Below are positions 1 through 64,000 of a stretch of DNA of 64,000 bases, in pieces. The stretch is from Aquipseudomonas guryensis. GTDB taxonomy: Bacteria; Pseudomonadota; Gammaproteobacteria; Pseudomonadales; Pseudomonadaceae. Every line of letters begins with the position of its first letter. Position 1 is the first letter of the stretch. Both the position numbers and the translations under genes were made by a program. The stretch is taken from positions 1 through 64,000 of the forward strand of contig NZ_JACJFN010000006.1 in the NCBI RefSeq assembly GCF_014164785.1, given 5' to 3'. The notes below the pieces were generated by a model that was not told where the DNA came from, made no database searches, and saw nothing but the letters and a program-made list of their open reading frames with translations.

Positions 1-49
1 CTTGGAGCGTCCATTGTGTATGACGTGTATCCAGGCCCGTAGTGTGAGC
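1..49 (+). other. 3' tail of a truncated leading cassette
   Basis: These bases precede the first attC and therefore belong to a cassette that starts outside the window. One frame stays open from base 2 to a TAA at 53-55 inside the attC core, as in most cassettes here. Another frame ends at a TAG at 40-42. Too little is present to name a product or to choose between frames. Confidence 0.5.
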
Positions 50-126
50 CCCTAACTAGTGGTTCAAGCCGCTCGCTTCGCTCACTCGGGACCGGCTAAA
101 GCCGGCCCCTTAACCAAACGTTATGC
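50..126 (+). repeat. attC site 1
   Basis: Core CCCTAAC at the left and GTTATGC at the right. Inner L boxes TGGTTCAAG and CTTAACCA pair, leaving an unpaired C in one arm (type A). The central hairpin is CCGGC-TAAA-GCCGG. Confidence 0.93.
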
Positions 127-147
127 ACCAAAACCAGGAATGCGTAC

Positions 148-567
148 ATGGAAGAATTTAATACATATGCATATTTCTGGGTTGGCGAATTTGACTGCGA
201 CCCATCAGAGATAACTGACCTGCTAAAAATACAACCTAGCAGAGTCGTTCTTAAAGGAGAGCAGTTAAACGTCGCAACTCATACCGTTAGGAAAAAAAGC
301 TTTTGGGAGTTTAGAAGTTCGTTGCCAACCACAGAGATGTTCCAAGACGCACACTTGGAAAATTTACTTTCCATGCTTGCACCGTTAAAAAACGAAATAG
401 CACAGCTACAGCTAAAATATGAAACAGGAATATCCTGCGTAGGTTATTACACAAATGTTAACCCTGGCTTCCATCTAAGCGCAGAGCTTATAAAGTCATG
501 CGCATCATTGAACTTATGCATTGATTTCGATCTATACAATTATTCTGGAAATACAAATGGCGCATAA
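148..567 (+). CDS. Cassette 1: DUF4279-like protein
   Basis: A 139-residue protein whose N-terminus (AYFWVGEFDCDPSEITDLL, then PSRVVLKGE) and a tryptophan-containing segment near residue 50 fit the DUF4279 pattern, a small domain of unknown function common in immunity-like and cassette genes. No signal peptide or membrane segment is seen. The ATG lies 22 bases after the preceding attC, and the TAA stop is part of the next attC core. The ORF is markedly AT-rich compared with host genes. The function is unknown; the domain match is from memory of the family pattern. Confidence 0.82.
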   Translation: MEEFNTYAYFWVGEFDCDPSEITDLLKIQPSRVVLKGEQLNVATHTVRKKSFWEFRSSLPTTEMFQDAHLENLLSMLAPLKNEIAQLQLKYETGISCVGYYTNVNPGFHLSAELIKSCASLNLCIDFDLYNYSGNTNGA

Positions 568-637
568 CAACTGGTTCAAACCGTTCACTGCGCTCACTGG
601 GACGGGCTAAAGCCCGCCCCTTAACCAAACGTTGTAG
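562..637 (+). repeat. attC site 2
   Basis: R'' is GCATAAC and R' begins GTTGTAG, a slightly off-consensus right core. Type A L boxes. The central stem is CGGGC-TAAA-GCCCG, a compensated change relative to CCGGC/GCCGG in sites 1, 4, 9 and 12. Confidence 0.92.
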
Positions 638-650
638 GCATGAGAAGGTC

Positions 651-965
651 ATGAGCATGGAAGCAGTTGCAACGAGAGAGCTTGAGTTCTCACCCAAAGG
701 AGAAACAGCTCGATCCCCGCTTACGATTGAAGTATTCAAACCGTTTCAGCTTCAGCCGGGGCAGGTCTCGTTTAATTTCGCTCCAGGCACCTCAGGCTGC
801 CGTGTTGAATTCAAAGGTTTAGGCACCAGTAAATTCAACTCAATATTCTATGGCGCAGATCTGTTACAAGCCCTTCAGCTTGCAGCCGACATTGACCCAA
901 TACTTCGGCGAATTAATAAAGAATATGAGCTTTATTTTCTTGATGGAGAGTCCTATTTTGAATAA
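651..965 (+). CDS. Cassette 2: hypothetical protein, possibly DUF6968-like
   Basis: A 104-residue protein. Its C-terminal half (LLQALQLAADIDPIL and then YELYFLDGESYFE) resembles small proteins grouped as DUF6968, which have no known function. The alternative start two codons downstream (MEAV) is also possible; both lie 14-20 bases after attC 2, with GAGAAGG as a modest ribosome site. The stop is 18 bases before the next attC core, unlike most cassettes, where the core supplies it. No membrane segment is seen. Confidence 0.78.
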   Translation: MSMEAVATRELEFSPKGETARSPLTIEVFKPFQLQPGQVSFNFAPGTSGCRVEFKGLGTSKFNSIFYGADLLQALQLAADIDPILRRINKEYELYFLDGESYFE

Positions 966-983
966 AGCAATCGGAGTGCATTC

Positions 984-1059
984 CTACAACAATGCGCTCA
1001 AAGCGCTCACTTCGTTCGCTGGGACCGGCGAAGCCGGCCCCTTAGCTTAATCGTTAGCA
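984..1059 (+). repeat. attC site 3
   Basis: R'' CTACAAC, R' GTTAGCA. Inner boxes GCGCTCAAA and TTAGCTTAAT define a second L-box family (type B). The central hairpin is CCGGC-GAA-GCCGG. Confidence 0.93.
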
Positions 1060-1068
1060 GGCTTTAGC

Positions 1069-1980
1069 ATGACTCCTACGCTCTCAGAAAGATATCGCGG
1101 AAGCTTACTTGGGCTGGCTTGCGGAGATGCCGTTGGTACAGCTGTAGAGTTTCGATCTCGGGGTTCATTCACACAAATAACAGACATGATTGGTGGAGGC
1201 CCCTTTGGCCTCCAGCCAGGTAAGTGGACTGATGACACCTCAATGACTCTCTGTCTCGCTGAAAGCCTCCTGAACAAAAATGGTTTCGACGCAAAAGACC
1301 AAATGGGACGATATCTCAACTGGTGGCAGTGGGGGTATCTAAGCTCCACAGGTGACTGTTTCGATATTGGAATGACGGTGCGTCAAGCACTCAATACGTT
1401 TCAAACAACAGGCAACCCCTACGCTGGGTCTACTGATCCTCAGAGCGCAGGAAACGGATCTCTTATGCGTCTTGCTCCCGTCGTGCTCTTTTACTACCCA
1501 GACGTAGAGCAAGTACTTACTTCTTGCGCAAATAGTTCGCGAACTACGCACGGAGCACCTGAGGCAATTCAATGTTGCATGCTTCTTGGCTTGCTGCTGA
1601 CAAAGGCACTTGCCGGGGAGCCAAAATCCGCACTGCTTAAGCTTCAAAGTGAAGAATTCAATGAAACAAAGGTAGTCCAACTTGCAGCAGGAACCTTTAT
1701 TGAAAAAACACGCGCCAATATCACTGGCTCGGGATACTCAGTCGAGTCACTAGAGGCTGCGTTATGGTGCTTTCACCATACAAATAGCTTCGAGGCTGCT
1801 GTTCTAGAAGCTACCAATCTTGGGGACGACGCCGACACGACCGCCGCTATAGTCGGGCAGTTGGCAGGAGCACATTACGGGGCTAGTAATATTCCAGCGC
1901 ATTGGCTGGAGCTGCTTCACATGCGTAACGATATTGAGGCAACCGCAGATGCATTGCTCCGCGCGTCAAAAGCCCGCTAA
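1069..1980 (+). CDS. Cassette 3: ADP-ribosylglycohydrolase family protein
   Basis: The 303-residue product belongs to the DraG/ADP-ribosylglycohydrolase family, dinuclear-metal enzymes that remove ADP-ribose from proteins or related adducts. Visible motifs are GLACGDAVGTAVEF near residue 15, WTDDTSMTL near 52 and LGDDADTTAAIVGQLAGA near 251. These hold the metal-binding acidic residues of the family, so the enzyme looks intact. It is the largest protein in the array and the only one with a clear enzymatic assignment. Substrate cannot be read from sequence; it could reverse a host, phage or toxin ADP-ribosylation. No partner ADP-ribosyltransferase is visible in adjacent cassettes. The TAA stop is supplied by the following attC. 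Confidence 0.93.
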   Translation: MTPTLSERYRGSLLGLACGDAVGTAVEFRSRGSFTQITDMIGGGPFGLQPGKWTDDTSMTLCLAESLLNKNGFDAKDQMGRYLNWWQWGYLSSTGDCFDIGMTVRQALNTFQTTGNPYAGSTDPQSAGNGSLMRLAPVVLFYYPDVEQVLTSCANSSRTTHGAPEAIQCCMLLGLLLTKALAGEPKSALLKLQSEEFNETKVVQLAAGTFIEKTRANITGSGYSVESLEAALWCFHHTNSFEAAVLEATNLGDDADTTAAIVGQLAGAHYGASNIPAHWLELLHMRNDIEATADALLRASKAR

Positions 1981-2051
1981 CAACTGGTTCAAGTCGTTCG
2001 CTTCGCTCACTCGGGACCGGCTAAAGCCGGCCCCTTAACCAAACGTTAGCG
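1975..2051 (+). repeat. attC site 4
   Basis: R'' CGCTAAC contains the stop of the ADP-ribosylglycohydrolase; R' GTTAGCG. Type A L boxes, central hairpin CCGGC-TAAA-GCCGG. Confidence 0.93.
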
Positions 2052-2066
2052 GCCACGGGGAGTTAT

Positions 2067-2633
2067 ATGAGACTCATAACAGCAATACTGTTAATTTTGT
2101 CCACGTACTCAGCCTTAGCCGATGAGCGCTATGAATTTTATAAATTCAACTGCTCCACAGTAATCCCCAGCTTCGAAGTCAATCGCATTAGTTACTGGAA
2201 CATAAGGCAAGCCATCTGGCCAGAAGACTATGACTGGACAAAACACGTCCAACTACTTAAACGGCTTGAGCGCGAAAATAATATTTATGTCTTCAATGAA
2301 TGGTACGGATATTACGATTCCCCTCAAGTCACTTTCAGTTGTGGAGAGTTTCAGGCAACGATCAACTACGACAAACAGAACCGCGAAATTGGCCCTGTTG
2401 GCTCTGAAAAGCCCGTGCGCAGAAATGCATCAATCAGTGTTACATCAAAAAATCGAGAAATTATTAAAAAAATCAACATGGAGTTGATTGCCAGAATGAG
2501 TCTTTACAAAGACGAATCAGGACTAATTCTTGCCGAATACTGTACAGGCAATAACTGCACAGAACACCACATTGAAAATATCGAACCACTTTCTAACGAA
2601 AGTTTTTTACGGTTAGGTGAAAGTGGCCGCTAA
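2067..2633 (+). CDS. Cassette 4: secreted hypothetical protein
   Basis: The 188-residue product starts with a short typical Sec signal peptide (MRLITAILLILSTYSALA, cleavage probable after ALA), so it is predicted to be periplasmic or secreted. The mature part has four cysteines (near residues 29, 92, 158 and 163), possibly disulphide-bonded, and no recognisable domain. The ATG is preceded by GGGGAG at good spacing. The stop comes from the next attC. I do not recognise the family. Confidence 0.78.
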   Translation: MRLITAILLILSTYSALADERYEFYKFNCSTVIPSFEVNRISYWNIRQAIWPEDYDWTKHVQLLKRLERENNIYVFNEWYGYYDSPQVTFSCGEFQATINYDKQNREIGPVGSEKPVRRNASISVTSKNREIIKKINMELIARMSLYKDESGLILAEYCTGNNCTEHHIENIEPLSNESFLRLGESGR

Positions 2634-2703
2634 CAATGCGCTCAAAGCGCTCACTTCGTTTGCTGGGACCGCGTTCCGCGGCCCCTTAGCTTAATCGTTA
2701 GGC
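2628..2703 (+). repeat. attC site 5
   Basis: R'' CGCTAAC, R' GTTAGGC. Type B L boxes with central hairpin CCGCG-TTC-CGCGG. Confidence 0.93.
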
Positions 2704-2707
2704 AATC

Positions 2708-3073
2708 ATGAACCATCTCAATTTCTCAATAAAAATATTCTTGCTTCTCGTTGGCTACATCATTGCAGCCTTCATAACAAAATTTATTATCATGCTTCCT
2801 CTTGCGAATGCCCTGCAGGGTGGAATAGAAAGTGTTTATCTTTCCTTGGTAATCTCCATAGCTGTCGCCGGACTTTGCATAGGAGCCATCTGCACTAAAA
2901 CAATAAAGAACATCCCCCTTTATGGCGCGCTAGGGCTGGCAACATTAGCAACCACATATAAATTCTTTAGGCCGGATTTTTCGCCGCTTCCGCAAGTTTG
3001 GTTCTCAACGGCCTTAATTGTTACTTTTGCTTCCATCATGGTTGGTTCATATGCAGCCAAGCGGAAAGCCTAA
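2708..3073 (+). CDS. Cassette 5: small membrane protein
   Basis: The 121-residue product is almost entirely hydrophobic, with about four likely membrane helices (around residues 8-30, 43-63, 69-84 and 97-115) and a short positive C-terminus (AAKRKA). There is no recognisable family. The ATG is only 4 bases past the preceding attC, so translation initiation relies on sequence within the attC end or on coupling to the upstream cassette. The stop is in attC 6. Confidence 0.75.
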   Translation: MNHLNFSIKIFLLLVGYIIAAFITKFIIMLPLANALQGGIESVYLSLVISIAVAGLCIGAICTKTIKNIPLYGALGLATLATTYKFFRPDFSPLPQVWFSTALIVTFASIMVGSYAAKRKA

Positions 3074-3144
3074 CAATTGGTTCAAAGCCGTTCGCTTCGC
3101 TCACTCGGGACCGCGTTCCGCGGCCCCTTAACCAAACGTTAGGG
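3068..3144 (+). repeat. attC site 6
   Basis: R'' GCCTAAC, R' GTTAGGG. Type A outer arms (TTGGTTCAAAG variant) combined with the CCGCG-TTC-CGCGG centre otherwise common in type B sites. Confidence 0.93.
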
Positions 3145-3153
3145 ACAAAACAT

Positions 3154-3570
3154 ATGCAAAAGCTCGCCGGGCTTGCAGCACTCTTCCTTGCGACTACTTG
3201 TTATGGCTATGGTGACGCATACCGTGGCGACGACCTATACAGAATCAGTCTTATAAATTTAATAGCCACACCAGAAAAATATCACAATAAAAAAGTCAGG
3301 GTTATAGGTGCTGGTAGACTTGAATTCGAGGGAAATGCAATATGCCTATCAAAAGATGACATCGTGCATAGAATATCCAATAACTGCCTCTGGATCAGCG
3401 TCGATCCAGAGTCCATTAGAGCAACGCAAGAAAAGCTAGAAGAGCTCAATGGAAAGTACGTGCTCATTGAGGGAGTATTCAACTCCGAAAACACAGGTCA
3501 CATGGGCATGAACAGCGGAGCAATCGAGAGCATAAACAGGTACGATCTCTGGGAGCGGAGCCGCCCCTAA
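3154..3570 (+). CDS. Cassette 6: secreted protein, possible OB-fold
   Basis: The product has 138 residues from the ATG at 3154. A longer in-frame ORF from 2998 runs through the attC and is not the real start. The N-terminus (MQKLAGLAALFLATTC) is a signal peptide; a lipoprotein signal is possible, but ATTC is a poor lipobox. The segment LIATPEKYHNKKVRVIG, followed later by GKYVLIEGVF, looks like a small beta-barrel of OB type, known in many uncharacterised cassette proteins. Function is unknown. The stop is supplied by the next attC. Confidence 0.78.
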   Translation: MQKLAGLAALFLATTCYGYGDAYRGDDLYRISLINLIATPEKYHNKKVRVIGAGRLEFEGNAICLSKDDIVHRISNNCLWISVDPESIRATQEKLEELNGKYVLIEGVFNSENTGHMGMNSGAIESINRYDLWERSRP

Positions 3571-3640
3571 CAATGCGCTCAAAGCGCTCACTTCGTTCGC
3601 TGGGACCGCGTTCCGCGGCCCCTTAGCTTAATCGTTAGAC
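3565..3640 (+). repeat. attC site 7
   Basis: R'' CCCTAAC, R' GTTAGAC. Type B with a CCGCG-TTC-CGCGG centre. Confidence 0.93.
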
Positions 3641-3648
3641 GTAGGGCC

Positions 3649-3987
3649 ATGAACAGCCACGCCGAATTTCTTGAGCTAGTCCGAAAGCATAAAACTGCTC
3701 AAGCAAATTTCAGCCTGAGCAGCAGAGTTGTTGATGATTTAGGTATCGACGGCGACGATGCTGAAGAACTTATTGAAGAGCTAAATACAGAATTTCAGCC
3801 TCAAACCATTGATGTGAACTGGTTTAAGTATTTCCACGCTGAAGCGGAGCTTCTGTCATGGAGCTACTACCTAAAGCTACTTGCACAAAAAGTAGGAATC
3901 AGAAACAAACCAGCTCTTAGACACATTGAGCAACTAACAGTTGAAAAGCTCATGGAGTTATACAATGCACATTCGCGTAACGTCTAA
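3649..3987 (+). CDS. Cassette 7: DUF1493 family protein
   Basis: The 112-residue cytoplasmic product carries SSRVVDDLGIDGDDAEELIE near residues 24-43, the characteristic motif of DUF1493. This family resembles acyl carrier proteins in fold but lacks the phosphopantetheine serine motif. The function of the family is unknown. The gene is preceded by a weak AGGGCC and its TAA stop is inside attC 8. Confidence 0.82.
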   Translation: MNSHAEFLELVRKHKTAQANFSLSSRVVDDLGIDGDDAEELIEELNTEFQPQTIDVNWFKYFHAEAELLSWSYYLKLLAQKVGIRNKPALRHIEQLTVEKLMELYNAHSRNV

Positions 3988-4057
3988 CAATGCGCTCAAA
4001 GCGCTCACTCCGTTCGCTGGGACCGGCGAAGCCGGCCCCTTAGCTTAATCGTTAGGG
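3982..4057 (+). repeat. attC site 8
   Basis: R'' GTCTAAC, R' GTTAGGG. Type B with a CCGGC-GAA-GCCGG centre. Confidence 0.93.
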
Positions 4058-4063
4058 CATCCA

Positions 4064-4459
4064 ATGCATCGCTCACTAGCTGCCTGCCTACTAGCCTTAT
4101 CTATTGAGGCATACGCAGAACCGGAGAACAACATTGACTGCGCCAATGCATTCTCAACGCCGGACATTGAGCAGTGCGCATCTATCTCTCTCGAAAATAC
4201 AGAGAAAGAGCTGAATTTAACCTATAAAAAATTGGTGGAAAATCTTTCCCAACCAAACACTGAGTACGAAAATTACACCGAATACAGAAAAAAGCTTTTA
4301 ACCGCCCAAAGAGCATGGATTACATTCAGGGAAGCGGACTGCGCTGCTCAGTACGAAATGCACAGATCAGGGACTATTCGCAATAGCATCTATCTAGCCT
4401 GCAAAGAAGAGCGCGCCAAACAGCGAATAAAGGAGCTTCAAAACTATGCTCCCTACTAG
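4064..4459 (+). CDS. Cassette 8: LprI-like (DUF1311) secreted protein
   Basis: The 131-residue product has a signal peptide (MHRSLAACLLALSIEAYA) and a mature part matching the LprI/DUF1311 pattern: paired cysteines around residues 26 and 38, a helical LNLTYKKLVENL segment, then TAQRAWITFREADCAAQ and a late CKEERAKQR. Members act as periplasmic lysozyme inhibitors in some bacteria; most are uncharacterised. The TAG stop lies just before the next attC core and is one of the few not formed by it. Confidence 0.86.
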   Translation: MHRSLAACLLALSIEAYAEPENNIDCANAFSTPDIEQCASISLENTEKELNLTYKKLVENLSQPNTEYENYTEYRKKLLTAQRAWITFREADCAAQYEMHRSGTIRNSIYLACKEERAKQRIKELQNYAPY

Positions 4460-4536
4460 CCCTAACAAATGGTTCAAGTCGCTCGCTTCGCTCACTCGGG
4501 ACCGGCTAAAGCCGGCCCCTTAACCAAACGTTAGGC
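4460..4536 (+). repeat. attC site 9
   Basis: R'' CCCTAAC, R' GTTAGGC. Type A with a CCGGC-TAAA-GCCGG centre. Confidence 0.93.
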
Positions 4537-4549
4537 TCATGGAGGAACT

Positions 4550-4870
4550 ATGGCGTGGTATGCCATTAGATCTATCTACCACTTCGGCACTAAAGCTGAT
4601 GGCACGAATATCTTTGAAGAACGGACTGTATGCTTTGAAGCAGAAACGCCTGATGAGGCGCACGAAAAAGCTGCATACGAGTCACAGCAATACGCCGAAG
4701 ACAATGAGTTCATAGCCCACAATGAGCAAGTGGCCTACAAACAGGATGGAGAAAATCTAATTGATGGATACGAGCTTTGGTCCGAGCTGTTCGAGTCAAG
4801 AGAAAGCTTGTCGGAGTTCTGGATTAACCGCTATGAAAAATACACTTACCATCCAGAGCCACAAGCCTAA
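4550..4870 (+). CDS. Cassette 9: DUF4288-like protein
   Basis: A 106-residue cytoplasmic protein. The start MAWYAIRSIYHFG and the pattern FEERTVCFEAETPDEAHEKA resemble DUF4288, a small alpha/beta domain of unknown role. This cassette has one of the best ribosome binding sites of the array (GGAGG 6 bases before the ATG), suggesting it can be translated independently. The TAA stop lies in attC 10. Confidence 0.82.
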   Translation: MAWYAIRSIYHFGTKADGTNIFEERTVCFEAETPDEAHEKAAYESQQYAEDNEFIAHNEQVAYKQDGENLIDGYELWSELFESRESLSEFWINRYEKYTYHPEPQA

Positions 4871-4940
4871 CAATACGCTCAAAGCGCTCACTCCGTTCGC
4901 TGGGACCGGCGAAGCCGGCCCCTTAGCTTAACCGTTAGGT
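4865..4940 (+). repeat. attC site 10
   Basis: R'' GCCTAAC, R' GTTAGGT. Type B variant with TACGCTC in the left arm and TTAACCG in the right arm; GAA centre. Confidence 0.93.
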
Positions 4941-4947
4941 GTAGCTG

Positions 4948-5370
4948 ATGTTCTACATGCGTCTTCACAGAACTTGGACCGACACTGATGGCATGATCCA
5001 AGTCAGCTTCCAAGCTTCTAATGGGCCGCAATCAGCGACTATTGAGTTCTATGCGTACCCAGAAGAGATTTCAGATTTTTCTAAAGCTCTTATAGAATTT
5101 CCGTTTACTCCGAATAATCACGCTAGTTTTGAGTACGGTACCGACCCAAGCTACTGCTGCCTATTCAAGCTTTCCGCGAAGCTTCGCAACCTAAGCGGGC
5201 ATCCAGTTATCGAGCTAAAGTATGACAATCGGCGCGCAATTCCAGAAAAAGCAGAAGGCCTTTTCTACATGCCATGCGAAGCAACACTAATAAACAGCTT
5301 CGGGAAACAGCTTTCAAAATTTGCCACTGGTGAAAAATCAAACATAGAACTTGAGTGGAGCAACACCTAA
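4948..5370 (+). CDS. Cassette 10: hypothetical protein
   Basis: The 140-residue protein has no signal peptide or membrane helix. It is predicted to be mostly beta (alternating hydrophobic pattern around MIQVSFQASNGPQSATIEFYA) with a CC pair near residue 70. The general look, a small acidic beta-rich protein with aromatic residues, is shared with immunity proteins of polymorphic toxins, but no family is recognised. ATG 4948 is used because it is the first after the attC; a second ATG four codons on is possible. The stop is in attC 11. Confidence 0.72.
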   Translation: MFYMRLHRTWTDTDGMIQVSFQASNGPQSATIEFYAYPEEISDFSKALIEFPFTPNNHASFEYGTDPSYCCLFKLSAKLRNLSGHPVIELKYDNRRAIPEKAEGLFYMPCEATLINSFGKQLSKFATGEKSNIELEWSNT

Positions 5371-5440
5371 CAATGCGCTCAAAGCGCTCACTTCGTTCAC
5401 TGGGACCGGCGAAGCCGGCCCCTTAGCTTAATCGTTAGAG
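5365..5440 (+). repeat. attC site 11
   Basis: R'' ACCTAAC, R' GTTAGAG. Type B, GAA centre. Confidence 0.93.
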
Positions 5441-5449
5441 ATAATATTT

Positions 5450-6031
5450 GTGCACAATCCATTCAGAACCCCCACATATGAAGACGGCGGAGCCACAGCA
5501 AATTCAACAAGCTTGAACATCCTATTGCTTTTATTATCTATCATTGCCTCCTACATGCTGACGAAAGACTTAAGGCACTTACTTGTCACGCACAATGACT
5601 CACTGGCACAAGCAGCTAAAATTTCAATACTTCATTACATATATATAAAAGCCATCCCATTTGAAATCGCTTATTTCAGAGCTTTTTCCAGCATCGCCAT
5701 GCTTATACTCATATTTTTTACAGCCCGAAACAGACATAACTTTTCAAGACACTACTTTTTTGCAATTGCTTATGGGATTACACAACTTGCATATCAAATA
5801 TTGGCAATAACAGGTGTAATTGAAATTCTTAGGCAAGTATCCGGAAAAAGCATCTTCGACACAGACTTCTGGCTTCACCCAACAATAGCGCCAAGCATAA
5901 TAGAAGCACTTATAAAACTCTCATTAACTATAGTTCCGCAAATAGCCTTTCTAGTACTATGCGTCACCGTCAAAGCAGCAATACAAAAGCAAAAAATTGA
6001 AAATCCATACTCCATGGGCATCTCTAACTAA
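5450..6031 (+). CDS. Cassette 11: multi-pass membrane protein
   Basis: The 193-residue product has a GTG start and about four hydrophobic helices (roughly residues 23-38, 76-93, 102-125 and 160-182), with a polar N-terminus containing NPFRTPTYEDG. It is very AT-rich. No family is recognised. The TAA stop lies immediately downstream of the R'' core rather than inside it, so translation reads through the core. The GTG choice is tentative, because no good ribosome site is seen. Confidence 0.7.
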   Translation: MHNPFRTPTYEDGGATANSTSLNILLLLLSIIASYMLTKDLRHLLVTHNDSLAQAAKISILHYIYIKAIPFEIAYFRAFSSIAMLILIFFTARNRHNFSRHYFFAIAYGITQLAYQILAITGVIEILRQVSGKSIFDTDFWLHPTIAPSIIEALIKLSLTIVPQIAFLVLCVTVKAAIQKQKIENPYSMGISN

Positions 6032-6098
6032 TGGTTCAAGCCGTTCGCTTCGCTCACTCGGGACCGGCTAAAGCCGGCCCCTTAACCAAACGTTAGAG
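6022..6098 (+). repeat. attC site 12
   Basis: R'' CTCTAAC, R' GTTAGAG. Type A, TAAA centre. The upstream ORF reads across R'' and ends 3 bases inside the site. Confidence 0.93.
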
Positions 6099-6104
6099 AA
6101 AAAC

Positions 6105-6488
6105 ATGGAACGTAACCCGATACTACTTGGGCTGGCCGCAGCAGCAATTGCACTTCTAGTCGTTAAGCTTCTCAAAGCCACACTGGGCAGCAGCCTTGCA
6201 GACTTCATGCTGGAAGCTATCTATAACCTTCCATGGTTAGCTGGCGGCCTCGTCGCTGGTTACAAGTCTAAGTTTTCCCCAATCAGAAATGGCGCGATCG
6301 CAGGTGCACTCTATGGGTTCATCTTCTGCCTAATCGGAATAGCTCAAATTTCATCCCAAACCTATGGATTAGAAGAGAAAATTTCACAGCTTGGCATCGC
6401 AGCTGTGGCCATTATAAGATTTGCTTTTATGTTCTCCTTGGCGTCTGCTTTCGGATACTTACAAAAATCACAGCGTGCAATTCTCTAA
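6105..6488 (+). CDS. Cassette 12: small membrane protein
   Basis: The 127-residue product has about four membrane helices (residues 7-25, 40-55, 64-82 and 96-118) with small-residue-rich segments such as GLAAAAIALLVV and GAIAGALYG. The pattern resembles small TM domains of unknown function. The ATG follows attC 12 by 6 bases. The stop is inside attC 13. Confidence 0.75.
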   Translation: MERNPILLGLAAAAIALLVVKLLKATLGSSLADFMLEAIYNLPWLAGGLVAGYKSKFSPIRNGAIAGALYGFIFCLIGIAQISSQTYGLEEKISQLGIAAVAIIRFAFMFSLASAFGYLQKSQRAIL

Positions 6489-6558
6489 CAATGCGCTCAA
6501 AGCGCTCACTTCGTTCGCTGGGACCGCGTTCCGCGGCCCCTTAGCTTAATCGTTAGAA
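6483..6558 (+). repeat. attC site 13
   Basis: R'' CTCTAAC, R' GTTAGAA. Type B, TTC centre. Confidence 0.93.
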
Positions 6559-6573
6559 ACCACGGAGGGATAC

Positions 6574-6978
6574 ATGCCAGAGAACATCGACCAATTTAAC
6601 GACTATTGTGCAAAAATCCTCTCTCATCTATACGACAAATTTCCATCCCCAACAGCAATACAGACCCACATCTTAGTTGGCGGTGAAATAGATGAATACG
6701 AACTTAAAGTATGCCCAAAAACCTCTTTTGGCTCTGACACAGTTCGCTGGCTACGCAATGAAGGTTTTATTGTGGCGGAGGGCGGAAATTTTGGGACTTA
6801 CCATGGTTGTTACCTTACAGCCAAAGGTCTTTCGGCACTAAATGCCACCCCCGAGTCGCTGGCTCCAGATGAAACAGTAATTGCAAAGCTCAAAAAAGGC
6901 TTAGCCACCGGGTCGTCAGAAGTAACTAAGAGCGCCATAGGTGCATTTGTTACATCAGTCATGAGTGGTGTTTTCTAA
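6574..6978 (+). CDS. Cassette 13: hypothetical protein with winged-helix-like core
   Basis: The 134-residue product has an N-terminal helix (FNDYCAKILSHLYDKFPSP), then TVRWLRNEGFIVAEGGNFGTYHGCYLTAKGLSAL around residues 56-90. This looks like the recognition helix and wing of a winged helix-turn-helix. The tail contains TKSAIGAFVTSVMSGVF, a short amphipathic or hydrophobic stretch. It may bind DNA, but the family is not recognised. CGGAGG 9 bases before the ATG is a good ribosome site. The stop is in attC 14. Confidence 0.74.
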   Translation: MPENIDQFNDYCAKILSHLYDKFPSPTAIQTHILVGGEIDEYELKVCPKTSFGSDTVRWLRNEGFIVAEGGNFGTYHGCYLTAKGLSALNATPESLAPDETVIAKLKKGLATGSSEVTKSAIGAFVTSVMSGVF

Positions 6979-7048
6979 CAATGCGCTCAAAGCGCTCACT
7001 TCGTTCGCTGGGACCGGCGAAGCCGGCCCCTTAGCTTAATCGTTATGC
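6973..7048 (+). repeat. attC site 14
   Basis: R'' TTCTAAC, R' GTTATGC. Type B, GAA centre. Confidence 0.93.
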
Positions 7049-7063
7049 CCTAAAGGAGATGCC

Positions 7064-7411
7064 GTGAACTGTTACATACACGGAGACACTGGAGCAGTTG
7101 GAGTATGTAAGTCCTGCATGAAGGGGCTCTGCCATGAGTGCGCGCAGGAAGTAGATGCGTCGCTATCCTGCAAAGGCAGTTGCGAGCAACGGGTTAAATT
7201 ACTTAACCGCCAGGCGTCAAGCCAAAGCTTTGCAAGCTTGTTCCGTGTCTGGCTGCCAATACTCACCATTATTTATGGGTCGTATCTAGCAGTATCTTGG
7301 TCTGGGCTATCCGGGTATCCGAGAGAAACTGGTTTGTTTCTTACGGGAGTGGCGTTCATAGCATTTGGCGTAGCCGTTCTCGTCAAAAATAAGCTTTCGA
7401 GTAAAGCATAA
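7064..7411 (+). CDS. Cassette 14: B-box/zinc-ribbon membrane protein
   Basis: The 115-residue product has a GTG start preceded by AAAGGAGAT. The N-terminal 45 residues hold a dense Cys/His set (C3, H6, C15, C18, C23, H24, C26, C36, C40) resembling a B-box type zinc finger. Two hydrophobic helices follow (about residues 64-82 and 90-106). This zinc finger plus two membrane helices architecture occurs in many uncharacterised bacterial proteins and suggests a cytoplasmic metal-binding head on a membrane anchor. The stop is in the next attC. Confidence 0.8.
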   Translation: MNCYIHGDTGAVGVCKSCMKGLCHECAQEVDASLSCKGSCEQRVKLLNRQASSQSFASLFRVWLPILTIIYGSYLAVSWSGLSGYPRETGLFLTGVAFIAFGVAVLVKNKLSSKA

Positions 7412-7494
7412 CAATGCGCTCAACTACCGCTCACTTCGTTCGCTGGACGTCCAAAAGCTGCGCTTTTGGCCGCCCGTTAGCTTAATCGTTAGGT
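7406..7494 (+). repeat. attC site 15 (long type C)
   Basis: At 89 bp this is longer than most. R'' GCATAAC, R' GTTAGGT. The outer arms are type B, but the centre is a longer hairpin, CCAAAAGC-TGC-GCTTTTGG. Confidence 0.92.
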
Positions 7495-7503
7495 ACCCAT
7501 CGA

Positions 7504-7911
7504 ATGCCTACAGGTGTATATAGAAGAGTTTTTATTACATCAAGATGGGCAATAAAGGTGCCTCGAATAAGAAATATTATTCGAGGGGCACGTTGCAATA
7601 GATGGGAAGCAGAGATGTGGAGAGAATGGAGGCCAAAATTCGGATGGGCACACTTATGCCCAGTTCGATTCTGCGACCCTCTGGGACTCGTTCTTGTTAT
7701 GTACAGAGCACTCCAACCAGTAACTTTTGAAGAGATCAAAATCGCAAACGACGGAGAATATAGCAATTACTACCCCAACCCCGACATGGAGTATAAGCCA
7801 GAAAACTGGGGAAAAATTAAAGGCAAAATTGTTTGCTTGGATTACGGCATTGACGAGCCTGAACTAATCACAAAGATCAGGCGTAAATATCAAGAAATGA
7901 GTAGCACCTAA
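7504..7911 (+). CDS. Cassette 15: conserved hypothetical protein
   Basis: The 135-residue basic protein has no signal peptide. Segments RWAIKVPRIRNIIRGARCNRW and WREWRPKFGWAHLCPVRF resemble a conserved hypothetical family seen in other bacterial accessory regions. The start has a faint kinase-like look (AIKVP followed by a WEAEMW helix), but no catalytic motifs follow, so a kinase function is not supported. The stop is in attC 16. Confidence 0.76.
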   Translation: MPTGVYRRVFITSRWAIKVPRIRNIIRGARCNRWEAEMWREWRPKFGWAHLCPVRFCDPLGLVLVMYRALQPVTFEEIKIANDGEYSNYYPNPDMEYKPENWGKIKGKIVCLDYGIDEPELITKIRRKYQEMSST

Positions 7912-7982
7912 CAATGCGCTCAAATCGCTCGCTTCGCTCACTGGGACCGGCTAAAGCCGGCCCCTTAGCTTAATCGTTAGGC
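7906..7982 (+). repeat. attC site 16 (chimeric)
   Basis: R'' ACCTAAC, R' GTTAGGC. The outer arms are type B, but the middle (GCTCGCTTCGCTCAC and the TAAA hairpin) is of type A, so the site looks recombinant. Confidence 0.93.
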
Positions 7983-7993
7983 ACAAAATAAAT

Positions 7994-8584
7994 ATGCCAG
8001 CCATCTCCGTCACCTTGAATGGCAACCTAATTGCCAAGGTTTCAACAGGAAACCTCAACATTCTGTCCGTGAGAGTTAGCGGAGACATTCTTGCAGACAC
8101 GTTTGCAACCATTGATTTCTCTGGCGGACGGTACGAACCAGATAGCGAGAGCAAACACCTAATTTGGTTAAACGAGCAGGTACTCCAACCTAACGATCAG
8201 ATAGAGGTTTCCCTTCACGAACAAGGCGAAACATCCCTTATTGGCAAAACCATCGAAGAACTATACCCAGAGCCACCTCAAGCTCACGATGAGTCAATTA
8301 CTCCAGAGGAAATATTTTCTGAACTATCCCAGCGCAAGGCAGTTCGCAGTGGCTTCCGGTTTGAAATTGTAACCCCCACTGGAGAGGTTCTGAACTCTCG
8401 CACCAATCCAGGCGATTACTGTTTTGGGTTTACAACTATATGGAACGGAAAAAATCCTGATCGAGCCAAAACCTGGCTAACATCAAATACTCTTGAACGC
8501 ATTGCACTTCGAGAAAATGGCTCAGATCATGCGCGTCTCACGCTACAGCTTGGCCAATCAATATTTCTGCGTGTTTGCGCCTAA
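7994..8584 (+). CDS. Cassette 16: hypothetical protein
   Basis: The 196-residue cytoplasmic protein appears beta-rich at the N-terminus (repeated strand-like segments such as ISVTLNGNLIAKVS and LSVRVSGDILADTFATIDF). It has a central acidic stretch with PEPPQAHDESITPEE and a C-terminal part with GDYCFGFTTIWNG. I do not recognise the family. The start ATG is 11 bases after the attC without an evident ribosome site. The stop is supplied by attC 17. Confidence 0.74.
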   Translation: MPAISVTLNGNLIAKVSTGNLNILSVRVSGDILADTFATIDFSGGRYEPDSESKHLIWLNEQVLQPNDQIEVSLHEQGETSLIGKTIEELYPEPPQAHDESITPEEIFSELSQRKAVRSGFRFEIVTPTGEVLNSRTNPGDYCFGFTTIWNGKNPDRAKTWLTSNTLERIALRENGSDHARLTLQLGQSIFLRVCA

Positions 8585-8667
8585 CAATGCGCTCAACTAT
8601 CGCTCACTTCGTTCGCTGGACAGTCAAAAGCTGCGCTTTTGCCTGCCCGTTAGCTTAATCGTTAGGC
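8579..8667 (+). repeat. attC site 17 (long type C)
   Basis: R'' GCCTAAC, R' GTTAGGC; 89 bp. The long central hairpin CAAAAGC-TGC-GCTTTTG differs from site 15 by paired, compensating changes at its base (CGTCC/GGCCG there, CAGTC/GCCTG here). Confidence 0.92.
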
Positions 8668-8683
8668 AAAGGAAGGCAGCACA

Positions 8684-9079
8684 GTGTCTGGCTGGCGACG
8701 CGAATTTATTAAACTTTCCCCACAACATCAGAGTGCCGCTCAAGCAGCAGCATATTCTGGCGCACTGATCCAACAACCTCTTTTCTTTATCCTCAAAGAA
8801 GCTATAAATCTTGGCGAGACCTGCAACCTTAAAAAGGTTATTTCTTACGTTAAGTGGATCGACCAAAATCCTGCAGCCAGTTGCAACGCAGAAATTGAAG
8901 AAGACCTATTTATACCGATAGCAAAATCCAGAGACCTACGCACAGGTCTGCTGAAGTCACTCAACAAGCAAGATTTCGAGTCAATAAAGAAATACTTCAT
9001 AGAAAGTTGGCAGAACGAAGAATATCGAACAGGCAGAATTAAGGACCTCGAAAATGAGTTCAACTCAATACAAGGCTAG
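8684..9079 (+). CDS. Cassette 17: hypothetical helical protein
   Basis: The 131-residue product has a GTG start with AAAGGAAG 8 bases upstream. It is mostly alpha-helical and charged (for example QSAAQAAAYSGALIQQ and ENEFNSIQG at the end). No domain is recognised. The stop lies about 30 bases before the attC core, one of four cassettes whose stop is not formed by attC. Confidence 0.74.
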   Translation: MSGWRREFIKLSPQHQSAAQAAAYSGALIQQPLFFILKEAINLGETCNLKKVISYVKWIDQNPAASCNAEIEEDLFIPIAKSRDLRTGLLKSLNKQDFESIKKYFIESWQNEEYRTGRIKDLENEFNSIQG

Positions 9080-9108
9080 TATTTTCAACCTGACACATCT
9101 GCGTATCT

Positions 9109-9185
9109 GCCTAACAAACGGTTCAAGCCGCTCGCTTCGCTCACTCGGGACCGCGTTCCGCGGCCCCTTAACCTGAACGTTAGAG
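9109..9185 (+). repeat. attC site 18
   Basis: R'' GCCTAAC, R' GTTAGAG. Type A variant with CGGTTCAAG paired to CTTAACCT; TTC centre. Confidence 0.93.
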
Positions 9186-9196
9186 GCCAATCAAAA

Positions 9197-9493
9197 ATGT
9201 ACGATTGCTTCGGCACCGGATTTGTCGGGTACAGATTAATACTCAGCACCGTAGCAATTTACGCTTTTCTTCTAGGTCTACCTTTAGCAATCACATATGT
9301 CGCAACAGGTTTTAAAGAGCATTTTTCAAAGCAAGTTAAACTGGTGGCTCTTTGCACCATAATATTACTAGCTGGAGGCTTCTTCGTTTACGGCCCTGAA
9401 ATCAGCTATATTGCAGCAGCGTTCATTGCTCTAAATTTCGGCATATCAATTCACGCAGTTATCGTACGAAACAAAACCAAGGGGAGCCTCTAA
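9197..9493 (+). CDS. Cassette 18: small membrane protein
   Basis: The 98-residue product has three hydrophobic helices (about residues 12-35, 47-65 and 69-87) and a positively charged C-terminus (VRNKTKGSL). No family is recognised. It is AT-rich. The stop is in attC 19. Confidence 0.73.
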   Translation: MYDCFGTGFVGYRLILSTVAIYAFLLGLPLAITYVATGFKEHFSKQVKLVALCTIILLAGGFFVYGPEISYIAAAFIALNFGISIHAVIVRNKTKGSL

Positions 9494-9564
9494 CAAACGG
9501 TTCAAGCCGTTCGCTTCGCTCACTCGGGACCGCGTTCCGCGGCCCCTTAACCTGTACGTTAGGC
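9488..9564 (+). repeat. attC site 19
   Basis: R'' CTCTAAC, R' GTTAGGC. Same type A variant as site 18, with a single-base difference in the right arm (CTGTACG against CTGAACG); TTC centre. Confidence 0.93.
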
Positions 9565-9580
9565 ATCAAAGAGGAAGCCT

Positions 9581-10030
9581 ATGTGTCTCGCGGTCTATCT
9601 TGGAAGCAGTTGCCCAGTTCCAGAAGTTGAATGGGATAAAGATGCACCAGCGTTTTACGTTGAGGCTGTTGAAGAGTCTGCATCAGTTCGTGAGCGCTTC
9701 TCGGTTCCTCATGTCTACTACGCGGGCTCTCATGAAGGGTGCGGTTGCGGCTTCTCCAAGGATGGAGAGGTTGGCGAAGACTTAGAGAAATGCCTGGGGA
9801 ACTATGCGGCACTTGGTCAAACCGTACGGAAAGCAATGAGTCAAGGTGCCAAAGTTGAACTCTTTGCTTGCTGGGAAGGAGATCAAACGCGGAAGCCGGA
9901 GTCATTTTTGTCCATTACTCCGGCCATGCTTGAGTCACGCGCCTTCGAATTCAAGCAGTTGGAGCTTGTGCGTATGGAGCAATCCGATGTCTATTCATCA
10001 CCTGCGTCCGACTCAATGCCCGCTGCCTAA
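9581..10030 (+). CDS. Cassette 19 (oldest): hypothetical protein with GCGCGF motif
   Basis: The 149-residue cytoplasmic protein starts MCLAVYLGSS and holds HVYYAGSHEGCGCGFSKDG near residues 44-62, a Cys/His cluster that could bind a metal. I recall uncharacterised homologues with this H-x2-GCGCGF signature, but no function is known. Ribosome site GAGGAAG is 6 bases before the ATG. Its composition is closer to host genes than most cassettes, fitting an old resident. The stop is formed by the final, mutated attC. Confidence 0.8.
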   Translation: MCLAVYLGSSCPVPEVEWDKDAPAFYVEAVEESASVRERFSVPHVYYAGSHEGCGCGFSKDGEVGEDLEKCLGNYAALGQTVRKAMSQGAKVELFACWEGDQTRKPESFLSITPAMLESRAFEFKQLELVRMEQSDVYSSPASDSMPAA

Positions 10031-10100
10031 GAACTGGTTCAAGTCACTCGCTTCGCTCGTTCGGGACCGCGTTCCGCGGCCCCTTAACCAAACGTTAGGC
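10025..10100 (+). repeat. attC site 20 (terminal, degenerate core)
   Basis: This is the last repeat of the array. R' is normal (GTTAGGC), but R'' reads GCCTAAG, with G in place of the invariant final C of the core. Type A arms, TTC centre. It marks the right boundary between cassettes and the conserved chromosome. Confidence 0.9.
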
Positions 10101-10297
10101 GACAACTGAGCTTTCCCCTCTTAAGATTCATCAATCAACTCTTCCTACGCTGCTGAGGCCCGGCAGAAACTCACCTCATGCCCGCTCTCAGCGCCCAACC
10201 CTATGTGGGCTACCGCACCGAATGCGTGCCGTACAAAACGTACCCTCATACAGTTTTGAACGCGCCTCCCCAACGATTCAGTGCCCAGAGCACCGCA

Positions 10298-11074
10298 ATG
10301 TCCGCTACGCCCCAGCCCGAACCGCAGCAGAATCATCTTCTGGCAGCCTTGTCACCGGAGGTACAAACTCGTTTGTTCCAACATTTGGAACTGGTGCCAT
10401 TGCCGCTGCGTTCCGTTTTGTATGAGTCCGGGCGCCCGATGCGCCATGTTTACTTTCCAACTGACGCCATCGTCTCGCTGCAGTACGTGATGGAGAACGG
10501 AGCATCGACCGCGATTCTGGTGGTGGGCAACGAGGGATTGCTTGGCATCAGTTTGCTGATGGGCGGGGAAAGTACACCGAGTCGGTCGTTGGTACAGAGT
10601 GCCGGTTACGCTTATCGGCTCCCTAGGCAGCGAGTGAAAGAGGAGTTCAACCGCCACGGCCAGTTGTTGCTGCTGATGCTGCGTTATACCCAGGCGCTAA
10701 TTACCCAAGTCTCGCAGACCGCTGTGTGCAATCGGCACCACTCGATCGACCAGCAGCTCTGCCGCTGGCTTCTGCTGTCCATGGATCGTCTGTCACACAA
10801 CCATTTGACCATGACGCAGGAGTTCATCGGCAACATGCTCGGTGTGCGCCGCGAAGGTGTTACCCAGGCCGCGTTGAAGTTGCAGCACCTCGGCGTCATT
10901 TCATATTCGCGCGGATTGATCAAAGTACTTGATCGGTCAAAACTTGAGCAACTGAGTTGCGAGTGCTACTCAGTGGTAAAGAAAGAAACAGACCTGCTGC
11001 TTGACTACATACCGCAGCGTCAGGTGATCACCAATACCGATGCCATTCCCACTGCGACGCTGCCCAAGCCATAG
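10298..11074 (+). CDS. Crp/Fnr family transcriptional regulator
   Basis: The 258-residue protein has a cyclic-nucleotide-binding-type beta-roll at about residues 15-130 (SVLYESGRPMRHVYFPTDA, VGNEGLLGISLLMGG) and a C-terminal helix-turn-helix domain (LTMTQEFIGNMLGVRREGVT, about residues 170-190). It lacks the Fnr N-terminal cysteine cluster, so it is not an oxygen-sensing Fe-S Fnr; the ligand is unknown. An upstream in-frame ATG at 10178 exists, but the extension is unlike the family, so the later start is preferred. It is the first host gene after the integron. No clear Crp-type operator is visible upstream. Confidence 0.9.
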   Translation: MSATPQPEPQQNHLLAALSPEVQTRLFQHLELVPLPLRSVLYESGRPMRHVYFPTDAIVSLQYVMENGASTAILVVGNEGLLGISLLMGGESTPSRSLVQSAGYAYRLPRQRVKEEFNRHGQLLLLMLRYTQALITQVSQTAVCNRHHSIDQQLCRWLLLSMDRLSHNHLTMTQEFIGNMLGVRREGVTQAALKLQHLGVISYSRGLIKVLDRSKLEQLSCECYSVVKKETDLLLDYIPQRQVITNTDAIPTATLPKP

Positions 11075-11324
11075 GCATGAGTTTTGGCTCTGTGATCGAG
11101 ACCGCCTGCACCACCGGGTTGAGCCGGAAACGGCTGCTGGCGTGAGCCAATTCGTACAACGATATTTACTGCCAAGATCCGTGCGCAGACGCGGCTCATA
11201 CTTTGGTGCGCTTTGCGTGTTATTTGCTGGCCGATAATTCCGCCAGATTTCATGATGGTCAACGAGCAAAGATCCAAGCGCCCTCCCCGCAACAAAGCAC
11301 TTTTTGACGGATGGGGATACAAGG

Positions 11325-11582
11325 ATGTATCCGCGCCAACGATTAATGTTGACTAGCGCCTTTCTGGCCTTGATCAGCCAACTGCCAGGCTGCATGACCT
11401 CTACCCTGCACGCTGACTATAACTATCAAGTAGCGCTTTCCTGGGTGCTGATCACTCGCGATGGCAAGAACCTTGCCATATTGGGCGCCAAGCCTGGCCA
11501 CCCGCCGCAAACGTCGGCGAGAATCCCACTCACCGCAGCAGACCAGAGGCCAAGGCAAGCGAGCTGCTCGGGATCTGCTTGA
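11325..11582 (+). CDS. Possible small lipoprotein or gene remnant
   Basis: The 85-codon ORF begins MYPRQRLMLTSAFLALISQL followed by PGC, which resembles a lipoprotein signal with a weak lipobox. The next 25 residues (ADYNYQVALSWVLITRDGKN) look protein-like. The last 35 residues (PPQTSARIPLTAADQRPRQA and on) look like out-of-frame or non-coding translation, so this may be a truncated or frameshifted gene. The stretch 11075-11324 before it holds no gene I can support. Confidence 0.35.
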   Translation: MYPRQRLMLTSAFLALISQLPGCMTSTLHADYNYQVALSWVLITRDGKNLAILGAKPGHPPQTSARIPLTAADQRPRQASCSGSA

Positions 11583-11623
11583 TATGTTGCCTGTAAAGAC
11601 TCACCCCATCACAAGGACCCGCG

Positions 11624-12070
11624 ATGAAAACTACCCTCCTCCTGCTCACCTTGACCCTCGCCATGGCCGGTTGCCAGCTAGACGATGAAACCCTGGCTCT
11701 GGAGGCCAATGCCAAGGAAGAGCAGGTCTGGACCTTCGTCCAGTTCAACGTGCCGGAAGAAGATGAAGGGCTGGAGTCCTTTTATTACTACGGCAAGGTC
11801 TCGAAAAGCCTCTATCAGTTGATCAGCAGCAACCGCCTGCAGAGTGGTTTCCTGCGCTTGCAGGACATGCATTACTGGGGAGATGACGACCTGATTCACA
11901 CCTACCGCGACCTGCAGAACAGCGGCGAGATGGTGTTTCGCATCGAAGACATCCGCAGCATGAAACTGGTACGCAAGGCGCCCACGCCGGGACTCGGCTA
12001 TGAGCAGTTCGAGGAGCCGCAGAACAAGGGCATCAAGCCGGCAGCCGCGACACTGGAACAGGGCTCCTGA
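11624..12070 (+). CDS. Hypothetical lipoprotein
   Basis: The 148-residue product starts with a lipoprotein signal peptide ending in the lipobox AMAGC (Cys17), so it should be anchored in the inner or outer membrane. The mature part is acidic (NVPEEDEGLESFYYYGKVSK) and has no recognised domain. CAAGGACC precedes the ATG at ordinary spacing. It precedes the GH3 gene on the same strand but is separated from it by 95 bases. Confidence 0.8.
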   Translation: MKTTLLLLTLTLAMAGCQLDDETLALEANAKEEQVWTFVQFNVPEEDEGLESFYYYGKVSKSLYQLISSNRLQSGFLRLQDMHYWGDDDLIHTYRDLQNSGEMVFRIEDIRSMKLVRKAPTPGLGYEQFEEPQNKGIKPAAATLEQGS

Positions 12071-12165
12071 ATCCAGTTCGTAGTCGTTGCACGCGCGGGT
12101 ATCACCGCCCTGTCGGGCGCCATCGCCCCCCGCCAAACCGCTTCGTTGTGTAAAGGAATACCTGC

Positions 12166-13476
12166 GTGCGTAAAGGCCTCTCTGCCCTGCTCTGGCTTGC
12201 CACCCTGCTCCTGGCTGTGTGGGCCTGGAACCTGAAAGATCCCCATCTGCTGGCGCTGCGCCCTTATGAAAGCGCGTTGCTGATCGGCCTGTGCCTGCTG
12301 TTGGCGCTGCTGTTCCAGCGCTACCAGGGGCGCCGGGCCTGCGTGCTGGGTATGGCCGTACTGCTGGGCAGCGCCGGCTTTAGCGCTTATGGCGAGTGGA
12401 CGCTGCAGCGCCAGAAAGCGGCGGTGCAGGCGGGGGAACTGAGCGGCGCCCGCGTGGTGGGCGCACATTTGCTGGTGGGCTACAGCGATCTCGATGAGTT
12501 GCGCATGCTGGTTGGCCGGGGCCTGGTCGCCGGGGTGTTCATCACCCGGCGCAATCTGCAGGAGAAAACCTTCAAGCAACTGCAGGCTGAAATCGTCGAA
12601 CTGCAGCAGCTGCGCCACGCCGCCGGGCTGCCGGCACTGCTGATCGCCAGCGACCAGGAAGGCGGCCTGGTTTCCCACCTGTCGCCACCCCTGCCGCAGC
12701 GCGCGCCGCTGGCCAGCCTTCTCGCAGACTCGCCTAACACCGCGCAACAACTGCGGCGTGCCGAGCAGTACGGGGCTGTGCAGGGGGCAGAACTGGCCCG
12801 ACTGGGGATCAACCTGAACTTCAGCCCGGTGGTGGATATCAAGCCGGAGACGCCGGGACAACTGCTGGACTTCCACAGCCGTATTAGCCAACGAGCCATC
12901 GCCAGCGATCCCGGCACGGTCAGCACCATCGCCCTGGGCTACAGCCGCGGCCTGCAGAGCCAGGGCGTGCTGCCAACGCTCAAGCATTTCCCCGGCCTGG
13001 GCAGGGTCAGCGCCGACACGCACCACTTCTCCGCCAGCCTGGATGCACCGCTGGCAGAGCTGAACCAGCGAGACTGGCGGCCTTTCCGTGAGGTCGCCGG
13101 GCAGACGCACGCGCTGATCATGCTCGGCCATGTGGTGTTAAGCGCGATCGATCCTGACAATCTGGTCGCCACCTCGCCACGGGTGATTGAGGATTTGCTG
13201 CGCGGCCAATGGCAGCACCAGGGCGTGCTGATCACCGATGACCTGACCATGGCAGCGGCCTACAACCGCGGGCTCTGCACAGTCGCAATCGGCGCGCTGA
13301 ATGCCGGCGTGGATCTGCTACTGGTGTCCTACGATCATGAAAAGGTCTATCCACTGCTGGACTGCCTGAGCCAGGCTCAGGCCAACGGCACTCTGGATCG
13401 CAAACAGTTAGAGCGCAGCACCCAGCGGCTTGCCGAACAACAGAGCTGGCTGAGCGAAACGTACCCACAACCCTAA
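12166..13476 (+). CDS. Membrane-anchored glycoside hydrolase family 3 protein (NagZ-like)
   Basis: The 436-residue protein has a GTG start with AAAGGA upstream. Three hydrophobic segments occupy the first 75 residues. A GH3 N-terminal domain follows, with SDQEGGLVSHL near residue 164, the KHFPGLGRVSADTHH loop near 273 that supplies the catalytic acid/base in NagZ-type beta-N-acetylhexosaminidases, and TDDLTM near 357 carrying the nucleophile aspartate. It is probably a beta-hexosaminidase acting on muropeptides or other amino sugars. Cytosolic NagZ is about 330-340 residues without membrane helices, so this is a longer, membrane-bound paralogue. Topology (cytosolic or periplasmic catalytic part) is uncertain. 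Confidence 0.88.
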   Translation: MRKGLSALLWLATLLLAVWAWNLKDPHLLALRPYESALLIGLCLLLALLFQRYQGRRACVLGMAVLLGSAGFSAYGEWTLQRQKAAVQAGELSGARVVGAHLLVGYSDLDELRMLVGRGLVAGVFITRRNLQEKTFKQLQAEIVELQQLRHAAGLPALLIASDQEGGLVSHLSPPLPQRAPLASLLADSPNTAQQLRRAEQYGAVQGAELARLGINLNFSPVVDIKPETPGQLLDFHSRISQRAIASDPGTVSTIALGYSRGLQSQGVLPTLKHFPGLGRVSADTHHFSASLDAPLAELNQRDWRPFREVAGQTHALIMLGHVVLSAIDPDNLVATSPRVIEDLLRGQWQHQGVLITDDLTMAAAYNRGLCTVAIGALNAGVDLLLVSYDHEKVYPLLDCLSQAQANGTLDRKQLERSTQRLAEQQSWLSETYPQP

Positions 13477-13528
13477 ACCGCCGACGTTGACGCCGCAGAG
13501 TAGCAAGCACCCACCATCAGGAGTCGCC

Positions 13529-13960
13529 ATGCCAAGATTCAAGCTGTTTGCCGCCCTTGCCACCCTGCTCTGCCTGCCGCCCGCCCTGGCGCTGGAGCAG
13601 AACAACAGCGTCAAGATTGCTACCGTGCTGAAGACCCAGAATAGTTGGGACGGCAAGCCACTGGCCTATCCCACAGGACAAGCCGAGGTCACCGGTATGC
13701 TCATCGAGATCGCAGTAGGTGGCGAGACAGGCTGGCACCTGCATCCGCTGCCGTCATTCGGCATGGTGCTGGAGGGTGAGCTGGAAGTGCAGCTGAGAAA
13801 CGGCGCAGTCAAACACCTGAAAGCCGGCGAGGCACTGGCCGAGGTGGTCAACACCCTGCACAACGGGCGCAACACTGGCCAGGTGCCGGTCAAGCTGGTT
13901 GTGTTCTATACAGGGACCGTCGGCCAGGCGCTATCGATAAAGCCAAGGCTGCAGCCATGA
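13529..13960 (+). CDS. Cupin domain-containing secreted protein
   Basis: The product has 143 residues from the ATG at 13529, which has CAGGAG upstream and starts a good signal peptide (MPRFKLFAALATLLCLPPAL). An earlier ATG at 13487 would spoil the signal. The single cupin barrel has metal-ligand motif 1 as TGWHLHPLPSFGMVLEGELE (about residues 69-88) and motif 2 around EVVNTLHNGRNTG (about residues 111-123). A small periplasmic metal-binding cupin is likely; the substrate is unknown. Confidence 0.87.
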   Translation: MPRFKLFAALATLLCLPPALALEQNNSVKIATVLKTQNSWDGKPLAYPTGQAEVTGMLIEIAVGGETGWHLHPLPSFGMVLEGELEVQLRNGAVKHLKAGEALAEVVNTLHNGRNTGQVPVKLVVFYTGTVGQALSIKPRLQP

Positions 13961-13974
13961 TGCATGGCTGCAGC
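13948..13974. terminator. Inverted repeat between convergent genes
   Basis: Perfect 11-bp arms GCTGCAGCCAT / ATGGCTGCAGC flank a 5-base loop. It overlaps the stop of the cupin gene and precedes the end of the convergent PilT-like gene. It lacks a long T tract, so terminator efficiency is uncertain. Confidence 0.5.
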
Positions 13975-13994
13975 GTTTCAGCCCAGGGCAGGGT

Positions 13995-15218
13995 TTAGAT
14001 ACCCGCCCGTCCCGGATCTTCCGGCGGGTTCTCTTCCTCGATTTCTTCCAGCTTCAGCTCCATGCCCCAGTTCGCGACATCGGCCGCGGGCTTCGGCGCG
14101 GCCGGTGCGGGAGCAGCCTGGGACGCTGCGGCAACCTGGGCGGCGGCGTTAGCCGGGTTCTCGCGATGCAGCTTGAGCTTGAGGCGCACGTTGTTCGCCG
14201 AGTCGGCGTTCTTCACCGCTTCTTCTTCATCAATGCTGCCTTCGTGGACTAGGTCGATCAGCGCCATATCGAAGGTCTGCATGCCGAGGTTCTTCGACTT
14301 CTCCATAGTTTCCTTGATCTCGGAGAAGTCGTTGCGCTTGATCTGGTCGCGAATGGTCGGCGTGCCGAGCAGCACCTCGACCGCCGCGCGACGCTTGCCA
14401 TCCACAGTCTTGACCAGGCGCTGGGAGACGAAGGCCTTGAGGTTGTTGCCCAGGTCGTTGAGCAGTTGCGGGCGACGCTCTTCGGGGAAGAAGTTGATGA
14501 TGCGGTCCAGCGCCTGGTTGGCGTTGTTGGCGTGCAGGGTGGAGATCGCCAGGTGTCCCGTGTCGGCAAAAGCCAGGGCATGTTCCATGGTCTCGCGATC
14601 GCGGATTTCGCCGATCAGGATCACGTCCGGCGCCTGGCGCAAGGTGTTCTTCAGTGCCGCGTGGAAGCTGCGGGTATCCACGCCGACTTCGCGCTGGTTG
14701 ATGATCGATTTCTTGTGCCGGTGCACGTATTCCACCGGGTCTTCGATGGTGATGATGTGTCCGCCGCTGTTGCGGTTGCGGTAGTCGATCAGCGCTGCCA
14801 GGGAGGTCGACTTGCCCGAGCCGGTGCCACCGACGAACAGCACTAGGCCACGCTTCTCCATGATGGTCTTGAGCAGCACTTCCGGCAGCTTGAGGTCTTC
14901 GAACTTGGGGATTTCCATCTTGATGTTACGCGCGACGATGGACACTTCGTTGCGCTGCTTGAAGATGTTGATGCGGAAGCGGCCGATATTGGGCAGGGAA
15001 ATCGCCAGGTTCATCTCCAGCTCACGGTCGAAGTCCGCGCGCTGCTCCGCATCCATCACGCCAGCGGCAATCGCCGCAACCTCACCCGGTTTCAGCGGCT
15101 CGGCGCTGAGCGGCTTGAGTACGCCATTGAACTTGGCGCAGGGCGGTGCTCCCGTGGACAGATAAAGGTCGGAACCGTCCTGGCTGGACAGGATCTTGAG
15201 CATTGCGGAGAGGTCCAT
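13995..15218 (-). CDS. PilT/PilU-family type IV pilus ATPase paralogue
   Basis: The 407-residue ATPase has an N-terminal PAS-like PilT domain (GSDLYLSTGAPP near residue 15), Walker A GGTGSGKST near 130, the aspartate box around IITIEDPVEYVH, Walker B VILIGEIRDRETM and the histidine box STLHANNANQALDRI. It powers pilus retraction in the family. It differs clearly at the N-terminus from the PilT and PilU sequences I know from P. aeruginosa and stands alone, so it is called a paralogue rather than pilT or pilU. The C-terminal 45 residues are Ala/Pro-rich and acidic. ATG 15218 is preferred over 15233 because GGAAG precedes it. Confidence 0.88.
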   Translation of the reverse strand: MDLSAMLKILSSQDGSDLYLSTGAPPCAKFNGVLKPLSAEPLKPGEVAAIAAGVMDAEQRADFDRELEMNLAISLPNIGRFRINIFKQRNEVSIVARNIKMEIPKFEDLKLPEVLLKTIMEKRGLVLFVGGTGSGKSTSLAALIDYRNRNSGGHIITIEDPVEYVHRHKKSIINQREVGVDTRSFHAALKNTLRQAPDVILIGEIRDRETMEHALAFADTGHLAISTLHANNANQALDRIINFFPEERRPQLLNDLGNNLKAFVSQRLVKTVDGKRRAAVEVLLGTPTIRDQIKRNDFSEIKETMEKSKNLGMQTFDMALIDLVHEGSIDEEEAVKNADSANNVRLKLKLHRENPANAAAQVAAASQAAPAPAAPKPAADVANWGMELKLEEIEEENPPEDPGRAGI

Positions 15219-15364
15219 GGGGCGCGCTTCCATCGGTGTGGAGTTAACAAGTTAGGCCATGTTTGCCGCTTCTTCCGGCGAGAACAAGCCTGAAAACCGG
15301 CGCCATTCTGATGGCGCAGCAAATGCTGGCACAATAGCAGCCCGAAGAAAATGAGGAGCCCGTC

Positions 15365-15643
15365 ATGGCAAAGGCAATGGCCCGCCACATTCTGGTCAAG
15401 ACCGAAGCAGAAGCCGCTGCGCTGAAGAAACGCATCGCCGCTGGCGAGGCCTTCGATGTGCTGGCACGCAAGTACTCGACCTGCCCGTCTGGCAAGAAAG
15501 GCGGCGACCTGGGCGAAGTACGGCCGGGGCAGATGGTTCGCTCAATCGACCAGGTGATCTTCAAGAAAGAACTGCGCACCGTGCATGGCCCGATCAAGAG
15601 CCAGTTCGGCTATCACCTGGTGCAGGTGTTCTACCGCGACTGA
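15365..15643 (+). CDS. ppiC: Parvulin-type peptidyl-prolyl isomerase
   Basis: The 92-residue single-domain parvulin has no signal peptide, so it is cytosolic like E. coli PpiC (93 residues). Signature segments are ARHILVKTEAEA, ARKYSTCPSGKKGGDLG and the C-terminal VHGPIKSQFGYHLVQV. It catalyses cis-trans isomerisation of peptidyl-proline bonds during protein folding. AATGAGGAG lies just upstream of the ATG. It is divergent from the PilT-like gene. Confidence 0.95.
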   Translation: MAKAMARHILVKTEAEAAALKKRIAAGEAFDVLARKYSTCPSGKKGGDLGEVRPGQMVRSIDQVIFKKELRTVHGPIKSQFGYHLVQVFYRD

Positions 15644-15763
15644 GCCACCTGTGCGCAAGCTTCTGTTATCCCGCCTGTCCCACGCGACTGCCCTTCGCCG
15701 CCCTAAACCGCTACAATCGCGCCCTTTTGCGCAGCCGCGCCCTCGCTCCCCGGGATTCCAGTC

Positions 15764-17350
15764 GTGATTTCTACCGCTAACATCACCATGCAGTTCGGCG
15801 CCAAGCCGCTGTTCGAGAACGTTTCCGTCAAGTTCGGCAACGGCAACCGCTACGGCCTGATCGGGGCCAACGGCTGCGGTAAGTCGACCGTCATGAAGAT
15901 TCTCGGTGGTGATCTGGAGCCTTCCGGCGGCCAGGTGATGCTCGAGCCGAACGTACGTCTGGGTAAATTGCGCCAGGATCAGTTCGCTTACGAGCAGTTC
16001 AGCGTGATCGACACCGTGATCATGGGTCACGAGGAGCTGTGGACGGTCAAGGCCGAGCGCGACCGCATCTATTCGCTGGCAGAGATGAGCGAAGAAGACG
16101 GCATGAAGGTCGGCGAGCTCGAAGGTGAGTTCGCCGAGATGGACGGCTACACCGCCGAGTCCCGCGCGGGCGAACTGCTGCTGGGCCTGGGCATTCCGCT
16201 CGAGCAGCACTTCGGCCCGATGAGCGAAGTCGCGCCGGGCTGGAAACTGCGCGTGTTGCTGGCCCAGGCGCTGTTCTCCGACCCGGAAGTGCTGTTGCTG
16301 GACGAACCGACCAACCACCTGGATATCAACACCATCCGCTGGCTGGAAAACATTCTGGTGCAGCGCAACAGCACCATGATCATCATTTCCCACGACCGTC
16401 ACTTCCTGAACTCGGTCTGTACCCATATGGCTGACCTGGACTACGGCGAGCTGCGCCTGTTCCCGGGTAACTACGACGAGTACATGATCGCCGCCACCCA
16501 GTCGCGCGAGCAGCTGCTGTCGGACAACGCCAAGAAGAAGGCGCAGATCAGCGAACTGCAGAGCTTCGTCAGCCGCTTCTCGGCCAACGCCTCGAAAGCC
16601 AAGCAGGCCACCAGCCGCGCCAAGCAGATCGACAAAATCCAGCTGGCCGAGGTCAAGCCGTCCAGCCGCGTCAGCCCGTTCATCCGCTTCGAGCAGAACA
16701 AGAAGTTGCACCGCCAGGCCGTGATGGTCGACAAGATGGCCAAGGGCTTCGACGGCAAAACGCTGTTCAAGAACTTCAGCTTCCAGGTCGAAGCCGGCGA
16801 GCGCGTGGCCATCATCGGCCCCAACGGCATCGGCAAAACCACCCTGCTGCGCACCCTGGTCGGCGAACTGACCCCGGATGCCGGCTCGGTAAAATGGACC
16901 GATAGTGCGGAAATCGGCTACTACGCCCAGGATCACGCCCACGACTTCGAAGACGACGTGACCCTGTTCGACTGGATGAGCCAGTGGACCCAGGGCGAGC
17001 AGATGGTGCGCGGCACCCTCGGGCGCATGCTGTTTTCCAACGACGAGATCCTCAAGTCGGTGAAAGTCATCTCCGGTGGTGAGCAAGGCCGCATGCTGTT
17101 CGGCAAGTTGATCGTGCAGAAGCCCAACGTGCTGGTGATGGACGAACCGACCAACCACCTGGACATGGAATCGATCGAGTCGCTCAACCTGGCGCTGGAG
17201 AACTATCCGGGCACGCTGATCTTCGTCAGCCACGACCGCGAGTTCGTCGGCTCCCTGGCCACGCGCATCATCGAGCTGTCGGCTAACGGTATCACCGACT
17301 TCAGCGGCACCTACGATGACTACCTGCGCAGCCAGGGCGTGATCGTCTGA
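15764..17350 (+). CDS. ybiT: ABC-F family ATPase, YbiT type
   Basis: The 528-residue protein has two ABC ATPase domains and no membrane helices, the ABC-F layout of ribosome-associated factors. Walker A motifs are GANGCGKST (near residue 35) and GPNGIGKTT (near 350); each domain has an LDEPTNHLD or MDEPTNHLD Walker B. The first signature is the unusual [12 protein letters not shown] typical of YbiT rather than LSGGQ, and the second is SGGEQGRM. The GTG start gives [17 protein letters not shown], matching YbiT N-termini. The expected role is modulating translation at the ribosomal E site. A strong terminator follows. Confidence 0.93.
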
Positions 17351-17372
17351 CCGAGCCTGACCGCAATGAAAA

Positions 17373-17399
17373 AGCCCCGCAGATGCGGGGCTTTTTTTG
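17373..17399 (+). terminator. Rho-independent terminator after ybiT
   Basis: GC-rich arms AGCCCCGC / GCGGGGCT with loop AGAT are followed by a run of seven to eight T. Because A residues precede the stem, it can also act for the convergent gene. Confidence 0.92.
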
Positions 17400-17413
17400 T
17401 TACGACGCGGCCG

Positions 17414-17920
17414 TTACGGACGACCGAGAAAATCCATCTTGCCGATCTCCAAGCCGTTATGACGGAGGATGGCGTAGGCCGTGGTCAGGTGGAAATAGAA
17501 GTTCGGCAACACGAAGTTGAGCAGGTAGTCCTGGCCCGTGAACTTCATCTCGGCGCCCGGGAACCTGAGCACGACCTCCCTGCCCTCGCTGCCGTCGATC
17601 TGCGCGGCACTGAAGCCCTCGATAAAGTCCACGGTCTTCTGAATGCGCGCCTGCAGCTCGGCGAAGCTGCTCTCGGTATCGGCGTAGCTGGGCATCTCCA
17701 CGCCGGCCAGGCGTGCGGCACAGCCTTTGACGGCATCGCTGGCGATCTGCACCTGGCGGGTCAGCGGGTGCATATCGGGCGCCAGACGCGCATTGAGCAA
17801 TACCGCAGGGTCGATCTTCTTCGCGTCGGCATAGGCGGCAGCCTTGTCGAGGATGGTCGAGAGGTTGCCGAACATACGCACGAACACCGGAATGGAAACC
17901 TGGTACATGGAAAGCGACAT
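17414..17920 (-). CDS. DUF1993 family protein
   Basis: The product has 168 residues from the ATG at 17920, which has AGGAG 7 bases upstream; an extended frame to 17950 is less likely. The sequence SLSMYQVSIPVFVRMFGNLS and the late DYLLNFVLPNFYFHLTTAYAIL segment match DUF1993, a DinB-like four-helix-bundle family of unknown function. It ends near the bidirectional terminator shared with ybiT. Confidence 0.9.
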   Translation of the reverse strand: MSLSMYQVSIPVFVRMFGNLSTILDKAAAYADAKKIDPAVLLNARLAPDMHPLTRQVQIASDAVKGCAARLAGVEMPSYADTESSFAELQARIQKTVDFIEGFSAAQIDGSEGREVVLRFPGAEMKFTGQDYLLNFVLPNFYFHLTTAYAILRHNGLEIGKMDFLGRP

Positions 17921-17999
17921 CGAAGAAACTCCTGTATGAAGAATGGCCATCGGACTCTGCTAGGGTAGCTGCAGTTCAGCCAAGGGAGACTGCATCTTG

Positions 18000-18350
18000 A
18001 TGACCGCCGTACAGATAGCCGAGTTTTGCCTGAGCCTGCCCGGCGCCCGCGAAGACCTCAAGTGGGGCAGCAATCGGGTGTTCTCCGTCGCCGGCAACAA
18101 GATGTTCGCCATCCTCGATTTTCTCGGCAACGAGCTGGCCTTCAAGGTCGACAAGGAGCTGTTTCTCGGCTTCGTCGACCGCCCCGGCATCCGCCCTGCG
18201 CCCTATCTGGCGCGGGCCTTCTGGATCAGCATGGCGCCACCCTTGCCGCTCGGCGACGACGAACTGCGCGAGCTACTGCGTCGCTCGCACCAGTTGGTGG
18301 TGCGCAAACTGCCGAAGGTTCGCCAGGTCGGCCTGCTGCTCGATCAGTAA
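18000..18350 (+). CDS. MmcQ/YjbR family DNA-binding-type protein
   Basis: The 116-residue protein has the MmcQ/YjbR (CyaY-like) fold signature: LSLPGAREDLKWGSNRVFSV near the start, then NKMFAILDF and PYLARAFWISM. Family members bind DNA non-specifically in structural studies, but the physiological role is unclear. The ATG at 18000 is chosen over the overlapping TTG at 17997. It is divergent from the DUF1993 gene and its 3' end overlaps the convergent cold-shock/DUF1294 gene by 7 bases. Confidence 0.9.
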   Translation: MTAVQIAEFCLSLPGAREDLKWGSNRVFSVAGNKMFAILDFLGNELAFKVDKELFLGFVDRPGIRPAPYLARAFWISMAPPLPLGDDELRELLRRSHQLVVRKLPKVRQVGLLLDQ

Positions 18351-19045
18351 GGCAAGGCACCGCGCAGATAATCGCCAAGAAAACGGCCATCCAGCAGCAG
18401 ATGGTCGAACCAGAAGCCCTGATGCAGCAAGATGATCAGCCAGAACAGCAGCTGGAACGGCAATTTGCGCGTCTTGTGCCGAAACACCTGCTGCGCCACC
18501 AGCGCACCGGGCCAGCCGCCGAGCAAGGCCACAAGCTGCAATTGGCTTTCCGGGATACGCCAGCGCCCCTTCTGCGCGCAGCGCTTGTCGTTCCAGTACT
18601 GGCCGAAACTGATCAGGCTGAGCAGCGGATAGGCGCCCAATGCCCACACAACCCCGGCGCCAAGCCAAAGCTGCAAGGCCCCGGCCAGAGGTAGCGCACA
18701 CAGCATCAGCAGAACGACCAGCTTAAGCGGCAGTTGCTGAATAGCCCCTGTGGCAGCACGAGATGCGCGCGGCACGGACTCCTCTGCCGCAGCGCGCGGT
18801 TTGCGCCGAATCGCCGGACGATCCAGGCTCAAGCCTTCGAAGCGCATATGCTCGGCACGCGGGCGCCCCTGGGCATCCTTGCCGGGCACGAACAGCACCG
18901 TATCACCCGGCTGCGGACGGCGCTCACCGCGCAGCGCCGAGACATGCACGAACAGCTGCTCACCGCCCTGCTCCGGCAGGATGAAACCGAAGCCCTTGGC
19001 ATCGTTCCAGCTTTTCAGGGTGCCGCGTTTCTCAGTCGCCAGCAT
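18344..19045 (-). CDS. Cold-shock domain plus DUF1294 membrane protein
   Basis: The 233-residue fusion has an N-terminal cold-shock domain (KRGTLKSWNDAKGFGFILPE, with FVHVSAL) at residues 1-70, a basic Arg/Ala linker, then membrane helices and the DUF1294 core (SFGQYWNDKRCAQKGRWRIPE, LLGGWPGALVAQQVFRHKT). The architecture is common in proteobacteria; it may link nucleic-acid binding with the inner membrane. It lies 4 bases downstream of uppP on the same strand and is probably co-transcribed with it. Confidence 0.92.
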   Translation of the reverse strand: MLATEKRGTLKSWNDAKGFGFILPEQGGEQLFVHVSALRGERRPQPGDTVLFVPGKDAQGRPRAEHMRFEGLSLDRPAIRRKPRAAAEESVPRASRAATGAIQQLPLKLVVLLMLCALPLAGALQLWLGAGVVWALGAYPLLSLISFGQYWNDKRCAQKGRWRIPESQLQLVALLGGWPGALVAQQVFRHKTRKLPFQLLFWLIILLHQGFWFDHLLLDGRFLGDYLRGALPY

Positions 19046-19049
19046 GCTC

Positions 19050-19883
19050 TCAGTGGGCCTGCACGGTGGCCCAGTCGATCAGGCTGAACTGCCAGGTGGC
19101 GAGGATCAGCAGACCGAAACCAATGCGGTACCAGGCAAACACCGCATAGCTGTGGTTGGCGATGAACTTGAGCAGGGCGCGCACGGCGATCATGGCGAAA
19201 ACGAAAGACACCACGAAGCCCAGGGCGAACACCGGCAGGTCACTGGGCTGGAACAGCTCGCGGTACTTGTAGCCGGAATATACTGCCGCGCCGACCATGG
19301 TCGGCATGGCGAGGAAGAAGGAAAACTCGGTAGCCGCACGGCGCGACAGGCCGAACAGCAGGCCGCCAATGATGGTCGAGGCTGAGCGCGAGGTGCCGGG
19401 AATCATCGCCAGGCACTGGGCACAGCCGATCTTCAAGGCTTCCTTCCAGGTCATGTCGTCGACTTCCTCGACCGTCACCTCATGCTGGCGCTGCTCGGCC
19501 CACAGCATGACTATCCCGCCCACTACCAAAGCCACAGCAACGGTGATGGGGTTGAACAGGTAATGGTGGATCTGGTCGGAAAAGGCAACGCCCAACACCA
19601 CCGCCGGCATGAAGGCAATCAGCAGATTGAGCGTGAAACGCTGCGCCTGTGCCTGGCGGGGCACGTTGAACGCAACGGTGAGGATCTTGCGCCGGTACTC
19701 CCAGACCACCGCGAGGATGGCGCCGAGCTGAATGATGATATTGAAGGCCTTGGCCCGGTCGCCATCGAAGCCGATCAGGTCGGCGACGATGATCTGGTGA
19801 CCGGTGCTGGAAATCGGCAGGAACTCGGTCAGCCCTTCGACTACACCTAGAATCACTGCCTGCAGGGCTGTCCACAAATCCAT
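19050..19883 (-). CDS. uppP: Undecaprenyl-diphosphatase
   Basis: The 277-residue multi-pass inner-membrane enzyme dephosphorylates undecaprenyl pyrophosphate to recycle the lipid carrier for peptidoglycan. The two diagnostic motifs are intact: [14 protein letters not shown] at residues 16-29 and [10 protein letters not shown] near 165. Length equals the family norm. The name bacA (bacitracin resistance) is a synonym. Confidence 0.96.
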
Positions 19884-20076
19884 GAATTACCTCAGGCTGG
19901 CCTCCGATGGAAAGCGGCCGATAACAGGTTGAGCCTGACTTAGCAGGCGGAAAAACGCCGGCATGCTAGCAGATACGCCAGGCCCACGCCGCCTTGACCT
20001 ACGGCTAATGGCACAGCTTCTAGACTGGTCAATAGTCTTGTGACCTGCCCCAGAACAAGAACAGGGAGTTGCCCCC

Positions 20077-21708
20077 ATGAACAGTATGCGCAATCTGCCC
20101 ATCAGCCGCCGCCTGTGGCTGATCCTGCTGTCCTCTATCCTCATGCTGCTGGCGCTGGCCGGCCTGATGCTGCAACAGATTCACGGCGACCTGTACCAGG
20201 CCAAGGCCCTGAAAACGCGGCATGTGGTGGAAAGCGCGATCGGCGTGCTCAAGCACTTCCATGGCCTGGAAAACGCCGGACTGGCGCGAGCCGAAGCGCA
20301 GAAACAGGCGATGGAGGTGATCCGCGGGCTGCGCTACGACCAGGACGACTACTTCTGGATCAACGATCTCGTCCCGGTGATGATCATGCACCCGACCAAC
20401 CCGAAACTCGAAGGACAGAACCTTTCGGCCAACAAAGACCCGGACGGCAAGTTTTTGTTCAACGAGATGGTCGCCGTGGCGAAGAAGGACGGCGCCGGCC
20501 TGGTCGACTACCGCTGGCCCAAGCCGGGCTCGGCCGAGCCTGTGCCCAAGGTGTCCTATGTCGAGCTGTTCCAGCCCTGGGGCTGGATTCTTGGCTCGGG
20601 CATCTACGTCGATGATGTGCAGAACGAGTTCCGTGCCCAGGCCTTGCGCACCCTGGGCCTCCTGCTGATCATCGCTCTGCTGCTGGCTGGCCTGGTCATC
20701 CTCATCGCCCGCAGCATCGCCAGGCCGCTCGACGAAGCGGTGAATGCCATGGCCAACATCGCCAGCGGCGAGGCCGACCTGACCCGCAGCCTGGATCACA
20801 GCGGGCGTGACGAGCTGACGGCTCTGGGCAGCCATTTCAACGCCTTCACCGGCAAACTGCGCGGGGTTATCGGTCAGTCCCTGCAGGCCGCCGGCAGCCT
20901 GGATCAGGCCTCGCAATCGCTCGGAACGATTGCTGGCAATGCCCAGCAGCACAGCCAGCAGCAATCGCAGCAAATGGAACTGGTGGCCACGGCGATCAAC
21001 CAGGTGTCCTACGCCGTGCAGGATGTGGCGAAGAATGCCGAACATGCCGCCAGCGAGGTGCGCCTGGCCGAGGAGCAGGCGTTGCAGGGACAGCACAACA
21101 TCGACAGCAGCCTGCAGCAGATCGACCAGCTCTCCGCCACCATCGAGCAGGCCGTCGAAGTGATGCGCGCCCTGGCGGCGGAAAGCACGCAGATCGGTAG
21201 CGTGCTGGAAGTGATCCGCGCCATCGCCGAACAGACCAACCTGCTGGCCCTCAACGCCGCCATCGAAGCCGCCCGCGCCGGCGAGCAGGGCCGTGGCTTT
21301 GCCGTGGTCGCCGACGAGGTGCGCCTGCTGGCTCAGCGCACCCAGCAGTCTACGGCGGAGATCCAGGGCATGATCGAAAGCCTGCAGCGCAACTCGGAAG
21401 CGGCGGTCAGGGTGATCAATACCAGCAGCCAGGCATCCCGGCAGACTGTCGAGCAGGCGCGCCAGGCCGGGGAAAGCCTGAGCCAGATCGCCAGCTCACT
21501 GCGTAACCTCACGGGCTTGAATGCTTCGATCGCCAGTGCCACTCTGCAACAGTCGCATGTGGTCGACGATATCAACCACAATGTCACCCAGGCGGCTTCT
21601 TTGGCTCATGAAAATGCCCTGGCCGCCGATCAATCCAGTGAGGCCAGCCAGCACCTGGGCCACCTGGCAAGGCAACTCAACCAGTTGCTGGGACAATTTC
21701 GCGTATGA
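20077..21708 (+). CDS. Methyl-accepting chemotaxis protein with Cache sensor
   Basis: The 543-residue chemoreceptor has TM1 at about residues 14-33, a periplasmic single Cache domain (sCache_2 type, with [20 protein letters not shown] near 87-106), TM2 at about 188-210, a HAMP region and the cytoplasmic signalling domain. The highly conserved hairpin tip ([20 protein letters not shown]) lies near residue 385. It senses a small molecule, often a carboxylate in this sensor class, and controls CheA. The next gene starts 8 bases downstream and may be co-transcribed. Confidence 0.94.
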
Positions 21709-21715
21709 GGGCTGA

Positions 21716-22330
21716 ATGAGCAGCATGGAACACCAGGAAGTCGACCTGAGCCGGCCACAGAACCAGGACCTGATCTGGGATCTGAACAGCATCGCCCGCC
21801 GCGAACTGGCCGAACGCTTCATCAAGCTGTTCGAGAACCGCCTGTGCGTCTATTCCGAGTCGGTACGCCAGCTCTATACCAACTACAACCTGCACTTCCC
21901 CAGTGACCAGGGGCGCAAGATGGTGGTGCTACCCAACCCCTACGCCTTCCACGACACCCTGCACGGCATCGAGATCGCCGCCGTGCGCCAGACCGGGCTC
22001 TGCGTACTGCCCGGTGTGGTGCTGGGCAAGCCGGGGCTGCTGCTGACCACGCAAATGAAGAATGGCGGCCCGGCGCCCAAGACCATGCCATTCAAACAGG
22101 CCCTGGCGCAGATCATCAGCAACCAGAAGAAGATCGGTGACGTGTTCCTGCCGATCATGATGAAAGGCGACCTGCGCGAGTTCGACCAGCAGATGCCCTA
22201 CATCCACCTGCACCGCCTGCAGGTCCAGCGGCTTACTCGCCTGTCGACCTTCGAGCGCGACGATATCCAGCAGACTATCACCCGCAAGCTGCTGGCACTC
22301 TATCGCCAGGCCGACAGCCTGGACTGCTAG
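21716..22330 (+). CDS. Conserved hypothetical protein
   Basis: The 204-residue soluble protein has no recognised domain. It is helical at both ends (RRELAERFIKLFENRLCVYS; TFERDDIQQTITRKLLALYR) with a central region containing GLCVLPGVVLGKPGLLLT. An alternative start at 21725 (MEHQEV) is possible. Placement just after a chemoreceptor suggests, but does not show, a related function. Confidence 0.8.
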   Translation: MSSMEHQEVDLSRPQNQDLIWDLNSIARRELAERFIKLFENRLCVYSESVRQLYTNYNLHFPSDQGRKMVVLPNPYAFHDTLHGIEIAAVRQTGLCVLPGVVLGKPGLLLTTQMKNGGPAPKTMPFKQALAQIISNQKKIGDVFLPIMMKGDLREFDQQMPYIHLHRLQVQRLTRLSTFERDDIQQTITRKLLALYRQADSLDC

Positions 22331-22334
22331 GGCA

Positions 22335-22802
22335 TCAGCCCTGCAGTACACCACCCCAGGCCAGCAACAGACTCACGCAGACGATCAGGGTCAACGGCCT
22401 GCGCAAGGCCGGGTACCAACGCGGAGCCAGCCCCAGGCTCACAGCCCTTAGATCGCCCAGATAGAGTGCGACAAAGCACAGCAACAGCAAGGGCAACGCC
22501 AGGCCGTGCGGCAAATTGCCGGCAATCGCCAGCCAGCCCAGCAGGGGCGGAATCACCGAAAGCCCCAACTGCAGGCGTGCAGCGGTTTCCTGCTGGTCCG
22601 CACGCATGGCCAATCCCCAGTGAATGGCGCCCATGAAGGCCAGGATCACAGCAGCATAATCGAGCAAGGCCTCTAGTACCCAAGGGCGCCAGCCTATGGG
22701 GATGAGCCACACCCCCAAAGCGCCGGAAATGAACGGTAGCAAACCGGCATAACCCAGCAGCCTGGCCAACAGCGGCGGATGACTGGCATTGAAATCGTAC
22801 AT
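22335..22802 (-). CDS. DUF3429 membrane protein
   Basis: The product has 155 residues from the ATG at 22802, preceded by AAGGAGC; the longer frame to 22937 has no support. It has about five hydrophobic helices. FMGAIHWGLAMR and the final LTLIVCVSLLLAWG segment match DUF3429 inner-membrane proteins of unknown function. It is convergent with the preceding gene, with only 4 bases between them. Confidence 0.88.
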   Translation of the reverse strand: MYDFNASHPPLLARLLGYAGLLPFISGALGVWLIPIGWRPWVLEALLDYAAVILAFMGAIHWGLAMRADQQETAARLQLGLSVIPPLLGWLAIAGNLPHGLALPLLLLCFVALYLGDLRAVSLGLAPRWYPALRRPLTLIVCVSLLLAWGGVLQG

Positions 22803-22965
22803 GTCTTGCTCCTTGTAAGGGTTAACAGCCAACTTAGCAGGCATCAGTAGGCTTCTGGCTGTACTCAGGCAGCTAACTGACAAGTTTGGAATGGCTACTT
22901 GCCATCCAGCCACCGGATTGGCATAAACGTACCCCATAACAAAATCGCCACACGGATGTTGAAGT

Positions 22966-24840
22966 ATGCGAACCCTGCGCCGTGCCCTGTATCTGGTCGT
23001 ACTGCTCGCCCTGCTCGCCGGCGCCGTAGTGCTCTACTACATCGCCAAGCCCAATTTGCCGCAGTTCAGCCCGCCCAGCCAGGTGCATTACCTCGGCCAA
23101 TGGGATGAGAAAGCGCGCCAGACCTACTACTACACACCGCAGGGTACTCAGGTCAAAGGCCTGCGCTACGACTGGTTCACTGCGCTGGAACTGCCCTTCT
23201 CCACCGACAAGTTCGCTACCCCCGACTACCTGGCCCGCTTCGGTTTCCTCACCGATCCGCAGCAGCAAGCCAGCGCGCTCAACCCCGGCAACCTACCTGT
23301 AGGTTTCGCTCGCCACCAGGACGTGGAAAGTGGCGCGCAGTTCCTCGATATCACCTGTTCCGCCTGCCACACCGGCGAATTGCGCTACCAAGGCCAGGCC
23401 ATCCGCATCGACGGCGGCGCCGCCCTGCACTCGCTGGCCTCCACCGTGCCTACCCTCAAGGGCGGCAGCTTTGGTCAGGCGCTGGGCATGAGCATGGCGT
23501 TTACCTATTACAACCCGATCAAGTTCAAGCGCTTTGCCAAGACGGTGCTGGGCGACAACTACGAACAAGGCAAAAAACAGCTGCGCAGCGACTTCAAAGT
23601 GGTACTCGACCGCCTGCTGGGCACCGCGATGAACGACTGGCACCGCGGCCTCTACCCCACCGAGGAAGGCTTCGGCCGTACCGATGCCTTCGGCCGCATC
23701 GCCAACAGCGTGTTTGGCGATGCCATCGACGCCAGCAACTACCGGGTGGCCAACGCGCCAGTCAGCTACCCGCAGGTGTGGGACATCTGGAAGTTCGACT
23801 GGGTGCAATGGAACGGCTCGGCCATGCAGCCGATGGCGCGCAATATCGGCGAGGCCCTGGGCGTAGGAGCCACCCTGCACCTGTTCGACGAGAATGGCGG
23901 GCAACTGAGCGAGGCCGAGCGCTATCCCTCCAGCGTGCGCCTGCGTGATCTCTACACCCTGGAAGAAACCCTCAAGCAGCTGAAACCGCCGGTTTGGCCG
24001 GAAGCAGTGCTGGGCAAGGTCGATATCGAGCTGGCCAGCCAAGGCCGCGCCCTGTTCAGCGAAAACTGCGCCTACTGCCATGCGCCTGATCCCAAGCCGC
24101 GTGACGAACGTCTGGCTGCAGCGCGTGATCCGGAATGGCGCATGCGCATCGTGCCGACGCGGATCATCGGCACCGACCCGACCACCGCCGACAACATCGC
24201 CGACCACCGCTTCGATATCAGCAAGCTGGGCTGGAAGAAGGAAGAACTGGCCAAGCTGGACGTCAAACTGTTCGGCGCCAGTCTCGACGAAGTCGATTTC
24301 GCCAGTATCTCAAGCGCCAAGGGCCTGGCCTACATCACCGCCTATGTGGAAAACCGCGCTTACCAGGATGCCGGCATCCAGCCGCGTGAGCGCTGGCGCA
24401 TGGACGGCTACGGCCTGGCCATCGGCGTGCAGGAGAAGCGAGGTTACAAGGCGCGCCCGTTAAACGGTATCTGGGCCACCCCGCCTTTCCTGCACAACGG
24501 CTCTGTACCCAACCTGTTTCAGCTGCTGTCGCCCGTGGTCGAACGGGACAAGCAATTCTGGGTCGGCAACTTCGAGTACGACCCCAAGCGCGCCGGTTTC
24601 CTCACCGGCCAGTTCGACGGCGGTTTTCTGTTCGACACCCGCATCACCGGCAACAGCAACCGCGGCCACGAATTCCGCGACGGCTGCCGGGTCGACGGGG
24701 TAATCGGCCGCGCGCTGGCCCCGCAAGAGCGCTGGGCGCTGATCGAGTATCTCAAGGTCATGGGTGATCCGGCGCTGGAAGGCCAGCTCAAGCCCGTCGA
24801 AAGCAAAGCCTGGACCCCTGGCCCCAGCTGCCAGATCTGA
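22966..24840 (+). CDS. Di-heme cytochrome c (peroxidase-like)
   Basis: The 624-residue protein has an N-terminal membrane anchor (residues 7-26) and two c-type haem sites, CSACH at residues 131-135 and CAYCH at 368-372. The C-terminal half (PLNGIWATPPFLHNGSVPNL) has the methionine-poor loop and layout of di-haem cytochromes annotated as cytochrome c peroxidase-like. It is probably periplasmic and redox-active. The following catalase-like gene starts 14 bases downstream, a pairing I recall in other pseudomonads, suggesting joint action on peroxide or lipid hydroperoxide. The electron donor is unknown. Confidence 0.88.
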   Translation: MRTLRRALYLVVLLALLAGAVVLYYIAKPNLPQFSPPSQVHYLGQWDEKARQTYYYTPQGTQVKGLRYDWFTALELPFSTDKFATPDYLARFGFLTDPQQQASALNPGNLPVGFARHQDVESGAQFLDITCSACHTGELRYQGQAIRIDGGAALHSLASTVPTLKGGSFGQALGMSMAFTYYNPIKFKRFAKTVLGDNYEQGKKQLRSDFKVVLDRLLGTAMNDWHRGLYPTEEGFGRTDAFGRIANSVFGDAIDASNYRVANAPVSYPQVWDIWKFDWVQWNGSAMQPMARNIGEALGVGATLHLFDENGGQLSEAERYPSSVRLRDLYTLEETLKQLKPPVWPEAVLGKVDIELASQGRALFSENCAYCHAPDPKPRDERLAAARDPEWRMRIVPTRIIGTDPTTADNIADHRFDISKLGWKKEELAKLDVKLFGASLDEVDFASISSAKGLAYITAYVENRAYQDAGIQPRERWRMDGYGLAIGVQEKRGYKARPLNGIWATPPFLHNGSVPNLFQLLSPVVERDKQFWVGNFEYDPKRAGFLTGQFDGGFLFDTRITGNSNRGHEFRDGCRVDGVIGRALAPQERWALIEYLKVMGDPALEGQLKPVESKAWTPGPSCQI

Positions 24841-24854
24841 CAAGGATATCCACC

Positions 24855-26000
24855 ATGCTCAAGCGTTTCTGGCTCTGGCTCGGCCGCCTGCTCGGCAAGC
24901 TGCTTCTCATCCTGCTCCTGCTCGGCCTGCTGGGCTGGGCGATCGGCGCGCTGTACTACGGCTGGAAGTTTTCCGGCCCGGTATCGACCGAGGAGCAGAT
25001 CCCGGCCGATGAGGCCGCCCTCACCCAGGGCATCATCGAAGACGCCATCAGTGTGGTCGAACAGCACCGTGACAACACCCGCGTGCTGCGCGATGCCCAT
25101 GCCAAGGCCCACGGCTGTGTGAAAGCAGAAGTCACCGTACTGCCGACCCTGGATGCGACCCTGCGTCAGGGTGTACTCAGCGAGCCGGGCAAAACCTGGC
25201 AAGCCTGGATGCGCCTGTCCAACGGCAACGCCTACCCGCAGTTCGACCGCGCCCGCGATGCCCGCGGGATGGCTATCAAGCTGCTCGACGTGCCCGGTGA
25301 CAAGCTGCTCAGCAGCCCGGCCACGGCCGGCGACCAGGACTTCGTGATGTTCAACCACCCGGTGTTCTTCGTGCGCGATGTGGCCGAGTACAAACAGAAC
25401 TTCGCAGCCCAGGCCAACGGTCAGAAGATCCTCGCCTTCTTCCCCAGCTGGGATCCGCGCAGCTGGGAGCTCCGTCACCTGATCATCGCCCTGAAGACCC
25501 TAAGCCCGGCGCCGGAGAGCCCGGTGGCAACCACCTACAACTCCATCGCTCCGTTCAAGCTTGGCCCACACAACATCAAATACCGGGTGATTCCCGACCC
25601 GGCCAGCTGCCCGTCCTACGCACTACCGGAACAGAACGAAGACCTGCCTAATTTCCTGCGCAGCGCCCTGTACCAGCAGCTGTCGCTGGATCGCGTGCCG
25701 GCCTGCTTCGCCCTGCAGGTACAGCGGCAGAACCCCGAACACTACATGCCGATCGAAGACCCCAGCGTGGAATGGAGCGAAGCCATCTCGCCTTTCGAGA
25801 CCGTGGCAACCATCAAGGTGCCGGCCCAGGACTTCGATAGCCGCGAGCAGAACCTGCTCTGCGACAACCTGTCGTTCAACCCCTGGCACGCCCTGCCCGA
25901 GCATCGGCCGATTGGCGGCATCAACCGCCTGCGCAAGGCCGTGTATGAAGCAGTGAGCGTGTACCGGCACCAGCGCAACGACGCGCCGCAGGCGCACTGA
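24855..26000 (+). CDS. Catalase-related family protein, membrane-anchored
   Basis: The 381-residue protein has one N-terminal transmembrane helix (residues 13-35), so the haem domain probably lies in the periplasm. Catalase-like features are RDAHAKAHGCVKAEVTV near residue 77, with the distal histidine, and QAWMRLSNGNAYPQFDRARDARGMAIKLLD, where RGMAIKL is the conserved catalase core. It is shorter than true catalases (480 or more residues), matching the small catalase/peroxidase-like family. It forms an operon with the preceding di-haem cytochrome. Confidence 0.9.
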   Translation: MLKRFWLWLGRLLGKLLLILLLLGLLGWAIGALYYGWKFSGPVSTEEQIPADEAALTQGIIEDAISVVEQHRDNTRVLRDAHAKAHGCVKAEVTVLPTLDATLRQGVLSEPGKTWQAWMRLSNGNAYPQFDRARDARGMAIKLLDVPGDKLLSSPATAGDQDFVMFNHPVFFVRDVAEYKQNFAAQANGQKILAFFPSWDPRSWELRHLIIALKTLSPAPESPVATTYNSIAPFKLGPHNIKYRVIPDPASCPSYALPEQNEDLPNFLRSALYQQLSLDRVPACFALQVQRQNPEHYMPIEDPSVEWSEAISPFETVATIKVPAQDFDSREQNLLCDNLSFNPWHALPEHRPIGGINRLRKAVYEAVSVYRHQRNDAPQAH

Positions 26001-26006
26001 AACAGC

Positions 26007-26029
26007 AAGGCCGCCCTTCGGGCGGCCTT
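26007..26029. terminator. GC-rich hairpin after the catalase-like gene
   Basis: Arms AAGGCCGCCC / GGGCGGCCTT with loop TTC directly follow the stop codon. Only a short T run follows, so termination strength is moderate. Confidence 0.7.
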
Positions 26030-26038
26030 CGTATTGCT

Positions 26039-26098
26039 GTAGCCCGGATGCAATCCGGGGAAGCAGGCAACTCTGTTCCCGGATTGCATCCGGGCTAC
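26039..26098. repeat. REPIN 1 (inverted REP doublet)
   Basis: Two REP copies face each other: GTAGCCCGGATGCAATCCGG at the left and its inverse at the right, separated by about 18 bases. Each is itself a hairpin (CCCGGAT-GCA-ATCCGGG) with the GTAG head typical of Pseudomonas REPs. It lies between convergent genes. Confidence 0.9.
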
Positions 26099-26100
26099 GC

Positions 26101-26784
26101 TCAGAAACGCTGCAGGTCGATCACCGCAAAGCTGGCCACCGTGTCGTGGCCGCGCAGCTCGCCCCCTTCGCGGGCCAGGCCGATGGTCTGCAGACCGGCC
26201 TGCTGCGCGGCATCCAGCTCCTCGACGATATCGGAGAGAAACAGAATCTCGTCGGCTGGCAGGCCGATGCTCTCGGCGATACGCCGATACGAGCCCACCT
26301 CGCGTTTGGGTCCACTGGTGGTATCGAAATAGCCGCTGAACAGCGGAGTCAGGTCGCCCTCCTCGGAACAGCCGAAAATCAACTGCTGCGCCTGAATCGA
26401 CCCCGACGAGTAGACATACAGCGCATAGCCCTCGGCCTTCCAGCGCTTGAGCGCCTCCACCGCATCCGGGTAGACATGCCCCTTGAGTTGCCCGGCCTGG
26501 TAGCCTTCGGCCCAGATCATGCCCTGCAGCGCTTTGAGCGGCGTGGCCTTGCGGTCTTCGGCGATCCAGCCAAGGAGGATCTCGATGAGCCGGATCAGGT
26601 CGGCATCCGCCTCGCCGCTTTGCGCCCGCACCGCGTCCAGTTGTTCGATCAGCAAGGGCTCATCGGCGTGGTGCAGCACGAAATCCGGCAGATGCCTCGC
26701 GGCATAGGGAAACAGCACATCGAAAACGAAACTCACCGAGCTGGTGGTGCCTTCGATATCGGTGAGGATGGCTTTGATCGGCAT
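26101..26784 (-). CDS. mtnC: Enolase-phosphatase E1 (acireductone synthase)
   Basis: The product has 227 residues from the ATG at 26784; a longer frame lacks support. It is a HAD-superfamily enzyme with nucleophile motif [11 protein letters not shown] at residues 5-15 and late motif [12 protein letters not shown]. It enolises and dephosphorylates 2,3-diketo-5-methylthiopentyl-1-phosphate to acireductone in the methionine salvage pathway. Neighbours mtnD and mtnB on the same strand catalyse the next and previous steps. Confidence 0.95.
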
Positions 26785-26986
26785 GGGAAAACTCCAGATT
26801 TCGGGTGACGATCTCCCCCACAAGCAGTGAGGTGAGACAGGCGGTTTGGCGCGCTCAGACGGGCTGACACGACACAGGCAGCTTCGCAACAGTCCCCTCT
26901 CCCGTAAACGAGCGAGGGGAGACAAACGGCTTGTGCTTTGCTGGCAACTACGCGCCGCCCTCCGCCATTTAGGGGGCGCTCGGTAA
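26785..26986. other. mtnD-mtnC intergenic stretch
   Basis: About 200 bases without a gene. It contains an imperfect hairpin near 26892-26919 (TCCCCTC and GAGGGGA arms), but no feature I can name. Confidence 0.4.
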
Positions 26987-27532
26987 TCAGTCTTCCAAAC
27001 GCGGGAAGCGGCTGGCGATCTCGTCGCCGGTGAAATTGGCCACCCAGCCCTCGGGATTGTTGAACAGGCGAATGGCCACGAAATGCGGGAACTCGCCCAT
27101 GTCGAACCAGTGGCGGGTGCCGGCCGGTACCGAGATCAGGTCGTTCTTCTCGCACAGTACGGCGTACACGTAGTCGTCGATGTGCAGGCTGAACAGGCCA
27201 CGCCCGGCGACGAAGAAGCGCACCTCGTCCTCGCCATGGCGGTGTTCGTCGAGGAACTTGGCGCGCAGTTCGTCCTTCTGCGGGTGATCCCTGTTCAGGC
27301 TAACCACGTCGACCGTGACATAGCCCTGCTCACGCATCAGCTGGTCGATCTGCGGGCGATAGGCGGCAATCACCTCGTCCTGGCTGGCGCCGGGCTGGAT
27401 CTTCGCGGCGGCCTGCCAGCGCTCGAAACGCACACCGACTTCGCCCAGGGTGCTGGCGATGTCTTCCAGGTGGGTCAGCACCTTGTTCGGCACGTCCGGG
27501 CTGGACTGGTGGTAGACGGTCAGGCTGCTCAT
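26987..27532 (-). CDS. mtnD: Acireductone dioxygenase
   Basis: The product has 181 residues from the ATG at 27532. It is a cupin metalloenzyme with ligand set [11 protein letters not shown] (His, His, Glu) near residue 98 and a later His in FSLHIDD and [12 protein letters not shown]. With Fe it converts acireductone to 2-keto-4-methylthiobutyrate, the last intermediate before methionine. It is part of the mtnB-mtnD-mtnC cluster. Confidence 0.95.
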
Positions 27533-27599
27533 GTTCAATCTCCGGCCCCGGCGGGCTCTCATGTTCCGTAGGGTGCGCCATGCGCACCACGCAGGCGCC

Positions 27600-28211
27600 T
27601 CAGCGTTGCAGGGCGCGTACCTTGAGTTCGCATTCGAAGAGGAATTCGAAGGCTTCGATCTGGCGCAGGGCGTCGCTCATCTGCGCGCCCCAGGTGTACA
27701 GGCCGTGGCCGCGGATCAGGTAGCCGACGCAATCCGGGTGTTCATCGAGCCAGACCTGCACCTGGGACGCCAGGCGCGCGATGTCCTGATCGTTGTCGAA
27801 GATCGGCACCTCGACCTGGCATTCGTGGGTGCTGACGCCGGCGAAGGCCTTCTGCAGTTCGTAATCGGCAAACACCAGTGAATCGCTCAAACACAGGCGC
27901 GACAGCACCGTGGCGTTGACCGAGTGGGTATGCAACACCGCGCCGATCTGCGGCTGCCAGCGGTACAGCTGGGTGTGCAGCAGGGTCTCGGCCGAGGGTT
28001 TCTTGCCCGGCTCCAGGCTGTTGCCGTCGAGATCGGTGGCCAGCACGTCGTCCGGCCCTAGCTGGCCCTTGTGCTTGCCGGAGACGGTGAGCAGCGCCTG
28101 CTCAGCACTCAGGCGCGCCGAATAGTTGCTGCTGGTGGCCGGCGACCAGCCGCGACCGTAGAGAAAACGCCCGGCCTCGATGATCTGCTCGGCGAGTTGT
28201 TCGCGGTTCAT
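27600..28211 (-). CDS. mtnB: Methylthioribulose-1-phosphate dehydratase
   Basis: The 203-residue class II aldolase/AraD-fold enzyme has the zinc-binding pair in VLHTHSVNATVL and the later histidine in LIRGHGLYTWG. It dehydrates 5-methylthioribulose-1-phosphate in methionine salvage. Its start overlaps the end of the MFS gene upstream by 4 bases (ATGA), indicating translational coupling. Confidence 0.95.
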   Translation of the reverse strand: MNREQLAEQIIEAGRFLYGRGWSPATSSNYSARLSAEQALLTVSGKHKGQLGPDDVLATDLDGNSLEPGKKPSAETLLHTQLYRWQPQIGAVLHTHSVNATVLSRLCLSDSLVFADYELQKAFAGVSTHECQVEVPIFDNDQDIARLASQVQVWLDEHPDCVGYLIRGHGLYTWGAQMSDALRQIEAFEFLFECELKVRALQR

Positions 28212-29362
28212 GCCTGCTCCTCGCGCAATCGGGTGGCAATGATAAGGGTCGCGGCCAGCGCGACCAAGCTGGCGATGGCAAAGGTCCAGGCCGGCCCCAG
28301 GCTGTTCCAGCTATAGCCGGAGTACAGCGCCCCCAGCGCCCCGCCAATGCCGGCCATGGCCGCGTACAGCGCCTGTCCCTGGCCCTGCTGGTTGGCGCCA
28401 AAACTGCGCTGGACGAAGTGGATCGCAGCCGCATGGAAGCTGCCGAAAGTGGCGGCATGCATCAGCTGGGCGAACAGCAGCACCGCCAGGTGATCGGCCA
28501 GGTTGCCCAGCAGTAACCAGCGCAGCGCCGCCAGGGCAAAACTGGCCGCCAGCACCTGACGCAGGGAGAAACGCGCGAGGATGCGGGTCATGAACAGGAA
28601 CAGCACGATCTCCGCCACAACGCCCAAGGCCCACAGCAGGCCGATCACTCCGCGGCTGTAGCCAAGCGACTCCAGGTGAATGCTGAGAAAGGTGTAATAC
28701 GGCCCATGGGACATCTGCATCAGCCCCACGCACAGGTAGAAGGCCAGCACACCCGGCCGGCGCAGCTGGGCCAGGAAACCGCCCTCGCTGGCCACGCTGT
28801 TGTTTGCCTGCGGCGTGGCGTTAGGCACCCAGAAGCTGCTCAGGGCAATACCGGCGATGATCAGCAGCAGCGTCCAGGGGTAGACCGCCAGGCTGTAGAC
28901 CTCGAACAGCTTACCCAGGCCGACCACGGTGAGAATGAAGCCGATCGAACCCCACAGGCGGATCTGCGAATAGCGCGCCGTCTGTTCCTGCAGGTGGGCC
29001 AGGGTGATGACCTCGAACTGCGGCAGCACCGCGTGCCAGAAGAAGGCGTGCAAGGCCATCACCAGGGCCAGCCAGGCATAACTCTGATCGACGAAGATCA
29101 GGCTCAGGCTGAGCAGCGTGCAGACCGCGCCGAAGCGCACGATGCGCAGGCGCTGGCCACTGCGATCACCGAGCCAGCCCCACAGGTTGGGCGCCACGCA
29201 GCGCATCAGCATGGGGATGGCCACCAGCTCGCCGATGCGCGCCGGGCTGAAGCCGAGAAAGTCGAAATACAACGCCAGGAAGGGTGCCGTGGCACCCAGC
29301 AGGGCGAAGTAGAACAGGTAGAAGCCGGACAGGCGCCAGTACGGCAGCGCGGCTGTCGTCAC
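28208..29362 (-). CDS. MFS transporter (HcaT/PP-permease-like)
   Basis: The 384-residue protein has 12 hydrophobic segments. The start [20 protein letters not shown] and the [20 protein letters not shown] loop fit the MFS_1-like group that includes the 3-phenylpropionate permease HcaT. Substrate is unknown. It is translationally coupled to aroC upstream and mtnB downstream (ATGA overlaps on both sides), so all three are probably co-transcribed. Confidence 0.9.
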
Positions 29363-30450
29363 AGTTGGCCGAGTACCGGTGTAGTGACCTGCACGCCGGT
29401 ATTCTGCGCGCGGTGGCGCAGCAGGTGGTCGAGCAGCACGATGGCCATCATCGCCTCGGCAATCGGCGTGGCGCGGATGCCCACGCAGGGATCGTGGCGG
29501 CCCTTGGTGATCACTTCCACCGGGTTGCCGTCGACATCGATGGAGCGGCCCGGGGTGGTGATGCTGGAGGTCGGCTTGAGCGCCAGATGAGCAACGATCG
29601 GCTGACCGGAAGAAATGCCGCCGAGGATGCCGCCGGCATTGTTGGAGAGGAAACCTTCGGGGGTCAGCTCGTCACGGTGCTCGGTGCCGCGCTGGGCCAC
29701 CGAGGCGAAGCCGGCGCCGATTTCCACGCCTTTCACAGCGTTGATGCTCATCAGCGCGTGGGCCAGTTCGGCATCCAGGCGGTCGAAGATCGGCTCGCCG
29801 AGGCCTGGCATCACGCCTTCGGCGACCACGGTGATTTTCGCGCCGACCGAATCCTGGTCACGGCGAAGCTGGTCCATGTAGGCCTCCAGCTCCGGCACCT
29901 TGTCCGGGTCGGCGCTGAAGAAGGCGTTCTGCTCGACGCTGTCCCAGGTCTTGAACGGGATCTCGATCGGGCCGAGCTGGCTCATGTAGCCACGCACCGT
30001 GATACCGAAGGCGCCCAGCACCTTCTTGGCGATGGCGCCGGCAGCGACACGCATGGCGGTTTCGCGCGCCGAGCTGCGGCCACCACCCCGGTAGTCGCGG
30101 ATGCCGTACTTGTGGTGGTAGGTGTAGTCGGCGTGAGCCGGGCGGAACAGATCCTTGATCGCCGAGTAGTCCTTGGACTTCTGGTCGGTATTGCGGATCA
30201 GCAGGCCGATGGCGCAACCGGTGGTCTTGCCCTCGAAGACGCCGGCGAGGATCTCGACTTCATCGTCTTCCTGGCGCTGGGTGGTGTGGCGGCTGGTGCC
30301 CGGCTTGCGCCGGTCCAGGTCACGCTGCATATCTTCCAGGGACAGCTCGATGCCCGGCGGGCAACCGTCGACGATGGCGACCAGCGCCGGACCATGGCTT
30401 TCGCCTGCGGTGGTGACGGTGAACAGCTTGCCGTAGGTATTGCCGGACAT
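29359..30450 (-). CDS. aroC: Chorismate synthase
   Basis: The product has 363 residues from the ATG at 30450. The family signatures are present: [20 protein letters not shown] at the N-terminus, [20 protein letters not shown] in the middle and [18 protein letters not shown] near residue 250. It converts 5-enolpyruvylshikimate-3-phosphate to chorismate with reduced FMN, the last step of the common aromatic pathway. It is the first gene of the minus-strand cluster. Confidence 0.97.
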
Positions 30451-30627
30451 GCAGAAAGCTCCGCGAGGGCCTGAACGAGGGGGCGCCAGTATACCTGCGG
30501 TGCCCGACCAGTTCACCCTCGATGGCGAGTTGCATCAGGCTGGCGCTCTGCCAGCCTCCAGAATGCGCAGAAACAGTCGATAATTCGCATACCAGTGCCC
30601 TGCCCGCCTGGCCCAAGGATGCCCGCC

Positions 30628-31410
30628 ATGACCGATACCGACGCCCAGCAACCCGCAGATGAAGTGCCCGCCGCGCCACAGCCGCATCCCTGGCAGGATC
30701 TGCCGGCCGAGCAGTTGCGCCTGTTGCGCCTGGCTCCGCTGCCGACCGACCGACATACCGGTGCGCGGCCGCTGCGCTTTGTTCAACTCGGCCGCGCCGA
30801 ACGCCATAGCCCGGAACAGAGCCTGCTGCGCCTGAGCATCGACCTGCCAGGGCAGCGCGTGCGCCGCGAGCAGAATGTGCTGGAAGTCTGGGCCGACCAC
30901 CGCAGCCGCGAAGTGCGTTTCGGCGCCGACAAGGGCCTGCAGATTGAACCGGTCAATCGCGGCATCGGTCGCTTCCTGATGGCCCAGGGCATTCTCTGGG
31001 CCCGCCAGCGCTGGCCCAACTACCAGGTCGAGGGCGGCGCCCTGGCGGTCAAGGACATCCTCACCGACGACGCCCGCCTGCGCCGCGACCACTTCCTGCG
31101 CGCCCTGGGCTTCGAAGTCGAGTACCAGGACCTGCTGCAGCTGAAAGCCACCTACGGGGCAAAAAGCGTTAGCGCGCTGATCGGTGAATGGAACCGCGAA
31201 CGTTTGCAGCAGGTGGAGCCACTTGAAGCCGGCGCCATGCTGCAGCAGGCCGACCAGAGCCTGCACGAGCAGGAGGTCAAGATCGGCAAGCTGGAACGCA
31301 AGATCGAACTGCTCAAGCGCGAAGACAGCAGCCTGCGCTTCACCATCGGCTGCCTGGTGACCCTGGCGCTATTCCAGGCCGGGCTACTGATCTGGATCGC
31401 TACCCGCTAA
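30628..31410 (+). CDS. Hypothetical protein with coiled coil and C-terminal anchor
   Basis: The product has 260 residues from the ATG at 30628 (AAGGA upstream). It is Pro/Ala-rich at the N-terminus, with a soluble central domain (LGFEVEYQDLLQLKATYGAK). A predicted coiled coil lies at about residues 190-235 (EQEVKIGKLERKIELLKRED) and one C-terminal transmembrane helix (LVTLALFQAGLLIWI). The tail-anchored layout suggests inner-membrane attachment with a cytoplasmic body. It is conserved next to aroC/prmB in pseudomonads as I recall; function is unknown. Confidence 0.85.
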   Translation: MTDTDAQQPADEVPAAPQPHPWQDLPAEQLRLLRLAPLPTDRHTGARPLRFVQLGRAERHSPEQSLLRLSIDLPGQRVRREQNVLEVWADHRSREVRFGADKGLQIEPVNRGIGRFLMAQGILWARQRWPNYQVEGGALAVKDILTDDARLRRDHFLRALGFEVEYQDLLQLKATYGAKSVSALIGEWNRERLQQVEPLEAGAMLQQADQSLHEQEVKIGKLERKIELLKREDSSLRFTIGCLVTLALFQAGLLIWIATR

Positions 31411-31440
31411 AGCGATCATTCATCAAGCAGCACTTAGCCG

Positions 31441-31504
31441 GTAGCCCGGATGCAATCCGGGAAAAACTGCCTGGCTGAACGCCCCCGGATTTCATCCGGG
31501 CTAC
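31441..31504. repeat. REPIN 2 (inverted REP doublet)
   Basis: The left copy is the same as in REPIN 1 (GTAGCCCGGATGCAATCCGG) and the right copy is its inverse with one T change (CCCGGATTTCATCCGGGC). It lies between convergent genes, like the other two copies. Confidence 0.9.
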
Positions 31505-31510
31505 ATCGGT

Positions 31511-32425
31511 TCAGCCATTCAGCCGCGAGCGGAACAGAGCTTGATGCTCGCGGCACTGCTTGGCTGCCAGCAGGAACACGCCGTGACCGCCCTGTTCGAA
31601 CTCCAGCCAGGTGAAGTCAACCTCCGGGTACAGCGCTTCGACATGCACCTGGCTGTTGCCCACTTCGACGATCAGGATGCCCTGCTCGCTCAGGTGATCG
31701 GCCGCCTCGGCCAACATGCGCCGCACCAGATCCAGGCCATCATCGCCGCAGGCCAGGCCCAGCTCCGGTTCGTGCTGGTACTCGGCCGGCATGTCGGCAA
31801 AGTCCTCGGCATCGACATAGGGCGGGTTGGACACGATCAGGTCGAAACGCTGGCCCGGCAACCCGGCGAAGCCATCGCCCTGCACGGTGTACACACGCTC
31901 TTCCAGCTCATGCCGCTCGATGTTCTGGTTGGCCACTTCGAGGGCCTCGAAGGACAGGTCGGCCAGTACCACTTCGGCCTCGGGGAAGGCATGGGCGCAA
32001 GCGATGCCGATGCAGCCCGAACCCGTGCACAGATCGAGGATGCGTGCCGGCTCGGCGGGCAGCCAGGGCGCGAAGTGCTGGCCGATCAGCTCGGCAATCG
32101 GCGAGCGCGGCACCAGCACGCGCTCATCGACGATAAAGGGCAGGCCACAGAACCAGGCTTCGCCCAACAGATAGGCGGTCGGCACGCGCTCTTCGATGCG
32201 GCGTTTCAACAACGCCAGCAGGTGTTCCTGTTCGTCCTCTTCGAGACGGCAATCGAGGTAGCCATCGGCGATTTCCCACGGCAGGTGCAAGGCGCCGAGC
32301 ACCAACTGGCGTGCCTCATCCCAGGCATTGTCGGTGCCATGGCCGAAGAACAGCTGCTCGTCATGAAAACGGCTGACAGCCCAGCGAATGTGGTCGCGCA
32401 CGGTGCGCAGGCGGGATTGGGACAC
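31511..32425 (-). CDS. prmB: Ribosomal protein L3 N5-glutamine methyltransferase
   Basis: The 304-residue SAM-dependent methyltransferase has the SAM-binding [20 protein letters not shown] near residue 131 and the catalytic [20 protein letters not shown] near 200. The PrmB group is indicated by the N-terminal helical domain and context. It methylates a glutamine of ribosomal protein L3. It is convergent with the preceding gene. Confidence 0.94.
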
Positions 32426-32570
32426 GGGACAGACCTCCAGAACGGGTGGGCGATTCTAGCCGCAAGTGCAAGCGTTTTGCCCGGTCGAATCGGCGCGTTG
32501 TGCTGCAAAGGTTCACAGATGGCTCTAGCAAGCAGAGAATAGAACCACAGCCACATCAGGAGCCTGCGTC

Positions 32571-33164
32571 ATGTCCGATCCCAAAACCCTGTTCCAGCTG
32601 ACTGGTCGTGGTTATGCACCAGCCACCTTGAGCAAGGCCACCCTGTTGATCATCGACGCGCAGGAAGAGTATCGCAGCGGTGTCTTGCAGCTGCCGGACG
32701 TGGACGCCGCCGTGGCGGAAATCACCACCCTGGTACAGGCCGCCCGCCGCCTCGGCACCCCGGTCGTGCATGTGCGTCACCTCGGTATTCCCGGTGGCCT
32801 GCTCGACCCGCAAGGTCCACGCGGCCACTTCCTCGCCGGACTGGAGCCGCAAGGTGGCGAACCGGTAATCGAGAAGCGCCTGCCCAACGCCTTCGCCGGC
32901 ACCGACCTGCACGAGCGTCTGCAGCAACTCGGCCACCTCGACCTGATCGTCTGCGGCTTCATGACCCACTCCAGCATCAGCACCACCGTGCGCGCGGCCA
33001 AGGACTACGGCTACCGCTGCACCCTGGTAGACAGCGCCTGCGCCACTCGCGACCTGCCCTATGCCGGTGAACTGATCGGCGCTCGCCAATTGCACCGCAT
33101 GGAGATGGCTGCCCTGGCCGACAACTACGCGATTGTCGTGCCCCAGGCTCATGCGCTGATCTGA
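32571..33164 (+). CDS. Isochorismatase-fold (cysteine hydrolase family) protein
   Basis: The 197-residue protein has the isochorismatase-like fold: LLIIDAQEEYRSG near residue 25 with the catalytic aspartate, a lysine region around EKRLPNAFAGT and VCGFMTHSSISTTVRAAKDY near residue 127. In cysteine hydrolases that last motif carries the nucleophile Cys where this protein has Ser, so hydrolase chemistry is uncertain and an isochorismatase-like or altered activity is possible. AGGAG precedes the ATG. Confidence 0.88.
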   Translation: MSDPKTLFQLTGRGYAPATLSKATLLIIDAQEEYRSGVLQLPDVDAAVAEITTLVQAARRLGTPVVHVRHLGIPGGLLDPQGPRGHFLAGLEPQGGEPVIEKRLPNAFAGTDLHERLQQLGHLDLIVCGFMTHSSISTTVRAAKDYGYRCTLVDSACATRDLPYAGELIGARQLHRMEMAALADNYAIVVPQAHALI

Positions 33165-33258
33165 ACCAGTCACTCAGCAGCTGCAAGGCTGCGCCCCGCG
33201 AATGGAACCCTGGCAGCCAAGGCCGGTCATAGCGCCGATAGCCCATGAGGAAATCGGG

Positions 33259-33585
33259 ATGAAGTTGTCTGATGGTTTTGATGCTCGCCGACTGCGCCCA
33301 CGCGGCCCCGGTGGCTTGCGCTGGCGCCTCGGCGCCGTGTTCGCAGCGTTGTTGGCCAGCCTGGGCGTCCTGCTGACGCTGGCTGGAGCGTCTACCCTGC
33401 TTGGCCGCCCGGCCGCGCTAGGCCCGCTGAATGACAGCATCGGCGCCGCCATTACCCTGTTGCTAGGTGGCTTGTTGCTGCTGTGGCTCGGCGTGGGCCT
33501 TTGGCGCCGCTGCCGCCGGCATATGCGCCAGCGCTACAGCAACGAACTGAGCCTGTCGCCACGCCTGCTGAAAAAGCGCGGCTGA
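33259..33585 (+). CDS. Small membrane protein
   Basis: The product has 108 residues from the ATG at 33259 with GAGGAAA upstream. Two transmembrane helices lie at about residues 25-46 and 61-82. The basic loops (DARRLRPRGPGGLRWR and RRCRRHMRQRYS) would lie in the cytoplasm. No family is recognised. It may be co-transcribed with the Smr gene 33 bases downstream. Confidence 0.75.
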   Translation: MKLSDGFDARRLRPRGPGGLRWRLGAVFAALLASLGVLLTLAGASTLLGRPAALGPLNDSIGAAITLLLGGLLLLWLGVGLWRRCRRHMRQRYSNELSLSPRLLKKRG

Positions 33586-33618
33586 TCCCGGTAAACTGGC
33601 CTCCTGTGTGGAGGCACT

Positions 33619-34179
33619 ATGCAAGAAGACGACGACCTGTCCCTGTTTCAATCCGCCGTGCGTGGCGTCAAACCGATCAGCCATGACCGCGCCGATACCG
33701 GCAAAGCCAAGGCCGACCGCCAGCGCCTGAACACTCTGCGCCAGGCCGCCACGCTGAAGACCGACAGCATCACGGTTGACGGCCTCTCCGACCTGTTCGT
33801 CATCGACGTCGGCGCCGAGGACGAGCTGTACTGGGCCCGCGACGGCGTGCAAGACAGCCAGCTACGCAAGCTCAAGGCCGGCCAGGTGCCTTTCGAAGGC
33901 AGCCTCGACCTGCATGGCATGAGCGTGGAAAAAGCCCGCGAAATCCTCTGGGACTTCTTCGCCGAAGCCGCCAAGATGGAAGTGCGCTGCGTACGCGTGA
34001 CCCACGGCAAGGCCGCGCGCAAGGATGGCAAGCGCCCGCTGATCAAGAGCCACGTCAACACCTGGCTACGCCAGCACCCGCAGGTGCTCGGCTTCACCTC
34101 CTGTCTGCCCAGGCATGGCGGCGCCGGAGCAGTCTATGTGCTGCTCAAGCGCACCATGATGGATGGCCGCGACGAGTAA
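33619..34179 (+). CDS. Smr domain DNA-binding/nuclease-like protein
   Basis: The 186-residue protein has a C-terminal Smr domain at about residues 95-180: SLDLHGMSVEKAREIL (conserved DLHG), then VRVTHGKAARKDGKRP and HGGAGAVYVLLKR. Smr domains bind or nick DNA, or cleave RNA on collided ribosomes. The N-terminus is charged (MQEDDDLSLFQSAVRGVKPI), typical of the proteobacterial YfcN/SmrB-like group. Its 3' end is 3 bases from the convergent gene. Confidence 0.92.
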   Translation: MQEDDDLSLFQSAVRGVKPISHDRADTGKAKADRQRLNTLRQAATLKTDSITVDGLSDLFVIDVGAEDELYWARDGVQDSQLRKLKAGQVPFEGSLDLHGMSVEKAREILWDFFAEAAKMEVRCVRVTHGKAARKDGKRPLIKSHVNTWLRQHPQVLGFTSCLPRHGGAGAVYVLLKRTMMDGRDE

Positions 34180-34182
34180 CCC

Positions 34183-34731
34183 TCAGGCCGGGAAGCGCGG
34201 CGCGTGGGCCTCATGTTCCACGCGCAAGCTGTTCACCACAAACGACACCGCGTGGTAGAAACCGACTAGCAGCAGGCACTCGATCAACTGCTCGGTGCTG
34301 AAATGCTGCTCCAGGCGCAGCCACAGCCCATCGTCCACCTGCGCCTGCGCGTGCAGACCGTCGGCCAACGCCAGCAATGCCTGCTCGGCAGGACTCCACA
34401 AGGCTGGATCAATCGGCGTATTGCAGGTATCGGCAATCTGTTGCGGGCTGAATCCAGCCTTGCCGGCAAAACCCGCCACATGCACGCCCCACTCGTACTC
34501 CGCCCCGCACAGTGCAGTCGCCCGCAGGATCAACAGTTCGCGCTGGCGCAGCTCGATGCTGCCACGATCGAGCAAGCCGCCGGCGATCATGCGCTGCAGC
34601 ACCCGCGGGTTGTGCGCCATGCTGCGAAACAGTTTCAGTGGCGGCATGCCCGGTGGCATGACCCGCTCGAAGGCGGCCTGCACCTCGGCGGCATAGGGTG
34701 GTTGCAGCGGCTGTACACGGGGTATGGACAT
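34183..34731 (-). CDS. Carboxymuconolactone decarboxylase-family (AhpD-like) protein
   Basis: The product has 182 residues from the ATG at 34731, which has AGGAG 8 bases upstream; an in-frame TTG lies two codons earlier. LLILRATALCGAEYEWGVHV and the later VGFYHAVSFVVNSL fit the carboxymuconolactone decarboxylase-like family. Only one cysteine is in the usual CxxC position (LCGAEYEW), so AhpD-type disulphide reductase activity is doubtful. It is divergent from an HxlR regulator with an inverted repeat between them, so it is probably that regulator's target. Confidence 0.88.
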   Translation of the reverse strand: MSIPRVQPLQPPYAAEVQAAFERVMPPGMPPLKLFRSMAHNPRVLQRMIAGGLLDRGSIELRQRELLILRATALCGAEYEWGVHVAGFAGKAGFSPQQIADTCNTPIDPALWSPAEQALLALADGLHAQAQVDDGLWLRLEQHFSTEQLIECLLLVGFYHAVSFVVNSLRVEHEAHAPRFPA

Positions 34732-34756
34732 GGGCAAAGCTCCTGCTCCACTGATA

Positions 34757-34775
34757 TGCTACGAAATAAGTAGCA
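34757..34775. promoter_or_regulatory. Candidate HxlR operator
   Basis: A perfect inverted repeat TGCTAC-N7-GTAGCA lies between the divergent carboxymuconolactone decarboxylase-family and HxlR genes. A degenerate second copy (GCTACT and AGAAGC) follows at 34791-34807. Placement and symmetry fit autoregulation by the HxlR protein. Confidence 0.65.
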
Positions 34776-34818
34776 AACAGAACCTAACCCGCTACTAAAA
34801 AAGAAGCAAGGAACTGCA

Positions 34819-35154
34819 ATGAGCTTTCCTCAGCCCGGCGACGCAGTACGCGGCTCGACCACGGGTCGCCCGATCATGGCCCTGCTCGATCTGCTCGGCC
34901 GCCGCTGGAGCCTGCGTGTGCTCTGGGAGCTACATCAGGCCCCGGCCAGTTTTCGCGATCTGCAGGCGCGCTGCGAAGGAGTCTCGCCCTCGGTACTGAA
35001 TACCCGCCTGGGTGAATTGCGTGAGGCACAGTTGCTGGAGAACGGTGAGCGCGGCTATCAGCTCTCCGCCCTCGGTCGGGAGCTGGTGCAGCAGTGTCTG
35101 CCACTGGCGCTATGGGCCGACAACTGGGCCGCGCAACTGACTCCGCGGCCTTAA
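34819..35154 (+). CDS. HxlR-family transcriptional regulator
   Basis: The 111-residue winged-helix protein matches the HxlR pattern: LLDLLGRRWSLRVLWEL near residue 22, FRDLQARCEGVSPSVLNTRL as the recognition helix and GYQLSALGRELVQ at the wing. Members often respond to aldehydes, quinones or redox stress and regulate a divergent gene. Here the divergent target is the carboxymuconolactone decarboxylase-like gene. It lacks the N-terminal cysteine of HypR/QorR types, so its signal is unknown. AAGGAA precedes the start. Confidence 0.92.
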   Translation: MSFPQPGDAVRGSTTGRPIMALLDLLGRRWSLRVLWELHQAPASFRDLQARCEGVSPSVLNTRLGELREAQLLENGERGYQLSALGRELVQQCLPLALWADNWAAQLTPRP

Positions 35155-35247
35155 AAGCTGGGCGATCTGGCGTAGCGTGCCCTTGCCAGCCACGCTGCGC
35201 CGCCCTACCCTGCGCCCCTGTGCATTTGCATCCCCACAGGAAGATCC

Positions 35248-35793
35248 ATGTCCCTGGAACAGAATTACACCGCGATCCTCGGCCAGCTCGGCGAGGACGT
35301 GTCCCGCGAAGGCCTGCTCGACACCCCGAAACGTGCCGCCAAAGCCATGCAGTACCTCTGCAAGGGCTACCAGCAGACCCTCGAAGAAGTCACCAACGGC
35401 GCCCTGTTCAGCTCCGACAACAGCGAAATGGTGCTGGTGAAGAACATCGAGCTGTACTCGCTGTGCGAACACCATCTGCTGCCGTTCATCGGCAAGGCCC
35501 ATGTGGCTTACATCCCCAGCGGCAAGGTGCTGGGCCTGTCCAAGGTGGCGCGCATCGTCGATATGTACGCTCGCCGCCTGCAGATCCAGGAGAACCTCAG
35601 TCGGCAGATCGCCGAGGCGATCCAGCAGGTCACCGGTGCCCTCGGCGTGGCCGTGGTCATCGAGGCGCAGCACATGTGCATGATGATGCGCGGCGTGGAG
35701 AAGCAGAATTCGTCGATGGTCACCTCGGTGATGCTCGGCGAATTCCGCGAGAACGCCGCCACCCGCAGCGAGTTCCTCAGCCTGATCGGCTGA
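35248..35793 (+). CDS. folE: GTP cyclohydrolase I
   Basis: The 181-residue protein shows the zinc ligands in [17 protein letters not shown] (Cys, His) near residue 73 and [11 protein letters not shown] (Cys) near 144, with [13 protein letters not shown] at the N-terminus. It converts GTP to 7,8-dihydroneopterin triphosphate, the first step to tetrahydrofolate. It is of the short bacterial type. A strong terminator follows. The zinc-dependent type I enzyme is meant, not the COG1469 type. Confidence 0.95.
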
Positions 35794-35810
35794 TTGCCGC
35801 TGCAACAAAA

Positions 35811-35835
35811 AACCGGCCCCAGGGCCGGTTTTTTA
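35811..35835 (+). terminator. Rho-independent terminator after folE
   Basis: Arms AACCGGCCC / GGGCCGGTT meet with almost no loop and are followed by six T. An A run precedes the stem. Confidence 0.93.
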
Positions 35836-35926
35836 TGGCGAGCTAATCGATATCCGGTACAGCCAAGCACGAGCAAGTCGGGTACCCTGCCGCCCCTTTC
35901 AGACACTCCTACAGGAATGACCGGCG

Positions 35927-36298
35927 ATGCTTATCAAGGCACTGCGGATTGGCCTCGGCCAGATCATCATCTTCATCGATTTCATCACTCGCCCACGCAA
36001 ACTCAAGCGCAGCGCAGAAGCCCAGGCCCAGGTCGAACGCGAAGCCGCCGGCCTGGCGCTGTATCAGTTTCATGCGTGCCCGTTCTGCGTGAAGACCCGC
36101 CGCAACCTGCACCGTCTGAACGTGCCGGTAGCACTGCGTGACGCCAAAAACGACGCCACTCACCGCCAAGAGCTGCTGGAACAAGGCGGCAAGATCCAGG
36201 TGCCGTGCCTGCGTATCGATGAGTCGGGCGAGAGCCGCTGGTTGTATGAGTCCAAGGCCATCAGCACCTACCTGAACGAGCGCTTCGCCGCGCAGTAA
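35927..36298 (+). CDS. Glutaredoxin-like protein with N-terminal hydrophobic segment
   Basis: The 123-residue protein has a hydrophobic N-terminal segment (residues 3-21), then a glutaredoxin/GST-N type thioredoxin fold with the active site HACPFCVKTRRNL near residue 48. VPCLRID further on carries the cis-proline and WLYESKAISTYLNERF the GST-N-like end. It is a likely membrane-tethered thiol-disulphide oxidoreductase using glutathione. The convergent gene downstream is a glutathione S-transferase. Confidence 0.9.
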   Translation: MLIKALRIGLGQIIIFIDFITRPRKLKRSAEAQAQVEREAAGLALYQFHACPFCVKTRRNLHRLNVPVALRDAKNDATHRQELLEQGGKIQVPCLRIDESGESRWLYESKAISTYLNERFAAQ

Positions 36299-36337
36299 GC
36301 CTGTGGGGCAAGGCGCAACGCCCTGCCCCTAAGGGCG

Positions 36338-36940
36338 TCAGCCGAGCATGCTCACATGCTTGGGGTGGCTGGCAACCCGAGCCAGCCAGGCCTGCACCGC
36401 CGGATAGGCGCTGAGGTCGAAGCCCCCCTCGTGGGCCACGTGGGTGTAAGCGTACAGAGCGATGTCAGCGATGGTGTACTGCTCGCCGACCAGATAGGGC
36501 GTGCGGCTGAGCTGCTGCTCCATCACCTTGAGCGCCTTGTGGCCGCGCACCATGCACACCTTGAGTTCTTCCTCGCGCTCGGCCGGGCGCCCCTGGTACA
36601 GGTGGATGAAACGCGCCACCGCCACGTAGGGCTCATGGCTGTACTGCTCGAAGAACTGCCATTGCAGCATCTGCGTGCGCAGGCGTGGCTCGCTGGGGAT
36701 GAACTCGCTGCCATCGGCGAGGAAATTGAGGATGGCATTCGACTCCCACAGGTAGGTGCCGTCTTCCAGCTCCAGCACCGGGATCTTGCCATTGGGGTTC
36801 TTGGCCAAAAACTCGGCGGTCTGGGTTTCACCCTTGAGGATGTCGATCGGCAGCCACTCGCACTCGCGGCCGAGCAAGTGCAGCATCAGTTTGACCTTGT
36901 AGCAGTTACCCGAGCGGTAATCGCCGTAGACCTTGAGCAT
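36338..36940 (-). CDS. Glutathione S-transferase family protein
   Basis: The 200-residue protein has a GST-N domain starting MLKVYGDYRSGNCYKVKLML, with the Ser of RSGNCYK as the probable catalytic residue, the glutathione-binding GKIPVLELEDGTYLWESNAI, and an all-helical GST-C domain. It is related to the proteobacterial GstB/YfcG-like groups; the substrate is unknown. Only 2 bases separate it from the upstream aminotransferase, so the two are probably co-transcribed. Confidence 0.92.
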   Translation of the reverse strand: MLKVYGDYRSGNCYKVKLMLHLLGRECEWLPIDILKGETQTAEFLAKNPNGKIPVLELEDGTYLWESNAILNFLADGSEFIPSEPRLRTQMLQWQFFEQYSHEPYVAVARFIHLYQGRPAEREEELKVCMVRGHKALKVMEQQLSRTPYLVGEQYTIADIALYAYTHVAHEGGFDLSAYPAVQAWLARVASHPKHVSMLG

Positions 36941-36942
36941 GG

Positions 36943-38121
36943 CTACTTACTCCCCTGAGCTTCGCGGCTCCCTTGCGCTTCGCGAACCACGGCCGCCAGG
37001 CGGCGCAGGCCTTCGCCGAGTTTTTCCGGCGGTACGTGGCTGAAGTTCAGTCGCAGGTGACCGGGGTTGGCATCCGGCTCGACGAAGAACGGCTCGCCGG
37101 GCATGAATGCCACGTTCTGCGCCATCGCCGGCTGCAGCAGAGTACGGGTATCCAGCTTGTCCTTCAGCGTAAGCCAGAAGAATAGGCCACCCTGGGGAAT
37201 CTCCCAGGTAGCCAGCTCGCCGAAGTGTTCCTCCAGCGCCACCTGCATGGCGTCGCGGCGCACACGGTAGAAGTCGCGGAGCTCGGCCAGGTGCGCGCGG
37301 TATTTGTCGGTACCCAGCCACTGCAGGGCCTGCCACTGACCGATGCGGTTGGTGTGCAGATCGGCCGCCTGCTTCAGGCGCAGCAGATGCGGGAACAGGT
37401 CCGGACTGGCGATCAGGAAGCCGACACGCAGCCCCGGCAGCAGGGTCTTGGACACGGTACCGGTGTAGATCCAGCTGGTGCGCTGCAGGCGGCTGACGAT
37501 CGGCGTGGCGCTGCCGGCATCGAACACCAGCTCGCGGTACGGCTCGTCTTCAATCAGGGTGACGTTGAACTCGTCGAGCAGCGCCGCCACCGCGTCACGC
37601 TTGGCCTCGCTGTAGCGCACGGCAGACGGGTTCTGGAAGGTCGGAATCAGGTAGGCGAAGGCCGGCTTGTGCTGCTGCAGGCGCTGGCGCAGGGCTTCCA
37701 GCTCGGGGCCGTCGGCTTCCTGCGGTACGGTGATGCAGTCGGCGCCGAACAGCTGGAAGGACTGCAGCGCGGCCAGGTAGGTCGGCGCTTCCACCAGGAT
37801 CTCGGTGCCCGGGTCGATAAACAGCTTGCTGGCCAGATCGAGGGTCTGCTGCGAACCGCAAACGATCAGCACCTGGCTGGCATCGCACTTCACCCCCAGC
37901 TTGTTGGCCTCGACTGCGATGGCCTCGCGCAGCGCCGGCTCGCCTTCGCTCATGCCGTATTGGCCCATGCTCGCCGGCATGTCGCTCCAGTCCACCTTGG
38001 GCAGCATCGGCTCGGCCGGCAGGCCACCGGCGAAGGACATCACCTCCGGACGCTGCGCCGCAGCAAGGATTTCGCGGATCAGGGAGCTTTTCAGGCGGGC
38101 AACACGTTCGGAGAAGGCCAT
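36943..38121 (-). CDS. PLP-dependent aminotransferase (aspartate aminotransferase fold)
   Basis: The 392-residue class I/II aminotransferase has the N-terminal FAGGLPAEPMLP, the PLP-lysine motif GTVSKTLLPGLRVGF near residue 225 and LIEDEPYRELVFD binding the cofactor ring. It resembles the LysN/2-aminoadipate or MocR-aminotransferase-like group without the regulator domain, so the substrate could be an aromatic, branched or aminoadipate amino acid. The C-terminus has a 6-residue direct duplication (EAQGSR-EAQGSK). It is divergent from a MarR gene with paired operators, so it is probably its target. Confidence 0.92.
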   Translation of the reverse strand: MAFSERVARLKSSLIREILAAAQRPEVMSFAGGLPAEPMLPKVDWSDMPASMGQYGMSEGEPALREAIAVEANKLGVKCDASQVLIVCGSQQTLDLASKLFIDPGTEILVEAPTYLAALQSFQLFGADCITVPQEADGPELEALRQRLQQHKPAFAYLIPTFQNPSAVRYSEAKRDAVAALLDEFNVTLIEDEPYRELVFDAGSATPIVSRLQRTSWIYTGTVSKTLLPGLRVGFLIASPDLFPHLLRLKQAADLHTNRIGQWQALQWLGTDKYRAHLAELRDFYRVRRDAMQVALEEHFGELATWEIPQGGLFFWLTLKDKLDTRTLLQPAMAQNVAFMPGEPFFVEPDANPGHLRLNFSHVPPEKLGEGLRRLAAVVREAQGSREAQGSK

Positions 38122-38155
38122 GACAAATCACCGGTAGCAAAGGCGGGACAAATTG

Positions 38156-38172
38156 GGTCAAACTGATTGACC
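38156..38172. promoter_or_regulatory. Candidate MarR operator 1
   Basis: A perfect inverted repeat GGTCAA-N5-TTGACC lies in the divergent promoter region between the aminotransferase and MarR genes. Confidence 0.7.
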
Positions 38173-38198
38173 GAAACTACGCCGACTCGGACAGATAC

Positions 38199-38213
38199 GT
38201 CAATATGCTTGAC
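38199..38213. promoter_or_regulatory. Candidate MarR operator 2
   Basis: A second perfect repeat with the same half-site, GTCAA-N5-TTGAC, overlaps the MarR start codon at 38205. Its centre is 42 bp from operator 1, about four helical turns. Confidence 0.65.
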
Positions 38214-38660
38214 CTGAAAAAGCCGACCAGCCAGCAGGCCGCCATGGAAGCCTTCTTCTTCGGTTACCAGGCCTTCACCGCCAAACCGGATGAAATGCTC
38301 GCCCGCCGCGGGCTGTCACGGGTCCACCATCGCATTCTGTTCTTCATCGCCCGCTATCCGGGGCTGAGCATGAAGCAGCTGCTCGGCTACCTGGGCGTGA
38401 GCAAGCAGGCGTTGAACATTCCACTGCGTCAACTGCTGGAAATGCATTTGGTGGAAAGCCTGGCGGCGCCGGATGACAAACGCAAACGTCTGCTGGCGCT
38501 GACCGACGACGGCGCCAAGCTGGAGCAAGCGCTGCGCCGCGAGCAGGTGAAACTGCTCGAGCGCATGCTCGCAGAAGCCGGCGCCGATGCGGTGAGCAGC
38601 TGGTTGGCGGTCAACCAGCGGCTCGGCAACACCCGCCAGGTGCTGCTCGGCGAAGACTGA
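38205..38660 (+). CDS. MarR-family transcriptional regulator
   Basis: The 151-residue winged-helix protein has the HTH SMKQLLGYLGVSKQALNIPL near residues 63-82 and the wing with conserved APDDKRKRLLALTDDG. Two copies of a GTCAA-N5-TTGAC palindrome, one upstream and one over its own start codon, indicate autorepression and control of the divergent aminotransferase-GST unit. The ligand is unknown. Confidence 0.92.
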   Translation: MLDLKKPTSQQAAMEAFFFGYQAFTAKPDEMLARRGLSRVHHRILFFIARYPGLSMKQLLGYLGVSKQALNIPLRQLLEMHLVESLAAPDDKRKRLLALTDDGAKLEQALRREQVKLLERMLAEAGADAVSSWLAVNQRLGNTRQVLLGED

Positions 38661-39305
38661 TCAGCCCTGGGCAGGCTGCCCGCGTAATTCCTCGGCACCG
38701 CGGAAGAACACCAGCATCATGCACAGCGTGGCGCCCACCAGCGGCACAACGGCCAGCACCATCAGCAGGATGGTGGCCAGCAAACCGCCACCGACGATTT
38801 CCATCCAGGCCATCACGCGGAACACCGGATAGACGTCCTTGACCTGCAACAGCCTGATCCCCAGCCACAAAGTCACTCCGCCCAGCATGGCCAGCAAACC
38901 GAAGTAGACGAACATCGGCCAGCCGAACTGAGCCAGCTCGACATCGCCGAAAGCCAGGTCCAGCCCCTCCAGCACCAGCATAAAGATGACCGAAAGCCAC
39001 ACCGGCAGGGTTAGGCCGTGGGCATTGAAACGCTGCTCGGCAAAGCCTTTGAAGCGCAGCAGCACGTACGTGCCGAGCAAGACGGTGACCAGCCCAAGGG
39101 CCACCAAGCCCTGCTGCAAAGCGGCATCGGCTTGCTCGTCGACGACGAACACCAGCACCAGGTCCACCAAGGACGCAAGCAGCGACACCAGGCATAGCCA
39201 ACCAAGCACCTGCAGTTGCCCTGCACTCCAGCCCTGCAGTTGTTGGGGGGCTTGTTGATCGACCAGCGCCACCTGTGGCGCGGCATAAGGGTTGTTTTGC
39301 TCCAT
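38661..39305 (-). CDS. Multi-pass membrane protein with NPYAAP N-terminus
   Basis: The 214-residue protein starts MEQNNPYAAPQVALVD; the short NPYxxP motif is frequent at the N-terminus of uncharacterised bacterial membrane proteins. Five to six hydrophobic helices follow. No function is known. It abuts the MarR gene tail to tail with no spacer. Confidence 0.8.
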   Translation of the reverse strand: MEQNNPYAAPQVALVDQQAPQQLQGWSAGQLQVLGWLCLVSLLASLVDLVLVFVVDEQADAALQQGLVALGLVTVLLGTYVLLRFKGFAEQRFNAHGLTLPVWLSVIFMLVLEGLDLAFGDVELAQFGWPMFVYFGLLAMLGGVTLWLGIRLLQVKDVYPVFRVMAWMEIVGGGLLATILLMVLAVVPLVGATLCMMLVFFRGAEELRGQPAQG

Positions 39306-39448
39306 ACGACTTCCTGTGTCTGCAATGAAAGGAACAGTACCGTGCAGTTTCGACTCTGGCGAAAACTGTATCGCTCAAAGCATGCACCGCTGTACCGCGA
39401 CGCTCAGCCTAACAGGGCATAGGCTGCCAGCAAGCCCGGAGTGTTGCC

Positions 39449-40060
39449 ATGACTACTGAACTGTTGCTCGCCTTTATCGCCTTTGCCTTCGTCACCTCGG
39501 TTACCCCGGGGCCGAACAACATGATGCTGCTCGCCTCCGGGGTGAATTTCGGCGTGCGCCGTAGCGTGCCGCACATGCTCGGCATCAGCCTGGGTTTCAT
39601 GATCCTGGTGATTGCCGTGGGTCTGGGACTTGGCCAGTTGTTTGAACAGTTTCCGCCGCTGTACAGCGCGCTGCGCTACGGTGGCGCGGCTTACTTGTTG
39701 TACCTGGCCTGGAAGATCGCCGGCGCCGGCGCACCGGATGCCGCCAGCGGCAACAGCAAGCCGTTCACTTTCCTGCAGGCCGCCGCCTTCCAGTGGGTCA
39801 ACCCCAAGGCCTGGATCATGGCCATCGGCGCCATCACCACCTACACCCCGCATGAAGGTTTTCTGCTCAACGTGCTGTTGATCGCCACCCTGTTCGCCCT
39901 GGTCAACTGCCCGAGCGTCGGCCTGTGGACCGTGGCCGGCAGTTACCTGCGCCGCTGGTTGGAGACACCGCGCGTGCTGCGAGCCTTCAATATCGGCATG
40001 GCCCTGCTGCTGGTGGCCTCGCTCTACCCTATTCTTAGCGATTTCCAAGGACAGCTCTGA
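39449..40060 (+). CDS. LysE-family amino-acid exporter
   Basis: The 203-residue protein has about six membrane helices and the LysE/RhtB signature at the start (VTSVTPGPNNMMLLASGVNFG near residue 16) and QWVNPKAWIMAIGA near 116. Such proteins export amino acids or derivatives. The TGA stop overlaps the ATG of the next gene, indicating translational coupling to the BenE-family transporter. Confidence 0.93.
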   Translation: MTTELLLAFIAFAFVTSVTPGPNNMMLLASGVNFGVRRSVPHMLGISLGFMILVIAVGLGLGQLFEQFPPLYSALRYGGAAYLLYLAWKIAGAGAPDAASGNSKPFTFLQAAAFQWVNPKAWIMAIGAITTYTPHEGFLLNVLLIATLFALVNCPSVGLWTVAGSYLRRWLETPRVLRAFNIGMALLLVASLYPILSDFQGQL

Positions 40061-41250
40061 TGACCCAGGCTCAACCCCTGCCCTTGCGCCCGCTGGCAGA
40101 CAGCTCGCCATCGGCAGTCGTCGCCGGCTTCGTTGCCATGCTAACCGGCTACACCAGCTCGCTGGTGCTGATGTTCCAGGCCGGCCAGGCGGCCGGATTG
40201 AGTACTGCGCAGATTTCCTCCTGGCTGTGGGCCCTGTCGATCGGCATGGCGATCTGCACCATAGGCCTGTCGCTGCGCTACCGCGCACCGATCGTGGTGG
40301 CCTGGTCGACACCCGGCGCGGCGCTGCTGATCACCAGCCTGCCGGGGGTAACGTACCCGGAAGCCATCGGCGCCTTTGTCGTCTGCGCCCTGCTGCTCAG
40401 CCTGCTGGGCCTGTCCGGCGCCTTCGAGCGGGTCATGCGCCACCTGCCGGCCTCGCTGGCCGCAGCGCTGCTGGCCGGCATCCTGTTCCGCATCGGCAGC
40501 GAAATCTTTATCGCCGCGCAAAGCAACAGCCTGCTGGTGCTGGCCATGTTCTTCACCTTTCTGCTCGGCAAGCGCCTGCTGCCGCGTTATGCGGTGCCGG
40601 CGGCGCTGCTGGTCGGCGCAAGCGTGGCCGGTGTGCTGGGCCTGCTGGATTTCAGCCAGTTCGAGTGGCAAGTGGCAGTGCCGGTGTGGACCACACCGAG
40701 CTTCTCCTTCAGCGCGGTGATCAGCATCGGCATTCCGCTGTTCGTGGTGGCCATGGCCTCGCAGAACATCCCCGGGATTGCCGTACTGCGCGCCGATGGC
40801 TATGACGTTCCACCTTCGCCACTGATCTCCACCACCGGCATCGCCTCGCTGCTGCTGGCGCCATTCGGCTCCCATGGCATCAACCTGGCGGCCATCAGTG
40901 CGGCGATCTGCACCGGCGCCGAAGCCCACGAGGATCGGCACAAGCGCTACACCGCGGCGCTCTGGTGTGGGGTGTTCTATGGCGTCGCCGGGATATTCGC
41001 GGCGACTCTGGCCGCGCTGTTCGCCGCGTTACCGGCCGCCCTGGTGCTGTCCATCGCCGCCCTGGCCCTGCTCGGCTCCATCGGCAACGGCCTGGCCCAG
41101 GCCATGCAGAACCCTGGCGAGCGTGACGCCGCGCTGATCACCTTCATGGTCACCGCCTCGGGCATGACCCTCCTCGGTATCGGCTCGGCCTTCTGGGGTT
41201 TGATTGGCGGCGCGCTGACCCTGCTGATCCTCAACTGGCGCAAAACGTAG
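40060..41250 (+). CDS. BenE-family (benzoate/H+ symporter-like) transporter
   Basis: The 396-residue, 12-helix inner-membrane protein has the BenE-like features SSAVVAGFVAMLTGYTSSLV near the start, VAWSTPGAALL near residue 80 and ASQNIPGIAVLRADGY near 235. BenE members import benzoate or related compounds, though many lie outside aromatic pathways, as here. It is coupled to the LysE-type exporter. The stop codon falls inside REPIN 3. Confidence 0.92.
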   Translation: MTQAQPLPLRPLADSSPSAVVAGFVAMLTGYTSSLVLMFQAGQAAGLSTAQISSWLWALSIGMAICTIGLSLRYRAPIVVAWSTPGAALLITSLPGVTYPEAIGAFVVCALLLSLLGLSGAFERVMRHLPASLAAALLAGILFRIGSEIFIAAQSNSLLVLAMFFTFLLGKRLLPRYAVPAALLVGASVAGVLGLLDFSQFEWQVAVPVWTTPSFSFSAVISIGIPLFVVAMASQNIPGIAVLRADGYDVPPSPLISTTGIASLLLAPFGSHGINLAAISAAICTGAEAHEDRHKRYTAALWCGVFYGVAGIFAATLAALFAALPAALVLSIAALALLGSIGNGLAQAMQNPGERDAALITFMVTASGMTLLGIGSAFWGLIGGALTLLILNWRKT

Positions 41251-41306
41251 CCTGGATCTAATCCGGGGGTGGTGTCGCCAGCAGTCCCGGATTGCATCCG
41301 GACTAG
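41247..41306. repeat. REPIN 3 (degenerate inverted REP doublet)
   Basis: The left copy GTAGCCTGGATCTAATCCGG and the right copy CCCGGATTGCATCCGGACTA diverge slightly from REPINs 1 and 2. The left REP overlaps the stop codon of the BenE-type gene. It again lies between convergent genes. Confidence 0.85.
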
Positions 41307-41325
41307 AAGCGTACTTCCAGCAAAC

Positions 41326-41352
41326 AAAAAGCCCGGGCATGCCCGGGCTTTC
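41326..41352. terminator. Bidirectional terminator
   Basis: A palindromic stem (AAGCCCGGGC / GCCCGGGCTT) is flanked by an A run on the left and T residues on the right. It separates the convergent BenE-type and bile-acid-symporter-type genes. Confidence 0.85.
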
Positions 41353-41367
41353 TCGTGGCGCAGCGTA

Positions 41368-42264
41368 TCAGGCGGCCTCGGCTTCCTCGCGGGCCAGCTC
41401 CTTGCCGTGGGCGAAGTTGACCCACCAGCCGAAGGCTGCAGCCGTGAAGAACATGATGAAGCTGTAGATCGCCGCCGGAATGGCCATGGTCGCGTTGTTC
41501 AGCAGCATCGGACTGAGCGCGAGGGCAATCGCCAGGGTGCCGTTGTGGATGCCGATTTCCATGCCGATGGCCACCGCCTGGCGCCGCGGTAGCTGCATCA
41601 GGCGGGGCACGCCGTACCCCACCGCCAGGCTGATCAGATTGAACAGCAGCGCTGCCAGGCCAACCACCGGGGCGTAGTCCACCACCGTCTGCCAGTCCTT
41701 GATGAAAGCCAGCACCACCACCAGCACCAGGAACAGCGCGGAAATGATCTTCACCGGCTTCTCCATGGCGTTGGCAAAGCCGGGCGCCAGACGGCGAACC
41801 ACCATGCCGATGGCCACCGGACCGAGCACGATGGCGAACACCTGGACCACTTTGGCGAACTGCAGCGGCAGGGCCTGATCGGCCTCCATGAAGTACGCCA
41901 GCGACAGGTTGACGATGAACGGCATGGTCAGGATGGCCACCACCGAGTTCACCGCGGTCAAGGTCACGTTCAGCGCCACGTCGCCATGGGCCAGGTGACT
42001 GTAGAGATTGGCCGAGGTACCGCCGGGCGAAGCCGCCAGCAGCATCAGGCCTACCGCCAGCGCCGGTGCCAGACCGAAGCCCTTGGCAATGAAGAAGCAC
42101 ACCAGCGGCAACAGAAGCAGCTGGCAGCCCAGGCCGATCAGTACCGGTTTGGGAAACTTCACCACCCGGGCAAAGTCCGCCAGGGTCAGCGAGAGGCCCA
42201 GCCCGAGCATGATGATGCCCAGAGCGATGGGTAGGAACAGGGTATTCAAGGCACTTGCGGTCAT
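41368..42264 (-). CDS. Bile acid:sodium symporter family transporter
   Basis: The product has 298 residues from the ATG at 42264 with GGAG upstream; the frame extends further but without support. About nine to ten membrane helices are present. ASPGGTSANLYSHLAHGDVA near residue 85 and GIHNGTLAIALAL near 230 match the BASS/SBF family of sodium-coupled symporters, which carry bile acids, pantoate, pyruvate or other organic acids. Substrate is unknown. The C-terminus is acidic (ELAREEAEAA). Confidence 0.93.
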   Translation of the reverse strand: MTASALNTLFLPIALGIIMLGLGLSLTLADFARVVKFPKPVLIGLGCQLLLLPLVCFFIAKGFGLAPALAVGLMLLAASPGGTSANLYSHLAHGDVALNVTLTAVNSVVAILTMPFIVNLSLAYFMEADQALPLQFAKVVQVFAIVLGPVAIGMVVRRLAPGFANAMEKPVKIISALFLVLVVVLAFIKDWQTVVDYAPVVGLAALLFNLISLAVGYGVPRLMQLPRRQAVAIGMEIGIHNGTLAIALALSPMLLNNATMAIPAAIYSFIMFFTAAAFGWWVNFAHGKELAREEAEAA

Positions 42265-42364
42265 TCTTGTTGTTCTCCGAAACGAGTCGGCCGATTCTTC
42301 ACGACTACCAGCACTCTTGTAACTGGCTTTGCGCGCCAAGGGGCGGTGCTGCTGTTACATAATG

Positions 42365-42388
42365 CAAAAAAGGCGCCTTGCGGCGCCC
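42365..42388 (-). terminator. Rho-independent terminator after the SDR gene
   Basis: On the minus strand, GGCGCC-GCAA-GGCGCC is followed by six T. It directly follows the SDR stop. Confidence 0.9.
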
Positions 42389-42394
42389 TCTGGT

Positions 42395-43156
42395 TCAGAT
42401 TGCGGTAGCCCCACCATCCACCGTCAGCGAGTGGCCGGTGGTGAAGCCTGCCCCGTCACAGCAGAGGTAGAGCACCGCAGTGGCGACTTCCTCTACGCGA
42501 CCGATGCGCCCGACCGGGTGCATGGCGGCGACGAACTCGGCTTTCTTCGGATCGGTTTCAGCTGCGCGGCGGAACATGTCGGTGTCGATCACCGCCGGGC
42601 ATACGGCGTTGACGCGCACTTTCTTCTTCGCGTACTCGACCGCAGCCGACTTGGTCAGGCCGATCACCGCGTGCTTGGAGGCGGCATAGATGCTCATCTT
42701 CGGCGCCGCCCCGAGGCCGGCCACCGAGGCGGTGTTGACGATCGCACCACCACCCTGGGCCAGCAGCAGCGGGATCTGGTGCTTCATGCACAGCCACACA
42801 CCTTTGACGTTGACACCCATGATGGCGTCGAACTCGGCTTCGCTGCCTTCGGCAAGCTTGCCCTTCTCGATTTCGATGCCGGCGTTGTTAAAGGCGTAGT
42901 CCAGGCGGCCATAGGCGGCCAGGGTGCGTTCCATGAGGACCTTGACCTCGGCTTCGCGGGTCACGTCGCAGCGTACGAACAGCGCATCGCCACCGGCTTC
43001 GCGGATCAGCTGTACCGTGCCTTCGCCACCGGCCACGTCGACATCGGAAACCACCACCTGCAGGCCTTCGCCCGCAAAGGCCAGGGCAGTGGCACGGCCG
43101 ATGCCGGCGGCACCACCGGTTACGAGAGCTACTTTGCCGGAAAAGGTCATGCTCAT
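42395..43156 (-). CDS. SDR-family oxidoreductase
   Basis: The 253-residue classical short-chain dehydrogenase has the NAD(P)-binding TGGAAGIGRATALAFAGEG near residue 14, NNAGIE near 90 and the catalytic YAASKHAV with the upstream Ser of NTASVAG. The end GFTTGHSLTVDGGATAI matches glucose/3-oxoacyl reductase-like SDRs. An aspartate after the second strand (VVVSDVD) suggests NAD preference. GAGGA lies 7 bases before the first ATG, deciding the start. Substrate is unknown. Confidence 0.93.
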   Translation of the reverse strand: MSMTFSGKVALVTGGAAGIGRATALAFAGEGLQVVVSDVDVAGGEGTVQLIREAGGDALFVRCDVTREAEVKVLMERTLAAYGRLDYAFNNAGIEIEKGKLAEGSEAEFDAIMGVNVKGVWLCMKHQIPLLLAQGGGAIVNTASVAGLGAAPKMSIYAASKHAVIGLTKSAAVEYAKKKVRVNAVCPAVIDTDMFRRAAETDPKKAEFVAAMHPVGRIGRVEEVATAVLYLCCDGAGFTTGHSLTVDGGATAI

Positions 43157-43306
43157 GTCTGTGTCCTCGCAGGGAGTTGGGAATGAGCGCAGTCTAGCCA
43201 GCCGCCCGCGTCACGAGCAGCACTATCAGGGTGCCGTGTAAAAGACTATCCATCCGAATGATGAAGACCCTGAGGCCTCCATCATCGATATGGATTAATC
43301 TTGCAG

Positions 43307-44002
43307 TTAATTGAGTTCGCCGACGATCTCGGCCAGGGCCTTGGCCGGGTTGCTGGCCTGGCTGATCGGACGACCGATCACCAGGTAGTCGGAGCCGGCC
43401 TGGAGTGCATCGGCCGGGGTGAGGATGCGCCGCTGATCATCGGCCGCACTGCCCGCCGGGCGGATACCCGGGGTCACCAGTTGCAGGCCCGGTTGCGCAG
43501 CCTTGAGGGCCGGCGCCTCCTGGGCCGAGCAGACCAGGCCGTCCATGCCGGCCTGGGCAGCCAGGCCAGCCAGGCGCAGGACCTGCTCCTGCGGGGCAAT
43601 ATCCAGGCCGATGCCGGCCAGGTCGTCCTGCTCCATGCTGGTCAGTACGGTCACCCCGATCAGCAGCGGCTTGGTGCCACTGAGTTTGTCCAGCTCGTTA
43701 CGGCAGGCCGCCATCATGCGCAGGCCGCCGGAGCAGTGCACGTTGACCATCCACACGCCCAGCTCGGCGGCGGCCTTGACCGCCATCGCCGTGGTGTTGG
43801 GGATGTCGTGGAATTTCAGGTCGAGGAACACCTCGAAACCTTTGGCCTGCAGGGTTTCCACCACCGCCGGACCGCTGCGGGTGAACAGCTCCTTGCCCAC
43901 CTTGACTCGGCACAGCTGGGGATCGAGCTGATCGGCCAGGGCCAGCGCGGCGTCACGGGAAGGAAAGTCGAGGGCAACGATGATCGGGGTCTGGCAGGAC
44001 AT
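43307..44002 (-). CDS. pyrF: Orotidine-5'-phosphate decarboxylase
   Basis: The product has 231 residues from the ATG at 44002; the frame extends to 44302 without support. Motifs are [16 protein letters not shown] near residue 6, [20 protein letters not shown] near 60, which carries the catalytic Asp-Lys-Asp set, and VTPGIRP plus [11 protein letters not shown] near the end. It makes UMP in pyrimidine synthesis. No operon partner is evident. Confidence 0.96.
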
Positions 44003-44076
44003 GGCGGGCTCACAAGCAAGTCGAAAACGCCGCGCATTGTAGCGAAAGCAGGCGCCGGCGTCAGAACTGCTGCCCG

Positions 44077-44811
44077 CTAGCCTGCTAGCGCCAGGGCGGT
44101 CATGAAACCGGCCAGGGTGATCAGCCCGGTCAGCGCATGGGTACTGGCAAAGGCCTCGGGAATCAGCGTATCGACCAGCATGCACAGCACCGCACCGGCA
44201 GAAAAACCCAAAGCAAAGGCCAGCCACATCGGCGCCACACCGGCAAACAGGCCCGGCCCGGCCATCGCCGCTAGTCCGGACAACAGCACGATGCTGCCCC
44301 ACAGGCCAAACACATAGCTCTTGCTGTGCCCTTCCGCGCGCAAGCCCACGGCACTGGCCAGACCTTCCGGCAGGTTGGCCAGGAAGATCGCCACCAGCAG
44401 CACCAGGCTCACTGAACCACCACCGAGCAGACCCAGACCGAGGCCAAGCGACTCGGGAATGCCATCGAGAAAGGCGCCGGCGGCGATCAGCAGACCGAGC
44501 ATCGAGGTACGTCGCCCGACCTTCTGCCGGTGGCGCCGCTCAACGCGATCCAGCCAGGCGTTGGCCAGGACGAAGACCACACCGCCACACAGTAGGCCGA
44601 GCAGGGTCGGTGTGCGGCCACCCAGGCGCAGCGCCTCGGGGATCTGCTCGAAGCACAGCGCGGCGATCAGCACGCCGCTGCCATACGCCATGATCGACGC
44701 CACGACCTTGCTCGGCAGGCGCAAAAACACCCCGAGCAGCGCGCCAAGTAGCAGGCTGCTGGCCGCTAGTAGCCCCCACAGGCCGGCCTGCAGCGTTACG
44801 TTCCAGTCCAT
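44077..44811 (-). CDS. ZIP-family metal transporter
   Basis: The product has 244 residues from the ATG at 44811. About eight membrane helices carry the ZIP signatures [18 protein letters not shown] and [17 protein letters not shown], in which the acidic and polar residues line the metal path; the canonical His in the first motif is replaced by Asp. It probably moves Zn or another divalent cation. It is divergent from the thioesterase-like gene. Confidence 0.92.
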
Positions 44812-44925
44812 GTCCACTCCATCCGTTTGTCCGCAGCCTAGTCGCTGCCCATTCAACACAGCAATGCTTCCGCACCGGCACACCGCAGTTAGACTGTGCG
44901 CCCTCCTCCCGCACAGGCAGCAGTC

Positions 44926-45366
44926 ATGGCCCGTCTCAAGCTCGATTTTTCCCAGCAGCAGTTCTGCTACAGCACCCATATGACCGTGCGCAGCACCGAC
45001 ATCAATGCCAGCAATCACCTGGGCAACGACTCGATGATCTCGATGATTTCCGAAGCACGGGCGCGCTTTCTGTTCGATTTCGGCATCCGCGAAGCGGCCG
45101 AGGCGGACGGCATCATCGTCACCGACCTGGCCACCATGTACCGCGCCGAATCCCATGCCCGCGACCAACTGCTGTTTGAAGTCGGGGTGATGGACTTCAA
45201 CCGCTACGGCGGCGACATCATCTTCCGCATTACCCGTCCGGCCGATAACACGCTAATCGCCCTGGCCAAATCCGGCTTCGTGTTCTTCGACTACCGCCTC
45301 GGCAAGGTGGCGGCAATGCCAGCTGATTTCCGCGCCAAGTTCCCTGCGGTCAACTGGCTGGACTGA
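44926..45366 (+). CDS. Acyl-CoA thioesterase-like (hotdog) protein
   Basis: The product has 146 residues from the ATG at 44926; the frame begins upstream, but this start fits the family. A single hotdog-fold 4HBT domain is present, with VRSTDINASNHLGNDSMISM holding the usual D-x(n)-HLxN-type active-site region and EARARFLFDFG following. It probably hydrolyses an acyl-CoA; the chain length is unknown. Confidence 0.87.
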   Translation: MARLKLDFSQQQFCYSTHMTVRSTDINASNHLGNDSMISMISEARARFLFDFGIREAAEADGIIVTDLATMYRAESHARDQLLFEVGVMDFNRYGGDIIFRITRPADNTLIALAKSGFVFFDYRLGKVAAMPADFRAKFPAVNWLD

Positions 45367-45433
45367 GGCTGGCGCCAGTTCTAGGGTTAACCACGGATTG
45401 CCCAATAAGAGGCATTAACCGAGGAGCCCTGAT

Positions 45434-45913
45434 ATGCGCATACGTCATCCCCTTCAACCCCTGCTGCTGGCCAGCCTGGCAGCCCTGCCCATGGCCAGCC
45501 AGGCCGAACCTTCCATCGAGCGTGGCCGTTACCTGGTACAGGTGGCCGGCTGCAACGATTGCCATACCGCCGGCTATATCATGGCCCCGGACCAGGTACC
45601 GGAAAGCGCCTGGCTGCTGGGCGACAGCCTGGGCTGGAGCGGGCCTTGGGGCGTTACCTACGCCAGCAACCTGCGCCTGGTACTGCCCAAATTGACCGAA
45701 GACCAGTGGCTGCAGCTAGCGCGCAATGCCAACTACCGCCCGCCCATGCCCAACCATGCGCTGCGCATCATGGAAGAAGACGATCTGCGCAGCATTCACC
45801 GCTTCGCCAAACAACTCGGTGAAGCCGGCCAGCCGGCACCCGCCGCGTTGCCGCCCGGACAAGCCGCTCAAGGCCCGGTGGTGCAGTTCCCGCAACCGCC
45901 TACACAACCTTGA
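45434..45913 (+). CDS. Mono-haem cytochrome c
   Basis: The 159-residue protein has a signal peptide ending MASQAEP (about residue 25), so it is periplasmic. There is one haem-binding CNDCH near residue 40. The Met ligand is probably in PPMPNHALRIM. The C-terminus is Pro/Gln-rich. It lies upstream of the nitrate transporter unit but has no sequence link to nitrate use. Electron partner is unknown. Confidence 0.87.
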   Translation: MRIRHPLQPLLLASLAALPMASQAEPSIERGRYLVQVAGCNDCHTAGYIMAPDQVPESAWLLGDSLGWSGPWGVTYASNLRLVLPKLTEDQWLQLARNANYRPPMPNHALRIMEEDDLRSIHRFAKQLGEAGQPAPAALPPGQAAQGPVVQFPQPPTQP

Positions 45914-45914
45914 G

Positions 45915-45960
45915 TGATGCGCATCAATACAGTGCGAAACCGGCTATTTGCGCACCGTAT
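45915..45960. promoter_or_regulatory. Dyads upstream of the transporter sigma-54 promoter
   Basis: A perfect 12-bp palindrome TGATGCGCATCA (45915-45926) is followed by inverted arms ATACAGTGCG / CGCACCGTAT (45927-45936 and 45951-45960). They lie 60-105 bp upstream of the -24/-12 element, where an NtrC-type activator would bind. They do not match the NtrC consensus well, so the role is a guess. Confidence 0.4.
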
Positions 45961-46019
45961 TGAGCCGCCCATATCGCCCGACTGCGCTGCACAGGCCGCA
46001 CAACTTGCCAATAGGCACA

Positions 46020-46036
46020 TTGGCCCGGCTCTTGCT
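46020..46036 (+). promoter_or_regulatory. Sigma-54 promoter of the nitrate transporter
   Basis: TTGGCCCGGCTCTTGCT has GG and GC spaced by 10 bases and matches the -24/-12 consensus at most positions. Transcription would begin near 46047, just ahead of the leader hairpins. Confidence 0.75.
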
Positions 46037-46046
46037 GTAGTACTGC

Positions 46047-46135
46047 CATAGGCATCCAAAGGCGGTTGCCCCAGATACGACAAAGGCGTCGCACTACCCC
46101 GCTAACTAGCGATCAGGTGGTGCGGCGCTTTTTGC
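46047..46135 (+). ncRNA. Candidate NasT-type leader/attenuator RNA of the nitrate transporter
   Basis: A stem with one mismatch at 46051-46070 carries the hexanucleotide loop AAAGGC (A at position 1, G at 4, as ANTAR proteins require). It is followed by a long attenuator hairpin: GACAAAGGCGTCGCACTACC against GGTGGTGCGGCGCTTTTT, with a nested CGCT/AGCG hairpin. Only one hexaloop hairpin is clear. The same GACAAAGGCG arm opens the attenuator in the nirB leader. Confidence 0.6.
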
Positions 46136-46201
46136 GTTTCAGCCCCAACGCATGGGGTGGGTCGACGGGCCGCGATCCGGACGTCGACCGGTAACTCTCT
46201 C

Positions 46202-46401
46202 AGAACCTGTTTACGATTTTCTGGACTAGAGCCAGACAAGGCACAACGACCAACGGGAGTAACAGCCGGAAGGCTGGCCCGAAGGGTGAGCGCTAGCGAA
46301 TCAAGCAGCCGAGAAAGCGCAGTTTACGAGCTGTAAATGAGCATTTCGAGGCTGCTTTTAACGCGGGATGGCCGACGGCCAGGAGATCGTAAATAGGTAC
46401 T
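46202..46401. mobile_element. MITE-like element, about 200 bp
   Basis: The ends are imperfect inverted repeats AGAACCTGTTTACGAT and ATCGTAAATAGGTACT (14 of 16 positions match). There is no ORF inside. An internal GTTTACGA (46322) repeats part of the end. It sits between the attenuator and the transporter gene. Target duplication is not evident. Confidence 0.5.
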
Positions 46402-46534
46402 CAATCTGGCTGTGGCTTCGGCCGCAGGGTTGGGCGCCACAAGCGCCTGGCTCCCCCGGCAACTGCAGGCGACGTGCCCACGATCACGGCAACCTGCAGC
46501 CTGCCGGGACTCTCTTTTGCTGACGAGGTGTTGG

Positions 46535-47746
46535 ATGAATACAAGTTTCTGGAAAGCCGGCCACGCACCGACGCTGTTCGCCGCATTCCTCTATTTCGAC
46601 CTGAGCTTCATGGTCTGGTACGTGCTCGGCCCGATGGGTGTGCAGATTGCCACCGACCTGGGCCTGACCACCCAGCAACGCGCCATGATGGTGGCCACGC
46701 CGATCCTGGCGGGTGCCGTACTGCGCTTCCTGATGGGCCTGCTGGCTGACCGCACATCGCCAAAGACCGCCGGCCTGATTGGCCAGGTCATTGTCATCGC
46801 CGCCCTCGCAGTGGCCTGGCTGCACGGCATCCATAGCTACGAGCAAGCCCTGCTGCTCGGTCTGTTCCTCGGCTTCGCCGGTGCTTCCTTCGCCGTCGCC
46901 CTGCCGCTGGCTTCGCAGTGGTATCCGCCGCAGCACCAGGGCAAGGCCATGGGCATCGCCGGCGCCGGCAACTCCGGCACCGTGCTCGCCGCCCTGTTCG
47001 CCCCTGGCCTGGCCGCCATGTTCGGCTGGAGCAACGTGTTCGGCCTGGCCCTGATCCCGCTGGTGCTGACGCTGATCATCTTCGCCACGGTAGCGCGCAA
47101 CGCCCCGGAACGTCCGCCGGTGAAATCCATGGCCGACTACCTCAAGGCCCTGGGCGACCGCGACAGCTGGTGGTTCATGTTCTTCTACAGCGTGACCTTC
47201 GGCGGCTTCCTCGGCCTGGCCAGCACCCTGCCCGGCTACTTCCATGACCAGTACGGCTTCGACCCAGTCAAGGCTGGCTACTACACCGCCGCCTGCGTAT
47301 TCGCCGGCAGCCTGATGCGTCCGCTCGGCGGCGCCCTGGCCGACCGCATCGGCGGCATCCGCTCGCTGCTGGTGATGTACACCTGCGCCTCGATCTGCAT
47401 CGCCGCCGTCGGCTTCAACCTGCCCAGCTCGCTGGCCGCCCTGGCCCTGTTCGTGGTCGCCATGCTCAGCCTGGGTGCCGGCAACGGCGCGGTGTTCCAG
47501 CTGGTGCCGCAACGCTTTCGCAAGGAAATCGGCGTGATGACCGGTTTGATCGGCATGGCCGGCGGCATCGGTGGCTTCTGTCTGACCGCCGGGCTCGGCG
47601 CGATCAAGCAGTCCACTGGTTCCTACCAGCTCGGCCTGTGGCTGTTCGCCAGCCTGGGCATCCTGGCCTGGGTCGGCCTGTACGGCGTCAAGCTGCGCTG
47701 GCGCACTACCTGGGGCAGCGCAGCAGTAACTGCCGCCCGCGTATAA
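46535..47746 (+). CDS. MFS nitrate/nitrite transporter (NarK/NasA type)
   Basis: The product has 403 residues from the ATG at 46535 (GAGG upstream); the open frame starts earlier. Twelve membrane helices are present. The nitrate-porter motifs are recognisable: GFAGASFAVALPLASQWYPP near residue 110, GIAGAGNSGTVLAALFAPG near 140 and GNGAVFQLVPQRF near 320. It imports nitrate for assimilation. Context (sigma-54 promoter, NasT-type leader, nasA downstream) supports an assimilatory role. Confidence 0.94.
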   Translation: MNTSFWKAGHAPTLFAAFLYFDLSFMVWYVLGPMGVQIATDLGLTTQQRAMMVATPILAGAVLRFLMGLLADRTSPKTAGLIGQVIVIAALAVAWLHGIHSYEQALLLGLFLGFAGASFAVALPLASQWYPPQHQGKAMGIAGAGNSGTVLAALFAPGLAAMFGWSNVFGLALIPLVLTLIIFATVARNAPERPPVKSMADYLKALGDRDSWWFMFFYSVTFGGFLGLASTLPGYFHDQYGFDPVKAGYYTAACVFAGSLMRPLGGALADRIGGIRSLLVMYTCASICIAAVGFNLPSSLAALALFVVAMLSLGAGNGAVFQLVPQRFRKEIGVMTGLIGMAGGIGGFCLTAGLGAIKQSTGSYQLGLWLFASLGILAWVGLYGVKLRWRTTWGSAAVTAARV

Positions 47747-47757
47747 CCCTGTGCCCG

Positions 47758-47782
47758 GTGCCGGGCTCACTGCCCGGCGCCA
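47758..47782 (+). terminator. GC-rich hairpin after the transporter gene
   Basis: Ten paired bases GGTGCCGGGC / GCCCGGCGCC enclose loop TCACT, itself inside a CCTGTG/CACAGG stem. There is no T tract, so it may be an RNA-stability structure rather than a terminator. Confidence 0.45.
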
Positions 47783-47787
47783 CACAG

Positions 47788-47896
47788 GTCGGTTGCGACA
47801 AAGGCGGGGCGACCACAGACTCCCCGCACTGGTCAGGAAAGGTGGAGTGGCAACACTCCAGGGCGTCTAGGTGGCTCGGCCTTTGTCTCAACCGAC
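47788..47896 (+). ncRNA. Structured 5' leader of the PP2C-kinase gene
   Basis: Long arms GTCGGTTG-C-GACAAAGGC and GCCTTTGTC-T-CAACCGAC (17 of 18 pair) enclose two further hairpins, CGGGG...CCCCG (47805-47826) and GGAGTG-GCAA-CACTCC (47844-47859). Together they form a three-way junction. The GACAAAGGCG start is shared with the two nas attenuators. Function is unknown. Confidence 0.5.
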
Positions 47897-47942
47897 TTGA
47901 ATCCTCGGGCGCCTCAGGGCGCTCTTCGCACGAGAGAGCCCG

Positions 47943-49610
47943 ATGGCCCTGCAACTCAGCTTCGGCGAAGCCACAGCAACCGGCCCCCGTGCCGAAAACC
48001 AGGACGCTATCCGGGTAGTCACGCCGGCGCCCGCGCTGGCGGCGAGCAAGGGTTTCCTGTTCGCCCTGGCCGATGGCGTCAGTCAATGCGCCGATGGCGG
48101 CCTGGCCGCCCGCGCCACTTTGCAGGCCCTGGCACTCGACTACTACGCCACCCCGGAAACCTGGGCCGTGGCGCAATCGCTGGATCGCCTGCTGGTCGCC
48201 CATAATCGCTGGCTGCAGGCCAACGGTGGCGGCCAGCCGCTGCTGACCACCCTCACCGCCTTGGTACTGCGCGGCCGCCGCTTCACCCTGGCGCATGTCG
48301 GCGACTGCCGGGCCTATCGTTGCCTGGACGGACAGATCGAACGCCTCAGCGAAGACCATGTCTGGGAACAGCCGGGCATGCAGCATGTGCTCAAGCGCGC
48401 CATGGGTCTGGATCAGCACCTGGTGGTGGATTACCTGGAAGGTGAACTGCGCGAAGGCGAACGCTTCCTGCTGGTCAGCGACGGTGTCTGGTCGACCCTC
48501 GGTGACCAGGGCATCCACAGCATGCTCAAGGACGAGAGCGACCCGGCTGCGGCCTGCCGCGCCCTGGTCAGCGCCGCCCATCTGGCCGGCAGCCAGGACA
48601 ATGCTAGCGCCGTGCTGGTGCAGGTACAGAATCTGCCGGACAACGACCTGGCCGACACCCTGGCCCAGCTCAAGCACTGGCCGCTGCCGCCGCGCCTGCG
48701 CGAGGGGCAGAGCTTCGAAGGCTGGCAGGTCGAACGCCTGCTTGCCGAATCGCGCCAGTCGTTGGTCTACCGCGTGCGTGACAACCAGGCCCGGCGCTGG
48801 CTGCTGAAAACTCTGCCGGCCAGCCGCCATGACGAAGAACAGGCCGGCCCCGCCCTGCTCCTTGAGGAATGGTTCCTGCGCCGTGTGGCCGGACGCAACT
48901 TCGCCGAAGCCCACCCGCTGCCGCAGCGCCAACATCTTTACTACGTACAGCGCGAGCACCAGGGCCAGACCCTGGCCGAACACCTTCGCCTGTCCGGCCC
49001 GTTGGGCTTGCCGGAGTGGCTGGAGCTGGCGCCACGCCTGCTCAAGGCCCTCGGCATGCTGCACCGACGCAACCTGCTGCACCGCGACATCAAGCCGGAA
49101 AACCTGCTGTGGTGCGACGACGGCGAGCTGCGCGTGCTGGATTTCGGCCTGGCCTACTGCCCGGGCCTGTCCCGCGACGAGGCCCACGCCCTGCCCGGCA
49201 CGCCCAGCTATATCGCCCCCGAAGCCTTCTCCGGCGGCAAACCCAGCGCGCAACAGGATATCTACGCCGCCGGCGTGACCCTCTATTACCTGCTCACCGG
49301 ACACTACCCCTACGGCGAGATCGAGGCCTTCCAGCACCCGCGCTTCGGCAAGCCGACCGCGCCCAGCCGCTACCGGCCGGATATCCCGACCTGGCTCGAC
49401 GACTGCCTGCTGCGTGCAGTGGCAGTCAACCCCGCAGAGCGCTTCGAAACCGCCGAGGAATGGCTGCTGGCCCTGGAACAGGGCGAACGCCAGACCCTCA
49501 GCCTGCGCCCGCGTCCATTGCTGGAGCGCGAGCCGCTCAAGGTCTGGCGCACGGTGGCACTGGTCTCGCTGCTGCTGAATCTGGGTTTGCTGGTGCTGTT
49601 GCTGAAATAA
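47943..49610 (+). CDS. PP2C phosphatase/Ser-Thr protein kinase fusion
   Basis: The 555-residue protein has an N-terminal PP2C domain (about residues 1-235: FLFALADGVSQCADGG, LAHVGDCRAYRC, LLVSDGVWSTL), a Hanks-type kinase domain (about 260-515: catalytic HRDIKPENLLW near 380, LDFGLAY, PGTPSYIAPEAF) and a C-terminal transmembrane helix (residues 535-553). It carries opposing activities in one chain. The same fusion lies between nirB and the nitrate transporter in P. aeruginosa as I recall, implying a role in nitrate assimilation control. Targets are unknown. Confidence 0.95.
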   Translation: MALQLSFGEATATGPRAENQDAIRVVTPAPALAASKGFLFALADGVSQCADGGLAARATLQALALDYYATPETWAVAQSLDRLLVAHNRWLQANGGGQPLLTTLTALVLRGRRFTLAHVGDCRAYRCLDGQIERLSEDHVWEQPGMQHVLKRAMGLDQHLVVDYLEGELREGERFLLVSDGVWSTLGDQGIHSMLKDESDPAAACRALVSAAHLAGSQDNASAVLVQVQNLPDNDLADTLAQLKHWPLPPRLREGQSFEGWQVERLLAESRQSLVYRVRDNQARRWLLKTLPASRHDEEQAGPALLLEEWFLRRVAGRNFAEAHPLPQRQHLYYVQREHQGQTLAEHLRLSGPLGLPEWLELAPRLLKALGMLHRRNLLHRDIKPENLLWCDDGELRVLDFGLAYCPGLSRDEAHALPGTPSYIAPEAFSGGKPSAQQDIYAAGVTLYYLLTGHYPYGEIEAFQHPRFGKPTAPSRYRPDIPTWLDDCLLRAVAVNPAERFETAEEWLLALEQGERQTLSLRPRPLLEREPLKVWRTVALVSLLLNLGLLVLLLK

Positions 49611-49715
49611 GCCAACGCACCACAACAGCGCGACTTGCTTTATAGGGGTGCGCCAGAGGCGCCCAGAGTCCCCGAAAAATCACTGGAAGCCCCTGAAAAT
49701 CAGATATCTACAGAG

Positions 49716-49732
49716 TTGGCATGCTGCCTGCT
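49716..49732 (+). promoter_or_regulatory. Sigma-54 promoter of the nirB-nasA-cobA operon
   Basis: TTGGCATGCTGCCTGCT matches the -24/-12 consensus with GG-N10-GC. A start near 49743 would place the two leader hairpins at the 5' end of the transcript. A partial dyad at 49645-49664 could be an activator site. Confidence 0.8.
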
Positions 49733-49762
49733 TTAGAGAGATCGACAGTACATAAAAGCACT

Positions 49763-49849
49763 GCCTTCAACGTAGAAGGCGCTGCTTCCCGACAGATCGG
49801 GGCAGGACAAAGGCGTCCTCGCTAGGCAACTAGCGGGACGCCTTTTTTG
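49763..49849 (+). ncRNA. ANTAR (NasT)-target leader RNA with attenuator
   Basis: Hairpin P1 is GCCTTC-AACGTA-GAAGGC and P2 is CCCG-ACAGAT-CGGG, extended by CTGC/GCAG. Both loops have six bases with A at position 1 and G at position 4, the ANTAR signature. A terminator follows at once (AAAGGCGTCC...CTAGCGGGACGCC with TTTTTT, 49809-49849). This is the arrangement of NasR/NasT-controlled transcription attenuation in nitrate-assimilation operons. The NasS/NasT genes are not in the window. Confidence 0.82.
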
Positions 49850-49958
49850 TTTTATGGCTTGCCATCCCTGGCAGCCACTTTTCAAGTCGTCGCGGAGCGA
49901 CGCTAAAAACTGCTCCCGACAGTTTTTTCTCGTGATTTCTACGCAGGAGATGGCCGGC

Positions 49959-51212
49959 ATGAAAAAACTCAAGCTGGTAATGGTTGGCAACGGTATGGCC
50001 GGCGTGCGGACGCTGGAGGAGCTGCTCAAGCTCGCTCCCGACCTCTACGACATCACCGTGTTCGGGGCCGAGCCGCACCCGAACTACAACCGCATCCTGC
50101 TCTCGCCAGTATTGGCCGGCGAACAGAGCTTCGAGGAAATCGTCCTCAATGGCCTCGACTGGTACCTCGACAACAACATCGAGCTGCGCCTGGGACGCAA
50201 GGTGGTCAGCATCGACCGCAAGAAGCGCGTAGTTACCGCCGACGACGGCAGCACGGCCGAATACGACCGCCTGATCCTGGCCACCGGCTCCAATCCCTTC
50301 ATCCTGCCGGTGCCGGGCAACCGCCTGGAAGGCGTGATCGCCTACCGCGACATCGCCGACACCGAGAAAATGATGGAAACCGCTCGCACCCACAGCCATG
50401 CCGTGGTCATCGGTGGCGGCCTGCTCGGCCTGGAGGCGGCCAACGGCCTGCGCCAGCGCGGCATGGACGTGACCGTGGTGCACCTCTCCGAGTGGTTGCT
50501 CGAGCGGCAACTGGACAAGACCGCCGGCAAGCTGCTGCAACAGGCTCTGGAGGCCCGCGGCATCCACTTCCGCCTGAGCGAGCAGACCGAGGAGCTGCAG
50601 GACTACGGCAACGGCCGCGTCTGCGCCGTGCAGTTCAAGAGCGGTGACGTGATCCCCGCCGACCTGGTGGTGATGGCCGCCGGCATCCGTCCCAACACCG
50701 AACTGGCCGAGAAGAGCGGCATCCCGTGCAACCGCGGCATCCTGGTCGACGACTGCCTGCAAACCTACGACCCACGCATCTATGCGGTCGGCGAGTGCGC
50801 CAATCACCGTGGCATCGCCTACGGCCTGGTCGCCCCGCTGTTCGAACAGGCCAAGGTCTGCGCCAATCACCTGGCCATGCTCGGCACCGCGCGTTACCAG
50901 GGCTCGGTGACCTCGACCAAGCTCAAGGTGACCGGCATCGACCTGTTCTCCGCCGGCGACTTCATGGGCGCCGAAGGCACCGAGACCATCACCCTCTCCG
51001 ACCCCATCGGCAGCGTGTACAAGAAGCTGGTGATCAAGGACGACGTGCTGGTCGGTGGCTGCCTGTACGGCGACACCCTGGACGGCGGCTGGTACTTCCA
51101 GCAGATCTGCGGCGCAGCCGATATCAGCCAGGTGCGCGATCACCTGATGTTCGGCCAGGCCAGTATCGATGCGGCAAACGCCAGCGCAGCCAAGGATACC
51201 GCCCGTGCCTGA
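49959..51212 (+). CDS. NirB-type NAD(P)H/FAD oxidoreductase without the haem domain (NasB-like)
   Basis: The product has 417 residues from the ATG at 49959 (AGGAG 9 bases upstream; another ATG three codons earlier). It contains the FAD module LVMVGNGMAGVRTLEELLKL, the NADH-binding VVIGGGLLGLEAANGLRQRG near residue 149, and the rubredoxin-reductase-like C-terminus of NirB. It lacks the BFD-like and sulphite/nitrite reductase haem domains that make NirB about 850 residues, and no nirD follows. It probably passes electrons from NADH to the nitrate reductase encoded next. A nitrite reductase must lie elsewhere. Confidence 0.9.
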   Translation: MKKLKLVMVGNGMAGVRTLEELLKLAPDLYDITVFGAEPHPNYNRILLSPVLAGEQSFEEIVLNGLDWYLDNNIELRLGRKVVSIDRKKRVVTADDGSTAEYDRLILATGSNPFILPVPGNRLEGVIAYRDIADTEKMMETARTHSHAVVIGGGLLGLEAANGLRQRGMDVTVVHLSEWLLERQLDKTAGKLLQQALEARGIHFRLSEQTEELQDYGNGRVCAVQFKSGDVIPADLVVMAAGIRPNTELAEKSGIPCNRGILVDDCLQTYDPRIYAVGECANHRGIAYGLVAPLFEQAKVCANHLAMLGTARYQGSVTSTKLKVTGIDLFSAGDFMGAEGTETITLSDPIGSVYKKLVIKDDVLVGGCLYGDTLDGGWYFQQICGAADISQVRDHLMFGQASIDAANASAAKDTARA

Positions 51213-53952
51213 CCTCAGCCTGCAACCCATCATGGCTCCGGCCACCCAGCACACCGCCGCCACCTGCTGCTACTGCGGCGTCGGCTGCGGCGTGCTGATC
51301 GAGCATGACGGCGAGAAGATCCTCGGCGTCCAGGGCGACCCGAATCACCCCGCCAACTTTGGCAAACTGTGCAGCAAGGGCTCGACCCTGCACCTGACCG
51401 GTGACCTCGATGCCCGCGCGCTCTACCCCGAGCTGCGCCTGGGCAAGGGCCTGGCCCGCTCGCGCACGGACTGGGACAGCGCCCTGGATCACGCCGCCAA
51501 TGTATTCGCCGAGACCATCCGCGAGCACGGCCCGGACAGCGTGGCCTTCTACATCTCCGGCCAGCTGCTGACCGAGGACTACTACGCCTTCAACAAGCTG
51601 GCCCGTGCCCTGGTCGGCACCAACAACATCGACAGCAACTCGCGCCTGTGCATGTCCTCGGCCGTGGTCGGTTACAAGCGCAGCCTGGGTGCCGACGCCC
51701 CGCCGTGCAACTACGAGGACATCGAGCAGGCCGACTGCCTGCTGATCGCCGGCAGCAACATGGCCTACGCCCACCCGATCCTGTTCCGCCGACTGGAAGC
51801 GGCCAAGGCCGCACGCCCGGAGATGAAGATCATCGTCGTCGACCCACGGCGCACCGACACCTGTGACCTGGCCGACCTGCACCTGGCGATCCTGCCGGGC
51901 ACCGATGTGGCGCTGTTCCACGGCATCCTGCACATCCTCATGTGGGAAGGCTGGGTCGACCACGCCTACATCACCGCCCACACCGAAGGCTTCGAGGCCC
52001 TGAAGAGCCTGGTACGCGAATTTACCCCGACAGCCGTCGCCGATATCTGCGGCATTGCCCAGGCCGACCTGCTGCGCGCCGCCGAGCTGATCGGCAAATC
52101 GCCGGCGTTCCTCTCGCTGTGGTGCATGGGCCTCAACCAGTCCAGCGCAGGCAGCGCCAAGAACAGCGCGCTGATCAACCTGCACCTGGCCACCGGGCAG
52201 ATCGGCAAGGTCGGCGCCGGCCCGTTCTCCCTCACTGGCCAACCGAATGCCATGGGCGGCCGCGAGACCGGCAGCCTGAGCAACCTGCTGCCGGGCCACC
52301 GCGAGGCCGGCAACCCCGAGCACCGCGCCGAAGTCGCCCGCTACTGGGGCGTCGACAGCCTGCCGGACAGCCCTGGCCTGACCGCCGTCGAGCTGTTCGA
52401 GGCGGTGCGCGTCGGCCAGATCAAAGCCCTGTGGATCGCCTGCACCAACCCGGCCCAATCGCTGCCGGACCAGCAGAAAATCCATGAGGCCCTGGCCACC
52501 TGCCCCTTCGTGGTGGTGCAGGAAGCCTTCTTCACCACCGAAACCTGCCACTACGCCGACCTTCTGCTCCCGGCCGCCAGCTGGGGCGAAAAAGAAGGCA
52601 GCGTGACCAACTCCGAGCGGCGCATTACCCATGTGCGCCGCGCCGTGCCAGCGCCCGCAGAGGCGCGGCCGGATTGGGCGATCACCTGTGATTTCGCCCG
52701 TCGTCTGGAACAACTGCTCCGCCCCGGCCTGCCCAGCCTGTTCACCTTCCTCAGCAGCGAAGCGCTGTTCGAGGAATACAAACACCTGACCAGCAATCGC
52801 GACCTCGACCTGTCCGGTCTGAGCTACGCGATCCTGGATAACCAAGGTCCGCAACAATGGCCCTTCCCGGCCGGCGCCCAGCAGGGCACCGCGCGGCTGT
52901 ACGAGAATGGCCACTTTCCTACCGCCAGCGGGCGCGCGCAGTTCGTTGCCGACCCGTACTGCGCGGGCAAGGAGAAGCGCGATACGCGCTATCCGCTACT
53001 GCTCAACACCGGCCGCCTGCGTGACCAATGGCACGGCATGAGCCGCACCGGCACCGCCGCGCGCCTGTTCGGCCACGCCGAGGAGGCCGTGCTCAGCCTG
53101 CACCCGGATGAACTGCGCCGACGCAGCCTGCAGACTGGCGAACTGGTCACCTTGCGCAGCCGCCGCGGCGAGCTGAGCCTGCCGGTACAGGCCGACGAAA
53201 ACGTGCGCCCCGGCCAGGCCTACCTGCCGATGCACTGGGGCAATCGCTTCCTCAAGGGTCTGGGCACCAACGTGCTGACCCAGCCGGCCTTCGACCCGCT
53301 GTCCAAACAGCCGGAGCTCAAGCTCAGCGGTGTCGAAGTGAGCAAGGCCGAGCTGCCCTGGCAGTTCTTCGCCCTGGTCGAAGGCGACGTGCAGCACCGC
53401 TTCCAGGCGCTGCGCCCGCTGTTCGAGTCCTTCACCTACGCCAGCCTGACCCTCACTGGCCGCGAGCGCCCGGCCCTGCTGATCAAGGCCGCCAGCGGTG
53501 AGGCGCCGCCCGCCGAATTGCTGGCACAGATCGACGCCCTGCTGGCGGTCGACGCTGGCCCGGTGCTGGCCTACGACGATCCACGGCGCACTGTGGGCAA
53601 GCGCGTGCGCATCGAGGACGGGCGCATCGTCAGCATCCGCTTGGCCGGCGAAACCGCCGCCCGCGACTGGCTGAAAGGCCTGTGGAACGACGGCCAGGCC
53701 GACGCCGACCTGCGCCGCTGGCTGCTCGCCCCGCTGTCCACCCCGCCTGGCAGCGACGGCAAGAAGCTCAGCAAGACCCTTTGCAACTGCCTGAACGTCA
53801 GCCAGGACGCGGTGTGCGCCGGCATCGCCCGCGGCCTAGACCTGAACGGCCTCAAGCAGGAGCTGAAATGCGGCACCAGCTGCGGCTCCTGCGTACCGGA
53901 AATCAAACGTCTGCTGGCGACCCACGTCGTGCCAGCAGTAGCGACTGCCTGA
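51205..53952 (+). CDS. nasA: Assimilatory nitrate reductase, catalytic subunit
   Basis: The 915-residue molybdopterin enzyme has a GTG start (AAGGA upstream) overlapping the oxidoreductase by 8 bases. An N-terminal 4Fe-4S site, CCYCGVGCGVLIEHDG with GKLCSKG, is followed by Mo-bisMGD domains (LLTEDYYAFNKLARALVG, LTGQPNAMGGRETGSLSNLL) and the C-terminal molydop-binding domain. It ends with a BFD-like 2Fe-2S domain (CNCLNVSQDAVCAGIA and CGTSCGSC) that probably receives electrons. It reduces nitrate to nitrite in the cytoplasm. Confidence 0.96.
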   Translation: MPDLSLQPIMAPATQHTAATCCYCGVGCGVLIEHDGEKILGVQGDPNHPANFGKLCSKGSTLHLTGDLDARALYPELRLGKGLARSRTDWDSALDHAANVFAETIREHGPDSVAFYISGQLLTEDYYAFNKLARALVGTNNIDSNSRLCMSSAVVGYKRSLGADAPPCNYEDIEQADCLLIAGSNMAYAHPILFRRLEAAKAARPEMKIIVVDPRRTDTCDLADLHLAILPGTDVALFHGILHILMWEGWVDHAYITAHTEGFEALKSLVREFTPTAVADICGIAQADLLRAAELIGKSPAFLSLWCMGLNQSSAGSAKNSALINLHLATGQIGKVGAGPFSLTGQPNAMGGRETGSLSNLLPGHREAGNPEHRAEVARYWGVDSLPDSPGLTAVELFEAVRVGQIKALWIACTNPAQSLPDQQKIHEALATCPFVVVQEAFFTTETCHYADLLLPAASWGEKEGSVTNSERRITHVRRAVPAPAEARPDWAITCDFARRLEQLLRPGLPSLFTFLSSEALFEEYKHLTSNRDLDLSGLSYAILDNQGPQQWPFPAGAQQGTARLYENGHFPTASGRAQFVADPYCAGKEKRDTRYPLLLNTGRLRDQWHGMSRTGTAARLFGHAEEAVLSLHPDELRRRSLQTGELVTLRSRRGELSLPVQADENVRPGQAYLPMHWGNRFLKGLGTNVLTQPAFDPLSKQPELKLSGVEVSKAELPWQFFALVEGDVQHRFQALRPLFESFTYASLTLTGRERPALLIKAASGEAPPAELLAQIDALLAVDAGPVLAYDDPRRTVGKRVRIEDGRIVSIRLAGETAARDWLKGLWNDGQADADLRRWLLAPLSTPPGSDGKKLSKTLCNCLNVSQDAVCAGIARGLDLNGLKQELKCGTSCGSCVPEIKRLLATHVVPAVATA

Positions 53953-53962
53953 GGAGATGACC

Positions 53963-54700
53963 ATGAGCGCAAAAGTCTGGCTGGTAGGCGCAGGCCCTGG
54001 TGATCCGGACCTGCTGACCCTCAAGGCGGTGAAAGCCCTCAACCAGGCCGAGATCGTGATGATCGACGACCTGGTCAACCCGGCCGTGCTGGAGCACTGC
54101 CCGGATGCGCGCATCGTCCCGGTGGGCAAGCGCGGCGGCTGCCGTTCCACTCCGCAGGCCTTCATCCACCGCCTGATGCTGCGCTACGCGCGCCAGGGCA
54201 AGTGCGTGGTGCGCCTGAAAGGCGGCGACCCGTGCATCTTTGGCCGGGGTAGCGAAGAAGCCGACTGGCTAGCCGAGCACGGCATCGAAGTGGAAATGGT
54301 CAACGGCATCACCGCCGGCCTGGCCGGTGCCACCAACTGCGGCATCCCCCTGACCCTGCGCGGCGTGGCCCGCGGCGTGACCCTGGTCACCGCCCACACC
54401 CAGGACGACAGCAGCCTCAACTGGCCGGCCCTGGCGCAGAGCGGCACCACCCTGGTGGTGTACATGGGTGTGGCCAAGCTGCCGGACATCCGTGAAAGCC
54501 TGCTGGCCGGCGGCATGCGCGCCGACATGCCGGTGGCGATGATCGAGAACGCCTCGCTGCCCCACCAGCGCGAGTGCCGCAGCAGCCTGGCGAGCATGCA
54601 ACAGGACGCCCACGACTTTCAGCTCAAGAGCCCGGCGATCCTGGTGATCGGTGAAGTGGCCGCGCAGCAACAGATTCACGCTTTGGCAGAGATTGCCTAA
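53963..54700 (+). CDS. cobA: Uroporphyrinogen-III C-methyltransferase
   Basis: The product has 245 residues from the ATG at 53963, with GAGGAG 6 bases before it. The SAM-dependent tetrapyrrole methyltransferase signature VGAGPGDPDLLTLKAVKAL lies at the N-terminus and VRLKGGDPCIFGRGSEEADW near residue 80. It methylates uroporphyrinogen III to precorrin-2 for sirohaem, the cofactor of nitrite reductase, explaining its place 10 bases after nasA. It is monofunctional, lacking the CysG dehydrogenase/ferrochelatase part. Confidence 0.95.
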   Translation: MSAKVWLVGAGPGDPDLLTLKAVKALNQAEIVMIDDLVNPAVLEHCPDARIVPVGKRGGCRSTPQAFIHRLMLRYARQGKCVVRLKGGDPCIFGRGSEEADWLAEHGIEVEMVNGITAGLAGATNCGIPLTLRGVARGVTLVTAHTQDDSSLNWPALAQSGTTLVVYMGVAKLPDIRESLLAGGMRADMPVAMIENASLPHQRECRSSLASMQQDAHDFQLKSPAILVIGEVAAQQQIHALAEIA

Positions 54701-54728
54701 TCCCCTTCGCTCCTGCGGAGAAATGCTT

Positions 54729-54758
54729 TGCCCGGCCTTTTGGCCGGGCATTTTTTTT
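54729..54758 (+). terminator. Rho-independent terminator of the nas operon
   Basis: Nine-bp arms TGCCCGGCC / GGCCGGGCA with loop TTTT, then eight T. Confidence 0.95.
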
Positions 54759-54819
54759 GCGCAGATCCCAGGGTAGAGAGTGCTCCTTGGCCAGGTTGGG
54801 AGTGGCGAAAAGAACCCAC

Positions 54820-55770
54820 TCACTCAGCGCTGGCCCAATACCAGACGGTAGCCCCCCAAGACGATCCCTTGAACTCCGGCATGGTCTCGCCCTGGGTGAA
54901 ATGACGCCGCGAGTTGTGCTGGGCCGGGCTGAACCAGTAACCGGTTTGGGGGCAGGACTGGCCTGCGTGCACCGGGCCAGGGGTATTGTGCTTGGGTGTG
55001 TTGTTGCGCGCATAGGCGACCAGATCCTTGGGGTAGACCATATGGTCGATCTGGCTGTCATCGATATTGTAAAGATAGGCGATGGCACCAGCCTCGAAGG
55101 CCCAATAGCCAACATAGCTACCCTCATCGCCGTCTATGTCTAGATGACTGTCATGCCAATTGGTCTGAAGATCAGCAAAGGCCGAATACCACTGATTGCA
55201 GTACTGCTTCAGTAGAGCGGATGCTTCTTCTGGCGTAGGGGCATAAATGGCCTGGATCAGTGGCGTATAGAGATCGTGATACCACTCGTCTAGGTCAGAG
55301 CGATTGGGGAGCACCTTGCGCAACAGGTCTTCATAAAGGGTGTCATCACGAGCGTATCCGGCGTTGTCCAGCAGGGCGACGAAACGCTGTAACAGGTCTG
55401 TGCGATGCAGCAGGATGCACAAACTTATCACCTGCACACACTCTTCATATTCCCCTGGCCAGTCGTCGATGGCCAATGGCGATATATCAGGTATCTGCTC
55501 CTGGACTGCCAGGGCATGCTGATAAGTCTCGTAATCCTTGATCAGCTGCTCCAAACGTGTGGGCAGGGCCTCAATAGGATCGCCAGCGGTATAGCAGATA
55601 AACAAGCCATCCAAGGTCGCATCTTTAAAGTGCGCTGCACGCAGGGCTAGCTCTTGCTCCGGGGTGTCGGACTCCATTTTCCGGTTCGCCCAGCGATCAG
55701 GCGTTTCATCAAAGAAGGTAATGGCTGCCCGGTAGTAAGATTCGGTGATGAAGGGTTGGCGCCTATTCAT
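54820..55770 (-). CDS. PoNi-like immunity protein (DUF1910/DUF1911 type)
   Basis: The 316-residue soluble helical protein resembles PoNi immunity proteins: RRQPFITESYYRAAITFFDE at the N-terminus and WYSAFADLQTNWHDSHLDID with GYWAFEAGAIAYLYNIDDS near residues 195-245. A C-terminal extension (GQSCPQTGYWFSPAQHNSRR, GATVWYWAS) is of a type found attached to other type VI-associated immunity proteins. Its ATG overlaps the stop of the upstream toxin by 4 bases. It is expected to neutralise that DNase. Confidence 0.85.
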   Translation of the reverse strand: MNRRQPFITESYYRAAITFFDETPDRWANRKMESDTPEQELALRAAHFKDATLDGLFICYTAGDPIEALPTRLEQLIKDYETYQHALAVQEQIPDISPLAIDDWPGEYEECVQVISLCILLHRTDLLQRFVALLDNAGYARDDTLYEDLLRKVLPNRSDLDEWYHDLYTPLIQAIYAPTPEEASALLKQYCNQWYSAFADLQTNWHDSHLDIDGDEGSYVGYWAFEAGAIAYLYNIDDSQIDHMVYPKDLVAYARNNTPKHNTPGPVHAGQSCPQTGYWFSPAQHNSRRHFTQGETMPEFKGSSWGATVWYWASAE

Positions 55771-57338
55771 ACAGAGGCCTTTTCGAGTTGCAGAGTGGGC
55801 TGCTCGCCATACTTCTTGGCCAGAGCGGTTTTTCGCTTATTTACGGCGATACGAATCTCTTCTTCCCCATAGTGGAAAGCCTGATGATCGCTGTGGCTTT
55901 TTTCTGAGTGATTCTTCAGTCGTGCCTCGGCGTGCTTGCTGGGGCTTTGGCTGGGGTGATAAAGGGGGGTATAGAAGAGATGACGGCTATAAGAGCTCAA
56001 TATACTGTCGCGGAGCACGCGGTTATTTAGAGATTTCAGGTTGTTCCTGATCCAGTCGCGACTCATTTGCACCAAAATTCGGCTTTTCTTGCTGGTGCTG
56101 GTTGAGTCGGCCGTTTTTCCCGCGCCCCCTGTTTTCCCACTGGCTTTGCTTTTCTTCTTTTCGGGGCTTTTCCCTGCTGTTGACTCTTCTTCTCGCGGCT
56201 CCAAGAGCTCGCTGGCGTCAGTGATGCCGGAAGTTCCCAGCTTTGAGGTGATGCTCGGCTTGCGTGTTGTGTTCGGCTTGCGCAGGAATTTTGGGGCATC
56301 TTCATTCTTGCTTGCTTTGGCCTCCACAATGGCAAAAAGCTTATTGTCGTTTTGATCTGGATCGGCACGCCAGATGGCATCTATTCCAGTACCGTTTGCC
56401 CCGTCGGTGAGTTTATAAAGTACATGTGGAGTTTTGGGGCTACCTCCCTTCGATAGCTTGCCCAGTTTGGTCGCGCTGGGTTTACCCTTTTGCCATCTGC
56501 CCTCGACGCCCTTGTCATGGCCGTCCCAGTCTTTTCCCCAACCCAGCTTATATGCGCAGATATAGTCGGCGATGTGTTCGCCGCTGACGCCGAGCCCTTC
56601 ATTGCTTAGATCAGGCAGTGCCTGTTGCCCGAGTGTCGCATTGTCAGCTTTTTGGGCGGCGGTTCCGCGGCCACCGTCTTTACCTTCGGCGGCGACATTA
56701 CGGTCTTTGCCTGCTGGTTTTTTCTGCTCTGCGGGGTTGCTGCTACCGGTGGCCGAAGCGGAGCTATTACGTTGCATTCGTTTCCATTTGTTCAAGCGTT
56801 TCTCAACGATGCCGACCATCATCGGCATCTGATCACGCGATGTAGCCAGTACGGTGAGCACGGCTGACTGGAGAAGTCTGGGGAGACTTTGAAAGGCCGA
56901 AGATCCCTTCACACCAGCAATAATTTCGTCGAGTTCGGATCGCAGTGCAGAGGCGTTGAAGATATCGGACAGCAACTCTTCGGGGCTGGTCTTAATACCG
57001 CACTCTGCCAGTACGAAGCGCAGAAGATCGAAGAGTACTGGAGCAAAGCGCTCGGGATCCTTGTTGACGATACGTAGGCTCTTTTTTACTCCGTCACCCG
57101 GACCTGGCACCCAACCTACAATGGCTAATAGCAGATCGAACTGGGCATCTTCCGTATGCGCAGGCGTATCGGCGTTATAGAGATGTACTGCTGATTCGAT
57201 CGTGTCGTAGGCATCGACGGCCTGCCCCAAGAAAGGAACGGCCCCCAAGGCAATGCCTGCCGCCAGCTCTATCAATGCCTCTTCGTAGGCTGCCTGGCGC
57301 TCGAGTTCTTCCTTGCTTTTGGTTGTTGCCTTACTCAT
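55767..57338 (-). CDS. PoNe-like PD-(D/E)xK DNase effector (type VI)
   Basis: The 523-residue protein has an N-terminal helical region with a small-residue hydrophobic stretch (LIELAAGIALGAVPFLGQAV, residues 22-41) and a low-complexity Ser/Ala/Lys/Gly linker at about 190-230. The nuclease domain is centred on GIDAIWRADPDQNDNK and LFAIVEAKASK (Asp near 320, E-A-K near 338), the PD-(D/E)xK core seen in PoNe DNases. A second Lys/Ser-rich linker follows at 375-405, then a C-terminal helical part. GC content is clearly below the neighbouring core genes. ATGA overlaps link it to vgrG and the immunity gene. Confidence 0.85.
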   Translation of the reverse strand: MSKATTKSKEELERQAAYEEALIELAAGIALGAVPFLGQAVDAYDTIESAVHLYNADTPAHTEDAQFDLLLAIVGWVPGPGDGVKKSLRIVNKDPERFAPVLFDLLRFVLAECGIKTSPEELLSDIFNASALRSELDEIIAGVKGSSAFQSLPRLLQSAVLTVLATSRDQMPMMVGIVEKRLNKWKRMQRNSSASATGSSNPAEQKKPAGKDRNVAAEGKDGGRGTAAQKADNATLGQQALPDLSNEGLGVSGEHIADYICAYKLGWGKDWDGHDKGVEGRWQKGKPSATKLGKLSKGGSPKTPHVLYKLTDGANGTGIDAIWRADPDQNDNKLFAIVEAKASKNEDAPKFLRKPNTTRKPSITSKLGTSGITDASELLEPREEESTAGKSPEKKKSKASGKTGGAGKTADSTSTSKKSRILVQMSRDWIRNNLKSLNNRVLRDSILSSYSRHLFYTPLYHPSQSPSKHAEARLKNHSEKSHSDHQAFHYGEEEIRIAVNKRKTALAKKYGEQPTLQLEKASV

Positions 57339-59641
57339 TCCAGCCTCCCTGCTGCTGCTTTGATCAAGTGCTGCAGATCCACATTGGCCGGATCTAGGCC
57401 AAGCTTGCGCAAATCATCGTTTATGTCTCGATCCGTGACCTGGAGGGTTTTGATGGAGCCTCTGGTATAGGGGCGAGGATCTTCTCCGTAATGAACTTTG
57501 GCGGGGCCTGGCGGCACATCCTCCAATCGAGCAAAGCCTCGCTTATCCAGTATCCCTTCACGTACCGACCCATCACTGAATTCGACACGGTAAGCAGCCT
57601 CTGGCACAGGTTCGAGATTCGGGTAGTGCAGGTTCAGTTCGAGCCAGGAGCTGTTTTTCTTGGCGCTTTCCAGCAGATTGCCCGCTTTGCTGGTATCGGC
57701 TTGCAGCATTGCTCCAGGCAGTAGGATGGCGATGCCGCTACCCACGCCCGGCGCCCCACCCGAGTTGATCTTGATCATCGCCCCGCTCAGGGTCACACCA
57801 CCCGGATCGAGCTTGAGCCAGCTGCCGCCACCCTTGGCGGTGAGCTCCATGCCGGCCTCGATCACCACCTTGCTGCCGGCGTGGTAGTGGATTTCGTTGC
57901 CGGCCTCGGTGAACTGGGCCGAGCCCAGTTTGATGTGCTGAGTGCTTGCTACTGTGAGGTGGTCATTGCTGCGTGCCTCGACCTTGCGGTCTGCGTGGGT
58001 GATGCGGTGTTCCTCGGCCTTCAGTTCGGTGTAGCTGTTGGCCTCGACCGTGTCGTGGCGCTCGTGGCCGATGCGGATCCTCTGGTCGTTTTCGACGTTT
58101 TCGTCCCAGTCTTTCTGCGCGTGCAAGTAGATTTGTTCCTGGCCCTTGCGGTCCTCGAAGCGCAGTTCGTTGTAGCCGCCGCCACCGGGGGAGCTGAGGG
58201 TCTTGAACACGCTGCGGGTCTTGTTCGCCGGCAGGTCATAGGGCACCACGTGCTCGGCGTGGTACAGACAGCCGGTGAGCAGCGGTTGGTCGGGATCGCC
58301 TTCAAGGAAGGTGATCAGTACCTCCATGCCGACCCGCGGGATGGCGATGCCGCCGTAGCGGTCGCCGGCCCAGCTGCTGGCCACGCGCAGCCAGCAGCTG
58401 GTCTTGTCGTCGGCCTGGCCCTCGCGGTCCCAGTGGAACTGCACCTTCACCCGACCGTACTGGTCGCAGTGGATCTCCTCGCCTTTGGGGCCGGTGACCA
58501 CGGCCGTCTGGCTGCCGAGCACTTTAGGCTTGGCATGTTGCAGGGCCGGGCGGAATGGATCGGCCCAGCGCGTGGCGCTGAAGCGATTTCGGTAGCCCTG
58601 CTGGAAATCCTCACCATCCAGCATCTGGCCGGCCCGGCTGCCACCGATGAAGTCAGTCACCGACTCTTCCAGCACCTGCGGCTGCTTGCCTTCGTGCCAT
58701 ACCTCACGTAGCAGCCACAGGTCATTCAATGCTGCGCTGGGGTGCTGCTGCAGGCTGAGGAAGTGGCCACAGGCCAGGTACGCATCGCTCTTGCCGTCGG
58801 CCTGGGTGTAGTCGCTGCGCAGGCGCTCCAGGGCGCGCTTGGCCAGATGTTTGCCGCGTTCGCGCTCAGTGAAGCGGCCGGGGAAATCGTAGACCTCCAG
58901 GCTGGGCTGGAAAGCGCTGCTCTGGGTGGCTTGCAGGGTCAGGCGCGGCTTCTCGAAATCGTAGTCGCGGTAGCTGGCCTGAGTACTGCGCGTGGCCAGG
59001 CGCACGTTGAACGCACGGACTACCGCATGTTCGGCTGCCAGGCCGCTGTCCTGCTGGTAGTTGAGCGGCGGCAGCTTGCGGAACACCGTCTGGTCGTCAC
59101 CAAACACCAGTGCATGGACATTCGCGCTGTGCTGGAAGTGAAAGCTGATGCCCTCCTCTTCGCACAGGCGCTGAATGAAGTGCAGGTCGGATTCGTCGTA
59201 CTGAGTGCAATAGTCGCGCGCGGGATAGACGCTGCCGAGCTGGAACTTGTAGGCGCCCTGTTGGATGCCGTGCTCCTCGAGCAGTTGCGCGATGATCTGC
59301 GGCACGCTCAGTTGCTGGAAGATGCGCTGGTTGTAGCGATGTTGCAGGTAGGCCAGCTGCGGTCTAAGGCTGATGTTGTAACGGGTCAGGCGCCTGCCGG
59401 AATCACCCTGTTCGATGGCGTAGACCAGGCCATGCACACCGCCTCCAGCGGGGCCGAAGGCGAGAAAGGCCGGCTGATTGAGCAGCGCTTGCAGATCCAG
59501 CTGCGAGTCCTGGCTGACCAGATCAATACTGAACTCATACGGCTGGTTGAGCTCCTCGCGGCCCTCGAACGCCAGTACCTGCAGGTCGCTGGCGATACCC
59601 TGAATGCTCAGGGAAATAAGCGTTTGATTGGCATCCCTCAC
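57335..59641 (-). CDS. vgrG: Type VI secretion system spike protein VgrG
   Basis: The 768-residue protein has a GTG start with AGGAGG 7 bases upstream. The gp27-like part is at residues 1-380 (YCTQYDESDLHFIQRLCEEE near 150), the gp5 OB-fold at about 395-470 (GPKGEEIHCDQYGRVKVQFH, SCWLRVASSWAGDRYGG) and the beta-helix at about 500-640. A C-terminal extension at about 665-768 (YRVEFSDGSVREGILDKRGF) resembles a small beta-sandwich used for effector docking. No PAAR or adaptor gene is adjacent, so the effector may bind this extension directly. Confidence 0.95.
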   Translation of the reverse strand: MRDANQTLISLSIQGIASDLQVLAFEGREELNQPYEFSIDLVSQDSQLDLQALLNQPAFLAFGPAGGGVHGLVYAIEQGDSGRRLTRYNISLRPQLAYLQHRYNQRIFQQLSVPQIIAQLLEEHGIQQGAYKFQLGSVYPARDYCTQYDESDLHFIQRLCEEEGISFHFQHSANVHALVFGDDQTVFRKLPPLNYQQDSGLAAEHAVVRAFNVRLATRSTQASYRDYDFEKPRLTLQATQSSAFQPSLEVYDFPGRFTERERGKHLAKRALERLRSDYTQADGKSDAYLACGHFLSLQQHPSAALNDLWLLREVWHEGKQPQVLEESVTDFIGGSRAGQMLDGEDFQQGYRNRFSATRWADPFRPALQHAKPKVLGSQTAVVTGPKGEEIHCDQYGRVKVQFHWDREGQADDKTSCWLRVASSWAGDRYGGIAIPRVGMEVLITFLEGDPDQPLLTGCLYHAEHVVPYDLPANKTRSVFKTLSSPGGGGYNELRFEDRKGQEQIYLHAQKDWDENVENDQRIRIGHERHDTVEANSYTELKAEEHRITHADRKVEARSNDHLTVASTQHIKLGSAQFTEAGNEIHYHAGSKVVIEAGMELTAKGGGSWLKLDPGGVTLSGAMIKINSGGAPGVGSGIAILLPGAMLQADTSKAGNLLESAKKNSSWLELNLHYPNLEPVPEAAYRVEFSDGSVREGILDKRGFARLEDVPPGPAKVHYGEDPRPYTRGSIKTLQVTDRDINDDLRKLGLDPANVDLQHLIKAAAGRLE

Positions 59642-59821
59642 GCCTTAACCTCCTTCCTGGAGTTTGCAGAAGGCGCAAGGGTGCCCAAGCGGGCGCACAG
59701 CTTCAATCGCCGGATTGCCGAATCATGGCCCCGGTCAAATAAATCGACTATTTAACCGCACCAGACCTGCTGCAATGGCGCGAGACAGCCGCGCGCATTG
59801 CAGCAGGACGCCAGCCGGCAG

Positions 59822-61477
59822 CTATTCCTGCCAGACCACCTCGCCGGAACGACTGCCCCAGGCGTGGAAATGCGGACTGTAAGCGCCCTCGACCGAGGCC
59901 CGCTTGATCTTCAGGGTCGGCGTCAGGAAGCCGTTCTCTACCGCCCAGACTTCCGGCACCAGCACCAGCCCGTTGAGCTTCTCGTGCTTGTCCAGCGCCT
60001 GGTTGGTTTCCTCCAACAGACGCTTGAGGCTGCCTTCCAGCTGCTCGCGCGGCTCCTTGCGACCGGCTTCGGAGAGCACGCACAGCGCCAGCGGCTGCGG
60101 CAGGCCATCACCAACCACGCAGACCTGCTCGATGTGCGAGTGCACCGCCAGGCGGTTCTCAATCGGCGCCGGGGCCACGTACTTGCCTTTGCTGGTCTTG
60201 AAGATTTCCTTGATGCGCCCGGTCAGGCGCAGGTTGCCGTCGGCATCTTGCTCACCCTTGTCGCCGGTCCGCAGGAAGCCGTCCTCGGTCATGGCTTCGG
60301 CAGTCTTGCCCGGTTCCTTGAAATAGCCCTGCATGGTCGAGCCGCTGCGCACCAGCACCTCGCCCTCCTCGCTGATGCGTACTTCCACGCCGGGGTTGTT
60401 CTGGCCGATCCAGCCCTGCTTGAACTTGCCGGGACGACAGACGTGCGAGTAGCCACAGTTCTCGGTCATGCCATAGACCTCCTGCAGCTCCAGGCCCAGG
60501 CGGCGGTACCAGTTGAGCAGCGCCTCGGGCACCGGCGCCGCACCGGACAGGCCATAGCGCACGGCATCCAGACCCAGGCCGCGCAGCACCTTGCGACCGA
60601 ACAGTCGCCCGAGCAGCGGCAGGGAGAGAAGGAAATCCAGCTTGCTGGCGGACATCTTCGAATAGACGCCCATCTGGAACTTGGTCCAGATCCGCGGCAC
60701 GCCGAAGAACACCGTCGGTCTGGCGCGGCGCAAGTCAGCGAGGAAGGTATCCAGGCTCTCAGCGAAGTACACCGTCAGGCCGCTGTACAGCGAATTGAGC
60801 TCGACGAACATGCGCTCGGCCACGTGGCACAGCGGCAGGTAGGACAGCACCCGATCATTATCGGAAACCCCGAACAACTCAGTGGCATGGCTGGCGGTGA
60901 AGCCGAAGTTGCCGAAGTTGTGCATCACGCCCTTGGGCATGCCGGTGGTGCCGGAGGTGTAGATGATGGTGGCCAGCTGGTCGGCTGCAGGACGCGGGGT
61001 GTCCTGGATCGGCGCACTGGCCTGCAGGTCCTGCCAGGTACGATCGAATCGGCCGTGCGGATGCAGCGGCAGGCATACAGTGACAACGCCCTCGGGTACG
61101 CCGGGAGCCATGGCCGGCCAGTCATCCAGCTTGCCGATAAAGGCCACGCGGGCCTCGGCATGCTCCAGCACCTGGCGCACGGAGTCACCGGTGAGATTGG
61201 GATACAGCGGCACCGAGACATGCCCGGCCATCCAGATCGCCAGGTCGGTGACGATCCAGTGTGCGCAGTTCTTCGAGATGATGGCGATCCGGCTGCCCGG
61301 TTCCAGCTCCAGGCCACGCAGCCAGCTGGCAGCGCGCCGCGCCTGCTCACCGACCTCGGACCAGCTCAGTTCCTCGACCTGGCCATTGCCCTGGGGCTGG
61401 ATCAGGTATGTCTTGTTCGGATGACGCGACTCACGCTCGAAAAACACCTCGAGCGGTAAACGGACTGCACTGGCCAC
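59822..61477 (-). CDS. AMP-binding long-chain acyl-CoA ligase-like enzyme
   Basis: The product has 551 residues from a GTG at 61477, chosen because AAGGAGG lies 4 bases upstream; the frame extends to 61519. The adenylate-forming signature is intact: TIIYTSGTTGMPKGVMHNFG near residue 168, GLELQEVYGMTENCGYSH near 350 and RTGDKGEQDADGNLRLTGRI near 410. It probably activates fatty acids to acyl-CoA; closest in style to FadD15/FAA1-type long-chain ligases. The 180 bases upstream to vgrG hold no gene. Confidence 0.92.
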   Translation of the reverse strand: MASAVRLPLEVFFERESRHPNKTYLIQPQGNGQVEELSWSEVGEQARRAASWLRGLELEPGSRIAIISKNCAHWIVTDLAIWMAGHVSVPLYPNLTGDSVRQVLEHAEARVAFIGKLDDWPAMAPGVPEGVVTVCLPLHPHGRFDRTWQDLQASAPIQDTPRPAADQLATIIYTSGTTGMPKGVMHNFGNFGFTASHATELFGVSDNDRVLSYLPLCHVAERMFVELNSLYSGLTVYFAESLDTFLADLRRARPTVFFGVPRIWTKFQMGVYSKMSASKLDFLLSLPLLGRLFGRKVLRGLGLDAVRYGLSGAAPVPEALLNWYRRLGLELQEVYGMTENCGYSHVCRPGKFKQGWIGQNNPGVEVRISEEGEVLVRSGSTMQGYFKEPGKTAEAMTEDGFLRTGDKGEQDADGNLRLTGRIKEIFKTSKGKYVAPAPIENRLAVHSHIEQVCVVGDGLPQPLALCVLSEAGRKEPREQLEGSLKRLLEETNQALDKHEKLNGLVLVPEVWAVENGFLTPTLKIKRASVEGAYSPHFHAWGSRSGEVVWQE

Positions 61478-61594
61478 GGGGCCTCCTTGTTTTTTCTTAT
61501 TGTCACAGGGAGCAACCAAGCACTTGCTTGGTTGAATATTCCATGCGTCAGGAGGCAGTGCAAGTTAAGAAATGTTTCAGTTCCCGCAACAGCT

Positions 61595-62053
61595 CTAGTG
61601 CGGGTGATGCAGCGCGTCGAGCGCCAGCGCGCCGGCCAGCAGGTGTTCGCCGGAGAGGCAAACCAGGCTGGCGGTATGCAGGGTGATCGGCTGTTGCAGG
61701 TTTCCATGCACCAGCAATCCGGCAAGAGAGCCTAGCAGCGGGTTGTGGCTGACGATCAGGTATTCATCGGCAGCGTCGGCATCCAGTTGCTGCAGCACGG
61801 CGCGTGGGTCGTCGTCCGGAGTGAGCCAGTCGAAGGTGGTCAGCGGCAGTTGCAAGCCGAGGGTTTCGCGTACCAGTTCGGCCGTCTGCTGGGCGCGCCG
61901 ATAAGGGCTGACGAGAATTTTCGTCAGCGCCACGCCGCGCAAATGCTTGGCCGCATGGCGGACTTCCTTGCGCCCGTGCTCAGTCAGGGCGCGCTCCGCA
62001 TCGCTGCGCGCCCTGGGCTCAGCCTCACCGTGCCGCAACAGCCATAACTTCAC
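61595..62053 (-). CDS. sixA: Phosphohistidine phosphatase
   Basis: The 152-residue histidine-phosphatase family protein has LWLLRHGEAEPRARSDAER at the N-terminus (RHG catalytic motif) and the second histidine in LIVSHNPLLGSLAGLL. SixA dephosphorylates phosphohistidine proteins such as NPr in the nitrogen PTS. Its end overlaps the upstream DUF4389 gene frame by 4 bases at the start, so the two are coupled. Confidence 0.93.
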   Translation of the reverse strand: MKLWLLRHGEAEPRARSDAERALTEHGRKEVRHAAKHLRGVALTKILVSPYRRAQQTAELVRETLGLQLPLTTFDWLTPDDDPRAVLQQLDADAADEYLIVSHNPLLGSLAGLLVHGNLQQPITLHTASLVCLSGEHLLAGALALDALHHPH

Positions 62054-62397
62054 AGCTTGGGCTCTTCGTCCACCACCGGATGGGCCGCGGGCGGAATGCT
62101 GTGCGGCTCGTTGTCTTGCGGCGCTCGCGGGGTCGGCCAGTCAGCGAACGGCCAAGGCTTTTCTTCGGTGTTGAAAGTGCCAAAGCGGCCGATCTGCTGC
62201 AGGTACTGGCTGAGGCTGTCACCAAAGCCTTGCAGACCGCCATTGGGGGCGCCGTAGAACAGGCGGTAGCCCAGCTGCAGCAGCACCACACCGCCGAGGA
62301 TGATTTCCGCCAGCTGCCAGACGATGGTGAAGATCACCATCCACAGAATGCGCAACAGGATGGATTCACGCTCCAGTTCTTTACTTGGTTCACTCAT
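62050..62397 (-). CDS. DUF4389 membrane protein
   Basis: The 115-residue protein has one long or two short membrane helices (ILWMVIFTIVWQLAEIILGG and VVLLQLGYRLFYG, residues 17-50), matching DUF4389, then a soluble acidic, proline-rich C-terminus. It is conserved between gpsA and sixA in pseudomonads as I recall. Function is unknown. Confidence 0.9.
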   Translation of the reverse strand: MSEPSKELERESILLRILWMVIFTIVWQLAEIILGGVVLLQLGYRLFYGAPNGGLQGFGDSLSQYLQQIGRFGTFNTEEKPWPFADWPTPRAPQDNEPHSIPPAAHPVVDEEPKL

Positions 62398-62422
62398 GTC
62401 GCTCTCCCAATCTCGCTAGGTT

Positions 62423-63445
62423 TCAAAAACCACTGGTGGAAATGAAATCGACGTCGGTCTTCGGCTCGGCGCGCATCAGCGCCTCGATCACCTGGGCCAG
62501 GGTACGCCCCTCGAAGAGAATGGCATGCAAACCCGTGACCAAAGGCATGTAAATCTGCAATTCCTCGGCCTTGGCCTTGAGCACCTTGATGGTGTTGACC
62601 CCTTCGGCCACCTCGCCAAGCCTGGCCACGGCGTCTTCCAGGCTGAGACCTTCGCCAAGGGCGAAGCCGACCTGATAATTGCGGCTCTTCGGTGACGAAC
62701 AGGTGACGATCAGGTCACCAACCCCGGCTAGGCCGAGGAAGGTCATGGGATTGGCACCCAGCTTGACCGCAAAACGGGTCATTTCCGCTAGGGCACGGGT
62801 GATCAGCATGCTCTTGGTGTTCTCGCCCATGCCCATCGCCACAGCCATACCGGCGATGATCGCGTAGACGTTCTTCAGCGCCCCGCCCAGCTCCACGCCG
62901 AAACGGTCGCGGCTGGCGTAGACGCGAAAAGTGCGCCCGTGCAGGGCCTCTTGTACGCGTTGGCAGAGCGCTTCGTCTTCACTGGCGATCACGGTGGCGG
63001 TCAGTGCCTGCTCGGCCACTTCGCGTGCCAGGTTGGGCCCGGACAGCACGCCAATGCGCGCTTGTGGGGCTACTTCCTCGAGGATCTGGCTCATCAGCTT
63101 GAAGCTCTGCGCCTCGATGCCCTTGGTGGTACTGACCAGCAGCTTGCCGGCCAGCGCACCTGCTACCGGCTGCAGGGCCTGGCGCAAGGCCGAGGACGGC
63201 AAGGCGACGAATACCAGCTCGCAGGCGGCCAGGGTCTCGGCCAGGTCGGTCACCGGCTCGACGCCCGGGTGCAGCTTGATGCCCTTCAGGTAGCGCGGGT
63301 TCTCGCGCTGGCTACGCATCGCGGCGGCCTGCTCCGGATCGCGCATCCACTGGCGGACGCGCTGGCCATTCTGCGCCAGCAGGTTGGCGATAGCGGTGCC
63401 AAAGCTGCCGCCACCCAAGACGGCGACTGGTTGTTGCTCGGTCAT
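62423..63445 (-). CDS. gpsA: Glycerol-3-phosphate dehydrogenase [NAD(P)+]
   Basis: The product has 340 residues from the ATG at 63445. The N-terminal dinucleotide-binding [20 protein letters not shown] and the catalytic-lysine region [20 protein letters not shown] near residue 195 are intact. It reduces dihydroxyacetone phosphate to sn-glycerol-3-phosphate for phospholipid synthesis. It is the first gene of the gpsA-DUF4389-sixA run. Confidence 0.96.
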
Positions 63446-63702
63446 GATCGATCCAATCAGAGCCATCGAGATGGCGAATGGGCGGCATTATTGCGGAGCA
63501 TCCGCCGACCGACCAGCCCTCAGAGCGCTTGCGCGCAGCGACAGACTGGCAAATACGCGTTTGTCGATTAACATGCGGGGCATTCCGCCCTATAGCAAGG
63601 CCGTTGTGTGTACCCGAACCTGTCCCTCCGCCGCCCATCCCACTCACGCCAGCAGATTCCGCCGCTGCAGGCTCTGCACCTGTTGGCTGGAGCTGGACAC
63701 CC

Positions 63703-64000
63703 ATGATCTTCGGCCGTAACTGGACTATTCATAGTCGTACCCAGCTGATCAGCGTCGGCCCCGCCCTGTTGCTGACCGTGCTACTCATCAGTTTCTTCAC
63801 CTATGAACGCCTGCAGGACCTGCGCCAGGAACTCAATCGTACTGGCCAGCTGATCGCCAGCCAGCTGGCCCCGGCGGCCGAATACGGGGTCATTTCTGGC
63901 AACCTGGAGGTGCTCGACAACCTGCTGCGTTCCACGCTGACCACCTCGCACGTACGCTTTCTCGAAGTACGTGACCGTGAAGAAAACATCCTGGTCTATG
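63703..64000 (+). CDS. Hybrid sensor histidine kinase, N-terminal part (partial)
   Basis: The first 99 codons of a protein that continues beyond the window. It begins with a transmembrane helix (LISVGPALLLTVLLISFFTY, residues 14-33). A periplasmic region follows, with RQELNRTGQLIASQLAPAAE and YGVISGNLEVLDNLL, which resembles the N-terminus of BarA/GacS-type kinases. In P. aeruginosa a hybrid kinase (PA1611) occupies the same place next to gpsA. Kinase and receiver domains are not visible here. Confidence 0.8.
   Translation, partial: MIFGRNWTIHSRTQLISVGPALLLTVLLISFFTYERLQDLRQELNRTGQLIASQLAPAAEYGVISGNLEVLDNLLRSTLTTSHVRFLEVRDREENILVY

Follow-up and report, generated by a model that had tools for sequence, protein, structure and literature searches.

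A P11-family leader with probable NtrC and NasT control before nitrate-use genes of Aquipseudomonas guryensis

How are the nitrate-use genes behind the leader at 49705-49848 switched on in Aquipseudomonas guryensis? The stretch of DNA analysed here, referred to as the window, is 64,000 nucleotides long. A preliminary description of it had proposed a dual control, with NtrC-dependent initiation at a sigma54 promoter and nitrate-responsive antitermination in the leader by a NasT-like protein. This proposal was supported by the score of the leader as a P11 RNA, by the NasS, NasT and NtrC genes of the genome, and by the control reported for nirBD/nalA. A P11 leader with two locks, NtrC/sigma54 initiation and NasT antitermination in response to nitrate, is therefore our main reading, and we give it a probability of about 0.88. 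We are less sure of which hairpins NasT uses than of the dual control itself.

A P11-family leader and the genes behind it

The leader is a member of the known P11 family, and the dual-control system is already known and not new. With the covariance model, the match in the window scored 110 bits compared to a gathering cut-off of 70 bits and covered the full model (positions 1-139). Coordinates of all features are given in Table 1. Relatives were taken from 148 genomes of the family, in which 109 same-strand P11 matches were kept; the other 3 of the 112 P11 rows were antisense matches at these terminators and were left out.

Table 1. Positions of the features discussed. Positions are those of the window unless a locus label (L011, L012) precedes them.
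Feature	Position	Strand	Details
NtrC-like dyad of the narK leader, CGCATCAATACAGTGCG	45920-45936	+	at -101 of the narK leader
Sigma54 element of the narK leader, TGGCCCGGCTCTTGC	46021-46035	+
narK leader	46022-46133	+	includes Rfam narK RNA (RF03032, 46022-46092); 68.8 bits, cut-off 43.2
P1 loop of the narK leader, AAAGGC	46058-46063		one U.U mismatch in stem
P2 of the narK leader, CGAC[AAAGGC]GUCG	46078-46091		lies in terminator arm
Terminator T tract of the narK leader	46129-46133
NarK-family nitrate/nitrite MFS transporter	46412-47746	+	TIGR00886, 316.3 bits, cut-off 311.7; start uncertain
NtrC-like dyad of the P11 leader, CGCACCACAACAGCGCG	49616-49632	+	candidate site; score 7/9; 101 bp upstream of the -24 TGG
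P11 leader (Rfam RF00625)	49705-49842	+	E 4.4e-23
Sigma54 -24/-12 promoter, TGGCATGCTGCCTGC	49717-49731	+	GG-N10-GC
Hairpin H1	49756-49787	+	hexaloop AACGTA, 49769-49774 (A1, G4); 7-bp stem
Hairpin H2	49787-49802	+	hexaloop ACAGAT, 49792-49797 (A1, G4); 5-bp stem; proposed spacer helix
Hairpin H3, GGAC[AAAGGC]GUCC	49805-49818	+	third A1/G4 hexaloop; 4 pairs; overlaps terminator
Intrinsic terminator	49809-49848	+	terminator 49809-49845; T tract 49843-49848
NirB-like FAD/NAD(P)H oxidoreductase	49959-51212	+	417 aa; no siroheme half; predicted start
Molybdopterin oxidoreductase, nitrate reductase type	51169-53952	+	BFD-like [2Fe-2S] tail; below NCBIfam cut-offs; start may lie downstream
cobA, uroporphyrinogen-III C-methyltransferase	53957-54700	+
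nasT (REC-ANTAR)	L011:9781-10359		same strand as nasS, directly downstream of it
nasS (NMT1_2-type)	L011:10381-11619
Porin gene	L012:4149-5528		contig C5; behind NasT-type leader
Double-PilJ protein gene	L012:5603-6385		contig C5; behind NasT-type leader

The near-consensus -24/-12 element of the preliminary description is present. By the start rule for sigma54 promoters, transcription would begin near 49743, which is upstream of all the hairpins. The form TGG[CT]-N8-TGC was found in all 109 P11 matches, a count that is partly circular because the P11 model itself covers the promoter. Such motifs are common: TGGC-N8-TGC occurs 50 times in the window compared to 25 times in shuffles, and a stricter sigma54 form with one mismatch occurs 3 times compared to 2.5 times. 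Since the motif is no rarer than chance in the window, the sigma54 element by itself was dropped as evidence.

The operon had been described as nirB-nasA-cobA. The cobA gene and a gene of the nitrate reductase type stood up to analysis, whereas the "nirB" encodes only the FAD/NADH half, with a product that covers positions 1-407 of the 794 of TIGR02374 and scores below its cut-off. In this, the operon differs from the one behind the Pseudomonas nirBD leader. Rather than reducing nitrite, the FAD half may feed the nitrate reductase. NIR_SIR (siroheme reductase) domains are encoded at other places, on contigs C4, C5 and C2 of the genome. Right after cobA, on the minus strand at 54820-59641, lie genes for a PoNi-type immunity protein, for a 523-aa protein that matched nothing in Pfam, and for a VgrG-like type VI secretion spike.

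We take P11 to be the nalA leader of nirBD, the leader that Romeo 2012 treated in P. aeruginosa and Nie 2024 in P. putida; our literature search found no paper joining the two names. The P11 leaders of Pseudomonas, presumably nalA, belong to the same covariance family and have the same place before nitrate/nitrite genes. According to PMC8092218 and PMC12830290, one of them a review, which credit Romeo 2012 and Nie 2024 for the control of nirBD/nalA, the operon nirBD-PA1779-cobA, or the leader nalA, is under sigma54, NtrC and NasT.

Rfam lists P11 as type Gene, and a terminated transcript would be about 106 nt long, so another possible explanation is that P11 is a free-standing sRNA acting in trans. 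Downstream genes were matched to proteins of the own genome in 50 P11 and 49 narK loci (58 further P11 loci were taken with too little flank). In 50 of the 50 P11 loci checked, P11 stands on the same strand before nitrate-pathway genes, with the NirB-like FAD gene or cobA as the first downstream reference match (in two, at 37% identity). This position speaks against an sRNA, as do the design that P11 has in common with the narK leaders and the antitermination reported for nalA. A purely trans-acting P11 sRNA was thus rejected on its cis position and the reported antitermination, and we regard the sRNA explanation as very improbable; the terminated RNA may have a trans effect besides.

NasS, NasT and NtrC

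The genome (4.29 Mb, 7 contigs) was checked for nasS and nasT, and both were found, on another contig (C2). NasT, a REC-ANTAR protein, is the one ANTAR protein of the genome. An NtrC gene was also found, at 799 bits compared to a cut-off of 559. By hand count, NasT has R70, Q72, D123 and R140, and an R at 127. R70, Q72, D123 and R140 correspond to c-di-GMP contacts in P. putida NasT, where position 127 is K.

Leaders and ANTAR genes occur together. Among the 148 family genomes, an ANTAR gene was found in 112 of the 113 with a P11 or narK leader and in 2 of the 35 with neither; these counts are of ANTAR proteins, of which a part was checked as NasT. Deletion of nasT in P. putida led to loss of nitrate use (PMC7261876). 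In Paracoccus, nitrate dissociates NasS-NasT, and NasT binds the nasA leader (PMC3795266). The Paracoccus denitrificans NasT-nasA system has the same NasS-NasT pair, and growth on nitrate depends on its leader hairpin; unlike here, NtrC reportedly acts on the expression of nasT (PMC5424462 and PMC3795266).

Three hairpins and the distance between them

Two hexaloops, AACGTA and ACAGAT, each with A1 and G4, and an attenuator with a T tract had been described for the leader, and all were found as described. A third A1/G4 hexaloop, that of H3, had been overlooked. Pair changes were counted in a P11 alignment of 24 of the 30 distinct segments; the six omitted mostly have an odd H2, and the counts for H2 therefore lean to its regular form. 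Double changes were seen at 3 of the 5 pairs counted in H1, at 5 of 16 in the terminator and at 1 pair in H2. H1 with at least 2 pairs was found in 105 of the 109 P11 matches, canonical H1 being absent from the other 4, and with at least 3 pairs in 96 of 108; the T tract was found in 109 of 109. An explanation by chance, in which nothing counts but the sigma54 promoter and a constitutive terminator, could draw on the frequency of sigma54-like matches alone in the window. It is contradicted by the fold of the leader RNA (-52.5 kcal/mol, z = -8.3 compared to 200 dinucleotide shuffles), the covariation of H1, the conservation in 109 matches and the link to ANTAR genes, and we give it almost no credence.

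H3 was present in all 109 P11 matches, a number partly built in because the search model covers H3. The loop and 3' arm of H3 are the first ten bases of the terminator 5' arm (49809-49818 are common to both) and, therefore, H3 and the terminator are mutually exclusive. When growing transcripts were folded in silico, H1, H2 and H3 formed up to 49830, and the terminator replaced H3 from 49840. H3 is invariant within the 24-sequence P11 alignment, and thus its support comes from comparison between leader types. We compared 162 leaders of both Rfam families, all of which matched a search pattern that fixes H3 pairs 1 and 3 and A1/G4. Pair 4 was G-C in 108, C-G in 44, A-T in 2 and G-T in 1, and 7 leaders had it unpaired. 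At pair 2, 150 had A-T, 3 had G-C and 9 an A.C mismatch. The two leader types differ in the outer pair, one with G-C and the other with C-G. Since the 5' arm of H3 is outside the terminator stem, these pair swaps favour a real H3 hairpin. The A1 and G4 of the H3 loop AAAGGC are also demanded by its pairing with GCCUUU in the terminator.

The A1/G4 form of H2 is less constant. At its position, the 109 P11 relatives have an A1/G4 hexaloop in 62 cases, another helix in 31 and no helix in 12; the 4 without canonical H1 were left unassessed. The A1/G4 H2 is thus missing from 47 of 109. Among the 73 six-base H2 loops, A1 was found in 62, G4 in 70 and A5 in 71, with positions 2, 3 and 6 variable and 13 different A1/G4 loops. 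From these sequences, the H2 loop still looks selected for ANTAR binding.

The distance between the H1 and H3 loops suggests what H2 may do. In 105 P11 leaders, the raw distance ranged from 25 to 60 nt, and the 10 leaders without an intervening helix had 25-26 nt directly. Where the raw distance was at least 30 nt (73 distinct linkers), removal of the folded linker helix gave a mean of 24.9 nt and reduced the standard deviation from 5.1 to 3.2, compared to a mean of 6.1 and a lowest value of 4.1 in 200 sets of shuffled linkers. This effective spacing was 22-27 nt in 59 of the 73 linkers, whereas the 200 shuffled sets gave 24.5 on average and 35 at most. Even the longest, the 8 distinct linkers of 51-60 nt, mostly landed on 24-28 nt (6), with one on 29 and one on 36. 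The misfits were L106 (36 nt), L149 (34 nt) and L095 (31 nt). Ten of the 105 leaders, that of the window included, came to 17-19 nt since their linkers fold with more pairs than H2 alone; the leader of the window has 18 nt by fold and 24 nt if only the 16-nt H2 is removed. The spacing is a strong pattern and not proof, because the shuffles permuted single letters and the leaders, being related, do not give independent counts.

A similar distance is known from the eutP target of EutV, in which A29 to A53 gives 24 nt between loops (PMC3369931). Shortening or lengthening of the eutP linker sharply reduced or abolished control, according to the EutV sources, PMC8934654 among them. Ramesh 2012 describes targets with two A1/G4 hexaloops on stems of at least 3 bp, which H1, H2 and H3 all have in the window; with a second hairpin that overlaps the terminator, as H3 does and H2 does not; and with a short linker (5-12 nt in E. 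faecalis eut), into which H1 and H3 fit only with H2 folded. The targets of EutV, NasR and AmiR have the same A1/G4 hexaloops and a second hairpin that excludes the terminator, whereas P11 mostly has an inserted helix, usually with an A1/G4 loop of its own (PMC3369931, PMC7496416 and PMC8934654). We take H2 as a probable spacer, which in many leaders carries an ANTAR-type loop itself. The terminator-excluding hairpin is H3, and H1 and H2 are probably not the operative pair.

Within the dual control, two variants give H2 a larger part. NasT could bind H1 and H2 as the canonical pair, with H3 a by-product of the terminator. The H1-H2 loop distance in the window, 23 nt, is close to the 24 nt of eutP, A1, G4 and A5 of the H2 loop are conserved among otherwise variable positions, and a model trained on narK leaders weakly fits H1-H2 as a pair (49761-49802, 10.4 bits, E 0.085). 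Yet 47 relatives have no A1/G4 H2, and in 10 of these H1 and H3 stand alone at 25-26 nt; H2 does not overlap the terminator, and the outer pair of H3 is swapped between leader types. All this weighs against the variant, which we think doubtful. As the general operative pair, H1-H2 was rejected on account of the missing loops.

NasT could also be recruited on H1-H2 and then passed to H3, a relay that is compatible with a spacer role of H2 and that we consider possible, although unlikely. All three loops in the window are A1/G4, 62 of 109 relatives keep the A1/G4 H2, and a hand-off from a recruitment to an antitermination hairpin is proposed for EutV in PMC8934654. The H2-H3 loop distance poses a difficulty, being 17-18 nt in nearly all P11 leaders with 2 nt between the stems in the window; a eutP linker cut to 3 nt caused a drastic loss. 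Because many relatives have no such H2 loop, a relay cannot be general.

With H1 and H3 as the preferred pair, we infer the following course of events in this strain. When nitrogen is short, phosphorylated NtrC bound upstream would drive sigma54 polymerase to start near 49743. The transcript would halt at the terminator unless NasT binds the RNA, and nitrate or nitrite would free NasT from NasS. NasT would most likely grip H1 (AACGTA) and H3 (GGAC[AAAGGC]GUCC). Since H3 is made of the terminator 5' arm, holding it closed would prevent the terminator. The folded H2 spacer would set H1 and H3 at the distance that an ANTAR dimer needs, and its A1/G4 loop, found in most relatives having H2, may be an extra NasT contact. 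Read-through would allow the FAD protein, the nitrate reductase and CobA to be expressed.

The narK RNA leader and a wider regulon

A second leader, which includes the Rfam narK RNA, lies 3.7 kb upstream of the P11 promoter. Its P1 and P2 hexaloops are 24 nt apart; the Rfam model pairs P1 only. Between this leader and the transporter gene, at 46200-46412, is an interspersed repeat of about 205 bp, with 56 matching pieces in the genome including itself, one of them just downstream of nasT. The narK sample comprised 50 loci from the matches listed, namely the 30 best and 20 hand-picked second copies, from which L066 was dropped on an orientation test. The model behind these matches covers the promoter and P2, which builds in part of their conservation. 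An alignment of 37 of the 44 distinct segments (the filter removed L060, L062 and L070) showed 38 double changes in P1 and 1 in P2, compared to 7.4 in shuffles for both together, and P2 was paired in 90% of cells. An MFS transporter followed in 29 of 29 of the best loci, and the 20 further loci were followed by a nitrate reductase in 9, a transporter in 5 and NasS in 6. The literature search found no paper on narK RNA or RF03032.

The narK-type model was then used on the own genome and found four leaders at 52 to 33 bits, scores that are partly by construction since the model was trained on all four; the next match had 22.5 bits. These leaders precede the MFS transporter, nasS-nasT, a nitrate ABC transporter (TIGR01183 and TIGR01184, above cut-off) and a porin, and P11 makes five. 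With the Rfam narK model, whose cut-off is 43.2 bits, the porin leader scored 38.2 bits (E 1.9e-5), the nasS leader 34.7 (E 1.3e-4), and the nrt leader 21.8 (E 0.13), after two places on contig C1. A pattern search returned 7 places, 4 of them the leaders, and the reversed pattern returned 0. The nasS-nasT leader (L011:11660-11737, contig C2) has a sigma54 element and hexaloops. With a leader of its own before nasS-nasT, NasT may control its own operon.

P11 and narK RNA both have a sigma54 element, an A1/G4 first hairpin and a hexaloop hairpin in the terminator arm, and they occur in the same pathway and genomes; narK RNA has two hairpins whereas P11 has three. The P11 leader scored 17.3 bits on the Rfam narK model, below the 43.2 cut-off; it works like narK RNA and is not a member. 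The narK-trained model placed its P2 half on H3 (49803-49818) at 14.9 bits, below a chance-like match at 40368 in the window with 15.9 bits.

Upstream regions were scanned for the NtrC consensus TGCAC-N7-GTGCA. The best dyad match lay at -99 to -103 from the -24 TGG in 17 of 30 P11 and 17 of 28 narK regions, compared to about 0.5 expected in each set from even positions, and by eye at -80/-81 in 7 further P11 regions. A dyad score of at least 7 was reached in 28 of 30 P11 regions (shuffled mean 7.0, maximum 13) and in 7 of 28 narK regions (shuffles 6.6), so that narK is enriched in position only; both counts depend on the consensus used. In the own genome, the P11, narK and porin leaders have an NtrC-like dyad, the last at -102. 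The scan found no NtrC-like site around the nasS leader, and the nrt leader has one only at -225. NtrC sites of P. stutzeri are described as two GC elements 11 nt apart (PMC8443478), and the dyads here fit this form.

The porin and double-PilJ genes are a possible new member of the NasT regulon. The porin is an outer-membrane protein of 409 aa with a predicted barrel (pLDDT 74.5), and its model matches OprD/Occ porins (best 3szv, E 3.5e-14, TM 0.62); in Pfam it matches only Alginate_exp, below cut-off. It is 89% identical to its counterpart in Pseudomonas MAGs. The second protein, probably periplasmic, has two PilJ stretches (PF13675), a domain of nitrate-sensor type. Among PDB sequences, this protein matched only 6gcv (E 0.0046), which is the domain of McpN that binds nitrate, and the R of NLSGMQRMLSQ aligns with R61 of McpN, which contacts nitrate (PMC6381276). 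The structure model of this protein is weak (pLDDT 65), with P. aeruginosa PilJ as the best fold match (E 0.009, TM 0.25). With the narK-type model, a leader was found in front of the porin gene in 34 of 80 loci, and a stricter pattern gave 33. These 80 loci were the best of 224, two of them beginning inside the gene. Pseudomonas oryzagri has a second leader copy before a second PilJ gene (L206:3791-3834).

What this analysis adds to the known system is a third A1/G4 hexaloop, the view of H2 as a spacer, the grouping of P11 and narK RNA into one class, and the porin-PilJ pair; none of the four was found in print in a search that key primary papers lay outside. Our wider proposal, toward which we lean only somewhat, is that P11 is a three-hairpin ANTAR switch whose middle helix of about 12 to 31 nt spaces H1 and H3 at about 25 nt, and that P11 and narK RNA form one class serving a genome-wide NtrC-NasT regulon that includes nasST and the porin-PilJ pair. 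This would suggest a mechanism for the Rfam narK RNA and argues against P11 as a free sRNA. It predicts that the porin and PilJ-protein gene pair is nitrate-inducible. The natural variants, with no, a short, a hexaloop or a long middle helix, offer a ready-made experiment on how an ANTAR dimer measures distance. For the organism, the leader is a switch of a known type, by which the nitrate-use genes would be turned on under nitrogen shortage with nitrate present and would otherwise stay off.
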